Virus record (IMG/VR): IMGVR_UViG_3300033997_000136
Span: 149,151-213,150 of that record
DNA: 64,000 nucleotides
Reading direction: 5' to 3' (one strand)
From: a virus
Made by a program: the position numbers and the translations under genes. This document shows positions 1-64,000 of the stretch, piece by piece. The first letter of the stretch is position 1, and every line of letters starts with the position of its first letter. Below the pieces are notes generated by a model that had not been told where the DNA came from, ran no database searches, and worked only from the letters and a program-made list of their open reading frames with translations.

Positions 1-95
1 TTTGCATAGGTAGAAAGTTCACCTACACTGGAATTTAAACCTGGGGCATTTTGAATCACAAGACTCAACGATGCAAAACCTTTCAAACTGTACAT
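1..95 (-). CDS. Start of an unknown gene running off the left edge
   Basis: An open frame on the minus strand starts at an ATG (95-93) and stays open to the window edge. The first residues read MYSLKGFASLSLVIQ, with no recognisable domain in the 31 codons visible. The start is supported by GGGAG seven bases upstream. The gene is divergent from the membrane-protein gene at 186, so the 90-base gap should hold promoters for both sides. Confidence 0.55.
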   Translation of the reverse strand, partial: MYSLKGFASLSLVIQNAPGLNSSVGELSTYA

Positions 96-185
96 ACGGT
101 CGCTCCCAGCAATGATATGAATCGTCGGATGGAAAATCTATCCAAAACCATACGATGGATTCCTTTAAGCTTATGAGGAATGGCT

Positions 186-536
186 ATGTCGCAAAAAACT
201 TTGTTTGACTTGCTAAAACCGTTCATCAAAGAGCTGTTCTTAAGTGAGGACACTGAGCAAGAAGTTCAGTCGAAACGGACCTTATTACTCAGCCTCACCA
301 TGACCATTATTAGCATTGTTATCTTTGCCGGTCTCCTTGGTCACGGAGTCGGTACGGCTGTCAAGTACAACCAACACGAAGAACAGCGGATGAATGGTCC
401 GACTGTGAGTCCCCCTATGGTTGTTCAACCACCTCAGAAAAAAGAAGGTGATGAAAAGAAACCACAACCCACTGACGATGAGATGGCTCGACGTCTTCGT
501 CGTTTGTATGAACTGGAAAAAGAAAATGACGGGTAA
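186..536 (+). CDS. Small single-pass membrane protein, possible inner-membrane spanin
   Basis: A 116-aa protein with a charged N-terminus of about 40 residues, one clear membrane segment (about residues 37-58, starting TLLLSLTMTI), and then a polar, proline- and lysine-rich tail ending in a charged helix. I start it at 186, the second ATG, because GAGGA lies at the right distance; the ATG at 180 is too close to that site. Its stop overlaps the start of a lipoprotein gene at 526. An overlapping membrane protein plus lipoprotein is the layout of i-spanin/o-spanin pairs, which fuse the two membranes at lysis. The periplasmic part lacks the long coiled coil of classical Rz, so this role is inference. 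Confidence 0.7.
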   Translation: MSQKTLFDLLKPFIKELFLSEDTEQEVQSKRTLLLSLTMTIISIVIFAGLLGHGVGTAVKYNQHEEQRMNGPTVSPPMVVQPPQKKEGDEKKPQPTDDEMARRLRRLYELEKENDG

Positions 537-903
537 TTATTTATGCATGTTGTGTACTGTGGTATTAGCTGGATGTAGTTTCAGTTTAAACGTAACCAGT
601 ACGCAACCACCTGTTGCAATTACAACAACAACCACACATGAGACTGGTGTTGAACAAACACCAGTCTTGTCTTCCGATGAAAAACCTAAGCAAGGTGTAT
701 TATCAAAGAAAGGATGTGAAGCATTCGTACTCCCGGAATATACTCCACCAAAAATCCCTCGTTTTACAGATAAAGAATTAGAAGATTCTAAACTTGTCAA
801 CATACGTTTATTACAACATATTGAAGTAGCAATGCTTGCTCAGAAAGAATACTCACGATTACTTGTTGAATCACACCGACGGCATCTAAAAGGATGCCAA
901 TGA
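526..903 (+). CDS. Lipoprotein, possible outer-membrane spanin
   Basis: Starting at the ATG at 526, inside the end of the previous gene, this encodes 125 residues. It opens with a short lipoprotein signal peptide ending in a lipobox (VVLAGC, Cys at about residue 17), so it should be lipidated and membrane-anchored. A Thr/Pro/Val-rich stretch follows, then a helical C-terminal third (LEDSKLVNIRLLQHIEVAML...). A longer frame from 421 would put the signal sequence internally, so I reject it. With the membrane protein at 186 it may form a spanin pair; the lipoprotein call is firmer than the lysis role. Confidence 0.7.
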   Translation: MTGNYLCMLCTVVLAGCSFSLNVTSTQPPVAITTTTTHETGVEQTPVLSSDEKPKQGVLSKKGCEAFVLPEYTPPKIPRFTDKELEDSKLVNIRLLQHIEVAMLAQKEYSRLLVESHRRHLKGCQ

Positions 904-982
904 TTTTACACCTGGATGACTTACTGTATAGGTAGGTCATCTAAGGTCTTTATAACCTTTTTGCATACAGGATTTTTTTATT

Positions 983-2569
983 ATGTCTGAACCCATTGCT
1001 TCATTATTAGTTCTTTACACAGATGGTTCATGTCAACCAAGTTCTCGTGGTTACGCTGGAAGTGGTATTCATGGCTACATGTGTTTTGACCCGTTTAAAT
1101 ACCCCCCTAAACAAGGCGCTGGTGCAAAACAAATCCCCACTATGGATGGTTACATTCCTAATCAAGAAAAATTGATTGTGGACAATGCTATCACGTTAAA
1201 TGTGGAATCATTCATTGATATTCCATCAACGTGGGAACAATTCAAACGTACTGTTGAGATTGATTACTACATCGATTGGTGGCAAGCCATAGAAGGTGAG
1301 AGTACATCCAACGTAGGTGAATTAAAAGCTGCACTTAAAGCGCTAACGATTGTTATTGAGAAGAAGCCACTTCGCGCTCGTATTCTCATGGACAGTGATT
1401 ACACGTTAAAAGGTTTGAACGACTATGTTCAAACATGGAAGTCTCGTGGTTGGAAGAAAAGTGATGGTCAACCACCAGAGAACGTTGAATGGTGGATGTT
1501 GTTGGATGAAACCTTTGCAAAAGCAAAAGAAGTTTGTCCTGATACACAACTTATCAAAGTGACAGGTCATAGTGGTGAATTAGGTAACCACATGGCAGAC
1601 ATTGCTGCCAACCGTGCAAGTATTCGTTCTCGTCTAGGTCGCTATGAAGAGATGTACTTTGAAGTTCCAGGAAAAGGATATTGGAGTTATAAAAGTGAAC
1701 ACAATCGTTTGCTGAGTAAAGCTCATCTGTACTTTAACTGTGATACTACAAAAGACACTGTGTTTAATCAAATCGATACATCAGTGGGTGTTCGTTATGT
1801 TTACTTCACTGGTGACGAAGGTAGTGAAGATACGTTGTTTGGTAAGCGTATGAGTAACACCTCATTCAGTGTTCTTTTATTGGAACAACCTGAAGATATT
1901 GTGGCGACGGTGTACGATAAACAAAAGGCGGTTATCGAACAAGGCTCTGCTCCATTTGTATTCGTAAAACTATCTGCATTGGTGAATCCTCGTCATGCAC
2001 ATGAAATACGTGAACACAATGGTGATTACTTGTATGTGAGAATAGGGGATGAAGAGTTATGTCTGCACACACCAGATAAAACAAAAATCACCACGGTTCC
2101 ATTAAAACCGCACATCACCTATGCAGGTGCTTCTGAGTTATTGGATATACAATCTGTTTTGTTGGAATCATTACCTTTCTTTACTCAGGAGAAGTCAAAT
2201 ACGTATCTTCGTGAAAATAATCTTATAGCCACAGAAATTACGGATATGTTGTATGAGCCGTTGGAAAAGAAAGGCGAAGTGGTTGGGGTAAAACTCAAAA
2301 AAGAGTTTACGGTAAGTTCTAAACTTATCAATACACCCGTGTACTACACAACTGGACGTGAGGTAAAGTCAGTCAAACATAAATTCTTGTTTGATTTAGA
2401 TTTACCAAACCGTAACATGTTAGCTGCATTGGTTGCTTTAAATTGTCGTGTCCTTTTGGTGACATGGATGGAATCTGATTGTAGTTTCCGTTACGCAACT
2501 GTGTTGCAGCATAACAACGATTATGGAATATGGTGCTCTGCTTACTCAAACTTACGGTTTGTTAAGTAA
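983..2569 (+). CDS. RNase HI-like nuclease with long C-terminal extension
   Basis: The first 215 or so of 528 residues form an RNase HI domain. The four acidic catalytic residues are visible: D14 in YTDGS, E113 in NVGELKA, D137 in MDSDY and D206 in GNHMADIAAN. Such enzymes remove RNA from RNA:DNA hybrids, here probably replication primers. Compared with cellular RNase HI (about 155 aa) there is an insertion between the first two motifs (about residues 35-105) and about 310 extra residues at the C-terminus that I do not recognise. phiKZ-group phages are known to encode an RNase H. The start has a weak SD (CAGGA). The next gene starts 40 bases after the stop. Confidence 0.88.
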   Translation: MSEPIASLLVLYTDGSCQPSSRGYAGSGIHGYMCFDPFKYPPKQGAGAKQIPTMDGYIPNQEKLIVDNAITLNVESFIDIPSTWEQFKRTVEIDYYIDWWQAIEGESTSNVGELKAALKALTIVIEKKPLRARILMDSDYTLKGLNDYVQTWKSRGWKKSDGQPPENVEWWMLLDETFAKAKEVCPDTQLIKVTGHSGELGNHMADIAANRASIRSRLGRYEEMYFEVPGKGYWSYKSEHNRLLSKAHLYFNCDTTKDTVFNQIDTSVGVRYVYFTGDEGSEDTLFGKRMSNTSFSVLLLEQPEDIVATVYDKQKAVIEQGSAPFVFVKLSALVNPRHAHEIREHNGDYLYVRIGDEELCLHTPDKTKITTVPLKPHITYAGASELLDIQSVLLESLPFFTQEKSNTYLRENNLIATEITDMLYEPLEKKGEVVGVKLKKEFTVSSKLINTPVYYTTGREVKSVKHKFLFDLDLPNRNMLAALVALNCRVLLVTWMESDCSFRYATVLQHNNDYGIWCSAYSNLRFVK

Positions 2570-2609
2570 GTACAGCGGTGGTGTTGAACAATTAACAAAA
2601 GGTGTTCTT

Positions 2610-3095
2610 ATGAACATACTTCACGGCACACTGTTAATCTTCGTTATTGGTTTAGCAGTGCTTATGTTTTATCATCTTCTTCTGCGACCGCAGAATAACG
2701 AACAGATGACGAAACCTTCATGGTTAGTTCAGTTTGGAATTCTGTTGTTAGGATGTTTTGCTAATGAACGCATGAAGCGTATGATAGTCACAGCATCCTT
2801 CACGTCTAAAGTGTCGTCTAAATCACATGCATTGGATGACACGATTATTCAGAAGCTTGAAGAGGTGACACAGAAGTTGCACGTGCAAAGTCATGTTGAT
2901 GGTGCATTGTATTTTCCAGCAGTGTATTGTGACATGGTGTGGGGTGGTCTTAATCAGGACGATTTACAGCAGCAAAGTGTAGACGTCGATGTAGTTGTAC
3001 GACAAATCCCCAAAGCGTTACGCTACGGTACGCTTGAGCAGATGAAGATGGATATCATGGATATCTTAAGTATCACTCGCCCTGCATTAGCTTAA
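2610..3095 (+). CDS. Membrane protein of unknown function
   Basis: A 161-aa protein with an N-terminal membrane segment (residues 4-22, ILHGTLLIFVIGLAVLMFY) and a second hydrophobic stretch at about 38-50. The rest is soluble and ends with a helix. The frame is open from 2523, but AAAGG eight bases before the ATG at 2610 makes that the likely start and removes the overlap with the RNase H gene. It is the last gene before a strong bidirectional terminator, so it probably closes the RNase H transcription unit. Confidence 0.6.
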   Translation: MNILHGTLLIFVIGLAVLMFYHLLLRPQNNEQMTKPSWLVQFGILLLGCFANERMKRMIVTASFTSKVSSKSHALDDTIIQKLEEVTQKLHVQSHVDGALYFPAVYCDMVWGGLNQDDLQQQSVDVDVVVRQIPKALRYGTLEQMKMDIMDILSITRPALA

Positions 3096-3104
3096 TGATA
3101 GAAG

Positions 3105-3139
3105 AAGACAAGAAGGTGGCAGTGCCACCTTCTTGTCTT
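3105..3139. terminator. Bidirectional terminator
   Basis: A perfect 16-bp inverted repeat (AAGACAAGAAGGTGGC and its complement, 3-base loop) between convergent genes, followed by a T-rich tract on the plus side. It can serve the gene ending at 3095 and the minus-strand gene ending at 3148. Confidence 0.85.
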
Positions 3140-3147
3140 TATTTATG

Positions 3148-4092
3148 TCAGCTTTGGTATTGTTTAGCTACCGCTGAAGCATCATCAATCGATGCACCAA
3201 TGGCTTCTAAGTTAAATGAGAAGATTGAGTAAAATTCAATCAACTGGGCTAAGTTAAATAAGAAATCACCCATGGTCTTTGCAGTCACACCGGATGGTTT
3301 GTAAACATCAGGTTCTTCTTCAAGACGTTGCGCAAGTAAAGTTAGCAGTGGAATGATTGCATCTAACTTCTTCTGAACTACATCCCGTGGGATGGCATTC
3401 ATTTGAAGAATAAGTTCGTTGTACAGTTTGTACACTTCAACCCAATCAGAACTTCTGTCAATAATCTCACCGTAAGGTCTACGTTCAGCATTGTCACGAC
3501 TAAAATCGCTTGCAAAGGCAGTTTTGAGTTTACTCACATCAATCGTTTTAAAACCACCTAAACGTTTATCTTGGTGTAAACTACTTAACGACTCAGGTGC
3601 ATGAAGTAGTGTACTTAAGAAACGTTCTAGCGGTATCAGAATCTGTTCTAAAATAGGTTGCAGTGCTTGTTGAAACATCGCTTGATGGCGAAGATGTTCT
3701 ATTAACGTTGTTTTCAAACCACGAGGCACAATGACTAACTTGTCCATTGCAGCAACATGCTTTGCTTTACCTAAATAGCTTTCAAAACGACGCTGATGTA
3801 AAAACACATCCTTTGTTTCAAAGAATGAAGTAAAGAAAGATTTTGCTGAAAACAACGCTTTAGATAGCGTGTTGCTAATTCTTGCTTTTGCCATCTCAGC
3901 AAACGCCAGAGTTTGTTGCCATGCAGTTTCTGCTTGCATAGTCATCTGTGTTGGGTCTTCTTGACGCACTTTATTTGCATCATCAATTAATTCGCAGTCT
4001 AAATTAACATCATTTAGACACGAAACTAATTCCTGTAGTGGTTCAGTCAATGGACTGTTTAACTCATCTGGCATTAACGCTGGGTATGTCAT
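3148..4092 (-). CDS. Unknown 314-aa helical protein
   Basis: A mostly helical protein without a motif I recognise. A run of short helices fills residues 60-180 and amphipathic helices the C-terminal half. There is no signal peptide or membrane segment. The start is supported by AAGGAATA upstream of the ATG. It lies alone on the minus strand between the RNase H unit and the UvsX-like gene, with a shared terminator on its 3' side and a divergent promoter region (4093-4205) on its 5' side. It could be a virion or replication accessory protein; I cannot decide. Confidence 0.75.
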   Translation of the reverse strand: MTYPALMPDELNSPLTEPLQELVSCLNDVNLDCELIDDANKVRQEDPTQMTMQAETAWQQTLAFAEMAKARISNTLSKALFSAKSFFTSFFETKDVFLHQRRFESYLGKAKHVAAMDKLVIVPRGLKTTLIEHLRHQAMFQQALQPILEQILIPLERFLSTLLHAPESLSSLHQDKRLGGFKTIDVSKLKTAFASDFSRDNAERRPYGEIIDRSSDWVEVYKLYNELILQMNAIPRDVVQKKLDAIIPLLTLLAQRLEEEPDVYKPSGVTAKTMGDFLFNLAQLIEFYSIFSFNLEAIGASIDDASAVAKQYQS

Positions 4093-4205
4093 AAATTATT
4101 CCTTAAAGAGAAGATGGCTGCATCGCTATAAAATTAGACAGTCTTACTCCATTATTTAGAACTCTACAGAATATTTTTTAGTTGTACAACACAAAAGGAT
4201 TCGCT

Positions 4206-5696
4206 ATGTCAATTTTTGCTTTTACACCAGCACCTTACATTCGTCCACGCGGTGTTATTGGTGGCGGGTTAGATATTCCATTTGGTCGCTATTACAAAGG
4301 TAAGTATGGTGACAACATTTTAAGTGGTGGTTATACTAACTTCTTAGGTGCAGGTGGTCGTGGTAATACGTTTAAAACGTTATTGCTGTTAACTATTGCC
4401 ATTATTGAAATGTCGCAAAACGAAGAATACACTCTGGTGATTTATGACACTGAAATCACTATGGACTGGAATCGTCTTCGTGATATCTGTACACAACTTG
4501 GTGTGGATTACGACAAGATGTTGGATGCAGGTCGTATCATTATTACAACGACTGCGGAACACATGGGGAACGAATGGTTTGAATTAGTGAAAGAGGAAGG
4601 TAACTCTCGCGCTAAGGATAAATCACTTCTTCGTGAAACTCCTTTCTTAAACCGCGATGGTAAACCAATCAAGGTTGTTGTTAAACGCACTCACTTCTTA
4701 GACTCTATGTCTGAGTTTACCACTGAACACATTCAGGATATCTACAAGAAGAATGAAATCGATGATGGTGGTGCAACTACAGATAACATGCGTGAAGGGG
4801 GTGTTAAAACACGGATGATTCGTTTGTTCCCAGCAATTACTGCAAAGAGCAATATGAGTATTCTGTGTACAGCTCACGTCGGTGATGAAATTAAAGTGGA
4901 TACGTATGCTGCATTTAAACAGCAACTTATGCATTTGAAGAAAGGCTTAAAGTTTAAGAACTGTCCTGAGAAGTTTACGTTCTTAACATCAATCATGTTA
5001 GTGATTGGTAAAGCTGACCTTCTTCAACACGATGATAAAACGCAGAAGTATCCAGCCAAAGGGTTTACGAAATCAGACGGTGATACGGACTTACAAGAAT
5101 TAGATGTTGTTGTTGTTCGTAGTAAGCATGGTCCATCAGGTCACAACTATTCATTGATTGTATCACAAGCAGAAGGTTTCTTACCTGAGCTTTCTAACTA
5201 CCACAACCTGATTCAGAACAAAGCCTTTGGTTTAGTAGGTCCTGAAGGTCAACGGCGTAGCTGGCGTTGTGCGCTCTATCCTGATGTACTGATTCACCGT
5301 ACTGAAGCACGTTGGAAAGTTAAAGAAGATAAGAAGTTAGCATGTGCATTAGAACTGACTTACAACTTATCTCAAATGTACGATTACTGGGTGAACTATC
5401 CGCGTGAAGAAATCGTTGAACCAACTGAACTGTACACTCGTTTAAAAGAAATGGGGTACGATTGGGAACTGTTATTACAAACACGTAACTGGTGGACGTA
5501 TGACGATTATAAACATCCTATTCCGCGATTGACTGCACTGGATTTAATCGACATGTACTTTGGGCGTTATGTTCCTTACTGGTGGCCTAAAGATAAACCA
5601 ATTGATTTGACAAAAGCGGTAAAAAGTCCGCTAACTGGTATTGAGGGTGTAGTGTATGGTGCTGCAGACGAAGACGAAAAAGACGGCCACGAATAA
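4206..5696 (+). CDS. UvsX/RecA-like recombinase ATPase
   Basis: A 496-aa RecA-superfamily protein. The P-loop at about residues 48-58 ends in GRGNTFKT, the same pattern as the unusual phage T4 UvsX Walker A (GPSKSFKS). Strand-loop features follow: a YDTE acidic site (about residues 83-86) and a Walker B-like hydrophobic run ending in LDSMSEF (about 163-169). UvsX-type proteins coat single-stranded DNA and drive strand exchange in recombination-dependent replication. The start is the ATG at 4206, with AAAAGGA upstream; the frame is open from 4182. At about 500 residues it is longer than T4 UvsX (391), with an extra C-terminal region rich in Trp and Tyr. The next gene overlaps its 3' end by 41 bases. 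Confidence 0.8.
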   Translation: MSIFAFTPAPYIRPRGVIGGGLDIPFGRYYKGKYGDNILSGGYTNFLGAGGRGNTFKTLLLLTIAIIEMSQNEEYTLVIYDTEITMDWNRLRDICTQLGVDYDKMLDAGRIIITTTAEHMGNEWFELVKEEGNSRAKDKSLLRETPFLNRDGKPIKVVVKRTHFLDSMSEFTTEHIQDIYKKNEIDDGGATTDNMREGGVKTRMIRLFPAITAKSNMSILCTAHVGDEIKVDTYAAFKQQLMHLKKGLKFKNCPEKFTFLTSIMLVIGKADLLQHDDKTQKYPAKGFTKSDGDTDLQELDVVVVRSKHGPSGHNYSLIVSQAEGFLPELSNYHNLIQNKAFGLVGPEGQRRSWRCALYPDVLIHRTEARWKVKEDKKLACALELTYNLSQMYDYWVNYPREEIVEPTELYTRLKEMGYDWELLLQTRNWWTYDDYKHPIPRLTALDLIDMYFGRYVPYWWPKDKPIDLTKAVKSPLTGIEGVVYGAADEDEKDGHE

Positions 5697-5988
5697 GGAC
5701 GTCTCCCTTGTGGAAGAGGTGATGGGTTTATTAAAACAATACGACCCATCGTTAGCGCAATCGTTTTACACCTTGTATCAAGGGTTTGACGATGTAGTAG
5801 ACGCCAATCGTTTTTGGCGTCGTCAACTTAGTTTATTAACTACGTTTGATGGTGTTGATACATCAAGTCAACGACGGATGCTGTATGATGGTATCAGTTT
5901 AGACATGTGGTTAGATAACTTTCAAAAATACACGCTGGCTTTTGTTGTTCAACACAAACTGCCTCGTTTTAGCTACGAATCACTATAG
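5656..5988 (+). CDS. Small unknown protein overlapping the UvsX-like gene
   Basis: A 110-aa helical protein with a lysine- and threonine-rich start (MVLQTKTKKTATNK) and then helices with aromatic residues (FYTLYQGF, FWRRQL). It begins 41 bases inside the UvsX-like gene with GAGGGTG upstream, which suggests translational coupling and a linked function. A UvsY-like mediator would fit the position, but nothing in the sequence proves it. Confidence 0.6.
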   Translation: MVLQTKTKKTATNKDVSLVEEVMGLLKQYDPSLAQSFYTLYQGFDDVVDANRFWRRQLSLLTTFDGVDTSSQRRMLYDGISLDMWLDNFQKYTLAFVVQHKLPRFSYESL

Positions 5989-6007
5989 TAGATAAAGGAG
6001 AGTGTAG

Positions 6008-6688
6008 ATGAAGCCACGTGAGAAAGCAACGAAGGAGGCCGTGCGCCTCCTTTCCATGTTTGCAGGGTATACAGATGGAGTAAAAGAAGTAGAAGCAATG
6101 TTAAATGCATTGTCTGATAAAGACTTTGATTTATACATGCACCAACTTCGTGATGGGAGTGAGATACTACCCTATATCCATCCAAACCTATCAGAGGTGA
6201 AGTTAAGTACAACACGCAATCTAGAAATTGCAGATGAACTTGGTCACAACTTCTACGAACGTATTTGGATTGAAGACCCAGATACAGGTGATAAAAACTT
6301 AACGGATGTTGAAGCACTTATTGTTGATTTACCATTTAGACGCCAACAACAGCATTTAAGTAAGAAGATAGGTATTCCATCATCCAATAGAAGTATTGAT
6401 GAAACGACAGGTCAAGTGACTGGTGCGTCAAAGGGTTCTCGTTTATCTTACCCAGAGATGCAGATTGGTCTGTACTCACAAGGGTTAGAGTATTCTACTC
6501 TTGAGCTATTTACGATTCGTGGTGGGAATATGAAAGCAAATGCGGCACTTGAAGCAAATGCAACAAAGAACGTATTCCCTAGTATTCGCGAATCCTACGA
6601 CAACAACACTGAAGTTGTATCAAATAGAACGTTAAGTAGCTATCTGACAGCAGCGATGTTTGATCACAACCTTCTACAAAAAGGGTAA
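6008..6688 (+). CDS. Unknown 226-aa protein
   Basis: A soluble mixed alpha/beta protein. No motif is recognised. The start is firm: AAGGAGAG lies seven bases before the ATG. The central region (HNFYERIWIEDPDTGDKNLTD, about residues 80-100) looks like a beta-hairpin domain of virion or scaffold type, but this is weak. An unusual terminator-like hairpin (6032-6052) lies within the first 45 bases of the coding sequence. It is followed after four bases by the gene at 6693, so the 4.2-8.0 kb genes look like one operon. Confidence 0.7.
   Translation: MKPREKATKEAVRLLSMFAGYTDGVKEVEAMLNALSDKDFDLYMHQLRDGSEILPYIHPNLSEVKLSTTRNLEIADELGHNFYERIWIEDPDTGDKNLTDVEALIVDLPFRRQQQHLSKKIGIPSSNRSIDETTGQVTGASKGSRLSYPEMQIGLYSQGLEYSTLELFTIRGGNMKANAALEANATKNVFPSIRESYDNNTEVVSNRTLSSYLTAAMFDHNLLQKG
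6032..6052 (+). other. Terminator-like hairpin inside the start of a gene
   Basis: AAGGAGGC and GCCTCCTT flank a 5-base loop, followed by TCC. The arm resembles this genome's terminators but lies at codons 9-15 of the gene at 6008 and lacks a T-run. It could attenuate transcription or control translation, or be a chance result of the coding sequence. Confidence 0.4.
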
Positions 6689-6692
6689 CTTT

Positions 6693-7286
6693 ATGTCTGT
6701 ACAATTAACCACACTCACCTACCCACAACCTGTGGCAGTAGCGTTGGCTTTGTTAGAACAAGCCACTTTATCACATGTTCAATTTAATGGTGCAGACATT
6801 GTTTTTGGTGTAGATAAAGAAATACTAACATCATTGTCTGAAATTGTGACAGACAGTGGTTTAGTGTATATCACCACAATAGAAGAAGTAAAGGAGTTAT
6901 GGGAATCTATTGTTGAAGAAAACGTTATCGTAGATTGGTTAAACCACGCAGTTTCTCGTTGGTTCCTAATTTCGTTTGAGCGTCGCACTGCGGAGTATGA
7001 GTCGTGGTTAAGTACATTACTTCATGCGACGTGCATTCACACTGAATCATCAATGACCAAACCCACGTTCTGCGCGCGTTCTCCTGATGATTTAGGAAAT
7101 CTGTTTGTTAAGAGTGAGTTAAAAGAAATACTTGAAGCCAATCCGTGGTTCGTGTTTCTACTGACACTTAGCTTTGCTGAAACTGATATCATCAATATTA
7201 GTTTTAAATACGCAATGGCGCTTCAAACAGCACCTGCGATAAACCGTGCACCTGATGAAACAAAAGGTGATGGAGGTACATCGTGA
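6693..7286 (+). CDS. Unknown 197-aa protein
   Basis: An acidic protein with helices and a hydrophobic core (AVALALLEQ; VFLLTLSFAETDIINISF). I place the start at 6693, after AAAGGG, rather than at the first in-frame ATG (6660), which would overlap the gene before it. The last four bases overlap the GTG start of the next gene. The general plan, helices followed by a short beta-rich segment, recalls the small proteins at 50-55 kb. Confidence 0.65.
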   Translation: MSVQLTTLTYPQPVAVALALLEQATLSHVQFNGADIVFGVDKEILTSLSEIVTDSGLVYITTIEEVKELWESIVEENVIVDWLNHAVSRWFLISFERRTAEYESWLSTLLHATCIHTESSMTKPTFCARSPDDLGNLFVKSELKEILEANPWFVFLLTLSFAETDIINISFKYAMALQTAPAINRAPDETKGDGGTS

Positions 7287-8017
7287 TTGTAAACGCAAAA
7301 GAGATACTGGTGGATTTAGATGCTATCTTAGATACTCGAATGGGTACGCTATTGTGTATGCACCCAGGTATCATCGGTCCAGCAATCGCGTGTAACTATC
7401 ATAGTCGCTTAACTGACGTGTGGAAAGAAATAGGATTGCCTGTTAATCAACACGAGTACAAACGTCGTTATGCTGAACGTGATGCAGACGTCTTAGAGAA
7501 ATCTATCGTCACACCTATCATTGATGCGATTAGTAAAATTGCAAATGCGATTATTATTCAACTTGGTAAAACTCCTTTTTACGAAGGGATTGAACTTAAG
7601 GTGAATGTGTGGCCTTATCAGATTCATGAAAGTGCACATGCTGGTCTTATTCGAAGTATTGCTCATCATGTTCCAATTGATTTAAAGGTATCGCTGGTAA
7701 ACATTCCGTTATCTGACCTTACACCACTGCTCATTAAGTCAAAATACATCGCTGTATGTATGTACGGGTTTGACGAATGGTTACAGTGTCATGGTAAGTC
7801 GTTAGAGACAGTTGAGTTACCAGATGTTGAATTCTTAGTTCCTGCGATTTATTACACAGGACGAGTGGCAACTGAGGCGGATTTAAAAGAGACAGCAACA
7901 AACTTTCGTTTAGAAAAAGCAACACACAACGTTCACTTTGGTGCAACTGAACTTCAGTTTGTTTCTAAGATTAAATTGATTATGGTTGATGTACTTAACT
8001 TTTCATTTGTGGTATAA
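7283..8017 (+). CDS. Unknown 244-aa protein
   Basis: Translation appears to start at a GTG (7283), with GGAGG seven bases upstream and a 4-base overlap with the preceding stop, typical of coupled translation. The product is a soluble alpha/beta protein. A cysteine-containing segment near the N-terminus (TLLCMHPGIIGPAIACNYH) is notable, but I cannot tie it to a family. It is the last gene of the 4.2-8.0 kb unit and ends in a bidirectional terminator. Confidence 0.65.
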   Translation: MIVNAKEILVDLDAILDTRMGTLLCMHPGIIGPAIACNYHSRLTDVWKEIGLPVNQHEYKRRYAERDADVLEKSIVTPIIDAISKIANAIIIQLGKTPFYEGIELKVNVWPYQIHESAHAGLIRSIAHHVPIDLKVSLVNIPLSDLTPLLIKSKYIAVCMYGFDEWLQCHGKSLETVELPDVEFLVPAIYYTGRVATEADLKETATNFRLEKATHNVHFGATELQFVSKIKLIMVDVLNFSFVV

Positions 8018-8018
8018 A

Positions 8019-8049
8019 GAAGAGAAGGTGGCATCGCCACCTTCTCTTC
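8019..8049. terminator. Bidirectional terminator
   Basis: A 14-bp inverted repeat (GAAGAGAAGGTGGC and its complement) with a 3-base loop, directly between convergent genes. It overlaps the last bases of the minus-strand gene. Confidence 0.85.
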
Positions 8050-8566
8050 ATTCTTTGCCTTTTACACGCTTTACAAAGTCTGCAGATGATTCTTGAATCA
8101 CTTCAGATGACACTGTAGCTGGGTCTATCTCGATTAACTCAATTTCATCATCAGGGGCTACATGCCGATACTCACCTGGGATAATGTCTTTCACATAACC
8201 AGGACCACGAGGTTGTGCTTGGTTCAACTGTGCTACGATTTCTAACACTTGTTGATTGACAGCATTTGCACCTTCGTCTACCTTCAGACGTTTATTTGCT
8301 TGAGCTTGAGAAGACATATCGTTTAACGCTTGTAAGAACGCAAGGCGGTCTGTGTTTTTCTCAGGCATCTTCCCTTCGGCGGTCATCGACTTCACTAACA
8401 TTAACCGCTGTGTTTGTGCAAACGCAAGCACTGAATCATCTGTAATTTCATCTTCTTCAACGACAGGTAATTCTTTAGGAGGATTTGCACTGAAGCGGTC
8501 TTTTGGTAAATCATCGACGTGTTCGGGGAATTCTGCTGTGTGTACTTTTTTATTTGTATAGCTCAT
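8048..8566 (-). CDS. Unknown 172-aa protein, possible small terminase-like
   Basis: I start this at 8566 because GGAGAAG stands at the right distance; the frame is open to 8620. The N-terminus is proline-rich and probably disordered. Residues 45-115 form helices with the pattern DRLAFLQALNDMSSQAQANKR, an LxALxDM...A..R.. arrangement I associate with small terminase or DNA-binding phage proteins. The C-terminus is acidic. This is only a resemblance, and the large terminase is 34 kb away. Its 5' side faces a promoter-like motif for the opposite strand. Confidence 0.6.
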   Translation of the reverse strand: MSYTNKKVHTAEFPEHVDDLPKDRFSANPPKELPVVEEDEITDDSVLAFAQTQRLMLVKSMTAEGKMPEKNTDRLAFLQALNDMSSQAQANKRLKVDEGANAVNQQVLEIVAQLNQAQPRGPGYVKDIIPGEYRHVAPDDEIELIEIDPATVSSEVIQESSADFVKRVKGKE

Positions 8567-8597
8567 TTTATGCTTCTCCTCAAAGAAATTTGAAACA

Positions 8598-8607
8598 TAC
8601 ATTATAA
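8598..8607 (+). promoter_or_regulatory. Candidate early promoter motif
   Basis: TACATTATAA, preceded by GAAACA, lies 39 bases upstream of the gene at 8646. The same RACAYACATTATNA pattern recurs in other intergenic gaps of the window, always on the plus strand and upstream of a plus-strand gene or a candidate RNA. Confidence 0.5.
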
Positions 8608-8645
8608 AGTTGATTATCATAAATATAATTCAAAAGGAAGCCCAC

Positions 8646-9206
8646 ATGTTTTCTTTTCTCAAGCGCAAACAACGTGTGAAACGTTATAGCGACTTTGTTG
8701 AATCATTGCGATTGTTAAAAACAAATAAAGTTCGTGAGCTTTATTACTTCACTATTCTTGAGCAAACGGTTGCGTATTGCAACGATATTCCAACTATCGA
8801 TGCTCAAGAAATGCGAAGTATTCGACGGTATCGGATTAAGTCATGTTTTGAGAATTTAGATTCTCTTACACAGACGTGTGTACTTACAGATAGCTTAATC
8901 CAGACGCGCGCATTTGGACATGATGCATTTGGTCAGTTTAATCAAAAGCCAGATGTTTATCCATTGTTTGAATGGTCTTTACAATACGCTGACTTCGTTA
9001 ACTTAGATGTTGCGTATACTGTATTGACTGCACGTTTAAAGCGACTGCTTTCGCTACACACAGCGATGTCACATGATAGTAGTGATTTTCATGTGTCATT
9101 AGTTTGTTCGTTACCGTTGATGCGTGAGTTGTTGTCGATTATGCATCAAGTTTTATCCATTCACTTCGGAGTAGATTATGCTACCGGTTACGGAGAACTT
9201 GCTTGA
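8646..9206 (+). CDS. Unknown 186-aa protein, candidate early gene
   Basis: Starts at the ATG at 8646 (AAAAGGAAG upstream), not at the first open ATG at 8610. The N-terminus is strongly basic (FSFLKRKQRVKRY) and the rest is helical with many hydrophobic residues. No family is recognised. It follows a candidate early promoter motif and overlaps the next gene by 29 bases. Early-expressed unknown proteins in jumbo phages are often host-takeover factors, but nothing here shows that. Confidence 0.65.
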   Translation: MFSFLKRKQRVKRYSDFVESLRLLKTNKVRELYYFTILEQTVAYCNDIPTIDAQEMRSIRRYRIKSCFENLDSLTQTCVLTDSLIQTRAFGHDAFGQFNQKPDVYPLFEWSLQYADFVNLDVAYTVLTARLKRLLSLHTAMSHDSSDFHVSLVCSLPLMRELLSIMHQVLSIHFGVDYATGYGELA

Positions 9207-9873
9207 ATTACTTGAACTGGATGACAAAGGCTTATCACTAACGGAAGATGGTTTATCGTATTTATTTCGAATGATGTTGCGTGACTTATGTGTAAGTGCC
9301 GATGTATGGTCTACACTAATGGAAGCGTATCTAGATGACCCGCGTGCAGGTGTGGGTGCTAGTAAAACAGACAGGTCAAGTAAACGAAACGGATTAAACC
9401 GTGCTTTAGGAAAAACAGTTATCTCATGGAAAAAGTTTAAAAACGGTATTCGGATTCTTGGAATGCGAAGCTGTGAGTTTGAACTTAGTATTTCTAAATG
9501 GGATGATAAAATAGATGTTCCAAAGCAACCTCCAAAAGTGACGATTGATAGTCGCATTAGTCAAGATGATTTAAAAGCACTCATACAACGTTTAGAGGGT
9601 ATGATGCGTATCACGCCTCAGACTCTATTACGTTTGATAGAAGAGTTTATAAACCACCCCATTAGTCGCACCACCGATAACCCTGCGGATAAATCTACAC
9701 GTCGTGGAAATATCAACAAAGGTTATAATGGTGAATCGTATAGTTGGCGAACATTCAATGAGTTACTTGCTATATTTTCTATACGAGAATATACATTGAC
9801 TGCGCTGGTTGTGTGGAAGAATGGTAAACAATCAAAACACAAAATGACTGTTGATGTCGCAAAAGCTTTCTAA
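9178..9873 (+). CDS. Unknown protein with a duplicated domain
   Basis: A 231-aa protein built from two similar units, about residues 31-108 and 141-213. Both carry D(R/K)S(S/T)(K/R)R...N(R/K) followed by (I/Y)SW(K/R)xF and then a hydrophobic beta segment. The basic, small-residue pattern around residues 60-80 and 165-185 suggests nucleic acid binding. The start overlaps the previous gene and has CGGAG upstream. I do not recognise the family. Confidence 0.7.
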   Translation: MLPVTENLLELLELDDKGLSLTEDGLSYLFRMMLRDLCVSADVWSTLMEAYLDDPRAGVGASKTDRSSKRNGLNRALGKTVISWKKFKNGIRILGMRSCEFELSISKWDDKIDVPKQPPKVTIDSRISQDDLKALIQRLEGMMRITPQTLLRLIEEFINHPISRTTDNPADKSTRRGNINKGYNGESYSWRTFNELLAIFSIREYTLTALVVWKNGKQSKHKMTVDVAKAF

Positions 9874-9883
9874 CGAGGTTAGT

Positions 9884-10297
9884 ATGTCGCAATCCCCCAT
9901 TGTAGTAAGTTTTCATTCGCCGTGTCCAATTGGTAAAAAATTAGACATTGGTTACGCTCGACCATTTACACATAATGGTCATGTGTTTCACTCAATCATT
10001 GGTTACTGCGTCTTTTTAAAGACAGGTGTAGCTGCGTATAAATCACACACAGGACCAGTTCCTATTCGTGAAGCGGCTCAGTTGAATTACAATGCAACTG
10101 TAGGTGTCAATGATTTAGATGATGTGATTAAATCATCTATTCAAACAGATGCTGACTTAGTTGCTGATTTAATTGAAAACAAACAGCGCTCAATTGAATA
10201 CAAAGTATTGTTAGCAAATGGTACTGAAATCGAAACTGCGGAACAACCGTATGGTTGGTACATTGACGCACTTCGACGTGTGATTCAAACGCTATAA
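9884..10297 (+). CDS. Unknown 137-aa protein
   Basis: A compact, beta-rich protein (SPIVVSFHSPCPIGKKL...) with a helical middle and a short C-terminal helix. The start is the ATG at 9884, after CGAGG, ten bases past the previous stop; an ATG at 9851 would overlap. It appears to be the last gene of the 8.6-10.3 kb early unit. Confidence 0.65.
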   Translation: MSQSPIVVSFHSPCPIGKKLDIGYARPFTHNGHVFHSIIGYCVFLKTGVAAYKSHTGPVPIREAAQLNYNATVGVNDLDDVIKSSIQTDADLVADLIENKQRSIEYKVLLANGTEIETAEQPYGWYIDALRRVIQTL

Positions 10298-10299
10298 CG

Positions 10300-10321
10300 A
10301 GGTGGGGGTCAAACCCCACCT
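10300..10321 (+). terminator. Terminator
   Basis: AGGTGGGG and CCCCACCT form an 8-bp stem with a short loop right after the stop at 10297, followed by a T-rich tract. Confidence 0.75.
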
Positions 10322-10354
10322 GTTCTATTTTATTTTTTGTTAGGATACTGGACA

Positions 10355-11425
10355 ATGATTAAGATAAGCAAACCTTCAAATTCACTTCCAAGTGATGGTG
10401 GTAAATTAGCACCAACTATGGCGAGCACGGGTCCTAAAGATAAGTTAGAAACAAAAGACATTTATAATGCGGAATACGTTGAGCAGGCTGCTTCTGTTGC
10501 GAAATCTGCATTAGGGTTAGATTCACTATTACCACAACAAGATAAGAACGCAGCGTACAGTGTAGGTGGTTTTGCTGTCAGTGATATCTTAAACAGTGCA
10601 GTCACTGTAGGGACTGAAGTTTATTCAGGAACTGGCAATGGTTCTGTTACAAATCGAATTAAGGATGTAACGGCTGGTGATGCGTACCGACGTTTATCAC
10701 CTGATATGAAAACTGGGTTATTTAACACGCTATTAAGTAGCACAGGTTTAGCGGGTTCTGAAGCAACTGTTATTGTAGATGGTGTGAGCACAGCAATAGC
10801 CACTGAAGATATTGGTAATGTTACAAACCTCATGAGTCTTGTACAAGGACTCACTGGAAGTCTTAGTGGTATCACTTACATGGATATTGGTGCAAAAGTG
10901 GCCTATGCTACTGCTGCGCTTGATTTGATTAATCAATTAGGTATTCCATCGCTTGCTGATAAAATCATCAACAGCATCGATGACAAGCGTGCTCGTGAAG
11001 AGATGATGATATCTCGCGCTACTATGTTTGCGCAATCTGCAGATATAGAAACATTACGAAAGATTATTGACCTCGTTGGGTTAGATGGTCTTCTAGAACG
11101 AGTTCCGCGTCTTATTGAGTTTATTGTTGCTGGGTATTCATTCCCAAATTTAGAAGAAGGACAAGTCGTTGACTATCCAGCGCAGTACAGTCGACTACAT
11201 GACTTTATGCAAATGGTTAATCCTAATTGGAACATGACAACTCGAAACAATACACCAGTTGTTTCGTTTAAGATTTATTCAATGGGAAGTCCTGATTTTA
11301 AAGTGTTGTTTAAACGAGAAGATATTCATGTTGTTCCGTTATTAGCCGCAGAGCAATACCCTGAAGAATCGTTATCTGGTGTTATTCAAAAACATCACCC
11401 CATGATAACACTGTTAAATAATTAA
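10355..11425 (+). CDS. Probable virion-type protein, 356 aa
   Basis: The N-terminus is Ser/Pro/Gly-rich and probably flexible (residues 1-45). Helical and small-residue segments follow (SVGGFAVSDILNSAVTVGTE; DIGAKVAYATAALDLINQLG), and the C-terminus is more beta-like. The start at 10355 is chosen for AGGA upstream. It is alone between two terminators and convergent with a minus-strand block of large virion-type genes, which suggests a structural or assembly role. No family is recognised. Confidence 0.65.
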   Translation: MIKISKPSNSLPSDGGKLAPTMASTGPKDKLETKDIYNAEYVEQAASVAKSALGLDSLLPQQDKNAAYSVGGFAVSDILNSAVTVGTEVYSGTGNGSVTNRIKDVTAGDAYRRLSPDMKTGLFNTLLSSTGLAGSEATVIVDGVSTAIATEDIGNVTNLMSLVQGLTGSLSGITYMDIGAKVAYATAALDLINQLGIPSLADKIINSIDDKRAREEMMISRATMFAQSADIETLRKIIDLVGLDGLLERVPRLIEFIVAGYSFPNLEEGQVVDYPAQYSRLHDFMQMVNPNWNMTTRNNTPVVSFKIYSMGSPDFKVLFKREDIHVVPLLAAEQYPEESLSGVIQKHHPMITLLNN

Positions 11426-11432
11426 AAGACAT

Positions 11433-11470
11433 AGAAGAGACTAGAGAGGGGAAACCCTCTCTAGTCTTCT
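11433..11470. terminator. Bidirectional terminator
   Basis: GACTAGAGAGGG and its complement form a 12-bp stem with a GAAA-type loop and a following T-run, between convergent genes. Confidence 0.85.
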
Positions 11471-11481
11471 TTATTTTTTGT

Positions 11482-13431
11482 TTATGGTCTATCTGTTGAA
11501 CGAGATAATGCAGAGACAACTTGTCCCGGTACAGTACCGTTCCACACAGCAGCCCAACGTGCTGGACTTTTCCATTCCTGAAAGGCTTGTATTTTACGAG
11601 TCAAGTTAATCTTAACACGTGACCATGATTCGATTTGTTCAACCATGGACATACTACCAAGTACAGCGATGTAATCGTTAAAGGTATTATCGTGGTCAAA
11701 GATACCCGGTGAAGCATTGATTGGCATAGCAAGTGACGTAGACAAAGAGGCTATTTCAAAACTAATATCAATACCCAGTGGTTGTTGCTCGCGAGTCCAC
11801 CCTACATTACCTACACCGCGTCTAAAGTTAGCATTCTTTAAAAGACCTAAGCGTGTTTGCGCACGACCTTTGTCATAAAGTTCTAACAAGAACGGAGAGT
11901 CGTATGCTGCCTTACCTACACTCTTTGGGAGTGCAAGAGCTAACACACATGAGACGGGTAACCACAAGTTTAACACACGACTTAACGGGTCACCTGACCA
12001 TGAACGACATTCCATGGTGTATGACATCGTTGGTAGCTGTGCAAACGAATCAGCCCACATCTCTGGAATATCCACAAACGCAGCACCTGCTAACGCACGT
12101 AATCCAGATACGTTGAATGAATCCATCACACCAAAGGCAAAGTCTTTTACACTGTTGACACTGGCTTCTAACGTGGATGCAACTGGACCATCACCAATGT
12201 TACCCCCTGACAAGTCAAACATCTTACTACGCATATCCGCAGATGTACCATTGATACTTTGCTTTAACGCAGACTCTTGACTTGTACTTCCAAACGATTC
12301 ATCTGCAGTCCCTGTATGGTTTACTCGAAGTGTTAAGAACTGACCACCATCCCGAGCTTCTGCAATCGCAAAGTCAACAAAGCTACTAAACCATGAACCT
12401 GCTTTTTCCACAGGGTCAGTGACTGAGTAATCTGGTTTAGCTGCATCGGTTTTCTCCCATGCTGCAAGATAAGCATCAAGTGATGCTTTACCACCAAACG
12501 CACCACCTGGGTCAGTGACTTTCTCTTTTGCGTATTCTGCCATTTTACCACGAAGGTCAGCGAGTGAACCACCGGTAGATGCAGCTTCTATTGCACGACG
12601 ACGAGATACGTCTGCCATACGTTGTGCTCGGTTCGATAAAGCATACGCATCGATACCACCACCGGGTTGGAAGATGTCTGGGAAATACTTGTGATAGATA
12701 GCTAAATCACCAGACGTTGGGTTGGAACTTGGGTCTGGGTTTAAGTTACCTGAGTTGTATGTTTTTACTTTATCATCAAGTTTCTGACCTGTAGCTGCGT
12801 TAGCATCGGTTGAGAATACCCGAGGAATAAAGCCCATTGTTACCAAGATACCGTTTAAGATGGTATTGACCGATTGCCAGTACAAAGGCATCGTTGGTTT
12901 TAAATAGTAAAACTGACCTGATGGTTGGTCGGTTAAAAAACGATACGCTTGTCCAATTAAAATAATAGGTGCTAGTGGTAATGTCACTACAAAACCAGTG
13001 GCACGACCTAGGTAATAGAAGAACCCAGGTGCTCTACCTGTCTTAGACAGGATGGCTGCTTTACCATCAAAGAATCCAGTAAAGAACGTAGTGATTGAGT
13101 TAAATTGCGCAACACCAGCACGAATATGAATCAGTTGACTATTGTCTGCTATCGTGGTCGCATACTTACGACCTACCCCATTGGACGTTAAACTCCGTGA
13201 TTGTACTTGTTGGTCACGAGGTGATGCAAATTTAGAAGACACTCGTAAATCAGCAGTACGCGGCAATTGGGGTGGTGGGTTAATTTCAAAGCTACCACCA
13301 GGAGATGTATCTGTGAAGCGAAGATTCGCATCAGTAAAAAGACGGTTCCTTGCATCAAGTAAGTTACCTGCATGTTTAGGTAACAAGAAGGCAGTTTGTG
13401 CCCATTTGTCATCGGTGACAGGACGAGCCAT
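11482..13431 (-). CDS. Probable virion structural protein, 649 aa
   Basis: I start this at 13431, with AAAGGAG upstream; the open frame continues to 13632 but would overlap the giant gene. A hydrophobic region lies at about residues 145-220 (FFYYLGRATGFVVTLPLAPIILIG, then a second segment). A Gly/Ser/Asp-rich central part follows, and a C-terminal third with Trp-rich motifs (WSRVKINLTRKIQAFQEW; ARWAAVWNG). It lies 64 bases downstream of the 2202-aa giant, in the position of the structural neighbours of phiKZ gp181. The virion role is inferred from context and size. The hydrophobic region could mean contact with the host membrane during DNA entry. Confidence 0.6.
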   Translation of the reverse strand: MARPVTDDKWAQTAFLLPKHAGNLLDARNRLFTDANLRFTDTSPGGSFEINPPPQLPRTADLRVSSKFASPRDQQVQSRSLTSNGVGRKYATTIADNSQLIHIRAGVAQFNSITTFFTGFFDGKAAILSKTGRAPGFFYYLGRATGFVVTLPLAPIILIGQAYRFLTDQPSGQFYYLKPTMPLYWQSVNTILNGILVTMGFIPRVFSTDANAATGQKLDDKVKTYNSGNLNPDPSSNPTSGDLAIYHKYFPDIFQPGGGIDAYALSNRAQRMADVSRRRAIEAASTGGSLADLRGKMAEYAKEKVTDPGGAFGGKASLDAYLAAWEKTDAAKPDYSVTDPVEKAGSWFSSFVDFAIAEARDGGQFLTLRVNHTGTADESFGSTSQESALKQSINGTSADMRSKMFDLSGGNIGDGPVASTLEASVNSVKDFAFGVMDSFNVSGLRALAGAAFVDIPEMWADSFAQLPTMSYTMECRSWSGDPLSRVLNLWLPVSCVLALALPKSVGKAAYDSPFLLELYDKGRAQTRLGLLKNANFRRGVGNVGWTREQQPLGIDISFEIASLSTSLAMPINASPGIFDHDNTFNDYIAVLGSMSMVEQIESWSRVKINLTRKIQAFQEWKSPARWAAVWNGTVPGQVVSALSRSTDRP

Positions 13432-13460
13432 AAAAAACTCCTTTACTAACAAACTAACAA

Positions 13461-13489
13461 AAAGAGAAAGGGAGTGGTTACCCACTCCC
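13461..13489 (-). terminator. Terminator between two minus-strand genes
   Basis: Read on the minus strand, GGGAGTGG and CCACTCCC form an 8-bp stem with a 4-base loop followed by a pyrimidine run ending in five T. It lies just after the stop of the giant gene, so part of the transcription may end before the gene at 13431. Confidence 0.7.
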
Positions 13490-13495
13490 ATCTCT

Positions 13496-16400
13496 TCATC
13501 TATCAAGTGCCAACGTTGTAGGTGGTCTACTTGGTCCACTACTCTTCGGAGCAGACTCTCGCATCTGTTCGGTTTTACGAACAGTGTTTTGAACTGCTTT
13601 ATTAACCTGTCCTTCTGGAACAGGTGCAGCATTGCTTACATTCCCTGAACGTTTACTAATGGACTCAGCAGCCGCTTCAGGGTCTAACAATAACTCACGA
13701 ATATCGCGAAGACTTCTATCCATAGACGTCTGTAGCAATACTTGAGTCGTGAGTATTTCAGCAATGTGTCGCATACTGCTTGTGGTTTGATTGGAACGAG
13801 CCGTGTTTGCTGTTTGTGTCTGTACAGACGACATTGCTACACGTTGTTGCTCTTTCTCAATTTCCCCTTGCAATTGGGAATCACTCATACTGGATGCGTT
13901 CATACCAAGTGTCATTGCAGAGAGTGAACCAGCACCTACACCAGGAATCGGATTCACTGGTGTACTTCCCACCATTTTCACAGAGTCCATCGATTCATTC
14001 TCTGGAACTGTAGTTTCTTTTGGTGGTGCCATCATCAGCATCGGTGGAACTGTTGCTGCACCTAACGTCCGTGTTTGTGGTGTAAATGATGGTGTAGGTT
14101 GTGGTGCATTTAAACTAGGTACACTACGGTTAAACGGATACAACAACGGAGCAGGTGCTGACGTCATTGATTTGACCGTTTGTTTTTGAGGTGTTGTATT
14201 TGCTAACGATTTCTCAGAACCAATCAATGATGTTTTCAATGATTTTTCCATGTTCTGTACATCACCAATTCCTTTGGTTAACGTTTGACGTTCCATATCT
14301 ACAAATGGTGATGTTAATTCGCTATACGCAGATTTTAAATGCGTACTGTCAGCAACTTTTAAGAAGAACCGTTTCTTGTCTTCTTCAGATAAATCATCAT
14401 CTAAATCGTCTAAATCAGCTGACTTGTCAATCTGATTCAAAACAGTAAGATGTGTTAAGTACACTGGTTTAAAGCGGGTTTCAAACCACTTTGCAAATCT
14501 ATCAACATGTTGTGCGTTATCTGGTTGGATACCACACGTTTCAATGATGTCATTTAAATCGTCATCATCTAACCGCGATAAGTTTGCTTGACCTGTGTCT
14601 TTATCGTAATACACATAATCCTCTAACGTAGATTCAATAGAGTTGATACGACGAACCATATCTCCATCTGTTGAATCAATACCGTATTGCGTTAAACGAT
14701 ACGTATGTAAGTCACCATTAGGTTTCCCATCAAAGTACCGCCACAACGCATACCCACCTGCTGCTGTCGCTGCGACTGCTAACCCTGGGAGTAATAGTGG
14801 AGATGCAATCACTGCACCAATAGCTGCTGCACCCGTACTGGCTGCCGCTGCCGCACCACTTGCTAACGCACTTCCAGCAGTGACTGCCAACGGAGCTGCT
14901 GCTAACGCAAGACGACCTGCTCCCGCAGCTAAACCTCCAGCACCTCTGGCTAAACTACCCGCACCTCGCGCTAAGCTTCCAGCTCCGCGTTTAAGTGCTC
15001 CACCTGCACGTCGTATTCTACCCGGTTTCTTTTGTGGAGTAGTAGGACTTGTTGTTGGTCCGCGATTACGTCCGTCCATATCGATATCAATCTCAGGAAC
15101 AAATCCGTCACCACCACCGCCAAACATATCACCCAATCCACCCAATATACCTTTCCCTTCACCCAATCCAAACAATGCAGCTAAACCACCCCCTAATTTC
15201 CCTAGAAGTGATTTTGACTTATCATGTCCTTTATGGTCTTTCATTTTACGACGCGCTTCATCGTCTTCGTTTTTCCGTTTGCTAAAGATATCTTGCCAAC
15301 TTCCTTTACGAATTCGATTTGGTTTTGGGATACGGTCATTTAACAATGCATAGATTTTATTCAATACATCATTTGACTTTCCAACACCAGTGGCAGTTTG
15401 TTGTTCAAACTGAGCTTCCACAGACGCTTCAGGAGGCAAACCAAGTGCACCCCGTACTGCACGCTTCCCTATTCGGAATCCGCCACCTAAGACCGTTCCA
15501 GCGGCTTTAAACGCAGTTGAATAGACAGACTTCACTAACCCCACAGTTTTTGTTGCAGCAGACTTCAAGAAACCACCTAGGGCTTTAAATTTACGACCAT
15601 CGGGTCCAATCAACCCTTTCTTTAAATCTTCCACACTAATCACTACATTTCCTTCATTGTCAATAACCTCACCTTTAATGTCTCGGATGGTTTTAATGAC
15701 ATCTCCAGAAACTTTATCTCTGTAAAGACCTCGTTCCATAAGTATCTTTAAAAGACGTGGTGTCTCTTCACCTTTTACGTAGACATCGGTTGGTCGATTA
15801 ACAACACCAAATATGCGCTCTTTTGCAAACGTAAACACACTACGTCCTGCTTTAAACAACGCACCGTATCCTGTCGCAGCAAAACGCCCATAGGCAAATG
15901 CAGCACTTCGAATACCCTGTCCTATTTTCACACCAATCGGCTCACCCGTTGGTGCAATCAATCTATTCTGTTCAATGTCCTCTAGTTTAATAACCAGATT
16001 ACCTTCTTTGTCGTAGACTGGACCTTTGATATCGTCAAATGAATGAATAGGTTTACCATCAGCATCAACAAACTCACCTTCCTTTAATTGCTTAGCTGTA
16101 ATAACTGGTTCCTGTTCACCTTTTAGATAAATATCGCTGACTGCTCGTGATTTACCTAATAATCCTAAACCAATGTTACGGGCACCACTTAAACCAGCAC
16201 CTGCGGCTTTTACACCTAACTTAGCACTGAGTAATGCACCTTTGCCTGCAAGTTTAAATGTTGCTGCATACGCTTTCCCTGTGAATCTCAAAAGACCCAT
16301 GGTTCCACGTTTTGCAAGACCTACACCTTTACCCGCTAATTCACCTGCTGCACCAAAGTTTCTACGAACAAACCCTGATTCATTGGCTGCAAGTGCACCA

Positions 16401-19400
16401 CCCACACCAGCTACACCGCCTGCTAAAATAGCTTGTGTGTTTTCGGCTGTGGCTTCTTTTAAGTATGTAACTTCCTCACGAAGTGCTTCAAGTGCTTGAG
16501 TTAATGTATCAGTCGGTGGAGTTGTACCTCCTAGTGAAGTTCCCACAACAGGAGCCTCTCCTGTGCGCACACCATCAAACCACGATTTTACAGACTCAAA
16601 GCCCTGTAACATAGATGTATGAATACTGTTTGCTTTCGCTGCAGCATCAAATTCACCCAGTTGACTTTTTATCCGTTCTATCAACGATGCTTTTACAAGC
16701 TGTTCATCATTAGACGCTTCTTTGTTTGGGTCTACACCAAAGAGTTCTTTTAACCGAACACCAATCTGGGTATCTTCAAACTTACCGCGTTGTGATTTTA
16801 ACTCTTCTAACACTCTATCAATTTCAGACACAAAAGAATCTGACAATTGATTAAACGACACACTGTCATCACCAGATATACGTTTGTATTGTGCATCAAA
16901 CGAATCGCGTAACGTTAGTGCTTGGTCATCCAATTTACGCCACAGTTCATCCTTTAATTCAATGATGTTTTGTTTTGAAGACTGTACACTAAAATCACCT
17001 TTCTCATCTTTAAATGTTCCGGTAAGTTTAGACCACTTATCTTCAATACCAGCACGTGTATCGCGTGCAATTCCTTCAACAAACATCGCTGTTCCATGTT
17101 CCTTACCAAACACGCTGATAAGGGACTGAAGTTCTTTTTCCTTTTCCTTTAACGAATCAGGTAATTCAAACTTAGGAAGTTTGTCTTTAAATTCATTGAA
17201 CATTCCTTTTACAGAATCTAACTTCTCATCAAGAGCATAGTCTTTTCTGAGCGAATCAAACTTGTTTGTCAAGTCAAATTTATCGTCAGCTTTGGCGTAC
17301 CATGTTGAAAGTGTTGAACCAATTGAATCTTTTACTTGAGACCCTTTTGATTGAATCACATCCAGTGCATTGTATCCATTGCGTTTTGCATCATCCAAAA
17401 TTAATTCAGCAGCGGCTTTAGGACCGTATGCATCTACTAATTCTTTATACACAGTAATCTTTTCAGTTATCTGTGTAGTGACACTACCGACTTTCTCTTT
17501 CACTTGAGTAGGCACATACTCTTGCACTTTACTCACACCTGATGCAAGTGCTGATTTTCCTTTTCGCATGGCGTCGTCAGCTAAAAGCTCTAACGCACCT
17601 TGATGACCATAGTCCTTTGCTAACTCGTCATATAACGCTTTCTGCTCTTTTGTAAAAGCAGCAAGATTGTCAAACTGTTTGGTCATTGCATCTTTGATTG
17701 TTGTCACCTGCGATGATAGTGTTGACATCACAGATGGACCACCATCTGGTCCTGGCGGTGGGCTTTGTGGTCCTGACCCCGGTCCTGTTGGTGGTGTAGG
17801 TGGAGGTTTACCCCATCCATTTAAAATGGTGTAGATTTCTTCTAACCACAAATTAGACATGTCCACACGACCAGATAACCCCTCTACACCTTCTAGGTAT
17901 TGATTGGCAACTGAGAGCTGCATGTTCATACTGTCTAATCGCGACCCTAATCCACTTAAATCAAATTGAGATTGATTCACGGGTTGTTGTGGTACAGCAT
18001 CAAGAGGTTGTTGTCTAGCAGGAACTAACGCACTTGGGCGCGGAGCGTAACGTTTGTCATCAATCACATAATCAGAAAATGCTGAGCGATTTAACAACGA
18101 ACGACCATCTCGCCCTTCGTTCAATATACCAAGGTCCTTTAAAAGACTTGTTCCATAAAACGGCGTTTGTAGTGCAGCAGCACGTTGTACGTTTGGTACA
18201 TCCTCAATAATCCGTTTATAGTCATTCGCAAGTTTATTACGAAGTGTTTTAACGGATGCGTCTTTCTTGACTTTATCACCATCCATAAAACGGGTAGCTA
18301 TAGCAGAGATAATTTCTTGACGGTACTCTTGTGCCACATTGTCCAACCGGTCTGGTTGTAAATAGCGGTCTAATGAGAAACCATATCCCTGCGCCATATC
18401 GCTGATAAACTGTTTCCCTAATTCACTGCGTGCTTTAGGAGATAACAATGTACCTGATGGGTCTAATTGGTCAATCAGCGCATTAATGCTTTCACGAACA
18501 TTCTTCAGTTTTTCAGCAGGAAGAATCTCTTCCATGATGTCAGCTTTTACTACGTCTGAGCGAGTAAACTCGTCACGGTTAAAGTTGAACTGAAGTTTCT
18601 TAACCGTATCATCGCCAGTTAACATCCGTTCATTCACATGAAGGATTTCAGTTAAAAGACCAGGAATGATTTGTGTGATTGCTTTATCTGCTAATGCATT
18701 GTACGTGAAGTTCTCTTCAAGTAACTTTTCTTTACTAAGACCTACCGTGTCAACGCGCTTCATTTGAGGTGCAACTTCAAGCAAGGTATCCGCAATTACA
18801 CCCAATGCTTTGTTTGCAACACTTCCTGTGTTGCGTTTAAACTTCTCAGCAATGCTTCGTTCAATTGGACGACCATCTTCGTCTACGTCATCCTCAGCGG
18901 TTGTGATGCCAATGCTTCTGTCGCCGTATTTACCCGATAGCTGTTCAAGCTTTTCGCGTATTAACGTAGGTGCGTTCTTAACCGCATATTCAGCATCAGC
19001 GCCGACGCCCATGATACTGTTGTTTCCAGTAGTCAAAGGTCGAATAAACTTAGCTAATATTTCACCTGTTTTTTGCGTAAGAAAACCACCAGCTACACTG
19101 CCTACAGTTTCTTTTGCGTCAACACCACTTTCACCGGCTAATTCAATAGCATCTGCAACATCTGTTACGTTGCTTGCAAATCCTTTTGCTTTTTCACCCA
19201 CTGCTTTTAAGATGTTTTTCTTAAAGTTAGGAAGGTAGTCGTTTAAAAATTCAGCCGCATCTTGTTGCAAATCACCGATGATACGTTCACGCAACATCAT
19301 CGCAGACGTTTCTCCTAAACGCATCTTCACAAAGTCAGGCAATCCTGTATTCTTTGTAATAGAAGCAAGAGCGTCTTTAGCGATAACTTTGTAGTCTTTA

Positions 19401-20104
19401 AATTCAGACAACAAGTCTTGTTGAGTAAACAATGAACGGTATTGAAGTTCAAGATGTTTACGTTGATAACCTGTTAACACCGTGTTTTGGAATGCAACTA
19501 CTTTTTCACCAGAACGACGAATTACATCCAATAAACCAATTGTGTTATGATGACGTTTATCTTCAATAACCTCTGCGGCAAGATCACGTTGTTCTTGGTC
19601 ACTTGCAAGGTATTGTTGATGTTCCATTTGGGTTTTGAAGATGTCATTTAACTGACTGTCAATTTCCATTTGCTGCCAATCCATTTTAGCAGCATCAACA
19701 TCATCCGTACTTTCTGAAAACGATTTTAAACGTTTGCTGATACCCTCCGGTAAAATACTATCTACAGCAGGGAGTAATCGTTTGGTTATTTTCCGAAAAG
19801 CGCGACGGGCTGGCGCAAGCTCCCTCGCTGTCGTATCGTATAGGTCTCGACCAAACTCGATGCCGTCAGAGACTCCGTCGTACGCGACGGAGTAACTTTC
19901 AGGCAATGATTCTTTTACGAGTTTACGACGAAATTCTGGAGACACTACAGTGTCTTTTGCACCCTGTACAGCGCCACGTTTAATTGCTTCTACAGGGTTA
20001 CGGTCTTTCTTTTTACCACCTGAATCTAACTCAGGTAAAAATTCATCACCGCCAAAGTCAAGATCGTCTAGATCAAAACTATCTAAATCGATATCTTTAG
20101 CCAT
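13496..20104 (-). CDS. Giant virion protein, phiKZ gp181-like, tape-measure candidate
   Basis: A 2202-aa protein, the largest in the window. The acidic N-terminus (DLDSFDLDDLDF) is followed by about 700 helical residues, a Pro/Gly linker (about 765-792), and three copies of a helical unit, Y-x-x-L-x-x-x-YG...A.EL..DDA.R.G..AL (about 825, 886 and 990). Two copies of a unit with KGE.P...DIKG.V.D.EGN.VI..ED follow (about 1324 and 1439), then an Arg/Gly/Ala-rich and strongly hydrophobic stretch (about 1695-1790) and an acidic C-terminal part. Size and position beside the virion RNAP beta' gene match phiKZ gp181. Long helices plus a membrane-like segment suit a tape measure or DNA-ejection protein. 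I see no obvious transglycosylase motif. AGGAG precedes the ATG. Confidence 0.75.
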   Translation of the reverse strand: MAKDIDLDSFDLDDLDFGGDEFLPELDSGGKKKDRNPVEAIKRGAVQGAKDTVVSPEFRRKLVKESLPESYSVAYDGVSDGIEFGRDLYDTTARELAPARRAFRKITKRLLPAVDSILPEGISKRLKSFSESTDDVDAAKMDWQQMEIDSQLNDIFKTQMEHQQYLASDQEQRDLAAEVIEDKRHHNTIGLLDVIRRSGEKVVAFQNTVLTGYQRKHLELQYRSLFTQQDLLSEFKDYKVIAKDALASITKNTGLPDFVKMRLGETSAMMLRERIIGDLQQDAAEFLNDYLPNFKKNILKAVGEKAKGFASNVTDVADAIELAGESGVDAKETVGSVAGGFLTQKTGEILAKFIRPLTTGNNSIMGVGADAEYAVKNAPTLIREKLEQLSGKYGDRSIGITTAEDDVDEDGRPIERSIAEKFKRNTGSVANKALGVIADTLLEVAPQMKRVDTVGLSKEKLLEENFTYNALADKAITQIIPGLLTEILHVNERMLTGDDTVKKLQFNFNRDEFTRSDVVKADIMEEILPAEKLKNVRESINALIDQLDPSGTLLSPKARSELGKQFISDMAQGYGFSLDRYLQPDRLDNVAQEYRQEIISAIATRFMDGDKVKKDASVKTLRNKLANDYKRIIEDVPNVQRAAALQTPFYGTSLLKDLGILNEGRDGRSLLNRSAFSDYVIDDKRYAPRPSALVPARQQPLDAVPQQPVNQSQFDLSGLGSRLDSMNMQLSVANQYLEGVEGLSGRVDMSNLWLEEIYTILNGWGKPPPTPPTGPGSGPQSPPPGPDGGPSVMSTLSSQVTTIKDAMTKQFDNLAAFTKEQKALYDELAKDYGHQGALELLADDAMRKGKSALASGVSKVQEYVPTQVKEKVGSVTTQITEKITVYKELVDAYGPKAAAELILDDAKRNGYNALDVIQSKGSQVKDSIGSTLSTWYAKADDKFDLTNKFDSLRKDYALDEKLDSVKGMFNEFKDKLPKFELPDSLKEKEKELQSLISVFGKEHGTAMFVEGIARDTRAGIEDKWSKLTGTFKDEKGDFSVQSSKQNIIELKDELWRKLDDQALTLRDSFDAQYKRISGDDSVSFNQLSDSFVSEIDRVLEELKSQRGKFEDTQIGVRLKELFGVDPNKEASNDEQLVKASLIERIKSQLGEFDAAAKANSIHTSMLQGFESVKSWFDGVRTGEAPVVGTSLGGTTPPTDTLTQALEALREEVTYLKEATAENTQAILAGGVAGVGGALAANESGFVRRNFGAAGELAGKGVGLAKRGTMGLLRFTGKAYAATFKLAGKGALLSAKLGVKAAGAGLSGARNIGLGLLGKSRAVSDIYLKGEQEPVITAKQLKEGEFVDADGKPIHSFDDIKGPVYDKEGNLVIKLEDIEQNRLIAPTGEPIGVKIGQGIRSAAFAYGRFAATGYGALFKAGRSVFTFAKERIFGVVNRPTDVYVKGEETPRLLKILMERGLYRDKVSGDVIKTIRDIKGEVIDNEGNVVISVEDLKKGLIGPDGRKFKALGGFLKSAATKTVGLVKSVYSTAFKAAGTVLGGGFRIGKRAVRGALGLPPEASVEAQFEQQTATGVGKSNDVLNKIYALLNDRIPKPNRIRKGSWQDIFSKRKNEDDEARRKMKDHKGHDKSKSLLGKLGGGLAALFGLGEGKGILGGLGDMFGGGGDGFVPEIDIDMDGRNRGPTTSPTTPQKKPGRIRRAGGALKRGAGSLARGAGSLARGAGGLAAGAGRLALAAAPLAVTAGSALASGAAAAASTGAAAIGAVIASPLLLPGLAVAATAAGGYALWRYFDGKPNGDLHTYRLTQYGIDSTDGDMVRRINSIESTLEDYVYYDKDTGQANLSRLDDDDLNDIIETCGIQPDNAQHVDRFAKWFETRFKPVYLTHLTVLNQIDKSADLDDLDDDLSEEDKKRFFLKVADSTHLKSAYSELTSPFVDMERQTLTKGIGDVQNMEKSLKTSLIGSEKSLANTTPQKQTVKSMTSAPAPLLYPFNRSVPSLNAPQPTPSFTPQTRTLGAATVPPMLMMAPPKETTVPENESMDSVKMVGSTPVNPIPGVGAGSLSAMTLGMNASSMSDSQLQGEIEKEQQRVAMSSVQTQTANTARSNQTTSSMRHIAEILTTQVLLQTSMDRSLRDIRELLLDPEAAAESISKRSGNVSNAAPVPEGQVNKAVQNTVRKTEQMRESAPKSSGPSRPPTTLALDR

Positions 20105-20158
20105 AAAAAGCTCCTGAGGATAGTCTTTGGGTTGTCATAAGAAAAGAGGTATTTCACG

Positions 20159-21847
20159 ATGGCTAGTTCAACGATTACTAAAATCATTGCACCATTGAAT
20201 TTAAAACTACTAAACCTTCGTTCTAAACGAGATGTGCTTCGGATGTTACCTCGCATCACATCGCAAGATATTTACGAGACAGCCAATAGTACCAATTTCC
20301 ACTCTGAGGGTTTATTTTCTACGGAGATATTTGGTCGCGTAGGAGACCCTCGTCGCGATACTCAGTTTGCATGGATTGATTTACGTGCTACTATATTACA
20401 CCCAGCTACGTTTGACCGTGTGGTTCAGGTCAAAGGTTTGTATGGTGAAATCATGGCTGGTAAAGCATATGCCGTGTGGGATGAGAAGGCGAAGGAATTT
20501 GTTGCAAGTGACGAATTAGAAGGCGATACTGGGTATCACTTCTTTATCTCTCATTGGAAAGATATTGTCTTCCCTAAAAGTGAAGACAGTGTGAACACCA
20601 CACCAGGTGAACAAGATTTAACGACTTTACGTAATCAACGTATTGCTGCAATTGACAAATACCGAGACATTGCTCTTATTGACACGATTCCGGTTTTACC
20701 TGCTGGTTTACGCGACATTGAAATCGATGAAGTAGGTCGTGTTAATGAAGGTGAGTTAAACCCAATGTATCGAAGCGTACTTCGGATTGTGAACACAATT
20801 TCTGATTCGTACGATAAGAACAATGCAGCGCTTGATAATGCTCGGATGGTTCTTCAATTAGAAGTGAATGCCATTCACCAATATTGGTTAGACTTGTTGT
20901 TTGGTAAAACAGGTTTCTTACAATCAAAATGGGCAAGTCGTAAAATCGTCAACGGTACACGGAACGTTATCTCTGCAATGAATGCAGTAGTGCACGATTT
21001 AGACGATGAAGAAAGCGTAGGTTCAAATGACACGATTGTAGGTTTATGGCAAGTATCACGCGGATGTTTACCTATCACACGCCCTGCTATTCGTCGTTTC
21101 TTAATTGATGATATTTTCTCATCAGCCGACGGTATGATTCAATTAATCGATAAGAAGACATTGAAGTTAGTGAGTGTGCAACCCACACCACGTGCGTTTG
21201 ATGCATGGACAACAAATACAGGGTTAGAGAAACTTATCAATTCTCAAAGTGTGTTTGAACTTCGTAATCGACCAATACTTGTGGATGACTACTATCTTGC
21301 ATTGGTTTATCGCCCACGTCGTTCTACTGTCTTTAAAGTGTTTCGTGATATCACTACACTCCCTGAAGGGTTTTCTAAAGATGATGTTTACCCTATTACA
21401 CTCATGGAACTTATCTATTTGTGTAACTATCAGAATTGGAACAAAGTAAAAGTGTTTATTACACGGTATCCAATCACAGGTGAGGGTAGTATTTATCCAA
21501 GTAATGTGCGTGTCGCAACAACCACTCGAAGTGAAAAGCGGTATGAGTTGGATGATGATTGGGTGACATATAAGTACCCTGATAGCCCAGCATCTGCGTT
21601 CCCTGACTTTGAAGAAGGGAAGTACATTGATACGACCATGGTACATCCATTCCGTGTAGCGGGACTTGGTGCGGATTTTGACGGTGACCAGACATCCAAT
21701 AACTTCATTTATACACAAGAAGGTATCGATGAAATTAATACGTATCTGAGCACTGCAAACGCATACATTGACCCAGCTGGTGGATTTCGCTCAAGTGTAG
21801 CGACCGATGTACTCGCACTTGTTTTGCGTAACTCAACAACATTGTAG
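20159..21847 (+). CDS. Virion RNA polymerase beta' subunit, N-terminal half (phiKZ gp180-like)
   Basis: A 562-aa protein carrying the RNA polymerase catalytic loop GADFDGDQ at about residues 504-511. The three aspartates D506, D508 and D510 would hold the catalytic magnesium. The canonical Asn before ADFDGD is replaced by Gly. The motif lies near the C-terminus, as expected when beta' is split and the second half is encoded elsewhere; I do not see that half in the window. The gene is divergent from the gp181-like giant and nine bases before the beta gene, the grouping of the phiKZ gp178-gp181 region, which encodes the packaged polymerase. GAGGT lies upstream of the ATG. Confidence 0.85.
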   Translation: MASSTITKIIAPLNLKLLNLRSKRDVLRMLPRITSQDIYETANSTNFHSEGLFSTEIFGRVGDPRRDTQFAWIDLRATILHPATFDRVVQVKGLYGEIMAGKAYAVWDEKAKEFVASDELEGDTGYHFFISHWKDIVFPKSEDSVNTTPGEQDLTTLRNQRIAAIDKYRDIALIDTIPVLPAGLRDIEIDEVGRVNEGELNPMYRSVLRIVNTISDSYDKNNAALDNARMVLQLEVNAIHQYWLDLLFGKTGFLQSKWASRKIVNGTRNVISAMNAVVHDLDDEESVGSNDTIVGLWQVSRGCLPITRPAIRRFLIDDIFSSADGMIQLIDKKTLKLVSVQPTPRAFDAWTTNTGLEKLINSQSVFELRNRPILVDDYYLALVYRPRRSTVFKVFRDITTLPEGFSKDDVYPITLMELIYLCNYQNWNKVKVFITRYPITGEGSIYPSNVRVATTTRSEKRYELDDDWVTYKYPDSPASAFPDFEEGKYIDTTMVHPFRVAGLGADFDGDQTSNNFIYTQEGIDEINTYLSTANAYIDPAGGFRSSVATDVLALVLRNSTTL

Positions 21848-21855
21848 GGTTTTTT

Positions 21856-24800
21856 ATGAAATCATATTTACAGCGAATTGAAGAATTGTTACAAGGCGAT
21901 ATTACCCTTGAAGCAAAATACTTCAAAGAGTTTTACCGTGTGTACGGTATTCGCAATCAAAGCATGTTGATATCACCAAAAGTTTCACCTATCAGTGCGT
22001 TTGAAATGCCTTTGGAATCCGTGGCACACCATTTTAGCTTTGATGATGTGTTGTTAGGTCCTGAGCCAAAAGGCAGTGTGTATTCTACAAATAGTGGTCG
22101 TGTATTGATTGAGCATATCTCTGCACTTCACGACCCTGTTGGAAAACCGCTACCTGCACCAGGTGCAAATGCTGAACGACTGGCACGTGATTATCATCGT
22201 CGAGTAAAAGTGTTTCGTCCAGCGCAAGACTTTGAACGGAGTCTTCGTGATAACAAAACTCTGGTGGTAGAGAACTATGCACTTTTAAACAAGTTGTATC
22301 GTTATCAATTATCCGTGTATAGCAACATCTACAAATGGACAAACATCTTACGTGCTGCTTTCTTTAACCTCGGTAAGAAAGTACCGATGTCAGATAGACA
22401 GCACTATGTGTTTTTAGAGTTACCAGCCATTATTCCAGATATAGTGATGTTAAATCAATCATCTGGTGCCATTACTGCGATTAAGCGGGAGTTCTTAGAA
22501 GTCTTCTCAAAACCAGAAGCGTTAATGATTCTGGAACTTTGGAAATGGATGGGGAAACCTATCAAGCAAAAAGTAGACGGAAAAGAAACGGTTGGTCCTC
22601 GTCCGAGTGTGTTTGATTACATTGCACCTGAGCAGTTAGCAAAGATTAACTTGGTCTGGTTAGACAATGGAAACTGGATACTTTTAAACCTGGGTACATT
22701 TGTTGAATTGTCGAAGATGGACAAAGGTGAAGAGATTGAAGGGAGTAACACCGTTCAACGTCGTTTCCTTCGCATGTTAATCATGTTGATGAGTCAACGT
22801 GTGGATGTCACTGAAACTGCCACTGATATTGAATCAACGATTGACGCGGATGTTGCAAAAGAAGACATCGTTGAGACCAAACATGTTGTTCGTGATGCAC
22901 TCAAATCTATCGAAGCTAACCCGTACGATGATTCCGATTTACCTAATTTGGATATCGTTCAGGATGAACAATTGGTTAGCGTTGATGATGTTAAATCAAA
23001 AGAACAGCAACAAATAGATGAAGAGATTGAAATCCAAAAAGATTTAGATATGCTTCGTCGGTTAAATGAGCGTAAGTTAGCACCACAAGCTCAGACAACT
23101 ATTGTGGATGTTGTTCAACCTCCTAAAACTCCTATTGAACGTTTGAATCGTAAAATAGAAGACAAGGTTGAGAAGGGTGAATTAACTGCAGCAGAATATC
23201 GTCGTGCTAAGAAATTATACGACAACATGCTTGCACTGGACAACCCATTTGGTGATGGAAAGTTACAAGACTTTATTGTTGTTTTTGAAGAGTTGAAACA
23301 GATTACTGAAGAAGAGTCTGTAAAACGTATTAAGAACATTCGTGGTGTTGTTGACAAATCCATGTTAAAAAGCCGTGTAGATGTCTTTGATAAGAAGTAT
23401 GTCACACAAGTCATGGAACGACATATTGCTGCAACGATGCTGTCTGTGCAAGGCGCTGGTCTTATCGCTACTGATTTATCAGTTGAAGAAGTAGTAGATG
23501 TGGGTAACCGTTATAAAACGTTACGCCTTCGTCTTTCACCATTAGAAGGTGAAGGTAGCACTATTGTTGCTCGCATCCCTGTTGTAGACGATGAGGGAAC
23601 GTTCTTAGCCAACGGTACGAAATGGCGGATGAAGAAGCAAAAAGCGGATATCCCTATTCGTAAGACAAGTCCTGTTGAAGTTGCTTTGACAACGTACTAT
23701 GCAAAAGCATTTGTACATCGTTCTGTGAAAAGTGTAGTCAACTATCCAAAGTGGTTAAATCGTCAGATTAACTTACTGGAGATGGCAGACAAAGGTGCGG
23801 TGAAAATAACGCACGTTAAACGGATTAACACGTTTGTAAACGATGTGACGTTACCTCGTATCTACACCACACTTTCTATGTCCTTTAAAGAGTTGACTAT
23901 TGACAAAGACTTACGTTTGTTTGTTGATTATCAACATCGCTTTACAGAGTTTGGTCAGTCGTTTGTCGAGTCTGTTGAGCGAGAAGGGTTTGTGTTTGCT
24001 GGGACACTTAAAGGCAAACCAGTTGTTGTTGACTTTGTAAACATGTTTTACGTCGTTGATAATAATCAATTGCTTGAACTAGGTTCATTTGAAAGTCTTC
24101 TGAAAGTATCGGAACAAAGCGTTCCTACTGAAGTTGCTGAATTTAGTTTGTTCACTCGCCAAGTTCCTGTGGGGATTGTACTGGGGTATCGTTACGGGTT
24201 AATCAATTTACTTGGTTTATTGAATACTCCGTTTCGCCGTGTGTTAAGTGGTCAACAGTTAAACCTTGCTGCAAATGAATTTGCTATTCGCTTTAGCGAT
24301 GAAACCTTAATTGTTTCTCGCGTTGACAAGAAAGCGGAACTTATTCTTGCGGGATTGAATCGCTATCATGCGTCAATTAAACACTACACGTTGGAGTCGT
24401 TTAACAACCCTGATGTGTTTGTTAACGTGCTTGAAGAAAATGGTTTCCGTATTGGTTTTGTTCGGGAACTTGATTTAGCTTTTGACATGTTTGTTGACCC
24501 TGTAAGTGCTGACATTCTGATATCAATGAATGAACCCACTACGTTGGAAGAACTGTTGTTACGTTCGTGTGAATTGTTAACTACAGATGCACATCCTGAC
24601 GAAGTGGATGAATACGCGATGCGTTATCGTGGTTATGAGCGTTTTGCAGGTCATCTGTACAAAGAGTTGGTTTCTGCTACGCGTCAATTCCGCAGTCGTG
24701 GTATTGGTAAAGCAGCAAAACTGAGTATGAACCCAGAAGCGGTTTGGCAGTCTATCATTGGTGACAGTTCTTGTTCACCGATTGAAGAGAGTAATCCGGT

Positions 24801-26205
24801 TCAAAACACAAAAGAGAAGGACATCTTTACGTTTGGTGGTACTGGTGGTCGTTCTACTCGGAGTATGGTGAAACGTACACGTGCGTATCACAAGAACTCA
24901 CCGGGGATTGTATCTGAAGCATCAACAGACAGTGGTAGTGTAGGTGTAAACGCGTACTTGGCTGCTAATGCGTTATTAACCGATGTGACAGGACGTCCTG
25001 ACCAGAGTGCAAATAAGAAACTTGAGAGTAGTAACCTGTTTAGTACAACAGCATTGTTGTCACCTTGTATTGAACACGATGACGCCAAACGAATAGTTTT
25101 CGCTAACATTCAGTATTCACATGCGGTTGCGTGTTCTGGATATGAAGTGTCTCCATTCCGTACAGGAGAGGAGAAAGCGATTGCTCACCGAGTCGGTTCT
25201 TTGTTTGCAGGTGTTGCTGAAGAAGATGGTGTCGTCACTGAAGTAAGTGACCATGCTGTGGTGGTTGAATACAAAGGTGGTAAAAAGAAATCATTTGAAA
25301 TTGGAACACGATTTGGTAATGTGACAGGAACCACTGTACCTCACCGTCTTGTGACTGATTTAAATGTAGGTGATAAAGTAGATATGGGTGATGTAGTGAC
25401 GTTTAACCAAGGGTTCTTTAAACGAGACCGGTTAGACAAACGTCAATGCATGATGATGCCAGGTGTTCTTGCAAAGGTGGCTATTCTTGAAAAGAATAGT
25501 ACATTTGAAGATGCGTGTGTAATCTCTCCACGTCTTGCTGGGTTGTTTAAAACCGAACTCACTGAAATTCGTTATATCACTGTACGTTTTGACCAACAGG
25601 TTAATAACTTAGTTCGTGTGGGTGCACAGGTAGACCTTGAAAGCATCTTATGTACAATTGAAGACGCTGTCACTGCTGATAATGACTTATTTACTGCGGA
25701 TAACATTGATTTGTTAACCACATTAGCAGCGCAAGCTCCTAGTGCAAACGTGAAAGGTCGTGTAGAACATATTGAAGTGCTCTATCACGGTGACGTAGAA
25801 GATATGGGTGAGTCTATTCGTAAGCTGGTTGATGAAAGTGATAAACAGCGTAAACGAAAAGCAAAACAGCTCAATGAACCTATTGTTACAGGTGCTGTAG
25901 ATAGTTCGATTAAAGTAAATAAACAACCTGTTGAGTTAGATACTGCTGTGATAAAGATTTACATCACAAAAGAAATCGACGCAGGGTATGGTGATAAAGG
26001 TGTTTTAGGTAATCAGATGAAAACGATTATCTCTGATGTAATGATAGGCGAACATGTCTCTCAGCGCACAAAAACTCCTATCGACATTTATTTCTCGTAC
26101 TTGTCTATCGCTGCTCGTATCGTGGGGTCACCCGAGTTAATTGGAACCACCATCACATTGTTAAAACTCATGAGTCCACGTGTGGCTGATGCTTATTTTG
26201 AATGA
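21856..26205 (+). CDS. Virion RNA polymerase beta subunit
   Basis: A 1449-aa beta-like subunit. Recognisable core elements are DDEGTFLANGT (about residues 579-589, like the cellular beta TDxGTFxINGT element), MMPGVLAKVAI...TFEDACVIS (about 1204-1224, matching MPWEGYNFEDAIVIS) and AGYGDKGVLGNQ (about 1376-1387, matching the GDKxxGRHGNKG loop). The first 450 or so residues are phage-specific, with an acidic, probably disordered linker at about 325-440. Both halves of beta are in one polypeptide, whereas phiKZ is described with separate beta proteins. It starts nine bases after beta' (AGGG upstream) and is followed eight bases later by virion-type genes, which fits packaging of this enzyme in the head. 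Confidence 0.85.
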   Translation: MKSYLQRIEELLQGDITLEAKYFKEFYRVYGIRNQSMLISPKVSPISAFEMPLESVAHHFSFDDVLLGPEPKGSVYSTNSGRVLIEHISALHDPVGKPLPAPGANAERLARDYHRRVKVFRPAQDFERSLRDNKTLVVENYALLNKLYRYQLSVYSNIYKWTNILRAAFFNLGKKVPMSDRQHYVFLELPAIIPDIVMLNQSSGAITAIKREFLEVFSKPEALMILELWKWMGKPIKQKVDGKETVGPRPSVFDYIAPEQLAKINLVWLDNGNWILLNLGTFVELSKMDKGEEIEGSNTVQRRFLRMLIMLMSQRVDVTETATDIESTIDADVAKEDIVETKHVVRDALKSIEANPYDDSDLPNLDIVQDEQLVSVDDVKSKEQQQIDEEIEIQKDLDMLRRLNERKLAPQAQTTIVDVVQPPKTPIERLNRKIEDKVEKGELTAAEYRRAKKLYDNMLALDNPFGDGKLQDFIVVFEELKQITEEESVKRIKNIRGVVDKSMLKSRVDVFDKKYVTQVMERHIAATMLSVQGAGLIATDLSVEEVVDVGNRYKTLRLRLSPLEGEGSTIVARIPVVDDEGTFLANGTKWRMKKQKADIPIRKTSPVEVALTTYYAKAFVHRSVKSVVNYPKWLNRQINLLEMADKGAVKITHVKRINTFVNDVTLPRIYTTLSMSFKELTIDKDLRLFVDYQHRFTEFGQSFVESVEREGFVFAGTLKGKPVVVDFVNMFYVVDNNQLLELGSFESLLKVSEQSVPTEVAEFSLFTRQVPVGIVLGYRYGLINLLGLLNTPFRRVLSGQQLNLAANEFAIRFSDETLIVSRVDKKAELILAGLNRYHASIKHYTLESFNNPDVFVNVLEENGFRIGFVRELDLAFDMFVDPVSADILISMNEPTTLEELLLRSCELLTTDAHPDEVDEYAMRYRGYERFAGHLYKELVSATRQFRSRGIGKAAKLSMNPEAVWQSIIGDSSCSPIEESNPVQNTKEKDIFTFGGTGGRSTRSMVKRTRAYHKNSPGIVSEASTDSGSVGVNAYLAANALLTDVTGRPDQSANKKLESSNLFSTTALLSPCIEHDDAKRIVFANIQYSHAVACSGYEVSPFRTGEEKAIAHRVGSLFAGVAEEDGVVTEVSDHAVVVEYKGGKKKSFEIGTRFGNVTGTTVPHRLVTDLNVGDKVDMGDVVTFNQGFFKRDRLDKRQCMMMPGVLAKVAILEKNSTFEDACVISPRLAGLFKTELTEIRYITVRFDQQVNNLVRVGAQVDLESILCTIEDAVTADNDLFTADNIDLLTTLAAQAPSANVKGRVEHIEVLYHGDVEDMGESIRKLVDESDKQRKRKAKQLNEPIVTGAVDSSIKVNKQPVELDTAVIKIYITKEIDAGYGDKGVLGNQMKTIISDVMIGEHVSQRTKTPIDIYFSYLSIAARIVGSPELIGTTITLLKLMSPRVADAYFE

Positions 26206-26213
26206 GGGAAAGT

Positions 26214-27860
26214 ATGATTACGCAACAAGCAATTGAAGCTGTACAAAATGCTGCGGACAACTTACTGGGGGCAGGCTTTAAAGCCTGCCCCATCGTAGGA
26301 ACTCCGTTGGCTGATTTAGTCTCACGTAGCCAAAACGTTGCGACGGTGGGGACGTCTATTCCATTAGAACGTTTAGTGGAAGCCACATCTATTCCGCTTT
26401 CAGAAGGTGGTCCATCAGCACACGATGTGTTCATGGAGAAGACGGTTGAAGTTGCCGGTAAAGTCGTTACCAATTCATTTGAGTTGACTCGTAATGTCAT
26501 CACTCCTCTGGTAAAACAGTTGATTGAAAACTACGAAGCAACGTTAGGTGGTTTGGTGTATGATGTATTGCCACCGGCACGCATTTTACCTAATATCTGG
26601 AGCAGCATTTGGAGCAGCACACTGTTAGCAGAAATGGTAGCGAAGTTCAAAGACGTTCCATTGGAACTTCGTCCATTTGGTGTGAAGATGCCTGAAATGA
26701 CAGCAAGTCAAATCAGAGCCATGTTAAAGACACGCATTTCACTTTTGGATGCGTCTATTGAAAAGTGGTTCGATGACTTACCTGAAGACTTTGTTCACGA
26801 AACATGGACTCAGGTGTTTGTTTATCAAAACATTGCTATTGGTCGTCGTACGAACTCAAAGTTCTCTTTGGATTCGACTACATTAAATCGTGATTCTATC
26901 TTGTTGGTGTATTTCATCAGTAAAGGTATGGAACAGGCGTTACCAGATGGTTTGAATGTAAGTCTCGATGCACTTCGCAAAGAACTGGTTCATTTACAAA
27001 ACCAAGCTGCTCGCGCTGTGGCTCAGGAATTAGCATTCCGTGAAACCATTCAACGTTCGAATCTACTGGTTGCTTATGTGAATAAGACACCAAACAAAGA
27101 CGGTTCAACGACGTACGATGTTGTGGTTAATAACGATGTCTATCTGAAGTTCTTAAGCGACCCTATGGGTAGTGCGGAAGCTATTTTGGGTAGTGCAGCA
27201 TCAGGTGATGGTGTGTACATGTATTCTGCTTTGTTGGAAAACAAAGTGAAGTACGAAAACTTCTGGGCGAAAGCTTTAGGTGTGCATAATCAAAAGATTG
27301 CAGCGAACCGTTTCACGTTCCAACGCGATTCCTTGCGTTTAACGTTTAACCGTTACATCAACAGTCAAGATGAAGCGAATCTTCCAGCGGTACGTGCTTA
27401 TTTGCATGAGCGTGCAGCAAGCTTCATCAATAAACTGGAACCACGTGATGTTGTTGACCCAGTTGTCTGTATCCGCGATTTAGTGTGCTGTATTTTGTTT
27501 GCAGATAGCAACGCAGGTCAATTCTACAAATCGTTTGACCAGGTGGAGCTTGAAAATCCAAACATCAACACGCGTGAATGTGCGCTTTACGCAACGATTG
27601 ATTTAGTGAGTCGTTGGTTAGCCTCACAAATCCTTCGCAAGTCAGCCAGTGAGAAAACTGAAGTCCCTGAAGACGGACGTTACCTTACTGTGTGTACGTT
27701 GTCGAATGCGATTACGTTGGGTGTGAAGATTATTCAGTCTATTGCAGGCAATGAAATCAGTGACAGTACCGGTGGTAAGTTTGTTGACACAGACGAGCTA
27801 CGTGTTACGTTTACTGCAAAACTGAACAGTTATGTTCACGTTGAGCACAGCACCAAGTAA
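26214..27860 (+). CDS. Probable virion structural protein (phiKZ gp177-like position)
   Basis: A 548-aa protein, mostly helical, without signal peptide or catalytic motif. It starts at the ATG at 26214, eight bases after the beta subunit stop, with GAGGGAA as SD. It sits between the virion RNAP and the prohead protease, where phiKZ-group phages carry head-associated virion proteins, so a capsid or ejected-protein role is likely by position only. Segments such as ILPNIWSSIWSSTLLAEM and the cysteine-containing VVCIRDLVCCILF may form buried helices. Confidence 0.6.
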   Translation: MITQQAIEAVQNAADNLLGAGFKACPIVGTPLADLVSRSQNVATVGTSIPLERLVEATSIPLSEGGPSAHDVFMEKTVEVAGKVVTNSFELTRNVITPLVKQLIENYEATLGGLVYDVLPPARILPNIWSSIWSSTLLAEMVAKFKDVPLELRPFGVKMPEMTASQIRAMLKTRISLLDASIEKWFDDLPEDFVHETWTQVFVYQNIAIGRRTNSKFSLDSTTLNRDSILLVYFISKGMEQALPDGLNVSLDALRKELVHLQNQAARAVAQELAFRETIQRSNLLVAYVNKTPNKDGSTTYDVVVNNDVYLKFLSDPMGSAEAILGSAASGDGVYMYSALLENKVKYENFWAKALGVHNQKIAANRFTFQRDSLRLTFNRYINSQDEANLPAVRAYLHERAASFINKLEPRDVVDPVVCIRDLVCCILFADSNAGQFYKSFDQVELENPNINTRECALYATIDLVSRWLASQILRKSASEKTEVPEDGRYLTVCTLSNAITLGVKIIQSIAGNEISDSTGGKFVDTDELRVTFTAKLNSYVHVEHSTK

Positions 27861-27873
27861 GTAAGGAACAAGT

Positions 27874-28602
27874 ATGGACTTAAAACAGTATAAGCGTGAC
27901 GGTGCTAAGATTCATGCTTGTTTACTCGAACAAAGCGATGGTCATCAGATCATCGCTAAACGGGATGTAAAGATTTACATCCCTACTCGTTTTCGAGATA
28001 AGAATCTTGCAACCATCGGGAGTGATATTTTTATCTTGGGTATTTACCTTATTACAACGGAAGACGAATCGGGTAAGTATTACGCAGTTGAAGTGACCGA
28101 TGCAATGATGCAAATCGAACCATCTAATGTAAATACAGTAACATTGGCTGGGGTGGAGATGTTTGAATTTGAATTCTTCAAAGGGGATGTTGTGGTCAGC
28201 AATACGCAGTTGGTTCAAAATGCGAAATTGTTGTATTACATCTTTGAAGAGTTTGTGGGTAAAGGAAACGTTCCGCCGTACATGAACTACATCGATATGT
28301 GTCGTACATTTTCTACAGCCACTAAACATGCCGGAGTGGTCTTATCCAGTACACCCACCATACTGGAGATGCTCATTTCCATGATAGGTCGCGATCCAAA
28401 AGCACCTATGACGTATTTCCGCCAAATCACAAATGGTAAAGATTTTGATAACGTGTTGTTTGTTCCACTTCGAAGTCCTATCTTTGGAGCAACAAACGCA
28501 ACTGCAAAACTACTTGGTGCGTATCCGAATGATGCGATGACAAGTATTCTTGTAACAGAGTCAACCAATGTGGAAGATATTGAAACCATTCTGAGGGTAT
28601 AG
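27874..28602 (+). CDS. Probable virion structural protein (phiKZ gp176-like position)
   Basis: A 242-aa protein with a beta-rich N-terminal half (KIYIPTRFRDKNLATIGSDI; YYAVEVTDAMMQIEP) and a helical C-terminal half. It lies 13 bases after the gene before it and ends just before the GTG of the prohead protease, so the three are probably translated from one message. The structural role rests on gene order alone. Confidence 0.6.
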   Translation: MDLKQYKRDGAKIHACLLEQSDGHQIIAKRDVKIYIPTRFRDKNLATIGSDIFILGIYLITTEDESGKYYAVEVTDAMMQIEPSNVNTVTLAGVEMFEFEFFKGDVVVSNTQLVQNAKLLYYIFEEFVGKGNVPPYMNYIDMCRTFSTATKHAGVVLSSTPTILEMLISMIGRDPKAPMTYFRQITNGKDFDNVLFVPLRSPIFGATNATAKLLGAYPNDAMTSILVTESTNVEDIETILRV

Positions 28603-28604
28603 CC

Positions 28605-29363
28605 GTGGCTGCTAAAGTAATTTTTGAAAACTTGATTTTGAAAGGGATGAACAAGGGTGGTACGTTAAAGCCTGATGAAAAGGGCTATTACCCTTGTGTC
28701 GTTGGTGTGTTGGGTGCTGACGATTCTATTGGTGAACACTACTCGATTAACGACCGTGTACGACAGGTGTTTGCAAATTCATCTCAGTTGAACCGTCGTG
28801 CAGCAGAAGGATTGTTGCGTGGTGAGTTTGGTCATCCAGACCCGATGCAGTATGCAAACCAGTTGGCTTTTGAAATTCGTGTTCGTCGTATCGATGAAAA
28901 ATCTGAATCGCATCACATTCGTAAAGTGTGGTTAGAAGAAGGTGAAATCGATGGACGTAAAGTCACGTTGATTATGGCCGATGTGCGACCACAAGGTCCG
29001 TACGGTAAGTTCTTAAAAGACGCATTGGACAACCCGGATTGTAATGTTGCATTCTCTGGTCGCTATTACAGTAATCCAAGCAAAGTGGGTAATAAAGTCT
29101 ATCGTGAGATTTATGCGGTAGGTACGTTTGATTATGTCACTGAACCTGGTCTACGTGGTAGCACAAAATACAACTCACCTCAGTTGCAATCTGCGTCTGT
29201 TCTGATGTTAGACATACATCAGATTCAATCGATTGTGGGTGCTGAAAAGTCAATGAGTTCTCAGCTACGGCAACAAACGATGCAATCAGGTGGTTTGACT
29301 GCGCAGCAGCTTTATGGTGATATTGTTCCGCAACACAAACCACGTAAAGCTTTAACATTCTAA
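28605..29363 (+). CDS. Prohead maturation protease (T4 gp21/herpes assemblin type; phiKZ gp175-like)
   Basis: A 252-aa serine protease of the herpesvirus/T4 gp21 fold. The hallmark pieces are in order: LLRGEFGHPDP with the catalytic His (H77), PQGPYGKFLKDAL, then CNVAFSGRYY with the catalytic Ser (S151), and TFDYVTEPG, the conserved Asp-Pro strand near D176. Such proteases process scaffold and head proteins, including ejected ones, inside the procapsid. It starts at GTG 28605 with GAGGG upstream. A Gln-rich C-terminal tail (about residues 215-245) may be removed by self-cleavage. Its place after the virion RNAP genes matches phiKZ. Confidence 0.85.
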   Translation: MAAKVIFENLILKGMNKGGTLKPDEKGYYPCVVGVLGADDSIGEHYSINDRVRQVFANSSQLNRRAAEGLLRGEFGHPDPMQYANQLAFEIRVRRIDEKSESHHIRKVWLEEGEIDGRKVTLIMADVRPQGPYGKFLKDALDNPDCNVAFSGRYYSNPSKVGNKVYREIYAVGTFDYVTEPGLRGSTKYNSPQLQSASVLMLDIHQIQSIVGAEKSMSSQLRQQTMQSGGLTAQQLYGDIVPQHKPRKALTF

Positions 29364-29373
29364 CGGAGTTTAC

Positions 29374-30084
29374 ATGGGTGGTCCAACAAAACGAGATGTT
29401 ATCAGTGCACTTCCTATTTTAACTCGGGATGTTGTTGATGTATTTACACCTGAGGAAGTAGGATATCCTGTATTGATACACATCAGTCATGATGCGTCTA
29501 TCAAGAAGTTTATCCCACGGATATCAGGTCGGACAATGTCCGCTGAAGATAAAACTGTTCCTCGTGTTAGTGTAGCACCCAGTATCTCTGAATGTGTAGC
29601 AGGTCATGGGTCTACGGATTGGTTCCATATTGACAACGGAGACTTTAACAAGCTCTGGCAGATTTATGGATTTGATTACGAGTATGCAGTTCAACCAAAG
29701 ACGTCGTTGTTACCTGATGGTGCGGTTACAAACGAATATTGGTTAGTTACGTACAACAAAGCGACAACTGAATACGTTCCGAAAAAGATAGGAACGTTTT
29801 TCTACTCGGCAATTACATACCGGAAGATTACGAAAGTAGTCGAATTCGATATGTACATTAACGCAGGGGAAAACGGGATTCGTTTTAGTGATGAAGTTTT
29901 CTTAGAGAAAGGATACTGGTTTATTAAAGGGAAGTTAGCGAAGAAGACGGTGAAGAAAGTAATGGCAGGTAAACCACTTGAGGTATTGGCTATGCGTCCT
30001 TCATCTAAATCTGAGTTTGACAAAGAACATCACGGGTTGTTTACGTTTCAATCTGTAGGTGCGCGATTATCCTTGAATTGGTAG
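29374..30084 (+). CDS. Unknown protein with PRVSVAPSI motif, paralogue of the gene at 47170
   Basis: A 236-aa protein. Residues 48-80 hold KFIPRISG...VPRVSVAPSISEC, a pattern shared with the protein at 47170 (KWIPRQP...VARISVAPTIEGC). Both then have an aromatic segment and a TNEYWLV / TGEFWII strand. I have a general memory of uncharacterised phage proteins with this (P)RISVxPTIEGC motif but cannot assign a function. It follows the prohead protease by ten bases and ends the 20.2-30.1 kb operon at a terminator. Confidence 0.65.
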   Translation: MGGPTKRDVISALPILTRDVVDVFTPEEVGYPVLIHISHDASIKKFIPRISGRTMSAEDKTVPRVSVAPSISECVAGHGSTDWFHIDNGDFNKLWQIYGFDYEYAVQPKTSLLPDGAVTNEYWLVTYNKATTEYVPKKIGTFFYSAITYRKITKVVEFDMYINAGENGIRFSDEVFLEKGYWFIKGKLAKKTVKKVMAGKPLEVLAMRPSSKSEFDKEHHGLFTFQSVGARLSLNW

Positions 30085-30089
30085 ATAGT

Positions 30090-30122
30090 ATGGATAACGG
30101 GTTATACCGTTATCCATCTTTT
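30090..30122 (+). terminator. Terminator of the virion RNAP/protease operon
   Basis: ATGGATAACGG and its exact complement make an 11-bp stem with a 6-base loop, followed by CTTTT, right after the stop at 30084. Confidence 0.8.
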
Positions 30123-30149
30123 ATGCCGTTTTATAAAAATTTAAAAACC

Positions 30150-30158
30150 TATATAATG
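30150..30158 (+). promoter_or_regulatory. AT-rich promoter candidate
   Basis: TATATAATG in an AT-rich stretch (30131-30178) between a terminator and the gene at 30198. It resembles a -10 box, but I see no clear -35 element, so it may instead be read by a phage polymerase. Confidence 0.35.
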
Positions 30159-30197
30159 GTTTTGATATGATAAATAGAAAACCCCACGGAGATTGCT

Positions 30198-30635
30198 ATG
30201 TCTAACCCAACTATTCAAACCATCGAAAACATTTTATCCAAAGGTGCACTGGCTGTTGTAAACTTAAGTTTACTGGATGGCTTAGAGCGTAGTCAACCTT
30301 TGTTCATCACTATCGGTAACCCACAGCACTGGGATTGCCCTGAGTTCATTATTCAAGGTTGTGAGAGTGCGATTGACGCAACCAAAGCAGCACGCGTTGC
30401 GGCAGAGTCATGGGTGCGGGCTAATCAAACGAAAGGTCAGTTCAGTGGTGTGAGTAAAGAAAACGTGTACTTTAACTTTACTCCTGAATCAACCAGCACT
30501 ACGTTTGCTGAACATGTGGATGATGCTGAAGTACAAGCGTTGTATCATACCTACGTTCGCCCTAAACGTTTAAAGCCAACTGAACCTGTTGTCCGTTTAA
30601 CAGTGTCTATTATCGCTACCGCGCAAGACCAATAA
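30198..30635 (+). CDS. Unknown 145-aa protein
   Basis: A soluble alpha/beta protein with a strand-rich middle (QPLFITIGNPQHWDCPEFIIQG) and a helix rich in alanine (DATKAARVAAESW). CGGAG precedes the ATG. It stands alone between two terminators. The beginning of the core (PLFITI) resembles the first strand of the next two proteins (PLVLTI, PVFITV), so it may be a distant member of the same local family. Confidence 0.65.
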   Translation: MSNPTIQTIENILSKGALAVVNLSLLDGLERSQPLFITIGNPQHWDCPEFIIQGCESAIDATKAARVAAESWVRANQTKGQFSGVSKENVYFNFTPESTSTTFAEHVDDAEVQALYHTYVRPKRLKPTEPVVRLTVSIIATAQDQ

Positions 30636-30642
30636 GCATACA

Positions 30643-30666
30643 AGAGAGTGGGTTAACCCACTCTCT
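30643..30666 (+). terminator. Terminator
   Basis: A perfect 24-base palindrome (AGAGAGTGGGTT and its complement), followed by a run of T, just after the gene ending at 30635. Confidence 0.85.
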
Positions 30667-30704
30667 TTTTATTTCTTTTTAATTAAAAATAAGAGAATAC
30701 AACT

Positions 30705-31265
30705 ATGTTGAAATTACTTCCCACTATTAAAGCTGTACACGCAAACATTCCATTAGTTTTAACCATTCGTGATAGTCTGTGTTCACCTGTCAAAGAGTGT
30801 ATCCTTCTACAGGACAACGAGTTGTTACCAGGCGATAAGCTTGTAAACGATGGCGTATTGACTGGGATAGAAACGAAGTTATCTAAACAATTAAAATCAG
30901 GTGTTGTTTCTATTCATCGGTTCTTTATTGATAAAGAACATGTAAGTGCTTCTACGGTTGGTGTCTTAATCATTGACCCTAAAGCGCACCTTGAATCTAC
31001 ACTGAATCGTTTTGAACATGCTGCACCCGATAAAACGTATGCGGATGTCATGACGTATGAAGAGTTTATGTACAGCACTGGTTTAAAAGATACGGTGGAT
31101 GATGTTCGTATCTACACCATGATTTGTGCCTACCGTCTCTTCGCAAAAGAGATGTTACGTTCAAACCACTGCAATCAACCTGTTTTAAATAACCGCCGTT
31201 CGTTTATGAAACTGATAGCACCAAAACAACAACGTCGTACGTCACGTGCTATTACTGCGTCTTAA
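30705..31265 (+). CDS. Unknown 186-aa protein, paralogue of the next gene
   Basis: The first 105 or so residues align with the protein at 31299: IKAVHANIPLVLTIRDS... KSGVVSIHRFF... EHVSASTVGVLIIDPKAHLES. The C-terminal 80 residues are extra: a helical part with two Cys-containing stretches and a very basic end (KQQRRTSRAITAS), which may bind nucleic acid. No family is recognised. The two genes probably arose by tandem duplication. Confidence 0.65.
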   Translation: MLKLLPTIKAVHANIPLVLTIRDSLCSPVKECILLQDNELLPGDKLVNDGVLTGIETKLSKQLKSGVVSIHRFFIDKEHVSASTVGVLIIDPKAHLESTLNRFEHAAPDKTYADVMTYEEFMYSTGLKDTVDDVRIYTMICAYRLFAKEMLRSNHCNQPVLNNRRSFMKLIAPKQQRRTSRAITAS

Positions 31266-31298
31266 TTATCAACCACTAAAATAAGAAAGGATTCCACA

Positions 31299-31718
31299 AT
31301 GGAATTAACCCCACATGTTAAAGCTGCAAACCGTCCTGTATTCATCACTGTACGTGCGAGTGTATTTGGTGAAGTAGAACAGATGTTCTTTGTAAAGCAT
31401 TCGGATGGTGACGTTAAGCACGATGTCACGAGCGATGATTTACTTCAGATTGCTGGGCGTGTTAAACAAAAAGTTAAATCTGGTCTTGTGACCATTAACA
31501 AAGTGCTGAGTCGATTTGAAGAGAAAGAACCACATGTTGTTGCGCTTGGAATGCTTATCTGTGATAAACAAGCGGATGCGCATTCAAATGCTCGTTTAAC
31601 GTTGTCGGGTGACCAACCCATAGAACCTATTGCATTGTATCTTAAAGATACGAAGTTAGCAGGTTCGTCGTACGAAGCATCATTACATCAATTAGTTGAA
31701 AAATTAAAAACGGAATAA
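31299..31718 (+). CDS. Unknown 139-aa protein, paralogue of the previous gene
   Basis: A compact version of the preceding protein: VKAANRPVFITVRAS, then KSGLVTINKVL and PHVVALGMLICDKQAD. It lacks the basic C-terminal extension and instead ends with a short acidic/basic helix. AAAGGA precedes the ATG. It ends at a terminator shared with a convergent minus-strand gene. Confidence 0.65.
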   Translation: MELTPHVKAANRPVFITVRASVFGEVEQMFFVKHSDGDVKHDVTSDDLLQIAGRVKQKVKSGLVTINKVLSRFEEKEPHVVALGMLICDKQADAHSNARLTLSGDQPIEPIALYLKDTKLAGSSYEASLHQLVEKLKTE

Positions 31719-31724
31719 GTGGAT

Positions 31725-31750
31725 AGGGAAGAGCACATGTGCTCTTCCCT
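31725..31750. terminator. Bidirectional terminator
   Basis: AGGGAAGAGCAC and its complement make a 12-bp stem with a 2-base centre, located exactly between convergent genes and touching the stop codon of the minus-strand gene. Confidence 0.75.
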
Positions 31751-32012
31751 ACACTACCCGATGATGGAACGATGTGTACTGTTCTTTTGAAAAGGCAATC
31801 GTTTGATTTGAATGCGTTACTAATATCGCACCGTCTTTTTCAAGGTAGTCACCAAGTGGTGAGTCTATCTCAAATTCGAAAGGTTCTACGTGTGGTTCTT
31901 TTGGATAAACAGTAATTGTTTCTCCATCTCGAATAACATCTTCGATTTCAACAACACGAAAGATACCTTGTAAACTTTTGAAGGGTAGTGATGTATCCGT
32001 TAACGTACTCAT
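31749..32012 (-). CDS. Small acidic unknown protein
   Basis: An 87-aa acidic protein with several short beta strands (FRVVEIEDVIRDGETITVYP; FEFEIDSPLGDYL) suggesting a small barrel. AAGGAG lies eight bases before the ATG at 32012. It is the only minus-strand gene in this stretch and diverges from the promoter motifs and candidate RNA to its right. Confidence 0.6.
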   Translation of the reverse strand: MSTLTDTSLPFKSLQGIFRVVEIEDVIRDGETITVYPKEPHVEPFEFEIDSPLGDYLEKDGAILVTHSNQTIAFSKEQYTSFHHRVV

Positions 32013-32056
32013 AATCATCACTCCTTAGAGAATCAATATAACTCCCATATGAATGA

Positions 32057-32065
32057 ACATTATTA
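32057..32065 (+). promoter_or_regulatory. Candidate early promoter motif, copy 1
   Basis: ACATTATTA, 16 bases before a second copy. The two together precede a short hairpin-rich stretch with a terminator and no gene. Confidence 0.45.
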
Positions 32066-32072
32066 GGGACAC

Positions 32073-32081
32073 ACATTATTA
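32073..32081 (+). promoter_or_regulatory. Candidate early promoter motif, copy 2
   Basis: ACATTATTA in the fuller context GGACACACATTATTA, nearly identical to the copies before the tubulin and shell-protein genes. Confidence 0.5.
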
Positions 32082-32084
32082 ATG

Positions 32085-32178
32085 GGATAAACCAGTTTAC
32101 TACGTGGGACGCTCATCCTTAACGATGAGTTTTTAAGGGGTGTTGTGTTTATTGCGGAATGCAACACCCCTTCTTTTT
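32085..32178 (+). ncRNA. Candidate small RNA with its own promoter and terminator
   Basis: No reading frame of note lies here. A first hairpin (CTCATC 32112-32117 with GATGAG 32124-32129) is followed by an 11-bp stem (AAGGGGTGTTG 32135-32145 with CAACACCCCTT 32162-32172) and CTTTTT. Two promoter-like motifs lie just upstream. The transcript would be roughly 90 bases. Ends are approximate, and the function is unknown. Confidence 0.5.
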
Positions 32179-32389
32179 AAGCCTACGTGCTATTCTAACG
32201 CATCATCTATGCCTTATGCATAGAACCACTTTACTTAAATCGTCAGTGTCTTAAAATCGATTACAGGACGTTTTACGTAACTCGTCATGTTGTGTATTCA
32301 GTAAATAAAAAAATACTGGGATATAACCTGATATGAACACTGGTCGTGTTGACCAATTTTACCCACACTAAAGAGAAAAGGAAAAGACA
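32179..32389 (+). other. Gene-free leader with small inverted repeats
   Basis: Between the candidate RNA and the gene at 32390 there is no credible gene. Visible are CTATGC/GCATAG and TGGTC/GACCA hairpins and an AT-rich tract with GATATAACCTGATATGAAC about 60 bases before the start. It probably holds the promoter and leader of the strongly expressed-looking gene at 32390. Confidence 0.4.
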
Positions 32390-32848
32390 ATGAGTCTGGA
32401 AAAAGTCACCCCGGAAATTTTAGCCTTATCAAGAGCGTTTGTTGAAAGCAAAAAACTGAACGGTGCCACCGTAGAGTTTACTTTACCTGAATCAGTGGAC
32501 CAGGCTGAAGTGTTAAAAGCAATTGACCTTATCGGCGATTTATCCTGTGCATTCACTCACGCTACCGGCGAAGTCGCACACGAAGCCTCTTTGAAAGACA
32601 AATCTATCAAAGAAGTATCTGCTGAGCTGGATTTAGGTAAACGCAAAGGCAAACCATGTATCACGCTCAAAGCCAGCTGGGAACGTGAAGTACAGGTGCC
32701 AGCAGATGCCACTGGTTCTGGTGAAAAGAAAACTGTGTATGGTCGTCTGACTCCGGCTATCACAACAACCTTCACCAAAAACAAAGGTATGATGGGCGAT
32801 ATCCGCAGCCACTGGGCTACTCTGGGTGCTGAAGCATTCGGTAAGTAA
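32390..32848 (+). CDS. Unknown 152-aa protein with high-expression codon usage
   Basis: A soluble protein with a helical N-terminal half and a Lys-rich middle (AELDLGKRKGKPCITLKASW). Codons are enriched in CTG, GCT, ATC and AAA compared with neighbours, a bias also seen in the shell and tail genes, so it is probably made in large amounts. It is alone between a long leader and a terminator. I do not recognise the family; a virion or abundant nucleus-associated protein are both possible. Confidence 0.7.
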   Translation: MSLEKVTPEILALSRAFVESKKLNGATVEFTLPESVDQAEVLKAIDLIGDLSCAFTHATGEVAHEASLKDKSIKEVSAELDLGKRKGKPCITLKASWEREVQVPADATGSGEKKTVYGRLTPAITTTFTKNKGMMGDIRSHWATLGAEAFGK

Positions 32849-32889
32849 TACACACTTAACGTATTCGCAACGTTATGTAGGACACAAAG

Positions 32890-32925
32890 GTAAGTAGGGG
32901 TTCGCCTCTACTTACTCTTTCCTTT
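32890..32925 (+). terminator. Terminator
   Basis: GTAAGTAGGGG and CCTCTACTTAC form an 11-bp stem (one G-T pair) closed by a TTCG loop, followed by T-rich sequence. Confidence 0.8.
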
Positions 32926-32968
32926 TTATTTTTTGTTTATTTTTTGTTGAAGTTAACAGGAGTGTGTT

Positions 32969-33316
32969 ATGAAAAAGAATGCAATCACCATAGAAGTGAA
33001 AGGTGCAACTGGAAGTGGTAAGACAGAAGTGTGTGAACTCATACACAATGCGCTGACTGCGTACTACGGTAAGAACGTGGAGGTAGTGGCACCACAACTG
33101 GACTTAGACCGTAAAGCATCACATCTAGGTATCTTAGATGATGCGAAGTACACAGGTCAATCTTGTTTAATGATGGATAGTACCATCACATTAGTTGAGA
33201 CTGTTGTAGAGCAGCAAGAAGGTCTTAAACCACTTATGGTGATGGATTGGCACCTAGGTGACGGTGTTCAATTGGACAAAACTGATAGCTCACCTACAGG
33301 TCTTACCTTTAGTTAA
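32969..33316 (+). CDS. Minimal P-loop NTP-binding protein
   Basis: A 115-aa protein with a perfect Walker A motif near the N-terminus (GATGSGKT, residues 12-19), followed by the expected helix (EVCELIHNAL). A later hydrophobic strand ending in Asp (LMVMDW, about residues 92-97) could be Walker B. This is about half the size of a normal P-loop kinase or ATPase, with no room for a lid domain. It may be a small phage ATPase family or a truncated gene; the sequence just downstream is unusual. AACAGGAG precedes the ATG. Confidence 0.7.
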   Translation: MKKNAITIEVKGATGSGKTEVCELIHNALTAYYGKNVEVVAPQLDLDRKASHLGILDDAKYTGQSCLMMDSTITLVETVVEQQEGLKPLMVMDWHLGDGVQLDKTDSSPTGLTFS

Positions 33317-33337
33317 AATTCAAAGACGGAATAAAGT

Positions 33338-33365
33338 AGGAGGGAGGGCAATTGCCCTCCCTCCT
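33338..33365 (+). terminator. Terminator
   Basis: A perfect 28-base palindrome centred on CAATTG, with AGGAGGGAGGG arms. It lies 21 bases after the P-loop gene. Confidence 0.75.
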
Positions 33366-33568
33366 CTCTATGTGGGTTGCATATCGTACGCCAGTTAATG
33401 AGCGCGCCATCAGCACACGGCAGCCATCAACAGGGAGAACGCTGTGTCACACACAGCCATCAGCACCAGCACGCCATACGGCAACGAATGTGTTTAGTAT
33501 CAAGTCAAAAAGTCAGCAAAATCCTTGACACAAACTGCACCACCCACATACCATATACGGAATAAGAA
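33366..33568 (+). other. Compositionally odd island between two terminators
   Basis: A stretch of about 200 bases richer in GC and CA than its surroundings. It has direct repeats GCCATCAGCAC (33406 and 33456) and CAGCCATCA (33421 and 33454), and a GCTGTGT-CAC-ACACAGC hairpin. A 62-codon frame (33377-33565) spans it, but it has no SD and an odd His/Gln/Ser-rich product, so I do not call it a gene. It could be a noncoding RNA, a protein-binding site or a decayed gene. Confidence 0.4.
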
Positions 33569-33594
33569 GTAGAGAGGGCACGTGCCCTCTCTAC
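33569..33594. terminator. Bidirectional terminator
   Basis: A perfect 26-base palindrome with arms GTAGAGAGGGCAC, located just before the stop of the minus-strand tail tube gene. Confidence 0.8.
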
Positions 33595-33604
33595 TCTTAC
33601 GCTA

Positions 33605-34462
33605 TTAACGACCTGACACAGCCGCAGCGATATCTTCAAGGTAACCTTTAGATACAGCTTTGATGCTGGAATCCACAGTATCAACCACAGCTTTACGCTG
33701 CATTGGGCCTGCGTTGGTATAGTTAATTTTGCTCAAGAAATCCTGAGCAACCGCTTTGATACCATCATCGCGAATTGGTGTACACGCAAACTCAATGGAG
33801 ATTTCCGGTACTGGCTGACCAGTAGTCGGGTCCATTTGGTATTCCAACTCACCAGAGGTAAGTGGCCACTCGTTTACACATAACCAGGCATCCAGTGCGA
33901 ATTGCTTCGTTGGGTCCGGCTCAATGTAAAGCGTAGTGAATGCGTAGAAGTCAATCAGACGATCAGTAGGTAACGTACCACCTAACGAGAACACACCCGG
34001 TTGACGAGTAATAGGTTCGTTAATCAGCAAGCGCTTGTAACGTTCCCAGAAGTTCGAAATACCTTTGTTGTAGTTTACATCCCACACGTGTGTAGGTGTA
34101 GACATCGCTTCGGTTGATTTACCCGCTTCACGAATCTGGTGACCACCACCACCCACAGCACGGTCAGACGCTTCGGTAGTGATACCTGAACGCAAACCGG
34201 TGATTTGTTTAGATTGCACTTCAATCAGAGATTTTAATGCAGCCGTCCACTTTTCACGCTGTGGTAAGAATGTGAAACCGCGTGGTGGTAACACCAGTAA
34301 CGGAATCAAATCCTGAGGCATGTAACCAGTCGAGTTGGTTAACTGTCCAAAATTTGGATGGTAGCCATTTTGACCACCAACCGTTAAATCTAACATAGGT
34401 GCAGCGTTACCTGCAGCATATGCTTGATTATTGAGAAACGCTGCTTTAGCGAGAGATGCCAT
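33605..34462 (-). CDS. Tail tube protein (phiKZ gp30-like)
   Basis: A 285-aa protein directly downstream of the tail sheath gene, the place of the tube protein in contractile-tailed phages (phiKZ gp29-gp30). It shows tube-like features: a long loop-rich N-terminus, and a beta-rich core with YAFTTLYIEPDPTKQFALDAW and SGELEYQMDP...PEISIEFACTPI segments typical of tube beta-barrels, then C-terminal helices. Codons are strongly optimised, as expected for a protein made in hundreds of copies. AAGGAG precedes the ATG. It ends at a bidirectional terminator. Confidence 0.75.
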   Translation of the reverse strand: MASLAKAAFLNNQAYAAGNAAPMLDLTVGGQNGYHPNFGQLTNSTGYMPQDLIPLLVLPPRGFTFLPQREKWTAALKSLIEVQSKQITGLRSGITTEASDRAVGGGGHQIREAGKSTEAMSTPTHVWDVNYNKGISNFWERYKRLLINEPITRQPGVFSLGGTLPTDRLIDFYAFTTLYIEPDPTKQFALDAWLCVNEWPLTSGELEYQMDPTTGQPVPEISIEFACTPIRDDGIKAVAQDFLSKINYTNAGPMQRKAVVDTVDSSIKAVSKGYLEDIAAAVSGR

Positions 34463-34475
34463 AATTCATTACTCC

Positions 34476-36539
34476 TTATGCAGCGGCTGCTAATTGAGCA
34501 CGGTCACGTGCGATGATGGTGTAGCTACCCACATAGCGACGGTCGTTCGTGTAAACAACGATGTCTGCGCTGTAAGCATAACCTAATGCCACATCTTCAT
34601 CGGTGAAATAAGTATTCACCTCGATGATATAACGATCATCAAAACGAGCACCATCGCGGATATCAGTTAAGATATCGTTGTTAGATTTCGTGATGAACTC
34701 TTCAGGCGTCATCCGGCTGTGACCGCCAGACATGCGTCGCCAGTTACGCTCAGCAACCTTTTCCATCTCGGTAAAGACGAATACGTTTACTAAGTCGTTT
34801 AATGAAGAACGTTTATCTTCGTACACGGACTGGAATGCCGGAATAAACAAACGTTTGTTGTGGTCAAAGGTTTGCACGCCGATAAGACCTAAGTCCCAAT
34901 CGCTATTCGCTGCAGTTTCACGTTTGTACGTCAGGTTTACGTTCTTGAATAAACTGATGACGTTGCCCGGAGATTCGTCGAAACGATTCGCATCGTCCCA
35001 CTCACCTGTGCCAGCACCCATATACTTACTAAACATGTCAGCAAGTTCGATAGTCAGCGGCAGTAAACCAGGATAACTTTCATCCGTTAACCAACCTGAG
35101 TGACCCATGATAGCGATACGACATGCTGGAGTACCGAATAATTCAGACTCAACAAAGTTACGAGCATATGCACGTAAAGCAGCTAAAGCAGACGCTTCGG
35201 CTTCTAAGTCATTCTGAGGTGCATCGACATCCTGTGTACACACAATTGCCATCACATCTTTACGAACACCTACAGGACGCATCAACGCGTACTTAGTATC
35301 CATTGGGAAACCAGTGTCGTAATAAATGCTAAGTGGAAGTGCAGCACTATCCAAATAGTTAAACGGCGATTCGGTGTAGTTGCTTAAATGGAACTTCACA
35401 GATTCAGCAAACGCTGCGTTTGACAGAGTACCGTCGCCACCGCCTACACAGTAGTGGTTTGAGTATTGAGTCAGACTGATACCGTCATTACCTAAATCAG
35501 CTAACACGATTGCGTTGTATGGAACATCGTCAATGTCGCGTGCAGATAAGAAGTTAATCAGGTACTTACCTTCTTCTGTATCTTCAGGCCAATCTAAGTG
35601 GAACGACTTTTCAGCGTCGTACAGTAAACCAACCAGCTCGTCAATAAACTCCGAATAGAAGTGAATATCTGAGAAGTTGCCTGATGTTTCTGGACGCACG
35701 TTTGGATTTTTGTATGCTTTCTGAACAACGTCAGGTGCATACAGTTTTTGTTTGGTGCGGCTGACTACTGAACCTGGTTTAAAGGTAAAGTCAACATACT
35801 CACCGCCACGCGCTGTTAACACTTCACTTGGTTGTGAACGATTGTCGGCACGTTTGATTTGCTGTATGCGGAAAATAAAGGCAGCATTTTCAGCCACGGC
35901 TTCTGTGTTAACACCATAGCTGTTACCAACCGGTGCCCACATACGGTAACCTTTGTTGTTACCATGTTCGCCGAAACTTGCAACTTTAGAATCGCAGATT
36001 GGGTAAAGTACAGACTGTGCACCACCAGTTGTTGTTTGTGTACCTACTAACTTCGTTGCCTCAGCAAAGTTGGTTGCAGGTAATTTCACGAACTTAATCC
36101 GGTAGCCAGGTACAGTATCACCCGTTGGTTGTGGTAAACCGTTAGCACCTAACACTAAACGACCCGCAGTATCGCGAATATAGGTTGGTACTTGGTCAGC
36201 TAACACATCAGCACAAAGACGCATAGTTGCTGGGTCTGGTGCATCTTCAGGTTGGATACGCTGATAAATCGCAGCGTTACCGTTCCCGTTAACAATGTTA
36301 GCCAAAACAGTTTGGTGATTTGCAAACTTCGAATCTAACTCGAATGTCTTGCTACCATACGCTCTGATTCGTTCATCACCCACCAGTAATTGAGGGTAAA
36401 TATTCCCTTCTTCAGCATAAATGAAAATATGCGGAAGGTGAGTAGGAAGCGAGTCTATCGTGGCTGCAAGTACATCCGGCGTTTGATCCTGCACACCATT
36501 TAAAATAGCGCGCGGTCTTGAGTTTAGGGCGACGGTCAT
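34476..36539 (-). CDS. Tail sheath protein (phiKZ gp29-like)
   Basis: A 687-aa protein, close to the roughly 695 aa of the phiKZ sheath. The N-terminal part has loops and beta strands (IFIYAEEGNIYPQLLVGDERI). The C-terminal third resembles the sheath core: LYDAEKSF, then NRFDESPGNVISLFKNVNLTYKR, KRLFIPAFQSVYEDKRSSLND, WRRMSGG and a final hydrophobic strand ending RDRAQLAAAA. The sheath contracts to drive the tube through the cell envelope. Codon bias indicates high expression. AAGGAGG precedes the ATG; the tube gene follows after 13 bases. Confidence 0.78.
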   Translation of the reverse strand: MTVALNSRPRAILNGVQDQTPDVLAATIDSLPTHLPHIFIYAEEGNIYPQLLVGDERIRAYGSKTFELDSKFANHQTVLANIVNGNGNAAIYQRIQPEDAPDPATMRLCADVLADQVPTYIRDTAGRLVLGANGLPQPTGDTVPGYRIKFVKLPATNFAEATKLVGTQTTTGGAQSVLYPICDSKVASFGEHGNNKGYRMWAPVGNSYGVNTEAVAENAAFIFRIQQIKRADNRSQPSEVLTARGGEYVDFTFKPGSVVSRTKQKLYAPDVVQKAYKNPNVRPETSGNFSDIHFYSEFIDELVGLLYDAEKSFHLDWPEDTEEGKYLINFLSARDIDDVPYNAIVLADLGNDGISLTQYSNHYCVGGGDGTLSNAAFAESVKFHLSNYTESPFNYLDSAALPLSIYYDTGFPMDTKYALMRPVGVRKDVMAIVCTQDVDAPQNDLEAEASALAALRAYARNFVESELFGTPACRIAIMGHSGWLTDESYPGLLPLTIELADMFSKYMGAGTGEWDDANRFDESPGNVISLFKNVNLTYKRETAANSDWDLGLIGVQTFDHNKRLFIPAFQSVYEDKRSSLNDLVNVFVFTEMEKVAERNWRRMSGGHSRMTPEEFITKSNNDILTDIRDGARFDDRYIIEVNTYFTDEDVALGYAYSADIVVYTNDRRYVGSYTIIARDRAQLAAAA

Positions 36540-36666
36540 GCGACCCTCCTTATCGTATCAAACTCTGGTGGATGTTATGAGTGATGTATAAGACATCATA
36601 CAATGATGCCTATCTCGTTATAGGACGTGTATGTAATAAAAGATTTAACCCGTTGGAGAATTCAAT

Positions 36667-37623
36667 ATGTTTCGTTCACCCTATGCGACAACCGCATGTA
36701 AAAATCACGTAATGACCGCTATCGAGAAATCGGTGCGTGATGCAACTAAAATATCCGACGGCGTTCGTTACTTAACGATGAGTGACAATCCCCACCACAT
36801 TTCTAAAGTGGATTGGATTTCTCGGGTGTATTGTGTTGATGCGAATAACAAAACAATTAGTTTTTTTGCGCATCCGCTTGTCATCCAAATGGATGGCAGT
36901 TCCTCAGATGATGTGCACATTGTATTCGATGCTCGTCCAACAACTCGTTTAGATACGGTTGAAAACAAACTTATTCCAACACCAACGTTTCATTTCCAAA
37001 AACTTCGTGCTGACATCATGGATAAGTTGTGGTTGCGTGGAACGCCATCTGATTTAATGGCCTGTGGTTCATTTCCACATGAAGTGTTTGTTTATTTAAT
37101 CACAAACACATTAAAGACTCGTTTAAATTTAGATGAGAACATTGCAGGGCGCATCAGTTGCTTAACTGCGTACTACTACATGTGTTTGTTTGAAGAAGAC
37201 ATTGTCGATGATAAAGAAACCTTTATTAAGGCAATGACAAAAGTATCTCGTATTGCACGGATGCCACTGCCCGATGTTTTAAACATCATGGGTGAAGAAG
37301 ATGGTGACCGTATTCGTCCAATGATGAATATCACTGAGTTCTGTGAAGCATTATCTACCTACGGACAATCTGCTCGTTTAGAGCGTATGAATGTAGGGAT
37401 GTTGTTTAGCATGTTAGGTGGTGTATGGATTCGTCCTAACGCAACAGAAACTGTATGTGTTGCACTTGAACATCCACCAACATGGTGCGCTATGGTTGCA
37501 TCTGCTATTGATGATCGTAGTTTAAGTAAAACGACATTAGGTGATGTGTGCAAGATGCGTGAGCGCATTAGTCGTAACAGCAGTGATTTTGTTGTTGCTT
37601 TAAAACGAGCTGTACAAAACTAA
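36667..37623 (+). CDS. Probable virion/tail protein (phiKZ gp28-like position)
   Basis: A 318-aa alpha/beta protein, divergent from the sheath gene and first of four genes leading to the terminase. In phiKZ the order is terminase (gp25), gp26, gp27, gp28, sheath, tube; the same set is here with the sheath/tube pair on the opposite strand. No catalytic motif is seen. Cys-containing hydrophobic segments (SCLTAYYYMCLFEED) lie mid-protein. TGGAG precedes the ATG. Confidence 0.55.
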   Translation: MFRSPYATTACKNHVMTAIEKSVRDATKISDGVRYLTMSDNPHHISKVDWISRVYCVDANNKTISFFAHPLVIQMDGSSSDDVHIVFDARPTTRLDTVENKLIPTPTFHFQKLRADIMDKLWLRGTPSDLMACGSFPHEVFVYLITNTLKTRLNLDENIAGRISCLTAYYYMCLFEEDIVDDKETFIKAMTKVSRIARMPLPDVLNIMGEEDGDRIRPMMNITEFCEALSTYGQSARLERMNVGMLFSMLGGVWIRPNATETVCVALEHPPTWCAMVASAIDDRSLSKTTLGDVCKMRERISRNSSDFVVALKRAVQN

Positions 37624-37636
37624 GTAGGGGGGTCTC

Positions 37637-40210
37637 ATGATTCCATACCTCATGGACCACGCCATTAATAATGTATGGTGTGCTCCACAACAAGATAAAC
37701 AAGCGCTAATTAAGTTAGCGCGTTTATCAGGACGAGACGGTGTGAAGAAATACATGGATGTCATGTTTCGTCGGGTTTACATGCCAGACAACACACATCG
37801 CTTTCATGTATTTCAGATGGGTGGTTGGTATCCCGCAACACTTGGTATTAAACACTTACCAAATCAATGGGTGAGTCTGGCATCACTTATCCACCAAAGC
37901 ACACTGATTGCAGGGGTGTATAAAGACAATGGAAAGTTCTTTGCATTGGGTAGCACCTTTTTGCAGTTTACATCCAATGGAAATATCATTGTTGCGCTAA
38001 GACAAGACGTCTATGGAACTGGATACAACGACCCTGAAATATACTTCCGTGCTTACTCAAACATTTACTATTCGTCTGACCGTTACGTAGGTCCTGCGAA
38101 TCCTGTTCAGTGTGAAAGTATAAAAAGCACAGGGTTAGTCAGTGTTGTTGACTTCCAACGAAAACTGGCTGACATTCAGTTACTTCCAGGTCATGTGTTC
38201 ATTTATGTAAATGGTACGCTCACCAATCGGATTACACCAACTCAGGTTCGTGAAGGTGATTTGTTGGAATATGTGTACGACCCAAGTATTGCACTGACGT
38301 ATGATTTCAAAGTCGGTGAATTAAAGTCGTTTACAAGTACCGTAGATGTCATGGAAAAGTTCTTACTTCATTTTAAAGGAGTTGAGCTTGACTCTATTTA
38401 TTTTGAAGATGACATTGATGTTTATGTTGTTAACAAAAGTGGACAATGGATAGATGGTGTGTACTATCATCGACATTTACCGTCTGGACTTCGGATGGTA
38501 ACGCATCGTGATTATTCACTGTCTGCACAAAGTTTGCTTGAGTTAATCAATGAACATGAAAGTACATTCCCTGTAGCGGATGATGCTTTTGTTCGCATTC
38601 ATCTTCGTTATAGTGGATTTGAACGTAATCTGATTCTTGAAGCAAATCGTTTGTTTGAGCTGTACAAGTTATCTGATGACGATGTTGAAATGGCGTTGTT
38701 AGGGATTAACGCTACTGTACCTGAGTGGAGTGCTGAGAAGTTAGAATACTCACCTTACACTCAAATCATGGGATGGCGAGCACCGTTGTTAGACGGTACG
38801 TTAGTACAAACCATGTATGGGTACAATGCCATGAGTCGTTTGTTTGGAGACAGTCCTTTAAAACCAACGATTGTAGATGGGTTAAAAACAGTTATTTTAC
38901 CTATCGCACTTCGCGGTGATGTCACTGTGTATGAATACGATGCACAAGGTAAGTTACTAGGGTGGCGTTACACAACGGAACCTTATCGCTATTTGTGTGA
39001 ATACCAAACTACAGAGTTAGTGGAGTTAATCGGGGGTCGTGGAACTGATACGTTAAGTATCATTTATGATTCAGATGAACTACCTATTGACAAACGGTTT
39101 AATTACCGAGCGTACATGTGTACTCGCGCATCAGACGGTCCAGTGTTTAACTGGCAAGACATCACCAATACGCCGTTGTATGCGATTGCCAACAACACGT
39201 TATATTGGTTGTTAAATAAAGAACGTTATTACACAGCGCTTGCTAGTGATGAATGTTTTTTAGCAGACACCTATGTATTACCTCCGAATAATGGTGTGCT
39301 TCGTTTAACGATTTCGGTGAATGAAAACCATGGAGGTGATAACTTATTCTACGCATCATCGATTCCACCTCGTCGTTTGGATGTGTGGTTGAATAAGTCG
39401 CCGTTGATTGAGAATATTGATTTTCAAGTCAAATGGCCTCAGGTTGTTATTTTTAACACGGCGTTTTTAAACACGACTGAAAATAACGTGATAGATATTC
39501 GCGGAGTGAATTTCTGTAACGAACAAATGCAGTTAGAAACTCAACGTGAAGTGGGGTTTGTCCGTCATGGTTTTATTAGCCAAGACCATCGTTTTGATAT
39601 TCGTGATGATAAGGTACTGAGCTTTGTGCTGAATGGTTCTTTAAAATCACGTGATGTCATTCCTGTTGCAGAACAAGAAGGTGATGTCGGTGCACGACCT
39701 GAATGGAATGGATTGCCATATAGTGTTCGTGAAACTGTAGTTCCTCTGCGTGGTGAAACGTATTTAGATACGTATCGATTGCGACAACTTAGTATTGAAA
39801 CAGATGAACGTGTGTCTGATTACATGACTGAGTATTATCCACAACGTGTGTTTGAAAATCCGAATATCATCCAGAATCGTCTTCGTGTCTATAGTCCATT
39901 TGTAAGTGCATTGATTTATGCACTGCAGAACGACAACATCGTTCTTCCAGAAATGAAGACGAATCGTTACGGGACGATGGATATTAAAGCAGCTTTACGT
40001 GAATACGAATATCTGCTTGATTTTGAACCTACTAAAATACCTCACATGACAGAACAGTTGGTCGATGTGTTACCGCACTTCTACTTAACTACAGTGACAC
40101 TCAATGTGTATCACTTTAACTTCTTACGTCGTGCATGTGAAGTTTATTTAAGTCCCCGTATCACGAATCACTTAGGTCGATTCATTGCGGTGATAAACCC
40201 AACTGATTAA
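37637..40210 (+). CDS. Large virion structural protein (phiKZ gp27-like position)
   Basis: An 857-aa, beta-rich and Tyr/Asn-rich protein. Several immunoglobulin- or fibre-like stretches are visible (PGHVFIYVNGTLTNRITPTQ; NNVIDIRGVNF), with a helical C-terminal part. The pattern 'hVYVNG...h....G..h.V.Y' is common in baseplate and fibre proteins. Position between the sheath and terminase genes supports a baseplate or tail-fibre role. AGGGGG precedes the ATG, and the next gene begins nine bases after the stop. Confidence 0.6.
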   Translation: MIPYLMDHAINNVWCAPQQDKQALIKLARLSGRDGVKKYMDVMFRRVYMPDNTHRFHVFQMGGWYPATLGIKHLPNQWVSLASLIHQSTLIAGVYKDNGKFFALGSTFLQFTSNGNIIVALRQDVYGTGYNDPEIYFRAYSNIYYSSDRYVGPANPVQCESIKSTGLVSVVDFQRKLADIQLLPGHVFIYVNGTLTNRITPTQVREGDLLEYVYDPSIALTYDFKVGELKSFTSTVDVMEKFLLHFKGVELDSIYFEDDIDVYVVNKSGQWIDGVYYHRHLPSGLRMVTHRDYSLSAQSLLELINEHESTFPVADDAFVRIHLRYSGFERNLILEANRLFELYKLSDDDVEMALLGINATVPEWSAEKLEYSPYTQIMGWRAPLLDGTLVQTMYGYNAMSRLFGDSPLKPTIVDGLKTVILPIALRGDVTVYEYDAQGKLLGWRYTTEPYRYLCEYQTTELVELIGGRGTDTLSIIYDSDELPIDKRFNYRAYMCTRASDGPVFNWQDITNTPLYAIANNTLYWLLNKERYYTALASDECFLADTYVLPPNNGVLRLTISVNENHGGDNLFYASSIPPRRLDVWLNKSPLIENIDFQVKWPQVVIFNTAFLNTTENNVIDIRGVNFCNEQMQLETQREVGFVRHGFISQDHRFDIRDDKVLSFVLNGSLKSRDVIPVAEQEGDVGARPEWNGLPYSVRETVVPLRGETYLDTYRLRQLSIETDERVSDYMTEYYPQRVFENPNIIQNRLRVYSPFVSALIYALQNDNIVLPEMKTNRYGTMDIKAALREYEYLLDFEPTKIPHMTEQLVDVLPHFYLTTVTLNVYHFNFLRRACEVYLSPRITNHLGRFIAVINPTD

Positions 40211-40219
40211 GGATTAGTT

Positions 40220-41869
40220 ATGGCAGATATGAGTCTAGCGGACATCATCAACCCCAATCGAGGTTGGCGGATGATTCATTGGGATGAAGTCTACCGGGGT
40301 GGTAGTGTGGAAGGAAAGATTGTACCTAACGTAGGTGACGCTTTATTTTCTTGGGTAAAACCATTAGAGCGTGTCTACGAGGTTGATTATACCACTGGTT
40401 TGAGTAAATCCATTCCAGATGGTCCACCTGCTGCAAGTGACCAGTTAACCGATGAAGATATTTTACTCGGTGCATACCCAGGTCATCCTCGTGAATCGAA
40501 TGTTATCTTTGTAGATGACAGTGTATTACCTCGTCGGCTGTCGTTTGATAGTCGTCTGAAAATGCCAGGTTCTAAGGTAGCGTACGTTAAAGTCTTCTTT
40601 GGTAGTAATATTGAAGCAGATGGTGAAGTCGTGTCTCGCACCTATGACAGTTCAATGAATGTCACGGGTGAAAACATTCCGATGATAGTCAGTAAATACA
40701 ACACAGATGGAACTGTTTCTGAGAAAGTTCCTGACAACGCGTACATCTCACGTAGTGTTGATAATAAGGATGTACTGACAGCCGTGTTTTACACGTTAGA
40801 TAACGTGGTTCAATCGGTATGTCAATTGCTTGTGTACAATTCACGGTGGATTCGTGACTTGAACGCTACGCAGCGGATTGTGACAGGTATTCACTTACAA
40901 AGTCCAAACATGAGTGATGCGGATAGTCGTACATTGTTGCGACCAATCAACTTACCTGCTGAATCCATTATGATGCAGGGTGTAGTCACGTATCTTGATG
41001 GTAAGCAGCGCGTACTTCCTGTGGATGGAACGAAGTTCTATTTAATGGGTTTGTATCAAAACGTAAGTACGCAACTTGGTTATCGTCAACCGTTTAGTTT
41101 GGCGTATCGCTTAGGTGACGATGAAGTGTATCAAGGCTCACAAGGAAACAACCAACGTCTTGTTATAGAACCGTATACTGCTGTTTCTACAAAAGTAGAT
41201 GGTGCTTATGCTGTGAAGTTGTTTGGTTATCCAGAATGGGTCGATGGTATTAACGGATACCGGATGCGTTACTGGTTGTACAACTTAGAACGTGACCAGT
41301 ATTTTGAAGTGACTTCATTGGTTGAACTGACGTCTAGTTCAGCGGCGTTTGAGCCGTTGGGATATGGTTTCAGACAACAACTCAATGTGGCTTTAGATTT
41401 AAGTCGTGTATCTAACGAGTTCAAAGCACATCGCCATTTACAAAACATCTACGTGACACTTCGTGCACATGGTACTGAAGATACGACCACCTGGTCTGTA
41501 AACTTTGATATCAATCGCGAAGATTACGGGATTGGCTTGTACGCTGAAGCGGACATCATTAACCAGAACTTATGGAATGTGAACATCACAAGTGGTATCA
41601 CAACGATTGAGGAATGGTTAACTCGAATGTTTAGTGACATCCGTCCTATCTTCGATGAAACTGCTGAAGTGAAAGCACCTGACCCTACGCACTTTAAATT
41701 AGTTGTAGGGGATTTTGAACAAGTGTACCCACTTCAAATGTGGAACACTACCTTTTCGATGTCTAGCAATTTAGCAGATGGTCGAAATGTGTATGTTCAC
41801 TTCTTCAGACGCACTGCTACTGAAGATTTGCAATTAGGTGTTGCTGCTATTCCGTGTCGTCATGTGTAA
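40220..41869 (+). CDS. Virion structural protein (phiKZ gp26-like position)
   Basis: A 549-aa, beta-rich protein similar in style to the preceding one: many short strands, Asp/Gly/Asn turns and aromatic residues (RWMIHWDEVYRGGSVEG-like start, RMRYWLYNLERDQYFEVTS). The two may be related baseplate or neck components. No enzymatic motif. It ends at a terminator 64 bases before the terminase gene. Confidence 0.6.
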   Translation: MADMSLADIINPNRGWRMIHWDEVYRGGSVEGKIVPNVGDALFSWVKPLERVYEVDYTTGLSKSIPDGPPAASDQLTDEDILLGAYPGHPRESNVIFVDDSVLPRRLSFDSRLKMPGSKVAYVKVFFGSNIEADGEVVSRTYDSSMNVTGENIPMIVSKYNTDGTVSEKVPDNAYISRSVDNKDVLTAVFYTLDNVVQSVCQLLVYNSRWIRDLNATQRIVTGIHLQSPNMSDADSRTLLRPINLPAESIMMQGVVTYLDGKQRVLPVDGTKFYLMGLYQNVSTQLGYRQPFSLAYRLGDDEVYQGSQGNNQRLVIEPYTAVSTKVDGAYAVKLFGYPEWVDGINGYRMRYWLYNLERDQYFEVTSLVELTSSSAAFEPLGYGFRQQLNVALDLSRVSNEFKAHRHLQNIYVTLRAHGTEDTTTWSVNFDINREDYGIGLYAEADIINQNLWNVNITSGITTIEEWLTRMFSDIRPIFDETAEVKAPDPTHFKLVVGDFEQVYPLQMWNTTFSMSSNLADGRNVYVHFFRRTATEDLQLGVAAIPCRHV

Positions 41870-41875
41870 CAGTTA

Positions 41876-41899
41876 AGAGAAGACCTTCGGGTCTTCTCT
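41876..41899 (+). terminator. Terminator upstream of the terminase gene
   Basis: AGAGAAGACC and GGTCTTCTCT close a TTCG tetraloop, followed by a pyrimidine-rich tract. It may set a lower level of terminase relative to the structural genes. Confidence 0.75.
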
Positions 41900-41933
41900 T
41901 CTCTATCCCGTTTTTACGTATTAAGGGTAATTT

Positions 41934-44036
41934 ATGGCTGGCATTTGTTTCCTTGAGGATTGGGCAAGATACCCCAATGCAATTGCAGACACAAAAACAA
42001 AAAACAAGTCATTTATTAAAATGGCACAAACCTACCGTTCTATGGGGATTAAAAACTATTACTTTCACCTTGCGTTATTACAGCCTCAGCTTCAAGGTGT
42101 AGACCCCTATGACCCTAATTTAACTGTACTACAGAAATCTCAAATTCTGTGGGAATGTGACAACAACATTTGGTATTTCTTACGTGAGATTGTTCGTGTA
42201 AAAGGTGCAGGTGAGACTGCTGAAGAATGTATGTACATCGCTGACCGTGCGCAGTTAGCTGCCACATGGCTTATGTTAGCGTGCATCGATTACATTCGAA
42301 TCCAACCACGACAAACTGGTAAGTCGTACGGAACCAACTGCAACACGTTGTGGTTGTTGTATTTTCATTATCAAGATGAAACGATTAACCTCATTACAAA
42401 AGATGAAAAGTTACGCCAGAGTAACATTAAGTCTTACAAAGATATTCGTGATGAGTGGCCGGATTATATCAACCGAAATACGAAGAAAGACGATAACAAC
42501 CAAGCTTCAATGTCATGTCTTTCAAGGAACAATAAGTTATTTACACACGTTGCTCAAAACTCTGAGAAGAGTGCGAACAACTTAGGTCGTGGATTAACAT
42601 CACCTTACTTGCACTTCGATGAACCGCCGTTCATTGCCTTTATTGAAAAGACAATGGTCGGTGCATTGGGTTCAACAGGTAAAGCACGTATTCGTGCTGA
42701 ACGTCGTGGTAAAGTGTTTTGTAACGTATTCACAACGACAGCAGGTGATAAAGATGACCGTGATGGTAAAGTGATTTACCAAATGTGGTCTGATGCTGCA
42801 CCGTTTAACGACATGATGTTTGACTCACTTAATCGAGAAGAACTGATTCGTCTTATTCGAACAAACATGTCTGGTGATGCTGTTACTGTCAACATTACCA
42901 TGAACCATCGTCAGTTAGGGTATGACGATGCATGGTTATTAGACAAGATAGCTGTGGCTCGTGGTAAAGGAGATGACATCGATAAAGATTACATGAACTT
43001 GTGGACAGGGGGTGGTGCGAATAGCGTTATTCCACGTCACTTAACAGAACGAGTTCGTGAATCACAGCGTACACCGCTACGTACAGATGTCAGCCGTGAA
43101 TATTACATGTTTAAGTGGTATGAAGCATTTGACCCTAGCCGCAGTTATCTACTGACAGTGGATACGTCTGATGCAGTGGGTAAGGATGATATCGGTATTA
43201 CATTAGAAGATACAGTGACTGGGAATGTGACGGGAGCTGCAGGGATTAACACAACAAACCTGCAAGACTTTGCGTACTGGGTAGCTGATTTTTTAATCAA
43301 ACACAAAAATGTAACGTTGATTATTGAAAATAAATACAATGCTCAAGTTATCATTGATATCATTTATCTACAATTACTTGCTGCGGGTGAAGATCCATTT
43401 AAACGGATATTCAATCAGATTGTGCAAAACAAGGACGATAGACGCACAGACTACGCTGAAATAGCAGGTGCAAAAGCAAAAGGTCGTATGATTGTTGATA
43501 AGTATCGTCGTGAGTTTGGTTTCTTTACGACAAGTGAATTACGTAGCTTTATGTATTCACAAACGATTATCAATGCTTGTGAAGACAGCGGTCATGGAAT
43601 TCATGATGAGAAACTTATCAATCAAATGTTAAGTCTTATTGTGAAAAACAATCGAGTCGACCACGGACCTGGTGGTCATGATGATATGGTGATTTCCTAT
43701 CTAATGGGCCAATGGTTCTTACGGTTAGGACGGAACCTTTCTTATTACGGTATCGACTACAGTCGGGTATTGAGTCAAATCAACAAAGACGTAGAAGAGA
43801 AAACTGTAGCTGAAGTCTATGAGGATACACAACAAGCGCGGTACGTTGCGCAAATTGAGGACGTCTATGAGCAGCTAAAAACTGCGAAAGACCCGTACAG
43901 TATCTTCCGTCTTGAAGCAAAACTTCAAATGCTGATGGGAAAAGTGGACCGTGTGAAAGCGGGTATACAAACGTATGATGCAATGATTGAAGAGAGTGTT
44001 CGTCAACGCAGAAATAACATCCGCATGAGACGTTAA
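41934..44036 (+). CDS. Terminase large subunit (phiKZ gp25-like)
   Basis: A 700-aa packaging motor. The ATPase domain has Walker A PRQTGKS (residues 125-131) and Walker B YLHFDEPP with D229 and E230. The nuclease domain has LLTVDTSDAVGKDD with D410 and the closing acidic pair in GGHDDMVISYLMG (D583, D584), the RNase H-like fold of terminases. The C-terminal 90 residues are helical and charged, ending in RQRRNNIRMRR. The enzyme cuts concatemeric DNA and pumps it into procapsids. The start has AAGGGTAA upstream of the ATG. A long N-terminal stretch before Walker A (about 120 aa) is as in T4-type terminases. Confidence 0.92.
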   Translation: MAGICFLEDWARYPNAIADTKTKNKSFIKMAQTYRSMGIKNYYFHLALLQPQLQGVDPYDPNLTVLQKSQILWECDNNIWYFLREIVRVKGAGETAEECMYIADRAQLAATWLMLACIDYIRIQPRQTGKSYGTNCNTLWLLYFHYQDETINLITKDEKLRQSNIKSYKDIRDEWPDYINRNTKKDDNNQASMSCLSRNNKLFTHVAQNSEKSANNLGRGLTSPYLHFDEPPFIAFIEKTMVGALGSTGKARIRAERRGKVFCNVFTTTAGDKDDRDGKVIYQMWSDAAPFNDMMFDSLNREELIRLIRTNMSGDAVTVNITMNHRQLGYDDAWLLDKIAVARGKGDDIDKDYMNLWTGGGANSVIPRHLTERVRESQRTPLRTDVSREYYMFKWYEAFDPSRSYLLTVDTSDAVGKDDIGITLEDTVTGNVTGAAGINTTNLQDFAYWVADFLIKHKNVTLIIENKYNAQVIIDIIYLQLLAAGEDPFKRIFNQIVQNKDDRRTDYAEIAGAKAKGRMIVDKYRREFGFFTTSELRSFMYSQTIINACEDSGHGIHDEKLINQMLSLIVKNNRVDHGPGGHDDMVISYLMGQWFLRLGRNLSYYGIDYSRVLSQINKDVEEKTVAEVYEDTQQARYVAQIEDVYEQLKTAKDPYSIFRLEAKLQMLMGKVDRVKAGIQTYDAMIEESVRQRRNNIRMRR

Positions 44037-44052
44037 AGAGTGGGGGGAAACC

Positions 44053-44442
44053 ATGCGCGCACTGTGGTATCGCAGTAAATCATGGTTTTACATGGGAATG
44101 TGTTTTGTACTTGGATGGTTTATCCACCCTCACGTAGAGGTGGGTGAGTTAGTGCGGTTAAGACGTAAAATCACAACTGATGTTACTAAGGAAAGTAAGT
44201 TTTGGTTTCGGATTAGCACACTAAGTTATCGCATAGGTCGCCAACACGCACATTGGAAGTATGTATTGGTCACGTATGAGGTTAACCCATGCGAACGAAC
44301 TGAATCGTTTAGTGATAAACGAGAACAGTATACACAACATCGATGGTACTACGGATTGTCTGTTCCTGAGTTCTCATTGTTAGTTACTCGCGATTTTCCG
44401 TACATCACGGGAATGCAGTACGATACACCACCTAGCGAATAA
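44053..44442 (+). CDS. Small membrane-anchored unknown protein
   Basis: A 129-aa basic protein with an N-terminal hydrophobic segment (WFYMGMCFVLGWFIHP, residues 11-26), then a beta-rich, Tyr/Trp-rich domain. It follows the terminase by 16 bases with TGGGGGG before the ATG. The segment could be a membrane anchor. The function is unknown. Confidence 0.6.
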   Translation: MRALWYRSKSWFYMGMCFVLGWFIHPHVEVGELVRLRRKITTDVTKESKFWFRISTLSYRIGRQHAHWKYVLVTYEVNPCERTESFSDKREQYTQHRWYYGLSVPEFSLLVTRDFPYITGMQYDTPPSE

Positions 44443-44445
44443 GAA

Positions 44446-44473
44446 GAGAGAGGAGGCAGACGCCTCCTCTCTC
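44446..44473. terminator. Bidirectional terminator
   Basis: GAGAGAGGAGGC and its complement, 4-base loop, followed by T-rich sequence, between convergent genes. Confidence 0.85.
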
Positions 44474-44479
44474 TATCTT

Positions 44480-45706
44480 TTATACGTAAAATTCCATAGC
44501 AAGCGTTCGAAGCACAATGTACAACATTAAACCAGTGCGTAACGAAGAGAGCATAGATTCATTTGTCGTTGCTGTTGCTTTCTTACAAATCGATTTGGAT
44601 TGTTCTCGGATATCAAACAACAATGGTTCTGTAGAACGAGGACTACCATATAACGATTTTAGTTTTACAAGGATTACTGCAAAACGAGTAGATGAACGCA
44701 TTAGCTCACGGTTGTTGTTTATGTAATCAAGTGCATGAAGCATGACATTATCAATCAGTTCACTGACATGTTTATCGCCCCCATGACCATGATTGTTAAC
44801 CATGTACTCAAGTGTTTCAACAAACAGTCTCTCATTCATGGTGTGAACTAAATCAACAATCACACCAATGAGTTCCTGACGGATAAATGTATCTTTATCA
44901 ATCAACACTTCATGAGCATAACGCTGCAGTTGAGAACTCTTTCTCACCAAGTCACGTAAATGGAATTCACCATCAATATTCACGGTAGATGAACGCGTTG
45001 TAATTCGAGAATTACTGTTATGCACACGTAGAAATACAGAGTACATTTTCTTTACTACTTCACGAATACGACCTTGAATATCATTTAATGATTTAACAAT
45101 ATCATCGTCAGTTGCAAAGTTTAAGATACTCGGATAACGTTTACCACGGGTATCTAAAATAGACAGTGCTCGATGGTCAATAAGTTTAGACCATGAACCA
45201 TGTTGTTTTAAACTAAACTTGTTATCAAGTGCAGCGTACGTTGCTTCCATGGTTTCACGTTTAGGTTCAAACTTAAAGTAGTTACTTCCTGTCATGAGTG
45301 ACGTGATAAAGCGATAGTGCATCACACGAATAACCGCAACACACCCTTGTTGCTTTTGTTGGGGATTTAACGTTTTACTTGTTGTGAATAAATGAATCAA
45401 GTAAAAACACGTTAAGTTAAATGTATCACTTGATACTTTAAACTCTGGGTTGATAGAGGGTAGTTTGTGTATCTCTTTTTGAAGAATGACTTCATCTACA
45501 CTTAACACTTCATCAAACCAACGATGCATGTCTGAAGCAGTAAAGACAACCCGAGGTGTGCCCATCAGATTTCCACCAAAAAAGGTGATGTTCTCTTCAC
45601 GACTGTTCACCCAGTGTCGTTCATACGTTGTAATACGTTTTAATAAAGCCGCATCAGCAGCTAAATGCCCACATTCTGTTTTGAACACTTGTAATAATGT
45701 AGCCAC
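44480..45706 (-). CDS. Unknown 408-aa helical protein
   Basis: A largely helical protein, rich in His and Arg, with no motif I know. Short helices at residues 90-130 (FNLTCFYLIHLFTTS), a basic middle and a C-terminal hydrophobic helix (LRTGLMLYIVLRTLAMEF). The 5' region (45707-45791) is divergent from the small gene at 45792 and contains the CTCTAGAATC motif. It could be a virion protein or an early regulator. Confidence 0.65.
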   Translation of the reverse strand: MATLLQVFKTECGHLAADAALLKRITTYERHWVNSREENITFFGGNLMGTPRVVFTASDMHRWFDEVLSVDEVILQKEIHKLPSINPEFKVSSDTFNLTCFYLIHLFTTSKTLNPQQKQQGCVAVIRVMHYRFITSLMTGSNYFKFEPKRETMEATYAALDNKFSLKQHGSWSKLIDHRALSILDTRGKRYPSILNFATDDDIVKSLNDIQGRIREVVKKMYSVFLRVHNSNSRITTRSSTVNIDGEFHLRDLVRKSSQLQRYAHEVLIDKDTFIRQELIGVIVDLVHTMNERLFVETLEYMVNNHGHGGDKHVSELIDNVMLHALDYINNNRELMRSSTRFAVILVKLKSLYGSPRSTEPLLFDIREQSKSICKKATATTNESMLSSLRTGLMLYIVLRTLAMEFYV

Positions 45707-45763
45707 ACGCCACCCCCATAAATTTTCATAGAATACGTCTATGATGTGGACACTCTTTTAAAT

Positions 45764-45780
45764 CGCTCTAGAATCAATTA
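45764..45780 (+). promoter_or_regulatory. CGCTCTAGAATCAATTA regulatory motif
   Basis: A 17-base element differing by one base from 50170-50186 (CGCTCTAGAATCGATTA). Both lie in intergenic DNA before plus-strand genes. It could be a phage promoter or operator. Confidence 0.4.
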
Positions 45781-45791
45781 AGGATACGTTT

Positions 45792-46025
45792 ATGGAAAAC
45801 CTATACGCTACTATTCATCAATACCGAGAAGAGGTTCTAAAGTCATTAGAGAACGCCTCAGGTGACATAGAACAAACGCTTGTCACTGCTGAACAAACAC
45901 TACGTAAACAAGTGCAAGAACTTTGTTTACAACAAGGTGTATCGATGGATTCTATTCCAGAGAACATGTTACGCTTTGAGTCGGATTTAGCCAGTCGTTT
46001 TAATAAACCTGTTATTATTCACTAG
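45792..46025 (+). CDS. Small helical protein, 77 aa
   Basis: An acidic, mostly helical protein (HQYREEVLKSLENASGDIEQTLVTAEQTLRK split over one long helix) suited to a coiled-coil dimer. AAGGAT precedes the ATG. It is a single-gene unit between a regulatory motif and a strong terminator. No family known. Confidence 0.6.
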   Translation: MENLYATIHQYREEVLKSLENASGDIEQTLVTAEQTLRKQVQELCLQQGVSMDSIPENMLRFESDLASRFNKPVIIH

Positions 46026-46055
46026 AAGAAGAGGGGTTTCCCTCTTCTTCTCTTA
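46024..46055 (+). terminator. Terminator
   Basis: AGAAGAAGAGGG and CCCTCTTCTTCT form a 12-bp stem with a GTTT loop and a downstream T-rich tract. Confidence 0.85.
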
Positions 46056-46154
46056 TTTCGCCTTTAATTTTCAACAACTTATACACTTTGACCCGTGTGA
46101 TGAAACTATCATCTGCTCCCTTAGGGAGTACATTTCATCTACAAAGGATTCATT

Positions 46155-46571
46155 ATGAACTTAACTGGCTTTTATCAAAAGAGTTATTGTCTTACCACAG
46201 GACACTGTATCAATGTCATTGGTTCAGAAGTCCACATGTACATGAAGACAGATAAGAGTATCAATTACATCGGTTCGTTAGCTGGCTTTCAAAGTCACTA
46301 CCCAGAACTGTATGCCAAGTGCAAAGAATTAGATGAAGGCTATTTAGATGTTGAGAAATCAGGATGGTCTCCTGTTTCTATTGAAATCACACGCAAAGAT
46401 AGAGTCGCGTTGCTACAGGCTATGCATAAACCCGCTGTAACGCTCTGTGTAGCATCAGACCAGCCGAACACGATTTATTTAGGCGAAGGTGTGGATGCAC
46501 TCAGTATCGCTCCGTATCGTGATTTGAGCGCGTTACAACGACTCGTCAGTATGGAGATGCATTCTGCGTAA
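46155..46571 (+). CDS. Unknown 138-aa protein
   Basis: A soluble alpha/beta protein (YCLTTGHCINVIGSEVHMYM; VTLCVASDQPNTIYLGEGV). AAAGGA precedes the ATG. An upstream leader of about 100 bases with a CCCTTAGGG element separates it from the previous terminator. Codons lean slightly toward the high-expression set. Function unknown. Confidence 0.6.
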   Translation: MNLTGFYQKSYCLTTGHCINVIGSEVHMYMKTDKSINYIGSLAGFQSHYPELYAKCKELDEGYLDVEKSGWSPVSIEITRKDRVALLQAMHKPAVTLCVASDQPNTIYLGEGVDALSIAPYRDLSALQRLVSMEMHSA

Positions 46572-46599
46572 TATTCGCTGATTTGCGTTGCCTATTTAT

Positions 46600-46812
46600 A
46601 CTCATGATCTTTATTTAGATACCTCCGGTAGGAGTAGTAGATAAATAAAGATCATTCTATCCTTAGATAGAATTAGTTAGCGTAGCTTATATAACTTTGC
46701 TCTTTTGTTTTAATGATTGTTTCTTTTAAACTACTTTATAACTTTTATCTAAAAACTAATATCTATCTTTGATTAGATAGTAACTGAGAGAGGCTTATAA
46801 GCCTCTCTCATG
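46600..46812 (+). ncRNA. Hairpin-rich noncoding stretch, candidate structured RNA
   Basis: No gene is seen here. A perfect 14-bp inverted repeat (46604-46617 with 46642-46655) encloses a CTCC/GGAG hairpin. It is followed at once by an 8-bp hairpin (46654-46661 with 46666-46673), a CTATCT/AGATAG hairpin (46763-46780) and a terminator-like stem (GAGAGAGGC...GCCTCTCTC, 46785-46808). Such density of stems is unlike ordinary leaders here. It may be a stable RNA, or a 3' region of the preceding gene; ends are approximate. Confidence 0.45.
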
Positions 46813-47169
46813 GGTTATTCTATCTCTTTTATTTTTATTAAAATAATTTTATATTTGTTTGTACTTTATTTTATGTGAATAAAAGCGGAGTACAGATAAG
46901 GAACGAAGTGGATTAGATGGACGACAACCTAACTCATCGCAGCGTAGGCGCAGCGGAGGGGTACGGAACGTACACTGTAGCGGAAATAGCCGAAGCGAGA
47001 AAACCATTACTTCTATCTTTTCGAAGGGCCAAAGGCCCTTCTATGTATGTATGTATGCAGATTATAAAGTTTTTATGTAAAAAATTATTTAATGAATAAA
47101 ACAGAATAGGAGAAGCAGATAGCTTCTCTTTTTTATATGTCTTTTTAAAAAACTATTGAGAATCTAGAT
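46813..47169 (+). other. Gene-poor stretch with a doubtful 60-codon frame
   Basis: A 60-codon frame (46917-47099) has GGAACGAAG upstream of its ATG and a product starting MDDNLTHRSVGAAEG, but its base composition changes abruptly from GC-rich to AT-rich midway. Inside lie a GTACG/CGTAC repeat, an 8-bp GAAGGGCC/GGCCCTTC hairpin (47023-47041) and four tandem TATG units. A terminator (GAGAAGC/GCTTCTC plus T-run) follows at 47110-47134. It is either a short gene or an RNA element. Confidence 0.3.
47110..47134 (+). terminator. Terminator
   Basis: A GAGAAGC/GCTTCTC 7-bp stem followed by seven T, just before the gene at 47170. Confidence 0.7.
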
Positions 47170-48060
47170 ATGAATGCAAAGTATGGCTATCATCTATCGT
47201 TTAATGGTGAGTTAGAGGGAAAGTGGATACCTAGACAACCCGATGGGTACGATGAGCAGAACAATAAAGATTCTACAATAGGGGAACCATCAGTCGCTCG
47301 AATTAGCGTAGCACCGACTATAGAAGGATGTATTCGTGCTATTTATCCAAACGTATTTAGATTCTTTGAAAAGAATAACTATCCTTACATTGATATGTAT
47401 GTGTACAGTCCAGAGAAGTTATTAAAGCGTGATGTTGTTTCTACAAAAGAGTTAACAACAAAACGCTATGTATGGGATGCACATGTAACAGGGGAGTTTT
47501 GGATTATCCATCCTGTGGTAATGAAACGTATTGCAAAGATACGGATAATGAATCCAGGAAAGAACAATGTGATGCATACGTATCCATTTAATGATAAGTC
47601 AGTGGGTGAATTGTATGACATACGCCCAGCAATCGTGGACTATAGTGTACGCGAATTGTATATTGATGAGGAAGTGAGAATGACCAGTCAAGAAACGAAG
47701 TTAGCTGCATTGATGACACGGTTACAAAGTAGTCAACAAATGCAAGAAGAAATGAAGAAGCTAATCCAGGAAGAAGCACAAGCTGTGCTTATTACTCCAG
47801 CGAACTACGACGAAGTAGATGCTGCTGAGTTTGCACTTGCGGTGCATTCGATGATTAAAGAACCTGAAAAGCATGTGGTGATTATTGCTGAAGAAGATGA
47901 TGGGGTGGTGTATACGGATGAACAAGGTCCTCGTGTACGTCAAGTCTCATCTATCTTAAAAGAAGCCGGTGTGACTGTGTATGACAGTGTAGACGCCTTT
48001 CAAGAAGTGATAGAAGGCCAAACTCATGTGACTGGGGATGATACCACAACGGTAGAATAA
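47170..48060 (+). CDS. Unknown protein with ARISVAPTI motif, paralogue of the gene at 29374
   Basis: A 296-aa protein. The first 170 residues match the layout of the 29374 protein: GKWIPRQPDG, then PSVARISVAPTIEGCIRAIYPN, an aromatic segment (NNYPYIDMYVYSPE) and TGEFWIIHPVVMKRIAKIRI. The C-terminal 110 residues are different: a Gln/Met-rich helix, then an acidic alpha/beta part. The shared region looks like a known but uncharacterised phage domain; I can give no function. A weak SD (GAGAATC) precedes the ATG. Confidence 0.65.
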   Translation: MNAKYGYHLSFNGELEGKWIPRQPDGYDEQNNKDSTIGEPSVARISVAPTIEGCIRAIYPNVFRFFEKNNYPYIDMYVYSPEKLLKRDVVSTKELTTKRYVWDAHVTGEFWIIHPVVMKRIAKIRIMNPGKNNVMHTYPFNDKSVGELYDIRPAIVDYSVRELYIDEEVRMTSQETKLAALMTRLQSSQQMQEEMKKLIQEEAQAVLITPANYDEVDAAEFALAVHSMIKEPEKHVVIIAEEDDGVVYTDEQGPRVRQVSSILKEAGVTVYDSVDAFQEVIEGQTHVTGDDTTTVE

Positions 48061-48062
48061 GC

Positions 48063-48092
48063 GAAGAGAGGAGGCTACTGCCTCCTCTCTTC
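48063..48092. terminator. Bidirectional terminator
   Basis: GAAGAGAGGAGGC and its complement, 13-bp stem with a 4-base loop, between convergent genes. Confidence 0.85.
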
Positions 48093-48096
48093 TTAG

Positions 48097-48918
48097 TTAT
48101 CCGCGATTCATCATTAAACCAATAAATTTCTTCATGCGATTTCTGTCGTTTGTAAATTGAGCTTTACCCCATTTCTCTTTAAAGATAGTTTGATACAACT
48201 CATTTGCATCTGCGTATCCTTCGACGACTTGTTTGAAGACACCTAAACTAAAACCGCCTTTGATTTTATCATCTCCTAATTTAATGATAAGATGATTGTA
48301 GACATACGCCTTGACTGCATACTCTACCATCTCAGCATAAAGTGGGAACAGGCTAGGTTTTAACGTGTTCATGTTTTCATCATGAGAGATGTTAAGCACG
48401 ACGTACAATTGTGTTGCATTAATAACCGCTTGGTCTTGCATCACAATCGTAGTAGGACCAATAGGTTCTACATGACAGGTGTTTACAATCGGTAATGATG
48501 CAACAGAGCGATACATTTCAATGGCTGCGTTAAGAAGCATATTCCCTGAAGAACGTGAGTTGGTAGGGAACCATGAATGTGCGATGTTGGTGTAGTGTAC
48601 ACTCTTTACAGAGATGATACGACGACCCCCGAGTAATTCTGCAGGGATATCGTAGGTACGTGTGTATACATCGTGGTCAGTACGTTTACATTTGTTTAAA
48701 TCCACAGCAATTTCTAAAGCACCTTTTAAACCACAGTCAACGTTGACTCGGTCATTAATGACTTTATGACGAATGTTGTGTTCTACAAAATCAAATGTGT
48801 TTGAAGGAGAATCAAAAGCACTAGCAAAGCTGCGAGGCGCAGTTTTAAACGCTTCTTTTAAAATCTCTTCAGGCACCACATGTTTAACGTGGTTTAATGC
48901 ATAGTTGATAGCGTTCAT
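48097..48918 (-). CDS. Unknown 273-aa protein, possible virion protein
   Basis: Starts at the ATG at 48918 (AAAGGAACG upstream); the frame is open to 49011 but that leader would be an improbable hydrophobic extension. The N-terminus MNAINYALNHVKHVVPEEIL is a clear amphipathic helix. The middle is beta-rich (YDIPAELLGGRRIISVKSVHY) and the C-terminus helical. The style resembles tail or baseplate proteins, but no family is confirmed. It lies opposite and divergent to the tubulin gene. Confidence 0.6.
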   Translation of the reverse strand: MNAINYALNHVKHVVPEEILKEAFKTAPRSFASAFDSPSNTFDFVEHNIRHKVINDRVNVDCGLKGALEIAVDLNKCKRTDHDVYTRTYDIPAELLGGRRIISVKSVHYTNIAHSWFPTNSRSSGNMLLNAAIEMYRSVASLPIVNTCHVEPIGPTTIVMQDQAVINATQLYVVLNISHDENMNTLKPSLFPLYAEMVEYAVKAYVYNHLIIKLGDDKIKGGFSLGVFKQVVEGYADANELYQTIFKEKWGKAQFTNDRNRMKKFIGLMMNRG

Positions 48919-49011
48919 AATGCGTTCCTTTACTACAGCATAGAGAGAATGAAATAGAAATCTATACCATAGTCTTAGATAGAAGTATGGAATAGATAAA
49001 AAATAAGACAC

Positions 49012-49020
49012 ACATTATAG
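49012..49020 (+). promoter_or_regulatory. Candidate early promoter motif of the tubulin gene
   Basis: ACATTATAG preceded by AAGACAC, 75 bases upstream of the tubulin start. It matches the RACAYACATTATNA family found at the shell-protein gene. Confidence 0.5.
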
Positions 49021-49094
49021 ATAGGATACCCCAACAAAAAGAACGGTATCTTTTGAATGAATGTATTTTGTTTATCCCCACAGGAGTTTAACAC

Positions 49095-50105
49095 ATGTCC
49101 GCAAAGAAAGAAATGCAAACTGCCACTCAATCCGCTGAAAAGAAACCAGCCGTATTACGGTTATGGGGATGTGGTGGTGCTGGTATCAATATTGCATCGC
49201 GTTACATTGACAGCAAACCTGAAGAAGGGTGTGCGATTATTAAGCCTGCGTTCTTAGACACCAGCGACAGTAACTTAGGTTCAATGGATTACCCTGACAA
49301 GTATCTGATTCCAGGTGTAAATGGTAGCGGTGCAGTGCGTGGTACAAATGCTGAACCTATCTCTAAAAGCATCAAAAACATTTTAGCGTCTATTTCACCA
49401 GGTGATGTAAACGTTATCATTAGCAGTGCCGGTGGTGGCAGCGGTGCGGTGTTCTCTGCGTTGCTAACAGGTGAACTTTTGGATATGAATCAGAAGGTGT
49501 TTGTGATTCTGATTGGTAGTACCGAATCGCGTATCCGTACTGAAAACACAATCAAGGCATTAAGTAACTTAGAGCTGATTGCTGAAGATACGAATCAGCC
49601 TGTGAACGTGCACTATTTGCAAAACGTAGAGAGTCGTACCAAAGTCGATAAAGATGCTATCGCTGCTATCGCCGCCTTTAGCTTAGTGACAAGCAACATG
49701 CATCTGGGTCTTGACCCTGAAGACATCCATAACTTCTTACGTCACCACCGTTTCACAGGTGCATCTCCACGCCTGACTATGTTAGACATTATTGTACAGA
49801 CTGAAAAGTCTGATGTGTCTGACAAGTTAGCATCGTACGACGCACCGTACAGTATCTTGTCCTTGTACAACAACCAAGACGATGTGCGCACCAACATCCC
49901 CGCAGATTACGACACGCAGGGTTTCTGTAACTTAGCGTCAAAGAGCTTGAGTGAACTTCACTTAATCACTCATGATGGCGTTGCAGTTATTTACAAACAG
50001 TTGTCTGACTTAAACCAAAAGATAGCAACTGCACGTGAAAGCGTGGTGCAACGTGAATCAATTGCCGCTGAAGGTGCTGTGAAAGGTAAACGTTTAGTTC
50101 TGTAA
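49095..50105 (+). CDS. phuZ: PhuZ/FtsZ-like phage tubulin
   Basis: A 336-aa tubulin-superfamily GTPase. The N-terminal nucleotide loop reads WGCGGAGINIA (residues 24-34), and the tubulin signature is SSAGGGSGAVF (110-120, equivalent to GGGTGSG). A LGLDPEDIHNFL segment (about 205-216) fits the catalytic T7 loop. phiKZ-group PhuZ forms filaments that centre the phage nucleus and carry capsids to it. Length is near that of PhuZ (about 315-320 aa). The C-terminus is basic (VKGKRLVL) rather than the acidic tail described for 201phi2-1 PhuZ, so filament contacts may differ. ACAGGAG precedes the ATG. A candidate early promoter lies upstream and a terminator downstream. Confidence 0.8.
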   Translation: MSAKKEMQTATQSAEKKPAVLRLWGCGGAGINIASRYIDSKPEEGCAIIKPAFLDTSDSNLGSMDYPDKYLIPGVNGSGAVRGTNAEPISKSIKNILASISPGDVNVIISSAGGGSGAVFSALLTGELLDMNQKVFVILIGSTESRIRTENTIKALSNLELIAEDTNQPVNVHYLQNVESRTKVDKDAIAAIAAFSLVTSNMHLGLDPEDIHNFLRHHRFTGASPRLTMLDIIVQTEKSDVSDKLASYDAPYSILSLYNNQDDVRTNIPADYDTQGFCNLASKSLSELHLITHDGVAVIYKQLSDLNQKIATARESVVQRESIAAEGAVKGKRLVL

Positions 50106-50110
50106 AAACT

Positions 50111-50142
50111 AGAAGGAGAGGGTAACACCTCTCCTTCTTTTA
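50111..50142 (+). terminator. Terminator of the tubulin gene
   Basis: AGAAGGAGAGG and CCTCTCCTTCT, 11-bp stem with a 6-base loop and a T-run. Confidence 0.85.
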
Positions 50143-50164
50143 TCTCTTTTTTATTTTTTGTTTA

Positions 50165-50235
50165 TAGAACGCTCTAGAATCGATTATAATAGAAAAAGAT
50201 ACATAGGTAAGCCATGTTATGTTTAGAACGCTCTA
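50165..50235 (+). repeat. Direct repeat TAGAACGCTCTA, two copies
   Basis: The 12-mer occurs at 50165-50176 and 50224-50235, 59 bases apart, upstream of the small-gene cluster. The first copy is part of the 17-base element also found at 45764. A looser form, TAGAACTCTACAGAAT, begins at 4157 before the UvsX-like gene. It looks like a binding site for a regulator or polymerase. Confidence 0.45.
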
Positions 50236-50260
50236 CGTCTTTTGTACGCATTTTAAAGTA

Positions 50261-50270
50261 TACATTATTA
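50261..50270 (+). promoter_or_regulatory. Candidate early promoter motif of the small-gene cluster
   Basis: TACATTATTA, 33 bases upstream of the first gene of the 50.3-54.9 kb cluster. Confidence 0.5.
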
Positions 50271-50302
50271 AGATAGTGTAACCATTATAAAAAAGGAATC
50301 TC

Positions 50303-50749
50303 ATGAACTGGTTTAGTGTATTCGATATTAAAGATGCGTTTGAAGTCATGTACAATGCACTTAAATTAAATCACCCTTCATTGACTAAACGTCTGTTGGT
50401 TGATAGTGTGAATCGGATATTTAGTCTGTTATCGATTTACATGAATAGACCTGATGTTGCTGAGTTGGAGTTGACTGGTTCAATCCATGAACTGAATGAA
50501 GAAATCATGTTGTTACTCTCTGTGTTCATTGATGGAGAGACGGAAGATGTTCTATTGATGGAAATTTATTCTGAAATGAATAAAGTCATTCACTTAACGA
50601 TTCCTGCACCCATGCTTCATCAACATGTATTAACTGCAGTATGTGTTTCACCTCGTGGTGATGAAATGCTTGGGTTCTTTGGTGAGATGACAAAGGAATC
50701 TGAAAAAGTCGTGAACGATGTGTTCTTAAAGTTAGGATTAAAACCATGA
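50303..50749 (+). CDS. Small unknown protein, first of the 50-55 kb cluster
   Basis: A 148-aa acidic protein: a helical N-terminal two thirds and a short beta segment (KVIHLTIPAPMLHQHVLTAVCVSP), then a final helix. AAAGGAA precedes the ATG. It overlaps the next gene by four bases. It is the first of nine small genes in tandem with similar layout and is preceded by a candidate early promoter. Function unknown. Confidence 0.65.
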   Translation: MNWFSVFDIKDAFEVMYNALKLNHPSLTKRLLVDSVNRIFSLLSIYMNRPDVAELELTGSIHELNEEIMLLLSVFIDGETEDVLLMEIYSEMNKVIHLTIPAPMLHQHVLTAVCVSPRGDEMLGFFGEMTKESEKVVNDVFLKLGLKP

Positions 50750-51111
50750 TTACATTGTTCGATATTCGAGATTACCATACAGTGCTTGATGTGGATGATT
50801 TGGGATTGAACGATGTGAATCGCAAAGAGTTAGCGGATATCATTGCGTACATCTTGTATCGTGAGATTGCACTTGATACGGGTGTGTACTCTATTGATTT
50901 ACGGTACATGGCATGTACACAACCTGGTGTGGTGAGTGTATTACAAACCGTTATCAGTATTGTGTATAAAACTGCATTGGAATTTAATGCATGGTCGTGT
51001 AAAGTTAGCCTTAACGGATATGACTTACAACTTGACTGGGGACCATTGGAACGCTACAAAGCATTGTCTAAATGGTACAACCCACCTCTTCAATTAAAAC
51101 CAAAACTATAA
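50746..51111 (+). CDS. Small unknown protein of the 50-55 kb cluster
   Basis: A 121-aa protein beginning MITLFDIRDYHTVLD, with helices, then a C-terminal strand pair (SCKVSLNGYDLQLDWG). The start overlaps the previous stop (ATGA), so the two are translationally coupled. The N-terminus FDIRD recalls the neighbour's FDIKD, weak support for common ancestry. Confidence 0.6.
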   Translation: MITLFDIRDYHTVLDVDDLGLNDVNRKELADIIAYILYREIALDTGVYSIDLRYMACTQPGVVSVLQTVISIVYKTALEFNAWSCKVSLNGYDLQLDWGPLERYKALSKWYNPPLQLKPKL

Positions 51112-51127
51112 CCACGGAGTTTACTCG

Positions 51128-52300
51128 ATGTCTACAGTGAATGTAACTGATTTCATGCAACTTGCATTAGGAACGACCGAACCAAGTGAGATGGAATTAT
51201 TTCATGGACAAACCGATATTCTTTTAACAGACGATACTGAGTTCTGCAACAACTTGCGTCAGATATCTCGTGCACTTTTTACTATCAGTGGACCACTGCG
51301 CGTCAGTACATTCATTGAGTTCTTGTGTCGTGATTTTAGTCTTTTAAAAGAAGCGCGTAAAAGTAGTGCAGAAGCGAAAGCAAAACCAAAGTTTTCGTTA
51401 AAAACATTACGTGCACTTAGCTTTGAGTACACGCCGCAATTAAAAGGTGAAATCCTAACATACATCGAAACGAACGTAGCTGAGTTTAATGCATTTGTTA
51501 CTCGCGTTAAGATAAACCAAGCACGTGAAGTGTTGTTATCCGCGATTAAACCAAAGATTACGTTAAACGAAGTGATGTTGAACAATGAGTATTCGCAGCT
51601 ATTGACTAACGAACAAACGGTGGTATACGACGCGTATCACGAGTCATTGCTTCGTGAGTATGAAAATCAGTTACATGACTTTACAGTCATTGACCACATT
51701 AATCGCTTGCTTGTTAACAAAGCACGTGAATTATCGATGACAAAAGGTGCTGTGAAGAATCGACTATCACGTAAGTACGATAAGTTCTCAACCTTAATTT
51801 CGACAACACCACCACCGGGTGTTCAAACAACGTCAAAAACGTTGTACATCACTGAAATCACAGACTTGTTACAACAAGACTTGGGTGATGTGTTTGAACC
51901 TTCAATTGTCAGCGTTCTTATGGCCGACGCAGGTGGTCTTTTAGTTGCTTACATCAATGAGCTGTTTAGACTGAAGTTGCGCTGGGTTACATCAAAGAAA
52001 GAATCGCCTTTATTAGAGGCGTTGATTTGTTTGGTTGGTGACGAAATAGCCATGTATGTATTTGAAGATAATGAGACTACCTACAGTCTTATTTTAAATA
52101 TATTCAATGGTATATTTGAAACACTAAATCTAGAGAACTGGTTTAAAGAATGGGACTACCCAGCAGTTCAAATAGCAGGTCGTCGTTTGGTGTTGTTAAA
52201 TCAAGGAGATTATCGAATTCATGCGTACCATCGAGCTGTAGACCGTGGTGATGAATCGATTAATTTCATTGACCACACCGAAGTGATTCTTCCGTACTAG
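51128..52300 (+). CDS. Unknown 390-aa helical protein of the 50-55 kb cluster
   Basis: The largest member of the cluster and helical throughout. A basic region at about residues 75-100 (EARKSSAEAKAKPKFSLK), a Ser/Thr/Pro linker (LISTTPPPGVQTTSK) at about 225-240, and a C-terminal part with a hydrophobic helix and a beta end (RRLVLLNQGDYRIHAYHRA). ACGGAG precedes the ATG. The two halves may be duplicated small-protein units, but the similarity is too weak to claim. Confidence 0.6.
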   Translation: MSTVNVTDFMQLALGTTEPSEMELFHGQTDILLTDDTEFCNNLRQISRALFTISGPLRVSTFIEFLCRDFSLLKEARKSSAEAKAKPKFSLKTLRALSFEYTPQLKGEILTYIETNVAEFNAFVTRVKINQAREVLLSAIKPKITLNEVMLNNEYSQLLTNEQTVVYDAYHESLLREYENQLHDFTVIDHINRLLVNKARELSMTKGAVKNRLSRKYDKFSTLISTTPPPGVQTTSKTLYITEITDLLQQDLGDVFEPSIVSVLMADAGGLLVAYINELFRLKLRWVTSKKESPLLEALICLVGDEIAMYVFEDNETTYSLILNIFNGIFETLNLENWFKEWDYPAVQIAGRRLVLLNQGDYRIHAYHRAVDRGDESINFIDHTEVILPY

Positions 52301-52308
52301 AGGTGCCT

Positions 52309-52692
52309 ATGCCTTCTAAATGTGCATTAGTGTCTATTCAGGAGATAATTGATTTACTCCCTGAAACGATTCCAGACACAGTTAAAAGTCGTGTAGTTCA
52401 TTTAATGTTACGTCGTCTTTTACAAAAGGAAGTGTACGTTACACTCACTCCTCGTGATTTGTTAAAAGTATACGTTCCTATTCCTGAGGATTTAGACGAG
52501 ATACTCGATGTTACAAAAGATGCACTTATCATGCAGTTTAGTAAGTGGTGTATGATAGCACCGTATCGTGTATCTGCTGTTCAACCTCATGGGCAGACTG
52601 ATGTGTTTATTGAATGCAAGTACGATGTTACATTAGCGCGAGAATTACTTTTAGAAGAAGATGGTGAATTAACCATTGCTTCTGACACATAA
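52309..52692 (+). CDS. Small unknown protein of the 50-55 kb cluster
   Basis: A 127-aa protein: helices (VSIQEIIDLLPETIPDTVKSRVVHLMLRR over residues 8-36), then strands ending in a YRVSAVQPHGQTDVFIECKYDV segment. The ATG at 52309 has AGAGGTG upstream. It ends in a terminator that splits the cluster in two. Confidence 0.6.
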   Translation: MPSKCALVSIQEIIDLLPETIPDTVKSRVVHLMLRRLLQKEVYVTLTPRDLLKVYVPIPEDLDEILDVTKDALIMQFSKWCMIAPYRVSAVQPHGQTDVFIECKYDVTLARELLLEEDGELTIASDT

Positions 52693-52701
52693 ACCAACTA
52701 C

Positions 52702-52727
52702 AGTAGCAGGACAAACGTCCTGCTACT
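52702..52727 (+). terminator. Terminator inside the small-gene cluster
   Basis: AGTAGCAGGAC and GTCCTGCTACT, 11-bp stem with an AAAC loop. The downstream T-run is weak, so termination may be partial. Confidence 0.65.
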
Positions 52728-52758
52728 TATTCCCAAATTAATGTAGTGGAGATTACTT

Positions 52759-53211
52759 ATGCGAAGTTCTACGTGTAACCTAAACGACGAACCATTGTTT
52801 CATCCAGATTGGAAGAATGTAGTCGCGTTGTTAAAATCGACGCAGGAACACACCATGTGTATTGATGGCGCTACGCTTTACAACGACATTTATCTGAAAA
52901 AGAAAGAAGAAGGGCTTACAAATAAAAACGCACGGCAAATTTATATGCTTTGCATTGAAGAAGCTGTTCGACAAGCAGATAGAGAATTAGCGTATCAGTA
53001 CAGAACACCTCGTTACAAAGCGCTTTGTGATGAAAAGGTGTTTAATCAATACAGTGCTTTGTATGAAGTTCTTGAATTTAAACGCGAGATTATGAATCAT
53101 TGCAGTCGCCTGTTACGTTCAACACCCCAACCTTTAGAAGTTGAGTTAACTCTTCTTCAAGTAGAAAAACGCAATGTCTCGTTGGTTCTTCGTTTTCATC
53201 AACTGGAGTAG
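52759..53211 (+). CDS. Small unknown protein of the 50-55 kb cluster
   Basis: A 150-aa protein with a polar N-terminus, helices (RQIYMLCIEEAVRQADRELAYQYR) and a C-terminal strand pair (LEVELTLLQVEKRNVSLVLRF). The last segment parallels the beta ends of its neighbours. TGGAG precedes the ATG. Confidence 0.6.
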   Translation: MRSSTCNLNDEPLFHPDWKNVVALLKSTQEHTMCIDGATLYNDIYLKKKEEGLTNKNARQIYMLCIEEAVRQADRELAYQYRTPRYKALCDEKVFNQYSALYEVLEFKREIMNHCSRLLRSTPQPLEVELTLLQVEKRNVSLVLRFHQLE

Positions 53212-53214
53212 GAT

Positions 53215-53670
53215 ATGCAACGTTCACTGTTGCTAAATATGTCTTCTATAGCCACACTTATTAAAAGTCATCAAAGCGTATCAAGGGAGCACCTGTATCA
53301 ACTTTTACTTATTGTTGCAGGAGTGGCATGTTCTCGTTTAGTCAATTACGTGGATGACCTTAGTTCTAAAACGTTATTGGAGATAGCAGACAGTGAATTG
53401 TGTGACTTGGTGTATGAAGAACTTATGTTAATCATTCAATCTCAACACCCTGAAGACATGTTTGATATAGAGGTGGAAAAACGTGCACTTAACTTTGCAG
53501 AAGAGTGGTACATAACCATCATGGAGTGTCTTGCGATGTGGACGCCGGATGTATTGGGTGCTATCTATATATCTGCAAAACAATACGGTCATCGAATGTA
53601 CAATGATATTTCACTTATTGAAATCAGTGCACGATATGACGTTTTGTACATTATTAGTTGGGATGATTAA
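53215..53670 (+). CDS. Small unknown protein of the 50-55 kb cluster
   Basis: A 151-aa protein, hydrophobic helix near the N-terminus (LYQLLLIVAGVACSRLVNYV) and an acidic body, ending in a strand pair (LIEISARYDVLYIISWDD). It starts three bases after the previous stop. The sequence coding for its last residues contains TACATTATTA, the same 10-mer as the cluster's candidate promoter, 18 bases before the next gene. Confidence 0.6.
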   Translation: MQRSLLLNMSSIATLIKSHQSVSREHLYQLLLIVAGVACSRLVNYVDDLSSKTLLEIADSELCDLVYEELMLIIQSQHPEDMFDIEVEKRALNFAEEWYITIMECLAMWTPDVLGAIYISAKQYGHRMYNDISLIEISARYDVLYIISWDD

Positions 53671-53673
53671 TGT

Positions 53674-54033
53674 ATGCAAAAAGGTTATCGAATTGATTTT
53701 GACCAAGAACATGAATTCTTTTACGAACAAGTCGTTGAAGGTCAATTTTGGGATTATGATTTAAATGAACTCATTGCAACCATTATTGAAACCAATAACC
53801 CACTACCCCCACTGAGTGATATTCATATTCCATACGACCATAGTCTAAATTCAAACGAGCCTTTTAACAACGCAGTACGTAGTTTGACTTATACTGTGTA
53901 TTGGGCCATCGCTGGAAATAAACTAGTAGACGAGTACATGAACATCACCCACACAAAATTCTTCTTAGATGAAGATGCTCGTGAATTGATTTTACTACCT
54001 AATGATTGTAATTATTGTGAACCACCCACGTAA
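53674..54033 (+). CDS. Small acidic unknown protein of the 50-55 kb cluster
   Basis: A 119-aa very acidic protein with an aromatic N-terminus (YRIDFDQEHEFFYEQ) and a C-terminal strand pair (TKFFLDEDARELILLPND) followed by two nearby cysteines (CNYCEPP). It could mimic nucleic acid or bind basic surfaces, but no family is identified. Confidence 0.55.
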   Translation: MQKGYRIDFDQEHEFFYEQVVEGQFWDYDLNELIATIIETNNPLPPLSDIHIPYDHSLNSNEPFNNAVRSLTYTVYWAIAGNKLVDEYMNITHTKFFLDEDARELILLPNDCNYCEPPT

Positions 54034-54044
54034 GAAGGTGAAGT

Positions 54045-54533
54045 ATGATTGGACTATACACAGACCACGAATTATCGTCGTGGATAAGTCGCTTTGAATC
54101 CATGTATCCATTTATGTCAGCAGGACACTTTATTGCTTTGTTCAGCAGATTTTGGGCGTATGATGGCGTTATTCATTTTGATGATGATGCAACACGTACA
54201 CCAAGTTACATGTTAGAAGAAGAAATGCAGGAAGAGATATTTGATAAGTGCCATGCAGAAATAGAAGGGTTGTTGTATCACAATGGTCTTCGTGATGAAG
54301 TTCATCAATTGATGGAAATTCTAATGATACCTTATGTGAATCCAGAATGGTTTGCTACACTCATACCACTTCGTGGTGGTGATTATTTCATTCTTCAATG
54401 GGATATAGAGGTATCTGATGGACCGCTTGATAGTGATGCGATTATTCCACACATCAAAGGTTTGTTTGTGAATCATATAGACCCGATGTTGGTGTTAAAT
54501 AATTCATGGTTGCGAGGGGAATTGAATGGCTAG
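54045..54533 (+). CDS. Small acidic unknown protein of the 50-55 kb cluster
   Basis: A 162-aa acidic, helical protein with an aromatic N-terminal third (SRFESMYPFMSAGHFIALFSRF) and a beta segment (GGDYFILQWDIEVSDG) near the C-terminus. AAGGTGA precedes the ATG. It overlaps the next gene by eight bases. Same general layout as the neighbours; function unknown. Confidence 0.6.
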   Translation: MIGLYTDHELSSWISRFESMYPFMSAGHFIALFSRFWAYDGVIHFDDDATRTPSYMLEEEMQEEIFDKCHAEIEGLLYHNGLRDEVHQLMEILMIPYVNPEWFATLIPLRGGDYFILQWDIEVSDGPLDSDAIIPHIKGLFVNHIDPMLVLNNSWLRGELNG

Positions 54534-54924
54534 TAAAACAGACTTTACAGATGGTGCAGTCTACAACTTTGTGACGACATCCACTGTGCTTGGTACATTT
54601 AAAGGTGTTACCGCTGAAGGGGTTGTTAATTATCGAGTTGCATCAAAATACATTGATGCTGCTGCTCTACACGCAAACATCTTTAGCACACTACCCGCAG
54701 GAACACCAAACGACTTTACGCAATACCAATATTTGATTGTGCGTCATCCAAATGGTAACGAAACTGCCGTGGGTTTACCGTGGATACAAGATGGTACAGT
54801 GGAAGTTGTTGAACGTACAGATTGCCACATTAAGTTGGTTGATGTTTCTTCTGAGAAAGAAGCATTGATACGTCAACTTATTGCTGATAACGGCTTTCGT
54901 TTAGGTTCGTTAGTGTTCAAATAA
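54526..54924 (+). CDS. Small beta-rich unknown protein, last of the 50-55 kb cluster
   Basis: A 132-aa protein unlike its neighbours: beta-rich throughout (GAVYNFVTTSTVLGTFKGVT; YQYLIVRHPNGNETAVGLPW), suggesting an SH3-like or barrel fold. It starts inside the previous gene (GAGGGGAA upstream) and ends just before the structured stretch at 54930. Confidence 0.6.
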   Translation: MASKTDFTDGAVYNFVTTSTVLGTFKGVTAEGVVNYRVASKYIDAAALHANIFSTLPAGTPNDFTQYQYLIVRHPNGNETAVGLPWIQDGTVEVVERTDCHIKLVDVSSEKEALIRQLIADNGFRLGSLVFK

Positions 54925-54929
54925 TTTCC

Positions 54930-55062
54930 TACACTGGGAACCCCATTATATGAGGTTTAGCTTGGGGTTACTCCCGTTCTCCCGATGTGTCCTGCAACAT
55001 ATCGGTTCTTTACTGGGGATTGTTTAACAATCATTTAGGAGGGTAGAAATACCCTCCATTTT
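54930..55062 (+). ncRNA. Candidate structured RNA ending in a terminator
   Basis: Four stems follow one another in a gene-free stretch: AACCCCA/TGGGGTT (54939-54945 with 54963-54969), a 9-bp stem CCGATGTGT with ACATATCGG (54982-54990 with 54997-55005), GATTG/CAATC (55018-55032) and a terminator GAGGGTA/TACCCTC followed by six T (55039-55063). The series could be a stable RNA of about 130 bases processed from the cluster transcript, or a 3' UTR with a regulatory fold. Confidence 0.45.
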
Positions 55063-55137
55063 TTCTTTTATTTTTTTCCTTTTTTATTTTTTGTTACAGA
55101 TGACGTTTATCGTGTGTATAGTTATCTCGGAGACACT

Positions 55138-57282
55138 ATGGAAAATTTACACACACTGTTCCAACGGGAACCAGCGCAGTATCGTCGAGATTTAGATATA
55201 AAGACTGCGTACTTTCAGGACATGATTTCAGGTATATCCAAGAAATATGGCATCAGTGTTGAAAAAGCAAAAGAGTTTGTCTTAAACGTTACATCTGAGC
55301 AAGGTAAATATCCGTTTAAAGATAAGCCAACACGAATTGTTGCACCAAATGAACATGGTGACCGCCAGCTTGTTGATACAACCTTTTTGTCGTACGTGAG
55401 TAAAGCTCAAGAAAACGATATGGTGTTATCACCCTCTATGGTTATCTATGAGAATCCAGATAGAGAACATTCTATCTCAGCCAAATTCATCGCAGTAAAC
55501 GTAAAGGCTCGTGGCGTTGCTAAAGATGAAATGAAACAAGCAGAAAGTGCTGGTCTTGTTGATTTGCAAATCAGTAAAAACAACGAACAGAAAAACAAGA
55601 AGCTCGATAACAACGCACTCTCTGGCGCGCACGTATCTGCATCAACGGTGTTACATAAGCCAAGTATTCACACATCACTAACATCTATGTGTCGCTGTGC
55701 TGCAAACTACGGTAATGCGAATAACGAAAAGATTATTGCAGGGAACCGTCATTACTTCTCACCAGACATTATCGAAGCGAATATATTAGCTACGATACGT
55801 TTAGTTAACCTTGAAACATTTGGCGCAATGGTTATTGAACACAATCTGGTGTATCCAACAGTTGACCAAGCGATGGAAGTGGCTATTCATGGTAGCCATC
55901 GTTATTTTAGAAATCCAAAACGAATGGATGATGTTCGCCACCTTCTAGAAGGGATATCTCCTTTAGAACGTGCAGCATGGGTTTACATTGGTGACCTGTA
56001 TCACATCTGTAAGTTTAATCAGGATTTTGTATTTAAGCTACTTGACCGTTTGTCTTGTCGCACAAATCCTGTTGTTGAAATGGAATCAGGTGCTATTTTA
56101 AAAGTATTGCCTGAAGATGGTGTTATCTTAGTCGCACACTTATGTGCAGATTTACTTGCAGGTAAGTCAATTAAAGCTGTGAAAGAAATGCCTATCGAAA
56201 CACAGCAGATTGTTGCAGCTACTGCCTACAATGTGTTTACAACACTGATAGACTACCATTCGTTTATTCGTGAAATCTTTGTTACAGACATTATGCCGTC
56301 GTCTGTTTGGGATGTACCATCACAAGTTCGCGAAGCAGTGTTGGCAGGTGATACCGACTCAACGATATTCTCAGTTCAAAATTGGTTGGAATGGCGTTTT
56401 AATGAAATCACGTTCAAACCAGAAGCAGTGAACTTTGGTCATGCGGTTGCATTCTTAACATCTGCATCTATCATCAACGTACTTGCTATCATGTCTAAAA
56501 ACGTAGGTGTGCGTGATAGACAGTTATTCCAGTATGCAATGAAGTCTGAGTTCTACTTCTCTGTGTTCTTGTTAACGTCACGTGCTAAAACTTACGCTGC
56601 GATTAAAGCAATACAAGAAGGTATCGTTAAATCGAAGTTTGAGTTAGAACGCAAGGGTGCAGTCCTTAAAGGAAGTAATACACCTGAGTTCATTATGGAA
56701 AAAGTAGAAGCTGCTTTAATCCGAATACTCAAAACTGTACGTGCTGATGAAAAGATACGCGTGATGGATTACTTGACCGAATGTGCTGACTTAGAACGTG
56801 CATTGGAGAAGGGGTTACGTGCTGGAGATACGTCGTTCTATAAACGTGCTCAGATAAAGCCTGCAGAGACGTACAAGAAGGGTGAAGATGAAAGTCCATA
56901 CTCACACTACTTGTTGTGGAAAGAAGTGTTTGCTGATAAGTATGGACACACTGTAGAGCCACCGTACGCTGGATTAAAGATTAATCTAGAAAGCGATGGA
57001 AGTCAGCCGTTATTCAATAAATGGTTAGCGTCTATTGAAGACCCTGTTATTCGCGATAAACTTATTGCGTATTTAAAACGCACAGGGAAAACAAAGATAA
57101 CTAACGTAATAATTCCACAAGCAATTGCCAATTTAAACGGCGTGCCTGCGGAGTTATTAGATGGAATGGGATTACGGAAGATTATCTCGACCTTGTTAGA
57201 ACCGTACTACGTATTACTTGAACCACTTGGTCAGTTCTTTGTAGATGACAACCAACTACGTTTAGTGTCTGATTTTTATTAA
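55138..57282 (+). CDS. Family B DNA polymerase, palm/C-terminal half
   Basis: A 714-aa protein with two of the polymerase motifs. QKNKKLDNNALSGA (residues 151-164) matches motif B (Q.x.K...NSLYGA), and LAGDTDSTIF (403-411) is motif C, whose D405 and D407 bind the catalytic metals. A KGAVLKGSN segment near 519-526 resembles the KKRY region. Motif A (DxxSLYPS) and the 3'-5' exonuclease are not seen, so the N-terminal half should be a separate gene outside this window; split PolB is known in this group. The protein copies the phage genome. The start is the ATG at 55138 (GGAG upstream); the frame is open from 55114. Motif B lacks the Tyr of the usual YG. Confidence 0.8.
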   Translation: MENLHTLFQREPAQYRRDLDIKTAYFQDMISGISKKYGISVEKAKEFVLNVTSEQGKYPFKDKPTRIVAPNEHGDRQLVDTTFLSYVSKAQENDMVLSPSMVIYENPDREHSISAKFIAVNVKARGVAKDEMKQAESAGLVDLQISKNNEQKNKKLDNNALSGAHVSASTVLHKPSIHTSLTSMCRCAANYGNANNEKIIAGNRHYFSPDIIEANILATIRLVNLETFGAMVIEHNLVYPTVDQAMEVAIHGSHRYFRNPKRMDDVRHLLEGISPLERAAWVYIGDLYHICKFNQDFVFKLLDRLSCRTNPVVEMESGAILKVLPEDGVILVAHLCADLLAGKSIKAVKEMPIETQQIVAATAYNVFTTLIDYHSFIREIFVTDIMPSSVWDVPSQVREAVLAGDTDSTIFSVQNWLEWRFNEITFKPEAVNFGHAVAFLTSASIINVLAIMSKNVGVRDRQLFQYAMKSEFYFSVFLLTSRAKTYAAIKAIQEGIVKSKFELERKGAVLKGSNTPEFIMEKVEAALIRILKTVRADEKIRVMDYLTECADLERALEKGLRAGDTSFYKRAQIKPAETYKKGEDESPYSHYLLWKEVFADKYGHTVEPPYAGLKINLESDGSQPLFNKWLASIEDPVIRDKLIAYLKRTGKTKITNVIIPQAIANLNGVPAELLDGMGLRKIISTLLEPYYVLLEPLGQFFVDDNQLRLVSDFY

Positions 57283-57292
57283 CCGACATAAT

Positions 57293-57322
57293 GAAGAGAA
57301 GAGGCGTACGCCTCTTCTCTTC
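57293..57322. terminator. Bidirectional terminator
   Basis: A perfect 30-base palindrome with GAAGAGAAGAGGCGT arms between the polymerase gene and a convergent gene, touching the latter's stop. Confidence 0.85.
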
Positions 57323-58397
57323 ACGTAGTAACGTATGGCGTAATAAAACGACTTATTTCATCTTTTACAAACCGTGGTAGTGAACGGTCAATCAACGCTT
57401 CACGAATCAGACGACGTATTTCAATCTTATCGTCACGAGACGCATCTCCTGGTGATTCACTATCTAGATGCAACACAATCCGAAGCGCAGGAATAACTGA
57501 TGCACTAAGTACCCACGCTAATTGTCGAGGAACAAAGGTATCAGGCATCTTCATTAACTGAAGATAATCTTTTGCATGGATTGGTTGTAGATTCATCAGA
57601 AACACTTCAAACGAATACGACTTCTTCGATAGGAATAACATCTGATTAAACATATACGCGTTTAAGTCTGAATCTACGTTAAGCATTGGTGTAGGTAATG
57701 ATACCAGCTCTTTATTTGGTTTGTCACCATTTAGCAGAGTTAAGAATCGATTCAAGTGTGCAACATCCTGAAAAGATTTCAACGCATTTGCCATAGGGTA
57801 TGCAACAAGGAATTGACGAACTGTTTCATAAAACGGTAAGTCTCGTTCAGCCATTGCTTTATACCAGTGGTAAAACTGAATACCTAACTTTACCATGTCG
57901 ATTTGAATGACAGCTACACCACTTGATATCGGTGTGTAGGTTCCATCAGGTAATACAACCGTTGTATCATCGACTGGATGCCTTAGGAAACGGATAGGTG
58001 TTAACGATTGCCATACGTCAGGTTGGCTTGAGCGAAGTAAATCGAAATCTTCATTTACAGTAAACAAGACTTCATTCACATTCCCTTTAAAGAAAACGCC
58101 AGTTCGTTCAGTAGTCCCTACCTGATGAACCGTCGTTATTCCGTGAGCCATCGCAACTTGTTTATACCGATGCAACAATAAACGATGCATTTCAAACACA
58201 TCAAGTGTTGGGTCAATCCGTAATGACTTTAATACAGAAACGAGAAGATGTCTATTGCTTAATGCTGACTTAGAGAAACGATACCAGCGAATTGCCTTTA
58301 CACCATTGACTTGTAGTTGCCGTCGTGTTAAGCGATAACCAGCAGGATGTGAAGTAGGGCGATTGTCACTGTAAGTCCGTGTAAAAAACTGATACAT
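57321..58397 (-). CDS. Unknown 358-aa protein
   Basis: Starts at the ATG at 58397 (AAGGA upstream); the longer frame from 58457 adds an unlikely hydrophobic leader. The first 80 residues are very basic (YRLTRRQLQVNGVKAIRWYRF), then mixed alpha/beta, with a helical C-terminus. I do not recognise the family. It is divergent from the shell-protein promoter region. Basic N-terminus and position among replication genes would fit a DNA-binding role, but this is speculation. Confidence 0.65.
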   Translation of the reverse strand: MYQFFTRTYSDNRPTSHPAGYRLTRRQLQVNGVKAIRWYRFSKSALSNRHLLVSVLKSLRIDPTLDVFEMHRLLLHRYKQVAMAHGITTVHQVGTTERTGVFFKGNVNEVLFTVNEDFDLLRSSQPDVWQSLTPIRFLRHPVDDTTVVLPDGTYTPISSGVAVIQIDMVKLGIQFYHWYKAMAERDLPFYETVRQFLVAYPMANALKSFQDVAHLNRFLTLLNGDKPNKELVSLPTPMLNVDSDLNAYMFNQMLFLSKKSYSFEVFLMNLQPIHAKDYLQLMKMPDTFVPRQLAWVLSASVIPALRIVLHLDSESPGDASRDDKIEIRRLIREALIDRSLPRFVKDEISRFITPYVTT

Positions 58398-58520
58398 ACT
58401 TGAGTCCTTACCGTGAAATAAAATAATACATGAAGAGTGGCTATAGTATGGAAACATGCATCGGGTAGCCGGTACATGTTACATATGCGCGTATATCTCT
58501 AATGAACGAGAATACAAACA

Positions 58521-58530
58521 TACATTATCA
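58521..58530 (+). promoter_or_regulatory. Candidate early promoter motif, distal copy
   Basis: TACATTATCA preceded by CAAACA, 189 bases upstream of the shell-protein start. Confidence 0.4.
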
Positions 58531-58647
58531 TTGTGGTTATACGGATTTAAAATAAAATTCTACATAGCCACCCCACAGTATGAGTTTAACTACTATCGCC
58601 TAAACGCGATAGACCTAATGATGTCGAATGAATAAAAATTCAAAGAC

Positions 58648-58656
58648 ACATTATTA
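58648..58656 (+). promoter_or_regulatory. Candidate early promoter motif, proximal copy
   Basis: ACATTATTA preceded by AAAGAC, 63 bases upstream of the shell-protein start. Confidence 0.5.
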
Positions 58657-58718
58657 ACCTGAATTCGAGATACTCTCTCGATGTTTGCGCAAATATAAAA
58701 GTCAAAACGGAGATTTTC

Positions 58719-60629
58719 ATGATTAACGACGAAAACAATAAATCGACTACTCAAGCATCTGCAGCTCCTGCTGGTGGTCGCCGCGTAGAACCCATTGATC
58801 GTACTTCTGGTGCAGACCAAGTGCAACGCACTGGTCGTTTAGGTCGTAACGTAGCCCGTGGTCGCATCGGCGAAAACGTTGCTATTATTGCGGAAGCAAT
58901 GAACAAAGCGTTAGCACAAACGTCACAAAACCAGGATTATCAGCACCGCGTGTTTCCTGTGGATGCTTCGCAAATCCAAACTCACTACAGCCTGATTTTA
59001 ACAACTGCTGAAATCGCTGTCGGTTCTCGTAAAGTCGTCACTGTGTGTACACTGATGGCTGCTGGTTCTAACAAGACGCCAGCGTCTCAACGTATCCACA
59101 TCGGTCGTGACCAAATCGCTGAACGTATCGTTGTTCCAGGCGATGGTTGGGATTTGAAGACTTGGGAAAAAGTGCAAGCACACGTGCTGCGTTTAGTTGG
59201 TGGCTCTAACCAAAACAACATCGAAGTCGTGAATGCTGGTTGTATCGTTATCCCTGAAGACTTCACAGTCGAAGACGCTAACGCTATCCAGGACATTCTG
59301 TGGGCTTCTACAGAAGCAACTGCTGCCGTTATCGAACAACAGTTCCCGAACGTATTCCCGGTATTCACTGTATCTGATTCACTTCGCAAAGACTCGCAGA
59401 AGCTGGTCGGTGTGTGGTCTGAAGATTACACAGGCGTTATCATGGATGAGATTGGTCGCCCAATCCGTTCTGACCTGAAAGTATCTGTGACTGTACAGCC
59501 GCGTGTTGAAAACCAAAACAGTGTATCTGGCTTCATGCATGAAAATGTTGAAGAACTGTGTACTGCTGCCGGTTATGTTGATTTGATCTTCACCCCACAA
59601 GACCCGGAACCTGCTGGTGCTCGTTACCGTCAACAGCAAGCACCTACCCAACAGTTTACGCCACGTATCATCATCACTAAGCTGACTGCTCCAGTGCTGA
59701 CTACTGAAACGATGCTGTTAGGTCTGGTAAACTTCTTCCTGGTCGGCGACGATTACCAATGGGCAAACCGTTTCCGTCGTGCCCACGGTAAACTGGATAA
59801 CATCGGTGCGTTAGGTTATTTAATTCCTAACCCTGAGAATCCAGATGAGTCTATGGGTAAAATCGATACCGGTGCTGCATTAAGCGATCGCGATTTTGCA
59901 AACTTAATCACCACAGTGATTGAGCATGACCCTGTGTTCTCTATTCACTGCAGTGAAACTGGTCCAGATAGCTGGTTAACAGGTATCTTCCAGGCGGCTG
60001 CTATCGAAAACACTGAGCAAATGATCAACCGTCCAAATGACCCTGAGTTCATGGGACCTGCAAACCAAGCCATTATCCAGGCGATGGACAATCTGTTCGA
60101 CAATCAGTTCTCTCCAATCTGGGGTAACCGTCCAGTCGTACACTTAGACCAAAACCGTTTAATCTATGGTACATACACTGGTCCTGAAGGCGACTTACGT
60201 GACAAACGTGATATCGACCAACTGGCCGTGTTAAACGAAGCTGGTGCTGGTAACTTAGACCTGTTCTTCGACTACGCCGCAACCTATGACGCTATCGATG
60301 TTCCAATGGACGTTCGTCTGGATACTCGTAACCGTCTGGAACGCAGCATGTCTCCGAAGAACATGAAACACGAAGGCTATATCGAAGTGGTTAACTTCGC
60401 TGCTGACTTCGCTGCTGTAGCTATCTCAGCCGCTGCTGCTGCTGATTACGCTGTAGAAGTTTCTGGTCTGACGCCGCTGTATCAACAAACTACAACCCGT
60501 GGTAACCGTTACTTAGGTCAGTTCCGTAGCCATGGCTTAGGCGCTAACCGTTTACATCAACAAAACAACGTTGGTGGTGGTAGCAACTACGGTGGTACTT
60601 ACCGTTCGTACAACCGCTTCGGTCGTTAA
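58719..60629 (+). CDS. chmA: Chimallin-like nuclear shell protein (phiKZ gp54 type)
   Basis: A 636-aa protein, almost the same length as the shell proteins of 201phi2-1 and Goslar (about 630 aa). It has flexible ends, a Ser/Thr/Ala/Arg-rich N-terminus and an Arg/Gly/Asn-rich C-tail (about residues 600-636, ending NRFGR), as expected for the segments that lock protomers into the lattice, around a folded core of about 520 residues. Codons are the most host-optimised in the window (CTG, GCT, ATC, CGT), as needed for a very abundant early product. The next gene is the nvRNAP beta' N-half, the phiKZ gp54-gp55 order. The lattice would enclose replicating DNA and exclude host nucleases. Alternative: another abundant virion protein. 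ACGGAG precedes the ATG. Confidence 0.75.
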   Translation: MINDENNKSTTQASAAPAGGRRVEPIDRTSGADQVQRTGRLGRNVARGRIGENVAIIAEAMNKALAQTSQNQDYQHRVFPVDASQIQTHYSLILTTAEIAVGSRKVVTVCTLMAAGSNKTPASQRIHIGRDQIAERIVVPGDGWDLKTWEKVQAHVLRLVGGSNQNNIEVVNAGCIVIPEDFTVEDANAIQDILWASTEATAAVIEQQFPNVFPVFTVSDSLRKDSQKLVGVWSEDYTGVIMDEIGRPIRSDLKVSVTVQPRVENQNSVSGFMHENVEELCTAAGYVDLIFTPQDPEPAGARYRQQQAPTQQFTPRIIITKLTAPVLTTETMLLGLVNFFLVGDDYQWANRFRRAHGKLDNIGALGYLIPNPENPDESMGKIDTGAALSDRDFANLITTVIEHDPVFSIHCSETGPDSWLTGIFQAAAIENTEQMINRPNDPEFMGPANQAIIQAMDNLFDNQFSPIWGNRPVVHLDQNRLIYGTYTGPEGDLRDKRDIDQLAVLNEAGAGNLDLFFDYAATYDAIDVPMDVRLDTRNRLERSMSPKNMKHEGYIEVVNFAADFAAVAISAAAAADYAVEVSGLTPLYQQTTTRGNRYLGQFRSHGLGANRLHQQNNVGGGSNYGGTYRSYNRFGR

Positions 60630-60644
60630 TGTAGTGGTATAAAG

Positions 60645-60676
60645 AGAGAAGGGGGTTTCCCCTTCTCTTCTTTTCT
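60645..60676 (+). terminator. Terminator of the shell-protein gene
   Basis: AGAGAAGGGG/CCCCTTCTCT, 10-bp stem with a GTTT loop and T-rich tail. It separates the abundant shell message from the polymerase gene. Confidence 0.85.
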
Positions 60677-60751
60677 TTATTTTTTCCCTTTTCTTTTTTC
60701 ACAGAAAGACGTAAGGATATGGTCCCCAACAAAATAAATAAAGGAGAGAAC

Positions 60752-62275
60752 GTGAGCCATTATATCGATGCCTCAGTACGTGGCGGTGTAGTACCCAAGT
60801 TCCAACCTCAAAAACAACGTTATTCTGGAATATTCTTATCAGTCCCAAACCTAGACCGCGATTATGAACAAGTAGCACATCAAGCGCGCATCATTAACCA
60901 CATTGATGCAAAAGACCCTGTGAAGATGGAAGCGTTGAATCGTCAACTCTATGTGCAATTCGAAGGTGATATCCTCGATACCACACCTAGTTGTGATTGT
61001 GGTCGCTTTCGTGGTCAACACAAAGTAGGTCTTGTGTGTCGCCCTGAACATGGTGTACGTGATGATGGTTCGTACTGTTACACTGAAGTTGCTAGTATTA
61101 CAGAACGTCCTATGGAAAGTATTTTGTGGATGACCACCCCAAAAGGGATTCATCGCTTAGTCGTTCCACGGGTATGGTTCATGTTAAGTAACTTCTTTAA
61201 GTCAGATAAGTTTAGTCCTATGGATTATCTTGCTGACCCAACGTACAGAACAAGTGACCTGCGTTCAATTGCTCGTTTAAAAGAGTTATTGGATACTGGG
61301 TGGAAACGTGGGTTAAATCAGTTTATTGAACGATTTGACGAAGCCATGGAGTTCTTAATTAAAAACCGGTTTGGGAGTGCAAAAGATGCGCAACCTCGCG
61401 AGCATTTAATTAAGTACATTGAAATGCATCGTGATAAGTTCTTTCCGCGTTACATCCCTATTCCTAACCGTGCTGTTCTTATTATTGAGAAAACACCATT
61501 AGGAACGTGGACTGACCCAACGTTGTCGTTTGGTTTAAATGCAGTACGAACAATATGTTCAATCGAAAACTCATTTATACCGTTAACACCGCGACAAATA
61601 GAGAACGCAACAATCCGTGCTATTCGTCAGTTAGCTGATTATTACGACCAGTACATCAATCGTAACGTCAGTAAGAAACCAGGTATTGCTAGACGTCAAC
61701 TTGCTGGTGGTCGATTAGACTTCTCAGCACGTGCAGTTATTAGTAGTATTCCAGGTCGACATCAATACGACGAAGTGCATATTCCGTGGGGCGTGGGTGT
61801 GATGATGTTAAAGTCACACATCACAAGTAAGTTACTTCATAGACGATATACTCCACGTCAAGCTGAAGAACTTATCTCGTTGTACACAAAACGGTATCAT
61901 CCCGTGTTAGATGAAGTTATGCAGGAACTTATCGATGAATCGCCTTATAAAGCGCTTCCTTGTATTCTCCAGCGTAACCCTACATTGACACGTGGTAGTG
62001 CTCAGTTGTTATACATTACCAAAGTTCAAACAGACCCGCGTATTAATACGTTTGCGTTTAGTGTTCTTGTACTTGCTGCATGTAACGCGGATTTCGATGG
62101 TGATGAGTTGAACATGGAGCTTCTACTGGATAGAGAAGAGCATGATAACTTTTATCGGTTATCTCCTCATTTGTATCTTTTAGATACACAGGAACCACGT
62201 AGAGTGTCTGGATTTGTAAAGATACCTGCACCTGTGATGCAAACCATCATCAACTTCATTCACGAGTTTGATTAA
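60752..62275 (+). CDS. Non-virion RNA polymerase beta' subunit, N-terminal half (phiKZ gp55-like)
   Basis: A 507-aa beta'-like protein with the catalytic loop NADFDGDELNMEL (from residue 445; D447, D449 and D451 hold magnesium). An upstream CGRFRGQHKVGLVCRPEHG stretch (about 87-105) is in the place of the beta' zinc-binding region, though with altered cysteine spacing. RQLAGGRLDFSARAVISS (about 314-331) matches the conserved [22 protein letters not shown] element. I prefer the GTG at 60752 because AAGGAGAG lies six bases upstream; the ATG at 60719 is poorly placed. As in phiKZ, the C-terminal half of beta' is not here. The non-virion polymerase makes late mRNA. Confidence 0.88.
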   Translation: MSHYIDASVRGGVVPKFQPQKQRYSGIFLSVPNLDRDYEQVAHQARIINHIDAKDPVKMEALNRQLYVQFEGDILDTTPSCDCGRFRGQHKVGLVCRPEHGVRDDGSYCYTEVASITERPMESILWMTTPKGIHRLVVPRVWFMLSNFFKSDKFSPMDYLADPTYRTSDLRSIARLKELLDTGWKRGLNQFIERFDEAMEFLIKNRFGSAKDAQPREHLIKYIEMHRDKFFPRYIPIPNRAVLIIEKTPLGTWTDPTLSFGLNAVRTICSIENSFIPLTPRQIENATIRAIRQLADYYDQYINRNVSKKPGIARRQLAGGRLDFSARAVISSIPGRHQYDEVHIPWGVGVMMLKSHITSKLLHRRYTPRQAEELISLYTKRYHPVLDEVMQELIDESPYKALPCILQRNPTLTRGSAQLLYITKVQTDPRINTFAFSVLVLAACNADFDGDELNMELLLDREEHDNFYRLSPHLYLLDTQEPRRVSGFVKIPAPVMQTIINFIHEFD

Positions 62276-62289
62276 CAGAGGACTTCACA

Positions 62290-62907
62290 ATGGCTCAAAT
62301 GGTCTCAATGGACCCAGGTCTATTTAGACATCGTGTGTATGGTGAACGTAACGAGAGTACCATGCAATTCATTCAGAATGCATACGAGGGTTCTCGCGAT
62401 ATTCTTCAACGCACAAGTTCAGCTATGCTTGAACGTATCGAGCAGTCATGGGAGAAATATTCATCTGAAGCATCGCAGCGACGTTTAAAAGCGGCTGCAC
62501 GTAATATAGAAAACGGTTGGAAAGGAAACCGTGTTCGACCATTGCGTAGCATCGGTGAACTTCAAACTGCACCACCTATTATGCAACGTTACATGATGGC
62601 AGAACCTACAACACGTGCTCGTTATCAACGAGGTCAATGTGAAGGGTTCCGTGGTAGCTATGTTGATTTGTTTGAAGGACAAATTAGCTATGGTCACTAC
62701 GATTGGCGTCGTGTGATGGATGGTATGATAGAAGAGGATAGCGAAGGGTATATGGTTGTACACGAATTTGGTGATGACTTACTGTCGGGAGACGTTGAGT
62801 TAGAGTTTGACCAGAAACGTTCAATCAGAGATACTTGGGCATTTCAAGTTGCCGCATTTGCTAAGGATGAAGATGATCCTACAAGCAGATGGAACGCTTC
62901 CTTGTAA
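62290..62907 (+). CDS. Unknown 205-aa protein downstream of the nvRNAP gene
   Basis: A basic, helical N-terminal half (ERIEQSWEKYSSEASQRRLKAAARNIENGWK) and an aromatic, acidic C-terminal half (QISYGHYDWRRVMDGMIEED). CAGAGGA precedes the ATG. It starts 14 bases after the polymerase gene and shares its transcript, so a link to transcription or to the nucleus is possible but not shown. Confidence 0.65.
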   Translation: MAQMVSMDPGLFRHRVYGERNESTMQFIQNAYEGSRDILQRTSSAMLERIEQSWEKYSSEASQRRLKAAARNIENGWKGNRVRPLRSIGELQTAPPIMQRYMMAEPTTRARYQRGQCEGFRGSYVDLFEGQISYGHYDWRRVMDGMIEEDSEGYMVVHEFGDDLLSGDVELEFDQKRSIRDTWAFQVAAFAKDEDDPTSRWNASL

Positions 62908-62916
62908 CCTAATAAC

Positions 62917-62947
62917 GAGAAGGGGTAACCCCCTTCTCTTATTTTTT
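62917..62947 (+). terminator. Terminator
   Basis: GAGAAGGGG/CCCCTTCTC 9-bp stem with a short loop, followed by six T. Confidence 0.85.
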
Positions 62948-62955
62948 GACGGGAC

Positions 62956-63357
62956 ATGAACATGGCGAAGTTATTAGCAACATTGGATACAGGTGGGTGG
63001 GTGCGAGACCCATTAACAATTGCAACGAAGTTAATGGATTACTATAAAGCAACAGAACACTCACAGTCCAATGAGTTTCAAGCAACAACGTATTCATTGG
63101 CGTATTTAGTCCAACAATACGGAAATAAACCTGAAGACTTTGCCAGTAATATGGAACGAGAGTTGCAAAGCATATTCGGTTCACATTTTGAAATGGCGAC
63201 CGTAAGTGTTAGACCCAATAAAGAAGGTGACGAAAATGGATACTTTGGTGTAGATATCGATGTAAAAATCCAGCAGGGTGGAGAAAACTATTCCCTCGGT
63301 GCTTTACTCATTACATCGTCCAGTAACGTCATTAGTTATCAAATCAAAACTGCTTAG
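62956..63357 (+). CDS. Unknown 133-aa protein
   Basis: A soluble protein, helical at first (DPLTIATKLMDYYKATEHSQ) and beta-rich at the end (GENYSLGALLITSSSNVISYQI), with an acidic Gly/Asp turn region in between (NKEGDENGYFGVDIDV). Weak SD (ACGGGAC). A second ATG at 62962 is also possible. Layout recalls phage wedge or baseplate small proteins, but no family is confirmed. Confidence 0.6.
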   Translation: MNMAKLLATLDTGGWVRDPLTIATKLMDYYKATEHSQSNEFQATTYSLAYLVQQYGNKPEDFASNMERELQSIFGSHFEMATVSVRPNKEGDENGYFGVDIDVKIQQGGENYSLGALLITSSSNVISYQIKTA

Positions 63358-63375
63358 TAAAAGGTATTAAAAGTC

Positions 63376-63957
63376 ATGCAAATCCAATTAGATTTACGGA
63401 ACCATTTGATTACTCGTTTAAATCAGTTACAGGCGAATGCAAACAATCTCGCCCATCAACTTGAACACATGGTTACTGAAATTCAAGAAGTCAGTAAAGT
63501 GATTATGACTATCCCAGCGGTGATGTCTGAAGCTCAGATGCAACAAATCATAGACAACATTCAACAGAATGGTGATATTGTTTTCTCAACTGACTTTAAC
63601 CGAGCCACAGCATTGGGTTTTATTACTCACCATATTGAAGATGGTTCGCCGATTTATACATTTGAGTCAGTCCACACTGAAATCACCGTAGAGACTGCTC
63701 CAATCTATCAACGTCTGACCGAGATGTACTCTGCCGACATTAAAGCAATTATGGACGCAACAGGCAGCACAACAGTTTGGTTCTATGTAAAACCAAAACC
63801 AGTCCCTGTTGTGGATGATACCCACGTAGTACAACAAACAACTGAACAGGTTGCTGTTGAAGCAGTGAAAACTGAAACAACCAATGTGGTTGTTGAATCT
63901 CAAAACGTAACGGACCCAGTCCAAATTAACACAGCCGATGGCGGCACATCAGAATAA
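63376..63957 (+). CDS. Unknown 193-aa coiled-coil protein
   Basis: A helical coiled-coil N-terminus (residues 5-50, LRNHLITRLNQLQANANNLAHQ) leads into a mixed middle and a long Val/Thr/Gln-rich, probably disordered tail (about 150-193). AAAAGG precedes the ATG. It follows the previous gene by 18 bases. Function unknown; oligomerisation through the coiled coil is likely. Confidence 0.6.
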   Translation: MQIQLDLRNHLITRLNQLQANANNLAHQLEHMVTEIQEVSKVIMTIPAVMSEAQMQQIIDNIQQNGDIVFSTDFNRATALGFITHHIEDGSPIYTFESVHTEITVETAPIYQRLTEMYSADIKAIMDATGSTTVWFYVKPKPVPVVDDTHVVQQTTEQVAVEAVKTETTNVVVESQNVTDPVQINTADGGTSE

Positions 63958-63964
63958 ATAATAC

Positions 63965-63990
63965 GGACTCAGAGCATCCTCTGAGTCCTT
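63965..63990 (+). terminator. Terminator
   Basis: GGACTCAGAG/CTCTGAGTCC 10-bp stem with a CATC loop right after the last gene; the T-run is short. Confidence 0.7.
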
Positions 63991-64000
63991 AACCTTGTAT

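Follow-up and report, generated by a model that had tools for sequence, protein, structure and literature searches.

A predicted short terminated leader RNA behind an early promoter in a phiKZ-like phage

In this study we describe a noncoding interval (32013-32389) between two flanking genes of a phage genome. Coordinates at the locus refer to the window, that is, the whole stretch of 64,000 nucleotides that was analysed, which covers bases 149151-213150 of a 213,150-base virus record; genes were called with a simple in-house caller. On the minus strand a divergent gene for 87 amino acids (31749-32012, coding score 33) borders the interval, and its product gave no match in PHROGs or Pfam. On the plus strand follows a conserved, putatively early gene for 152 amino acids (32390-32848), kin to Goslar_00221 (34%, E 2e-11) and to Eowyn gp194 (E 8e-6). 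The structure prediction for this protein (pLDDT 48) was too low in confidence for use. Between the two genes we found an early-type promoter, a small hairpin and an intrinsic terminator, all on the plus strand.

On its gene content the 213-kb phage is phiKZ-like and nucleus-forming, because relatives of ChmA, PhuZ and three RNA polymerase subunits of Klebsiella phage Eowyn are encoded in it; the initial annotation, which had spoken of a nucleus-forming phage, is supported on this point. The tail sheath shows 39% identity to that of Erwinia phage pEa_SNUABM_54. The contig ends (contig 1-1085 and window 62916-64000) have 1085 bases in common at 97% identity, the two copies thus differing, and the record is therefore close to complete. 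Neither blastn against the phage collection nor IMG/VR yielded a near relative of the locus, and IMG/VR searches that started from the phage's own flanking protein or tail sheath returned no relatives. All evidence presented here is sequence inference from this one contig.

From k-mers enriched upstream of the phage's genes we derived an early promoter motif, AAACATACATTAT-NNNNNN-G. Its strong sites, about 20 in the genome, are without exception intergenic and on the plus strand. At the locus an early promoter of the virion RNA polymerase type (32063-32088, plus strand) is predicted, with the core ACACACATTAT at 32069-32079, a six-base spacer and a predicted +1 G at 32086; the site agrees with the phage's own early consensus, including the G at six-base spacing (TTAT-TAATGG-G). 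When scored with a matrix trained on 18 other early promoters, the 32069 site itself being left out, the core reached 20.3 and ranked 18th genome-wide. All sites with better scores lie on the plus strand in intergenic regions, the genome-wide matrix scan gave no minus-strand site as good as this core, and 5 Mb of Markov sequence contained no equal to its score. The same motif precedes ChmA (in two copies) and PhuZ, both of which are early genes in phiKZ-like phages, and this supports its identity as an early promoter. Judged by its sequence, the 32069 site is a promoter of the phage's early class, and the word 'early' in the initial annotation can be kept. The annotation had also listed another promoter motif, ACATTATTA (32057-32065, plus strand). 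This is a chance-level match (score 1.3, rank 439, 0.18 expected by chance in the stretch) and was rejected, leaving one promoter in place of two. A sigma-70 scan of 32057-32178 found no promoter.

In AR9 and other jumbo phages, promoters of the virion polymerase combine an AT-rich core with a start at a G that lies six bases downstream (PMC5312081, PMC7598289). We set +1 at 32086 following the 6N-G rule, which is given for AR9, phiKZ and phiR1-37 (PMC5312081). The 32069 site resembles the early promoters of these three phages in its conserved AT-rich core of about 10 nt and in the position of the +1 G (PMC5312081, PMC7598289). It differs from them in two respects: the consensus in the present phage is AAACATACATTAT, unlike their TATATTAC-type, and at 32069 a terminator stands between promoter and gene.

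Downstream of the predicted start a small hairpin, GCUCAUC-CUUAAC-GAUGAGU, is followed by U5 (32111-32130, plus strand; 7 pairs by folding), which is also a weak terminator-like site. It precedes an intrinsic terminator (32135-32178, plus strand, -22.9 kcal/mol) with a 16-pair stem (32135-32172) and the tail CTTTTT, i.e. a GC-rich stem and then a U tract as in intrinsic terminators. Six of the 16 pairs are G-C, 11 uninterrupted Watson-Crick pairs form the base, and in strength this terminator takes the 20th place among 78 intergenic terminators in the genome. The 49 nt ahead of it fold modestly better than shuffles (z -2.1), and the whole element folds at z -4.7. Both the small hairpin and the strong 11-bp terminator of the initial annotation are thus borne out. 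From promoter and terminator a short terminated RNA of about 93 nt (32086-32178, plus strand) is predicted, which agrees with the 'about 90 bases' expected earlier. There is also, as had been claimed, no gene between promoter and terminator, and 32086-32390 holds no ORF with a Shine-Dalgarno sequence. The rest of the leader, from the terminator to the start codon of gene 32390 (32179-32389, plus strand, 211 nt), has no early-promoter match and folds at z -1.95.

This layout is rare. Of the 21 early promoters in this phage, only that at 32069 has a terminator within 250 nt downstream, and by the same scan none of 36 early leaders in Goslar (12 promoters) and Eowyn (24) has a terminator that separates promoter from gene. 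At the other early promoters of the phage the gene starts 28-74 nt past the start site, except at the more upstream of the two tandem ChmA promoters, and compared with these leaders the 211 nt past the terminator are long. At none of the other orphan terminators of the genome (61304, 145383 and others) does an early promoter stand immediately in front with no gene in between. The terminator AAGGGGTGTTATCACCCCTTCTTTTTTT at contig 61193-61340 is closely like the one at 32135 and comes after another hairpin behind a 75-aa gene.

Via the Goslar and Eowyn proteins the family of gene 32390 reaches many phages, where it usually lies in the region from the head maturation protease to the tail sheath. 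An early-type promoter was found 74-131 nt before the start codon in 10 of the 13 phages examined, and these ten fall in about five lineages. In Goslar and Eowyn a motif scan placed it 131 and 109 nt ahead of the gene, respectively. Outside these two, cores were found by short-string match only: KpGz_1, KpHz_2, sm033, pir03, SNUABM_37, SA002, Ea35-70 and AH06 carry a TATATTAC or TATATAAC core 74-109 nt upstream, and SNUABM_54, LucasX and Proteus phage 10 have neither core ahead of the gene. Several relatives' leaders bear hairpins. A terminator after the promoter is absent from all relatives' leaders inspected, and so is the long spacer. Because relatives pair promoter with gene, and because the window holds no other early promoter in 32090-32385, the promoter at 32069 is most likely gene 32390's own. 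The simplest reading would then be that a terminator has been placed in the 304-nt leader of gene 32390 and is specific to this phage's lineage. With an early promoter conserved ahead of it in many nucleus-forming phages, the gene 32390 family is a candidate for early takeover functions.

We consider it somewhat probable that the element forms the 5' leader of gene 32390, a conserved early gene, and that a terminator truncates this leader, so that an RNA of about 93 nt is made and read-through into the gene is reduced. The promoter class, the terminator, the gene-free interval and the promoter-gene pairing in relatives are computed features of the DNA. On infection the injected virion RNA polymerase would start at about 32086 at the early promoter, transcribe about 93 nt and mostly halt at 32173-32178, and a two-hairpin RNA would be released. 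Full-length transcript of gene 32390 would come only from read-through or from some later promoter. We infer from these features transcription itself, the efficiency of termination, the identity of the polymerase and whatever the RNA may do apart from lowering early 32390 expression. The length of the 211 nt that follow the terminator speaks against a terminated leader, as it would be compatible with a separate RNA gene as well.

Bacterial attenuators are terminated leader RNAs with an early stop ahead of a gene, and the early stop predicted for the present leader is what it has in common with them. The leader differs from them in that it has no antiterminator above chance, no leader peptide with a Shine-Dalgarno sequence, and no known ligand or Rfam family. 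An alternative fold does engage the 5' arm of the terminator before the 3' arm is made. However, shuffled leaders offer this arm pairing of equal quality (p about 0.4), so that regulated antitermination is not supported; a leader peptide was likewise rejected.

Possible targets were sought among phage mRNAs. Target prediction, which the initial annotation had suggested as a check, gave no enrichment of duplex energies over shuffles in 229 phage start regions. Gene 79355-80020 (contig coordinates) contains a 15-nt perfect complement in its coding region; the match falls away from the start region, is no rarity in a search of this size, and was rejected as a target. Near the hairpin loop AUCCUUA resembles an anti-Shine-Dalgarno sequence, but since this would be expected in 19% of intergenic 49-mers and in 34% of shuffles, it was likewise set aside. 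Rfam gave nothing at the gathering threshold in the window (the best hit, E 2.2, was a plant snoRNA on the other strand), a tRNA search found none, and a replication origin was discarded because the GC skew does not switch at the locus.

In the initial annotation the element was taken for a stand-alone small RNA. One part of this stands, since a short terminated RNA is expected from a promoter and a terminator without an ORF; independence from gene 32390 is not supported, given the early promoter upstream of its relatives. As an RNA gene in its own right, the conserved early promoter would now serve a dedicated RNA of about 93 nt that binds a protein or pairs with mRNAs of the phage or the host, and a later promoter of its own would drive gene 32390. 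The compact promoter-hairpin-terminator layout without an ORF, ending 211 nt before the next gene, is in keeping with this, and the related phage phiR1-37 has one reported intergenic sRNA (PMC4848604). It is a possible but unlikely explanation, however, since the promoter-gene pairing in relatives assigns the promoter to gene 32390, predicted pairing with phage start regions does not surpass that of shuffled controls and AUCCUUA occurs at chance frequency. We regard it as quite improbable that a terminator placed behind a conserved early-gene promoter has created a dedicated regulatory RNA for the early phase, which the injected virion polymerase would make in the first minutes after infection, ahead of phage nucleus formation, and which would act in trans on host or phage mRNAs.

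It might also be that the block is a relic or neutral. This lineage could have gained a terminator that shut off early 32390 expression, or it could have lost an early gene that once lay between promoter and terminator, and the RNA would be functionless. The terminator and the long spacer are peculiar to this phage among the relatives inspected, no target, antiterminator or strong pre-terminator structure was found, and the head protease-to-sheath region is variable, all of which would suit such a history. Yet a promoter that matches the consensus well and an intact terminator stem would be expected of selected elements, and we think this explanation rather unlikely. Blastn found no homologs of the promoter-hairpin-terminator element itself in phages; the Markov and shuffle controls speak to chance, not to function. 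A promoter-like string arisen by chance, with transcription only to gene 32390 or none at all, is highly improbable, as its held-out score is unequalled in the Markov sequence and the promoter position is conserved in relatives.

The initial annotation called phage-encoded sRNAs little known in nucleus-forming phages. This is fair, though with exceptions: phiKZ has two reported ncRNAs, one of them a 5'-UTR RNA (PMC8545117). This 5'UTR-p40 ncRNA (Gerovac et al. 2021) comprises the first 180 nt of a long 5' UTR with two stem-loops, the second of which is proposed to end transcription before the start codon; it contains no small ORF and is seen on Northern blots beside the longer mRNA (PMC8545117). 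According to the authors, TSS mapping did not predict their ncRNAs (PMC8545117). By analogy, 5'UTR-p40 would be the closest known system, and 32086-32178 may be an RNA of like kind: both belong to nucleus-forming phiKZ-like phages, begin at a 5'-UTR start, have two stem-loops, lack a small ORF and would end before the start codon. The phiKZ RNA has about 180 nt and is seen on Northern blots, whereas about 93 nt are predicted from sequence here. The p40 UTR has no TATATTAC early promoter, and p40 is a protein of 31 aa encoded at another locus, compared with 152 aa for gene 32390. In phiR1-37, a phage with uracil DNA, misc_4 is an intergenic sRNA of about 300 nt reported from RNA-seq (PMC4848604). 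It is like the present element in being noncoding, without an ORF, between genes of a phiKZ-related jumbo phage; it is longer than the RNA of about 93 nt predicted here. For phiKZ-like phages only a few noncoding RNAs are on record, and a promoter-terminator pair that is recognizable in the sequence offers a precise and cheap target for Northern blots or RNA-seq.

Several other features of the genome were noted. The ChmA gene (58719-60629) has two tandem early promoters at window 58518 and 58644, and Eowyn ChmA has a like tandem arrangement (52032 and 52108); from these sequences, doubled early promoters ahead of ChmA may be conserved. A cluster of small genes (window 30198-31718) lies behind a weaker early promoter (30147), and two of its genes, 30705 and 31299, are paralogs (30% identity, E 3e-8). 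The string CCCCAC occurs just before start codons in 8 regions compared with 1.0 expected, mostly in early leaders, e.g. those of genes 30198 and 49095. Among relatives the stretch between protease and sheath varies. Finally, perfect loopless palindromes of 18-32 bp stand at gene ends (window 31724-31751, 33338-33365 and 33568-33595; also 57292 and others in the genome), often preceded by a GA(C)GGAATAA-like string, and may be two-way terminators.

Follow-up and report, generated by a model that had tools for sequence, protein, structure and literature searches.

Genes and features of the locus

The window, the whole 64-kb stretch of DNA analysed here, covers the final 64 kb of a virus record 213,150 bases long. 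This record belongs to a PhuZ-encoding jumbo phage, and its terminase and PhuZ have their relatives among phiKZ-like phages. The largest intergenic gap of the window (46572-47169, 598 bp) is flanked upstream by a 138-aa ORF, for which a search for relatives found none, and is the subject of this report (Table 1). None of the tools used detected a protein in this gap, and a search for tRNAs and tmRNA returned none. An earlier reading made from the sequence only had noted a lack of coding capacity at 46600-46812, and indeed no ORF of at least 40 aa overlaps these positions on either strand. TATG sites occur around hairpin A at 46550, inside the 138-aa gene, and next at 46872; TATG enrichment upstream of genes was not seen in the window.

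Table 1. Features of the gene-free gap and its surroundings; positions refer to the window unless an accession is given
Feature	Position	Strand	Remarks
Left border gene, phrog_2921	44480-45706	-	phiKZ gp32 homologue
138-aa ORF	46155-46571	+	stop 32 nt before hairpin A
Hairpin A	46604-46655	+	AT-rich stem (14 bp, perfect) carrying a GA/GA 2x2 mismatch and a TAC/GTA helix; the apical 14 nt contain CTCC-GGTA-GGAG
Hairpin B	46654-46673	+	8-bp inverted repeat (46654-46661/46666-46673), 4-nt loop
Predicted long-range stem	46664-46770	+	TAGATAGAATTAGTT side with AACTAATATCTATCT side, folding prediction
Imperfect hairpin	46757-46765/46774-46782		8/9 paired
Perfect 26-nt palindrome TGAGAGAGGCTTATAAGCCTCTCTCA	46785-46810	.	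terminator-like, without a T-run directly after
Predicted long irregular stem	46811-46930	+	stacked helices of 6, 7, 8 and 14 bp; start of the putative homologous unit
End-to-end match of model R1	46838-47042	+	score 11.3 bits (window-wide E 0.012), run with filters off
Purine-rich, T-poor GC patch	46884-47013	+	AGCGA/GGAACGAAGTG words
Terminator-like hairpin GAAGGGCC-AAA-GGCCCTTC	47023-47041	+	aligned to the relatives' terminator in the R1 alignment
Terminator-like hairpin with T-run	47108-47130	+	ahead of a 296-aa gene
Right border gene, phrog_3179	48097-49011	-	phiKZ gp42 homologue
PhuZ phage tubulin	49095-50105	+	phrog_4733, 8.8e-72
Unannotated unit of phage pPa_SNUABM_DT01	MW735835.1 119627-119836		no annotated feature there
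DT01-type relatives in IMG/VR			L082, L083, L086, L089, L092, L120, L140

Two observations concern the window at large. The word ACATTAT, in part as ACATTATTAA, occurs six times in the 19 intergenic gaps checked compared to 0.5 in shuffles (positions 32057, 32073, 49012, 50262, 58522 and 58648) and is a candidate promoter or operator of the phage. The 68-kb contig G001 was compared with the window over 47613-50000 and 58000-64000, is identical to it in both parts, and reaches about 51.6 kb past the window's end, so that the 213-kb record could be extended or closed.

Hairpins of the upstream half

The most conspicuous element of the gap is hairpin A. Its arms (46604-46617, ATGATCTTTATTTA, and 46642-46655, TAAATAAAGATCAT) form a perfect 14-bp inverted repeat, and the 24-nt spacer in turn encloses the mismatch pair, a 3-bp helix and the small apical hairpin. 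That such a repeat encloses a smaller hairpin had been claimed beforehand; it is confirmed in the sequence, and the length of the arms exceeds what chance produces. When inverted repeats with spacers of up to 40 nt were counted in the window and in 20 simulated windows (order-1 Markov), the window yielded four with arms of at least 14, whereas no arm in the simulations exceeded 12. The other three are GC-richer and of the terminator type with loops of 3-4 nt, which makes the AT-rich hairpin A with its structured 24-nt top unique in the window. The hairpin (46600-46660) folds with -23.5 kcal/mol (z -5.2), and the sequence from 46604 to 46785 has a GC content of 25%.

The 8-bp hairpin described as directly following the repeat does exist (hairpin B); however, it shares 2 nt with the stem of hairpin A and therefore only 6 bp can form beside it. 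The 'two more' hairpins of the same description correspond to the imperfect hairpin and to the palindrome, which resembles the other intergenic hairpins of the window phage in style. Folding energy on its own does not reveal the strand since z is low on both: for 46572-46830 it amounts to -5.0 on the plus and -6.3 on the minus strand. The entire region from 46590 to 47045 gives z -6.5 and -134.7 kcal/mol on the plus strand versus z -7.0 and -122.4 kcal/mol on the minus strand, the plus strand thus having the greater absolute stability. Further downstream, 46811-47045 folds with z -3.9, a value matched by none of 200 shuffles.

A syntenic interval in relatives

Searches for DNA relatives of the stretch among phages returned none, and neither did searches for its exact patterns in viral contigs; the sole identical contig ends at position 47613 of the window and does not cover the stretch. 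The nearest relatives found to cover the region share about 51% identity in the terminase (among the best 80 of 416) and about 49% in phrog_2921. No copy of the 14-bp repeat was found in these relatives of about 50% identity, nor was a second copy of the element found in the 213-kb record.

The locus was compared across 83 loci, comprising the best 80 of 416 terminase relatives from IMG/VR and three named phages. Near the terminase, 64 of the 83 carry phrog_2921, 32 phrog_3179 and 27 PhuZ, with many loci ending early; in phiKZ, gp32 (phrog_2921), gp39 (PhuZ) and gp42 (phrog_3179) lie close together. The interval from phrog_2921 to phrog_3179/PhuZ is syntenic in relatives and often gene-free, and the genes between its borders vary. 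Gaps of at least 250 bp number 46 within the interval versus 28 outside it, near-duplicate loci being counted here. The position of the window unit is established by its neighbours: phrog_2921 is found to one side and phrog_3179/PhuZ to the other, and the unit runs on the strand opposite to that of phrog_2921. For the patch scan, the patch search and the GA/GA counts below, 24 loci judged by eye to be near-duplicates (from the contig table and marker-gene matches) were left out.

Two named phages hold features of separate interest. In Vibrio phage pir03, the gene of a TROVE (Ro60-like) protein (L012:14912-16462) follows the terminase at a distance of a few genes; a Y-RNA reading prompted by this gene was dropped because the record of the window has no TROVE match. 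In phiKZ the gap between gp37 and gp38 (L096:11121-11367), within the syntenic interval, is gene-free and contains TAGTATATTATG followed by a long hairpin with GGGGGGG.

Purine-rich patches and the DT01-type unit

Judged by eye, locus L041 displays the order of elements seen in the window, namely a long AT-rich hairpin capped by a small GC hairpin, then a palindrome, then a purine-rich patch poor in T, and finally a terminator. In a count of purine-rich words, themselves taken from these same sequences, L041 and the window score highest of all places, both in the interval and on the same strand. Similar patches are present in L026, L025 and L038. With the L026 patch as query, the top five matches are the window, L092, L082, L089 and L041, all in the interval on the sense strand, and the patches of the window and L026 are mutual best matches by raw score (165, followed by 132 in the case of the window and 161 in that of L026). 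With the L038 patch as query the others were not found. Shuffle z-scores for pairs of patches seemed promising, but values as high or higher turned up elsewhere when all loci were scanned, and the scores were therefore not used. GA-hairpin scoring within the window patch does not rise above shuffles (28 of 200 reach it).

The unit takes its clearest form in L092, L082 and L089, where the terminator of the upstream gene is followed by TGTATAGTATGC, a purine-rich RNA with a hairpin, and a terminator. This form led us to Pseudomonas phage pPa_SNUABM_DT01 (DT01 hereafter). DT01-type units consist of a TATG promoter-like site, a covarying AT-rich hairpin with GA/GA mismatches, a purine-rich body and a terminator. 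Covariation of the hairpin in these relatives is established: all 11 pairs are kept in eight aligned sequences (88/88 cells paired) and four of the 11 have changed on both sides, which none of 500 shuffles reach. In most of the eight, the top of the hairpin reads GA/GA, C-G, GA/GA, A-U, C-G and a GAA loop. At the start of the unit TATGC is invariant (8/8, or 9/9 with L075). The late promoter of phiKZ is TATG, and transcription starts at its G (PMC4666361).

Hairpin A of the window features the same GA/GA step directly on an AT-rich stem. Among 62 non-redundant sequences, stems of at least 8 topped by GA/GA are found in the interval on the sense strand in 7/7 cases, compared to 14/151 for all other 2x2 loops; the seven represent three lineages (the DT01 group, L075 and the window), and the feature was picked after they had been seen. 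One GA/GA hairpin lies outside the interval in L093, a near-duplicate that had been dropped. No GA/GA hairpin was found in 11 loci obtained later, and none with a stem of at least 7 in stretches of seven named phages. The loop CGAACGAAGTGAG (C, GA/GA, AC, GAA, GT) may be a widespread stable hairpin loop: 17 of its 44 pattern matches sit on AT-rich stems of at least 7 bp with differing arms, nine of the 17 being of the DT01 type, and it sits on such stems also in L099, L101, L103, L106, L121, L128, L131 and L137, viral contigs not linked to the DT01-type units.

A covariance model of the relatives matches the gap

The covariance model R1 was built from the eight DT01-type sequences only, with the window excluded. 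Over its full length it matches 46838-47042 within the gap, and this match is the best in the 64-kb window, albeit with a weak score (the next reaches 7.2 bits). With default or first-look filters in wider searches R1 did not report the window unit. Hairpin A lies outside the match, the AT stem topped by GA/GA being situated upstream of it. In the more distant contigs L025, L041 and L038 the best match of R1 is the very unit that had been picked by eye beforehand (16.1, 13.7 and 11.8 bits, respectively), and L075 is matched with 14.9 bits (E 0.013, 1.13 Mb searched, default filters). L026 gave partial matches only and L018 none at the block that had been picked.

In a later test, 11 loci were obtained through phrog_2921 and then searched with R1. 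Eight of the 14 matches, including the best two and six of the best seven, fall in the interval on the predicted strand, the interval making up about one fifth of the sequence searched and the loci behind the matches including the near-identical pairs L155/L156 and L149/L150. Four of the 11 loci (L151, L153, L157 and L158) gave no match. Inspection of the sequences at L155 and L150 reveals a purine-rich patch and a terminator of the kind seen in the units above.

What the locus may encode

Three options had been put forward by the sequence-only reading: a structured RNA, a replication or packaging site, or a dimeric protein-binding site. A structured RNA is favoured among them, since the covariance model of the relatives matches the same gene-free stretch. 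The interval that had been singled out, 46600-46812, holds the upstream half only, and the homologous part lies at 46838-47042. The stretch is most likely a structured noncoding RNA. We consider it rather probable that 46572-47169 is a plus-strand noncoding RNA locus of a PhuZ-type jumbo phage, its downstream half being a distant homologue of the DT01 unit and its upstream half a GA/GA hairpin of like kind.

According to this explanation, the downstream half (46838-47042) would be distantly homologous to the structured, purine-rich RNA unit that occupies the same place in DT01 and uncultured relatives, where a TATG late-promoter-like site and a terminator enclose it. Transcription of the window unit itself is predicted, and a start at TATG 46872 would cut the predicted long stem of 46811-46930. 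The upstream half (46604-46812) would either belong to the same long RNA as its 5' domain or be a small RNA of its own with its end at the palindrome. Hairpin A is of the DT01 kind but lies upstream of the R1 match; it may thus represent a 5' domain, a small RNA in its own right or the processed 3' UTR of the 138-aa gene. The function is most likely that of a protein-binding RNA made late in infection, a role suggested by the retention of the GA/GA steps. A bolder proposal, which we regard as unlikely, envisages an RNA family that holds its place next to the tubulin locus throughout the PhuZ jumbo phages, even though its sequence diverges until it is hardly recognisable; it would be transcribed by the late phage polymerase and act as a protein-binding scaffold in phage-nucleus biology, with the GA/GA hairpin as the recognition element.

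For the upstream half, the main competing reading is a processed 3' UTR, although on balance it is doubtful. Here 46604-46812 would be the 3' end of the mRNA of the 138-aa gene, with hairpin A protecting the end or being excised as a small RNA and the palindrome serving as terminator. The stop codon of that gene lies 32 nt before hairpin A with no TATG between the two, and an abundant phiKZ RNA of about 100 nt with two stem-loops is assumed to be processed from the PHIKZ298 3' UTR (PMC8545117). On the other hand, 180 nt of structured sequence exceed most gene ends in the phage, which mostly consist of one compact hairpin, the next unit (to 47041) has no gene ahead of its terminator, and DT01-type units are set off from the upstream gene by that gene's own terminator. 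The locus could alternatively act as DNA: an AT-rich region that unwinds and extrudes hairpins would then be a replication origin or protein-binding site, and the purine-rich transcript would form an R-loop. The low GC content at 46604-46785 next to a purine-rich strand would suit such an element, and GA/GA steps and GAA triloops are very stable in DNA, too. We nevertheless deem it very unlikely: the GC skew does not turn near 46.6 kb, which also leaves the earlier proposal of a replication site without support for an origin, the units are closed by terminator-like hairpins, the motif keeps the same orientation with respect to its neighbours, and a second copy is lacking in the 213-kb record.

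That the purine-rich body is a sponge titrating a CsrA/RsmA-type host protein via GGA motifs is not well supported, and we judge it highly improbable. GGA occurs seven times in 147 nt of the window unit where mononucleotide shuffles give 3.8 (13 of 300 have at least as many), and 15 times versus 8.9 in L092; there is, however, no enrichment in L041 (3 vs 5.5) or L025 (4 vs 4.3), nor any kind of Rfam match. If the preferred explanation of a noncoding RNA locus is correct, an RNA gene of these viruses has been missed by annotation, which in jumbo-phage genomes covers almost only proteins and tRNAs. Direct tests are feasible for a position-conserved unit that occurs in a cultured Pseudomonas phage and shows covariation as well as the marks of a promoter and a terminator.

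Comparison with known systems

Rfam 15 yielded nothing at the gathering threshold for the window and its relatives, the best permissive match (E 0.093) lying far under it. A literature search whose reach did not extend to preprints and most subscription papers found no report of a DT01-type unit. For phiKZ, two candidate noncoding RNAs, the PHIKZ298 3'-UTR ncRNA and the p40 5'-UTR ncRNA, are described (PMC8545117), and phiKZ noncoding RNAs are also mentioned in a review (PMC13282480). Like the unit proposed here, they are small structured RNAs that a PhuZ jumbo phage makes from untranslated regions, with two stem-loops of which the second is perhaps a terminator; unlike it, they are reported as mRNA parts of other genes (PMC8545117), and the likeness is one of description. 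With default filters, R1 found no match in phiKZ 20000-60000 (L096), which holds the syntenic interval.

Erwinia phage RAY possesses an unannotated 516-bp gap downstream of the terminase (L146:17189-17704), in which a terminator, TATAGTATTATGC, GGGGG, a 12-bp AT hairpin and a second terminator follow one another; it differs in having no GA/GA hairpin and no R1 match (default filters). Within this gap, 331 bp are at least 98% identical in 16/16 matching Erwinia phage records.

The unit of DT01 and its IMG/VR relatives differs from the window in that hairpin and body form one short unit with the hairpin flanked by G runs, whereas in the window the long hairpin is located about 230 nt upstream of the body with the palindrome between them. 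The two are alike in their syntenic interval and strand, where the neighbours are present, in their hairpin, purine-rich body and terminator, and in the end-to-end match of R1.
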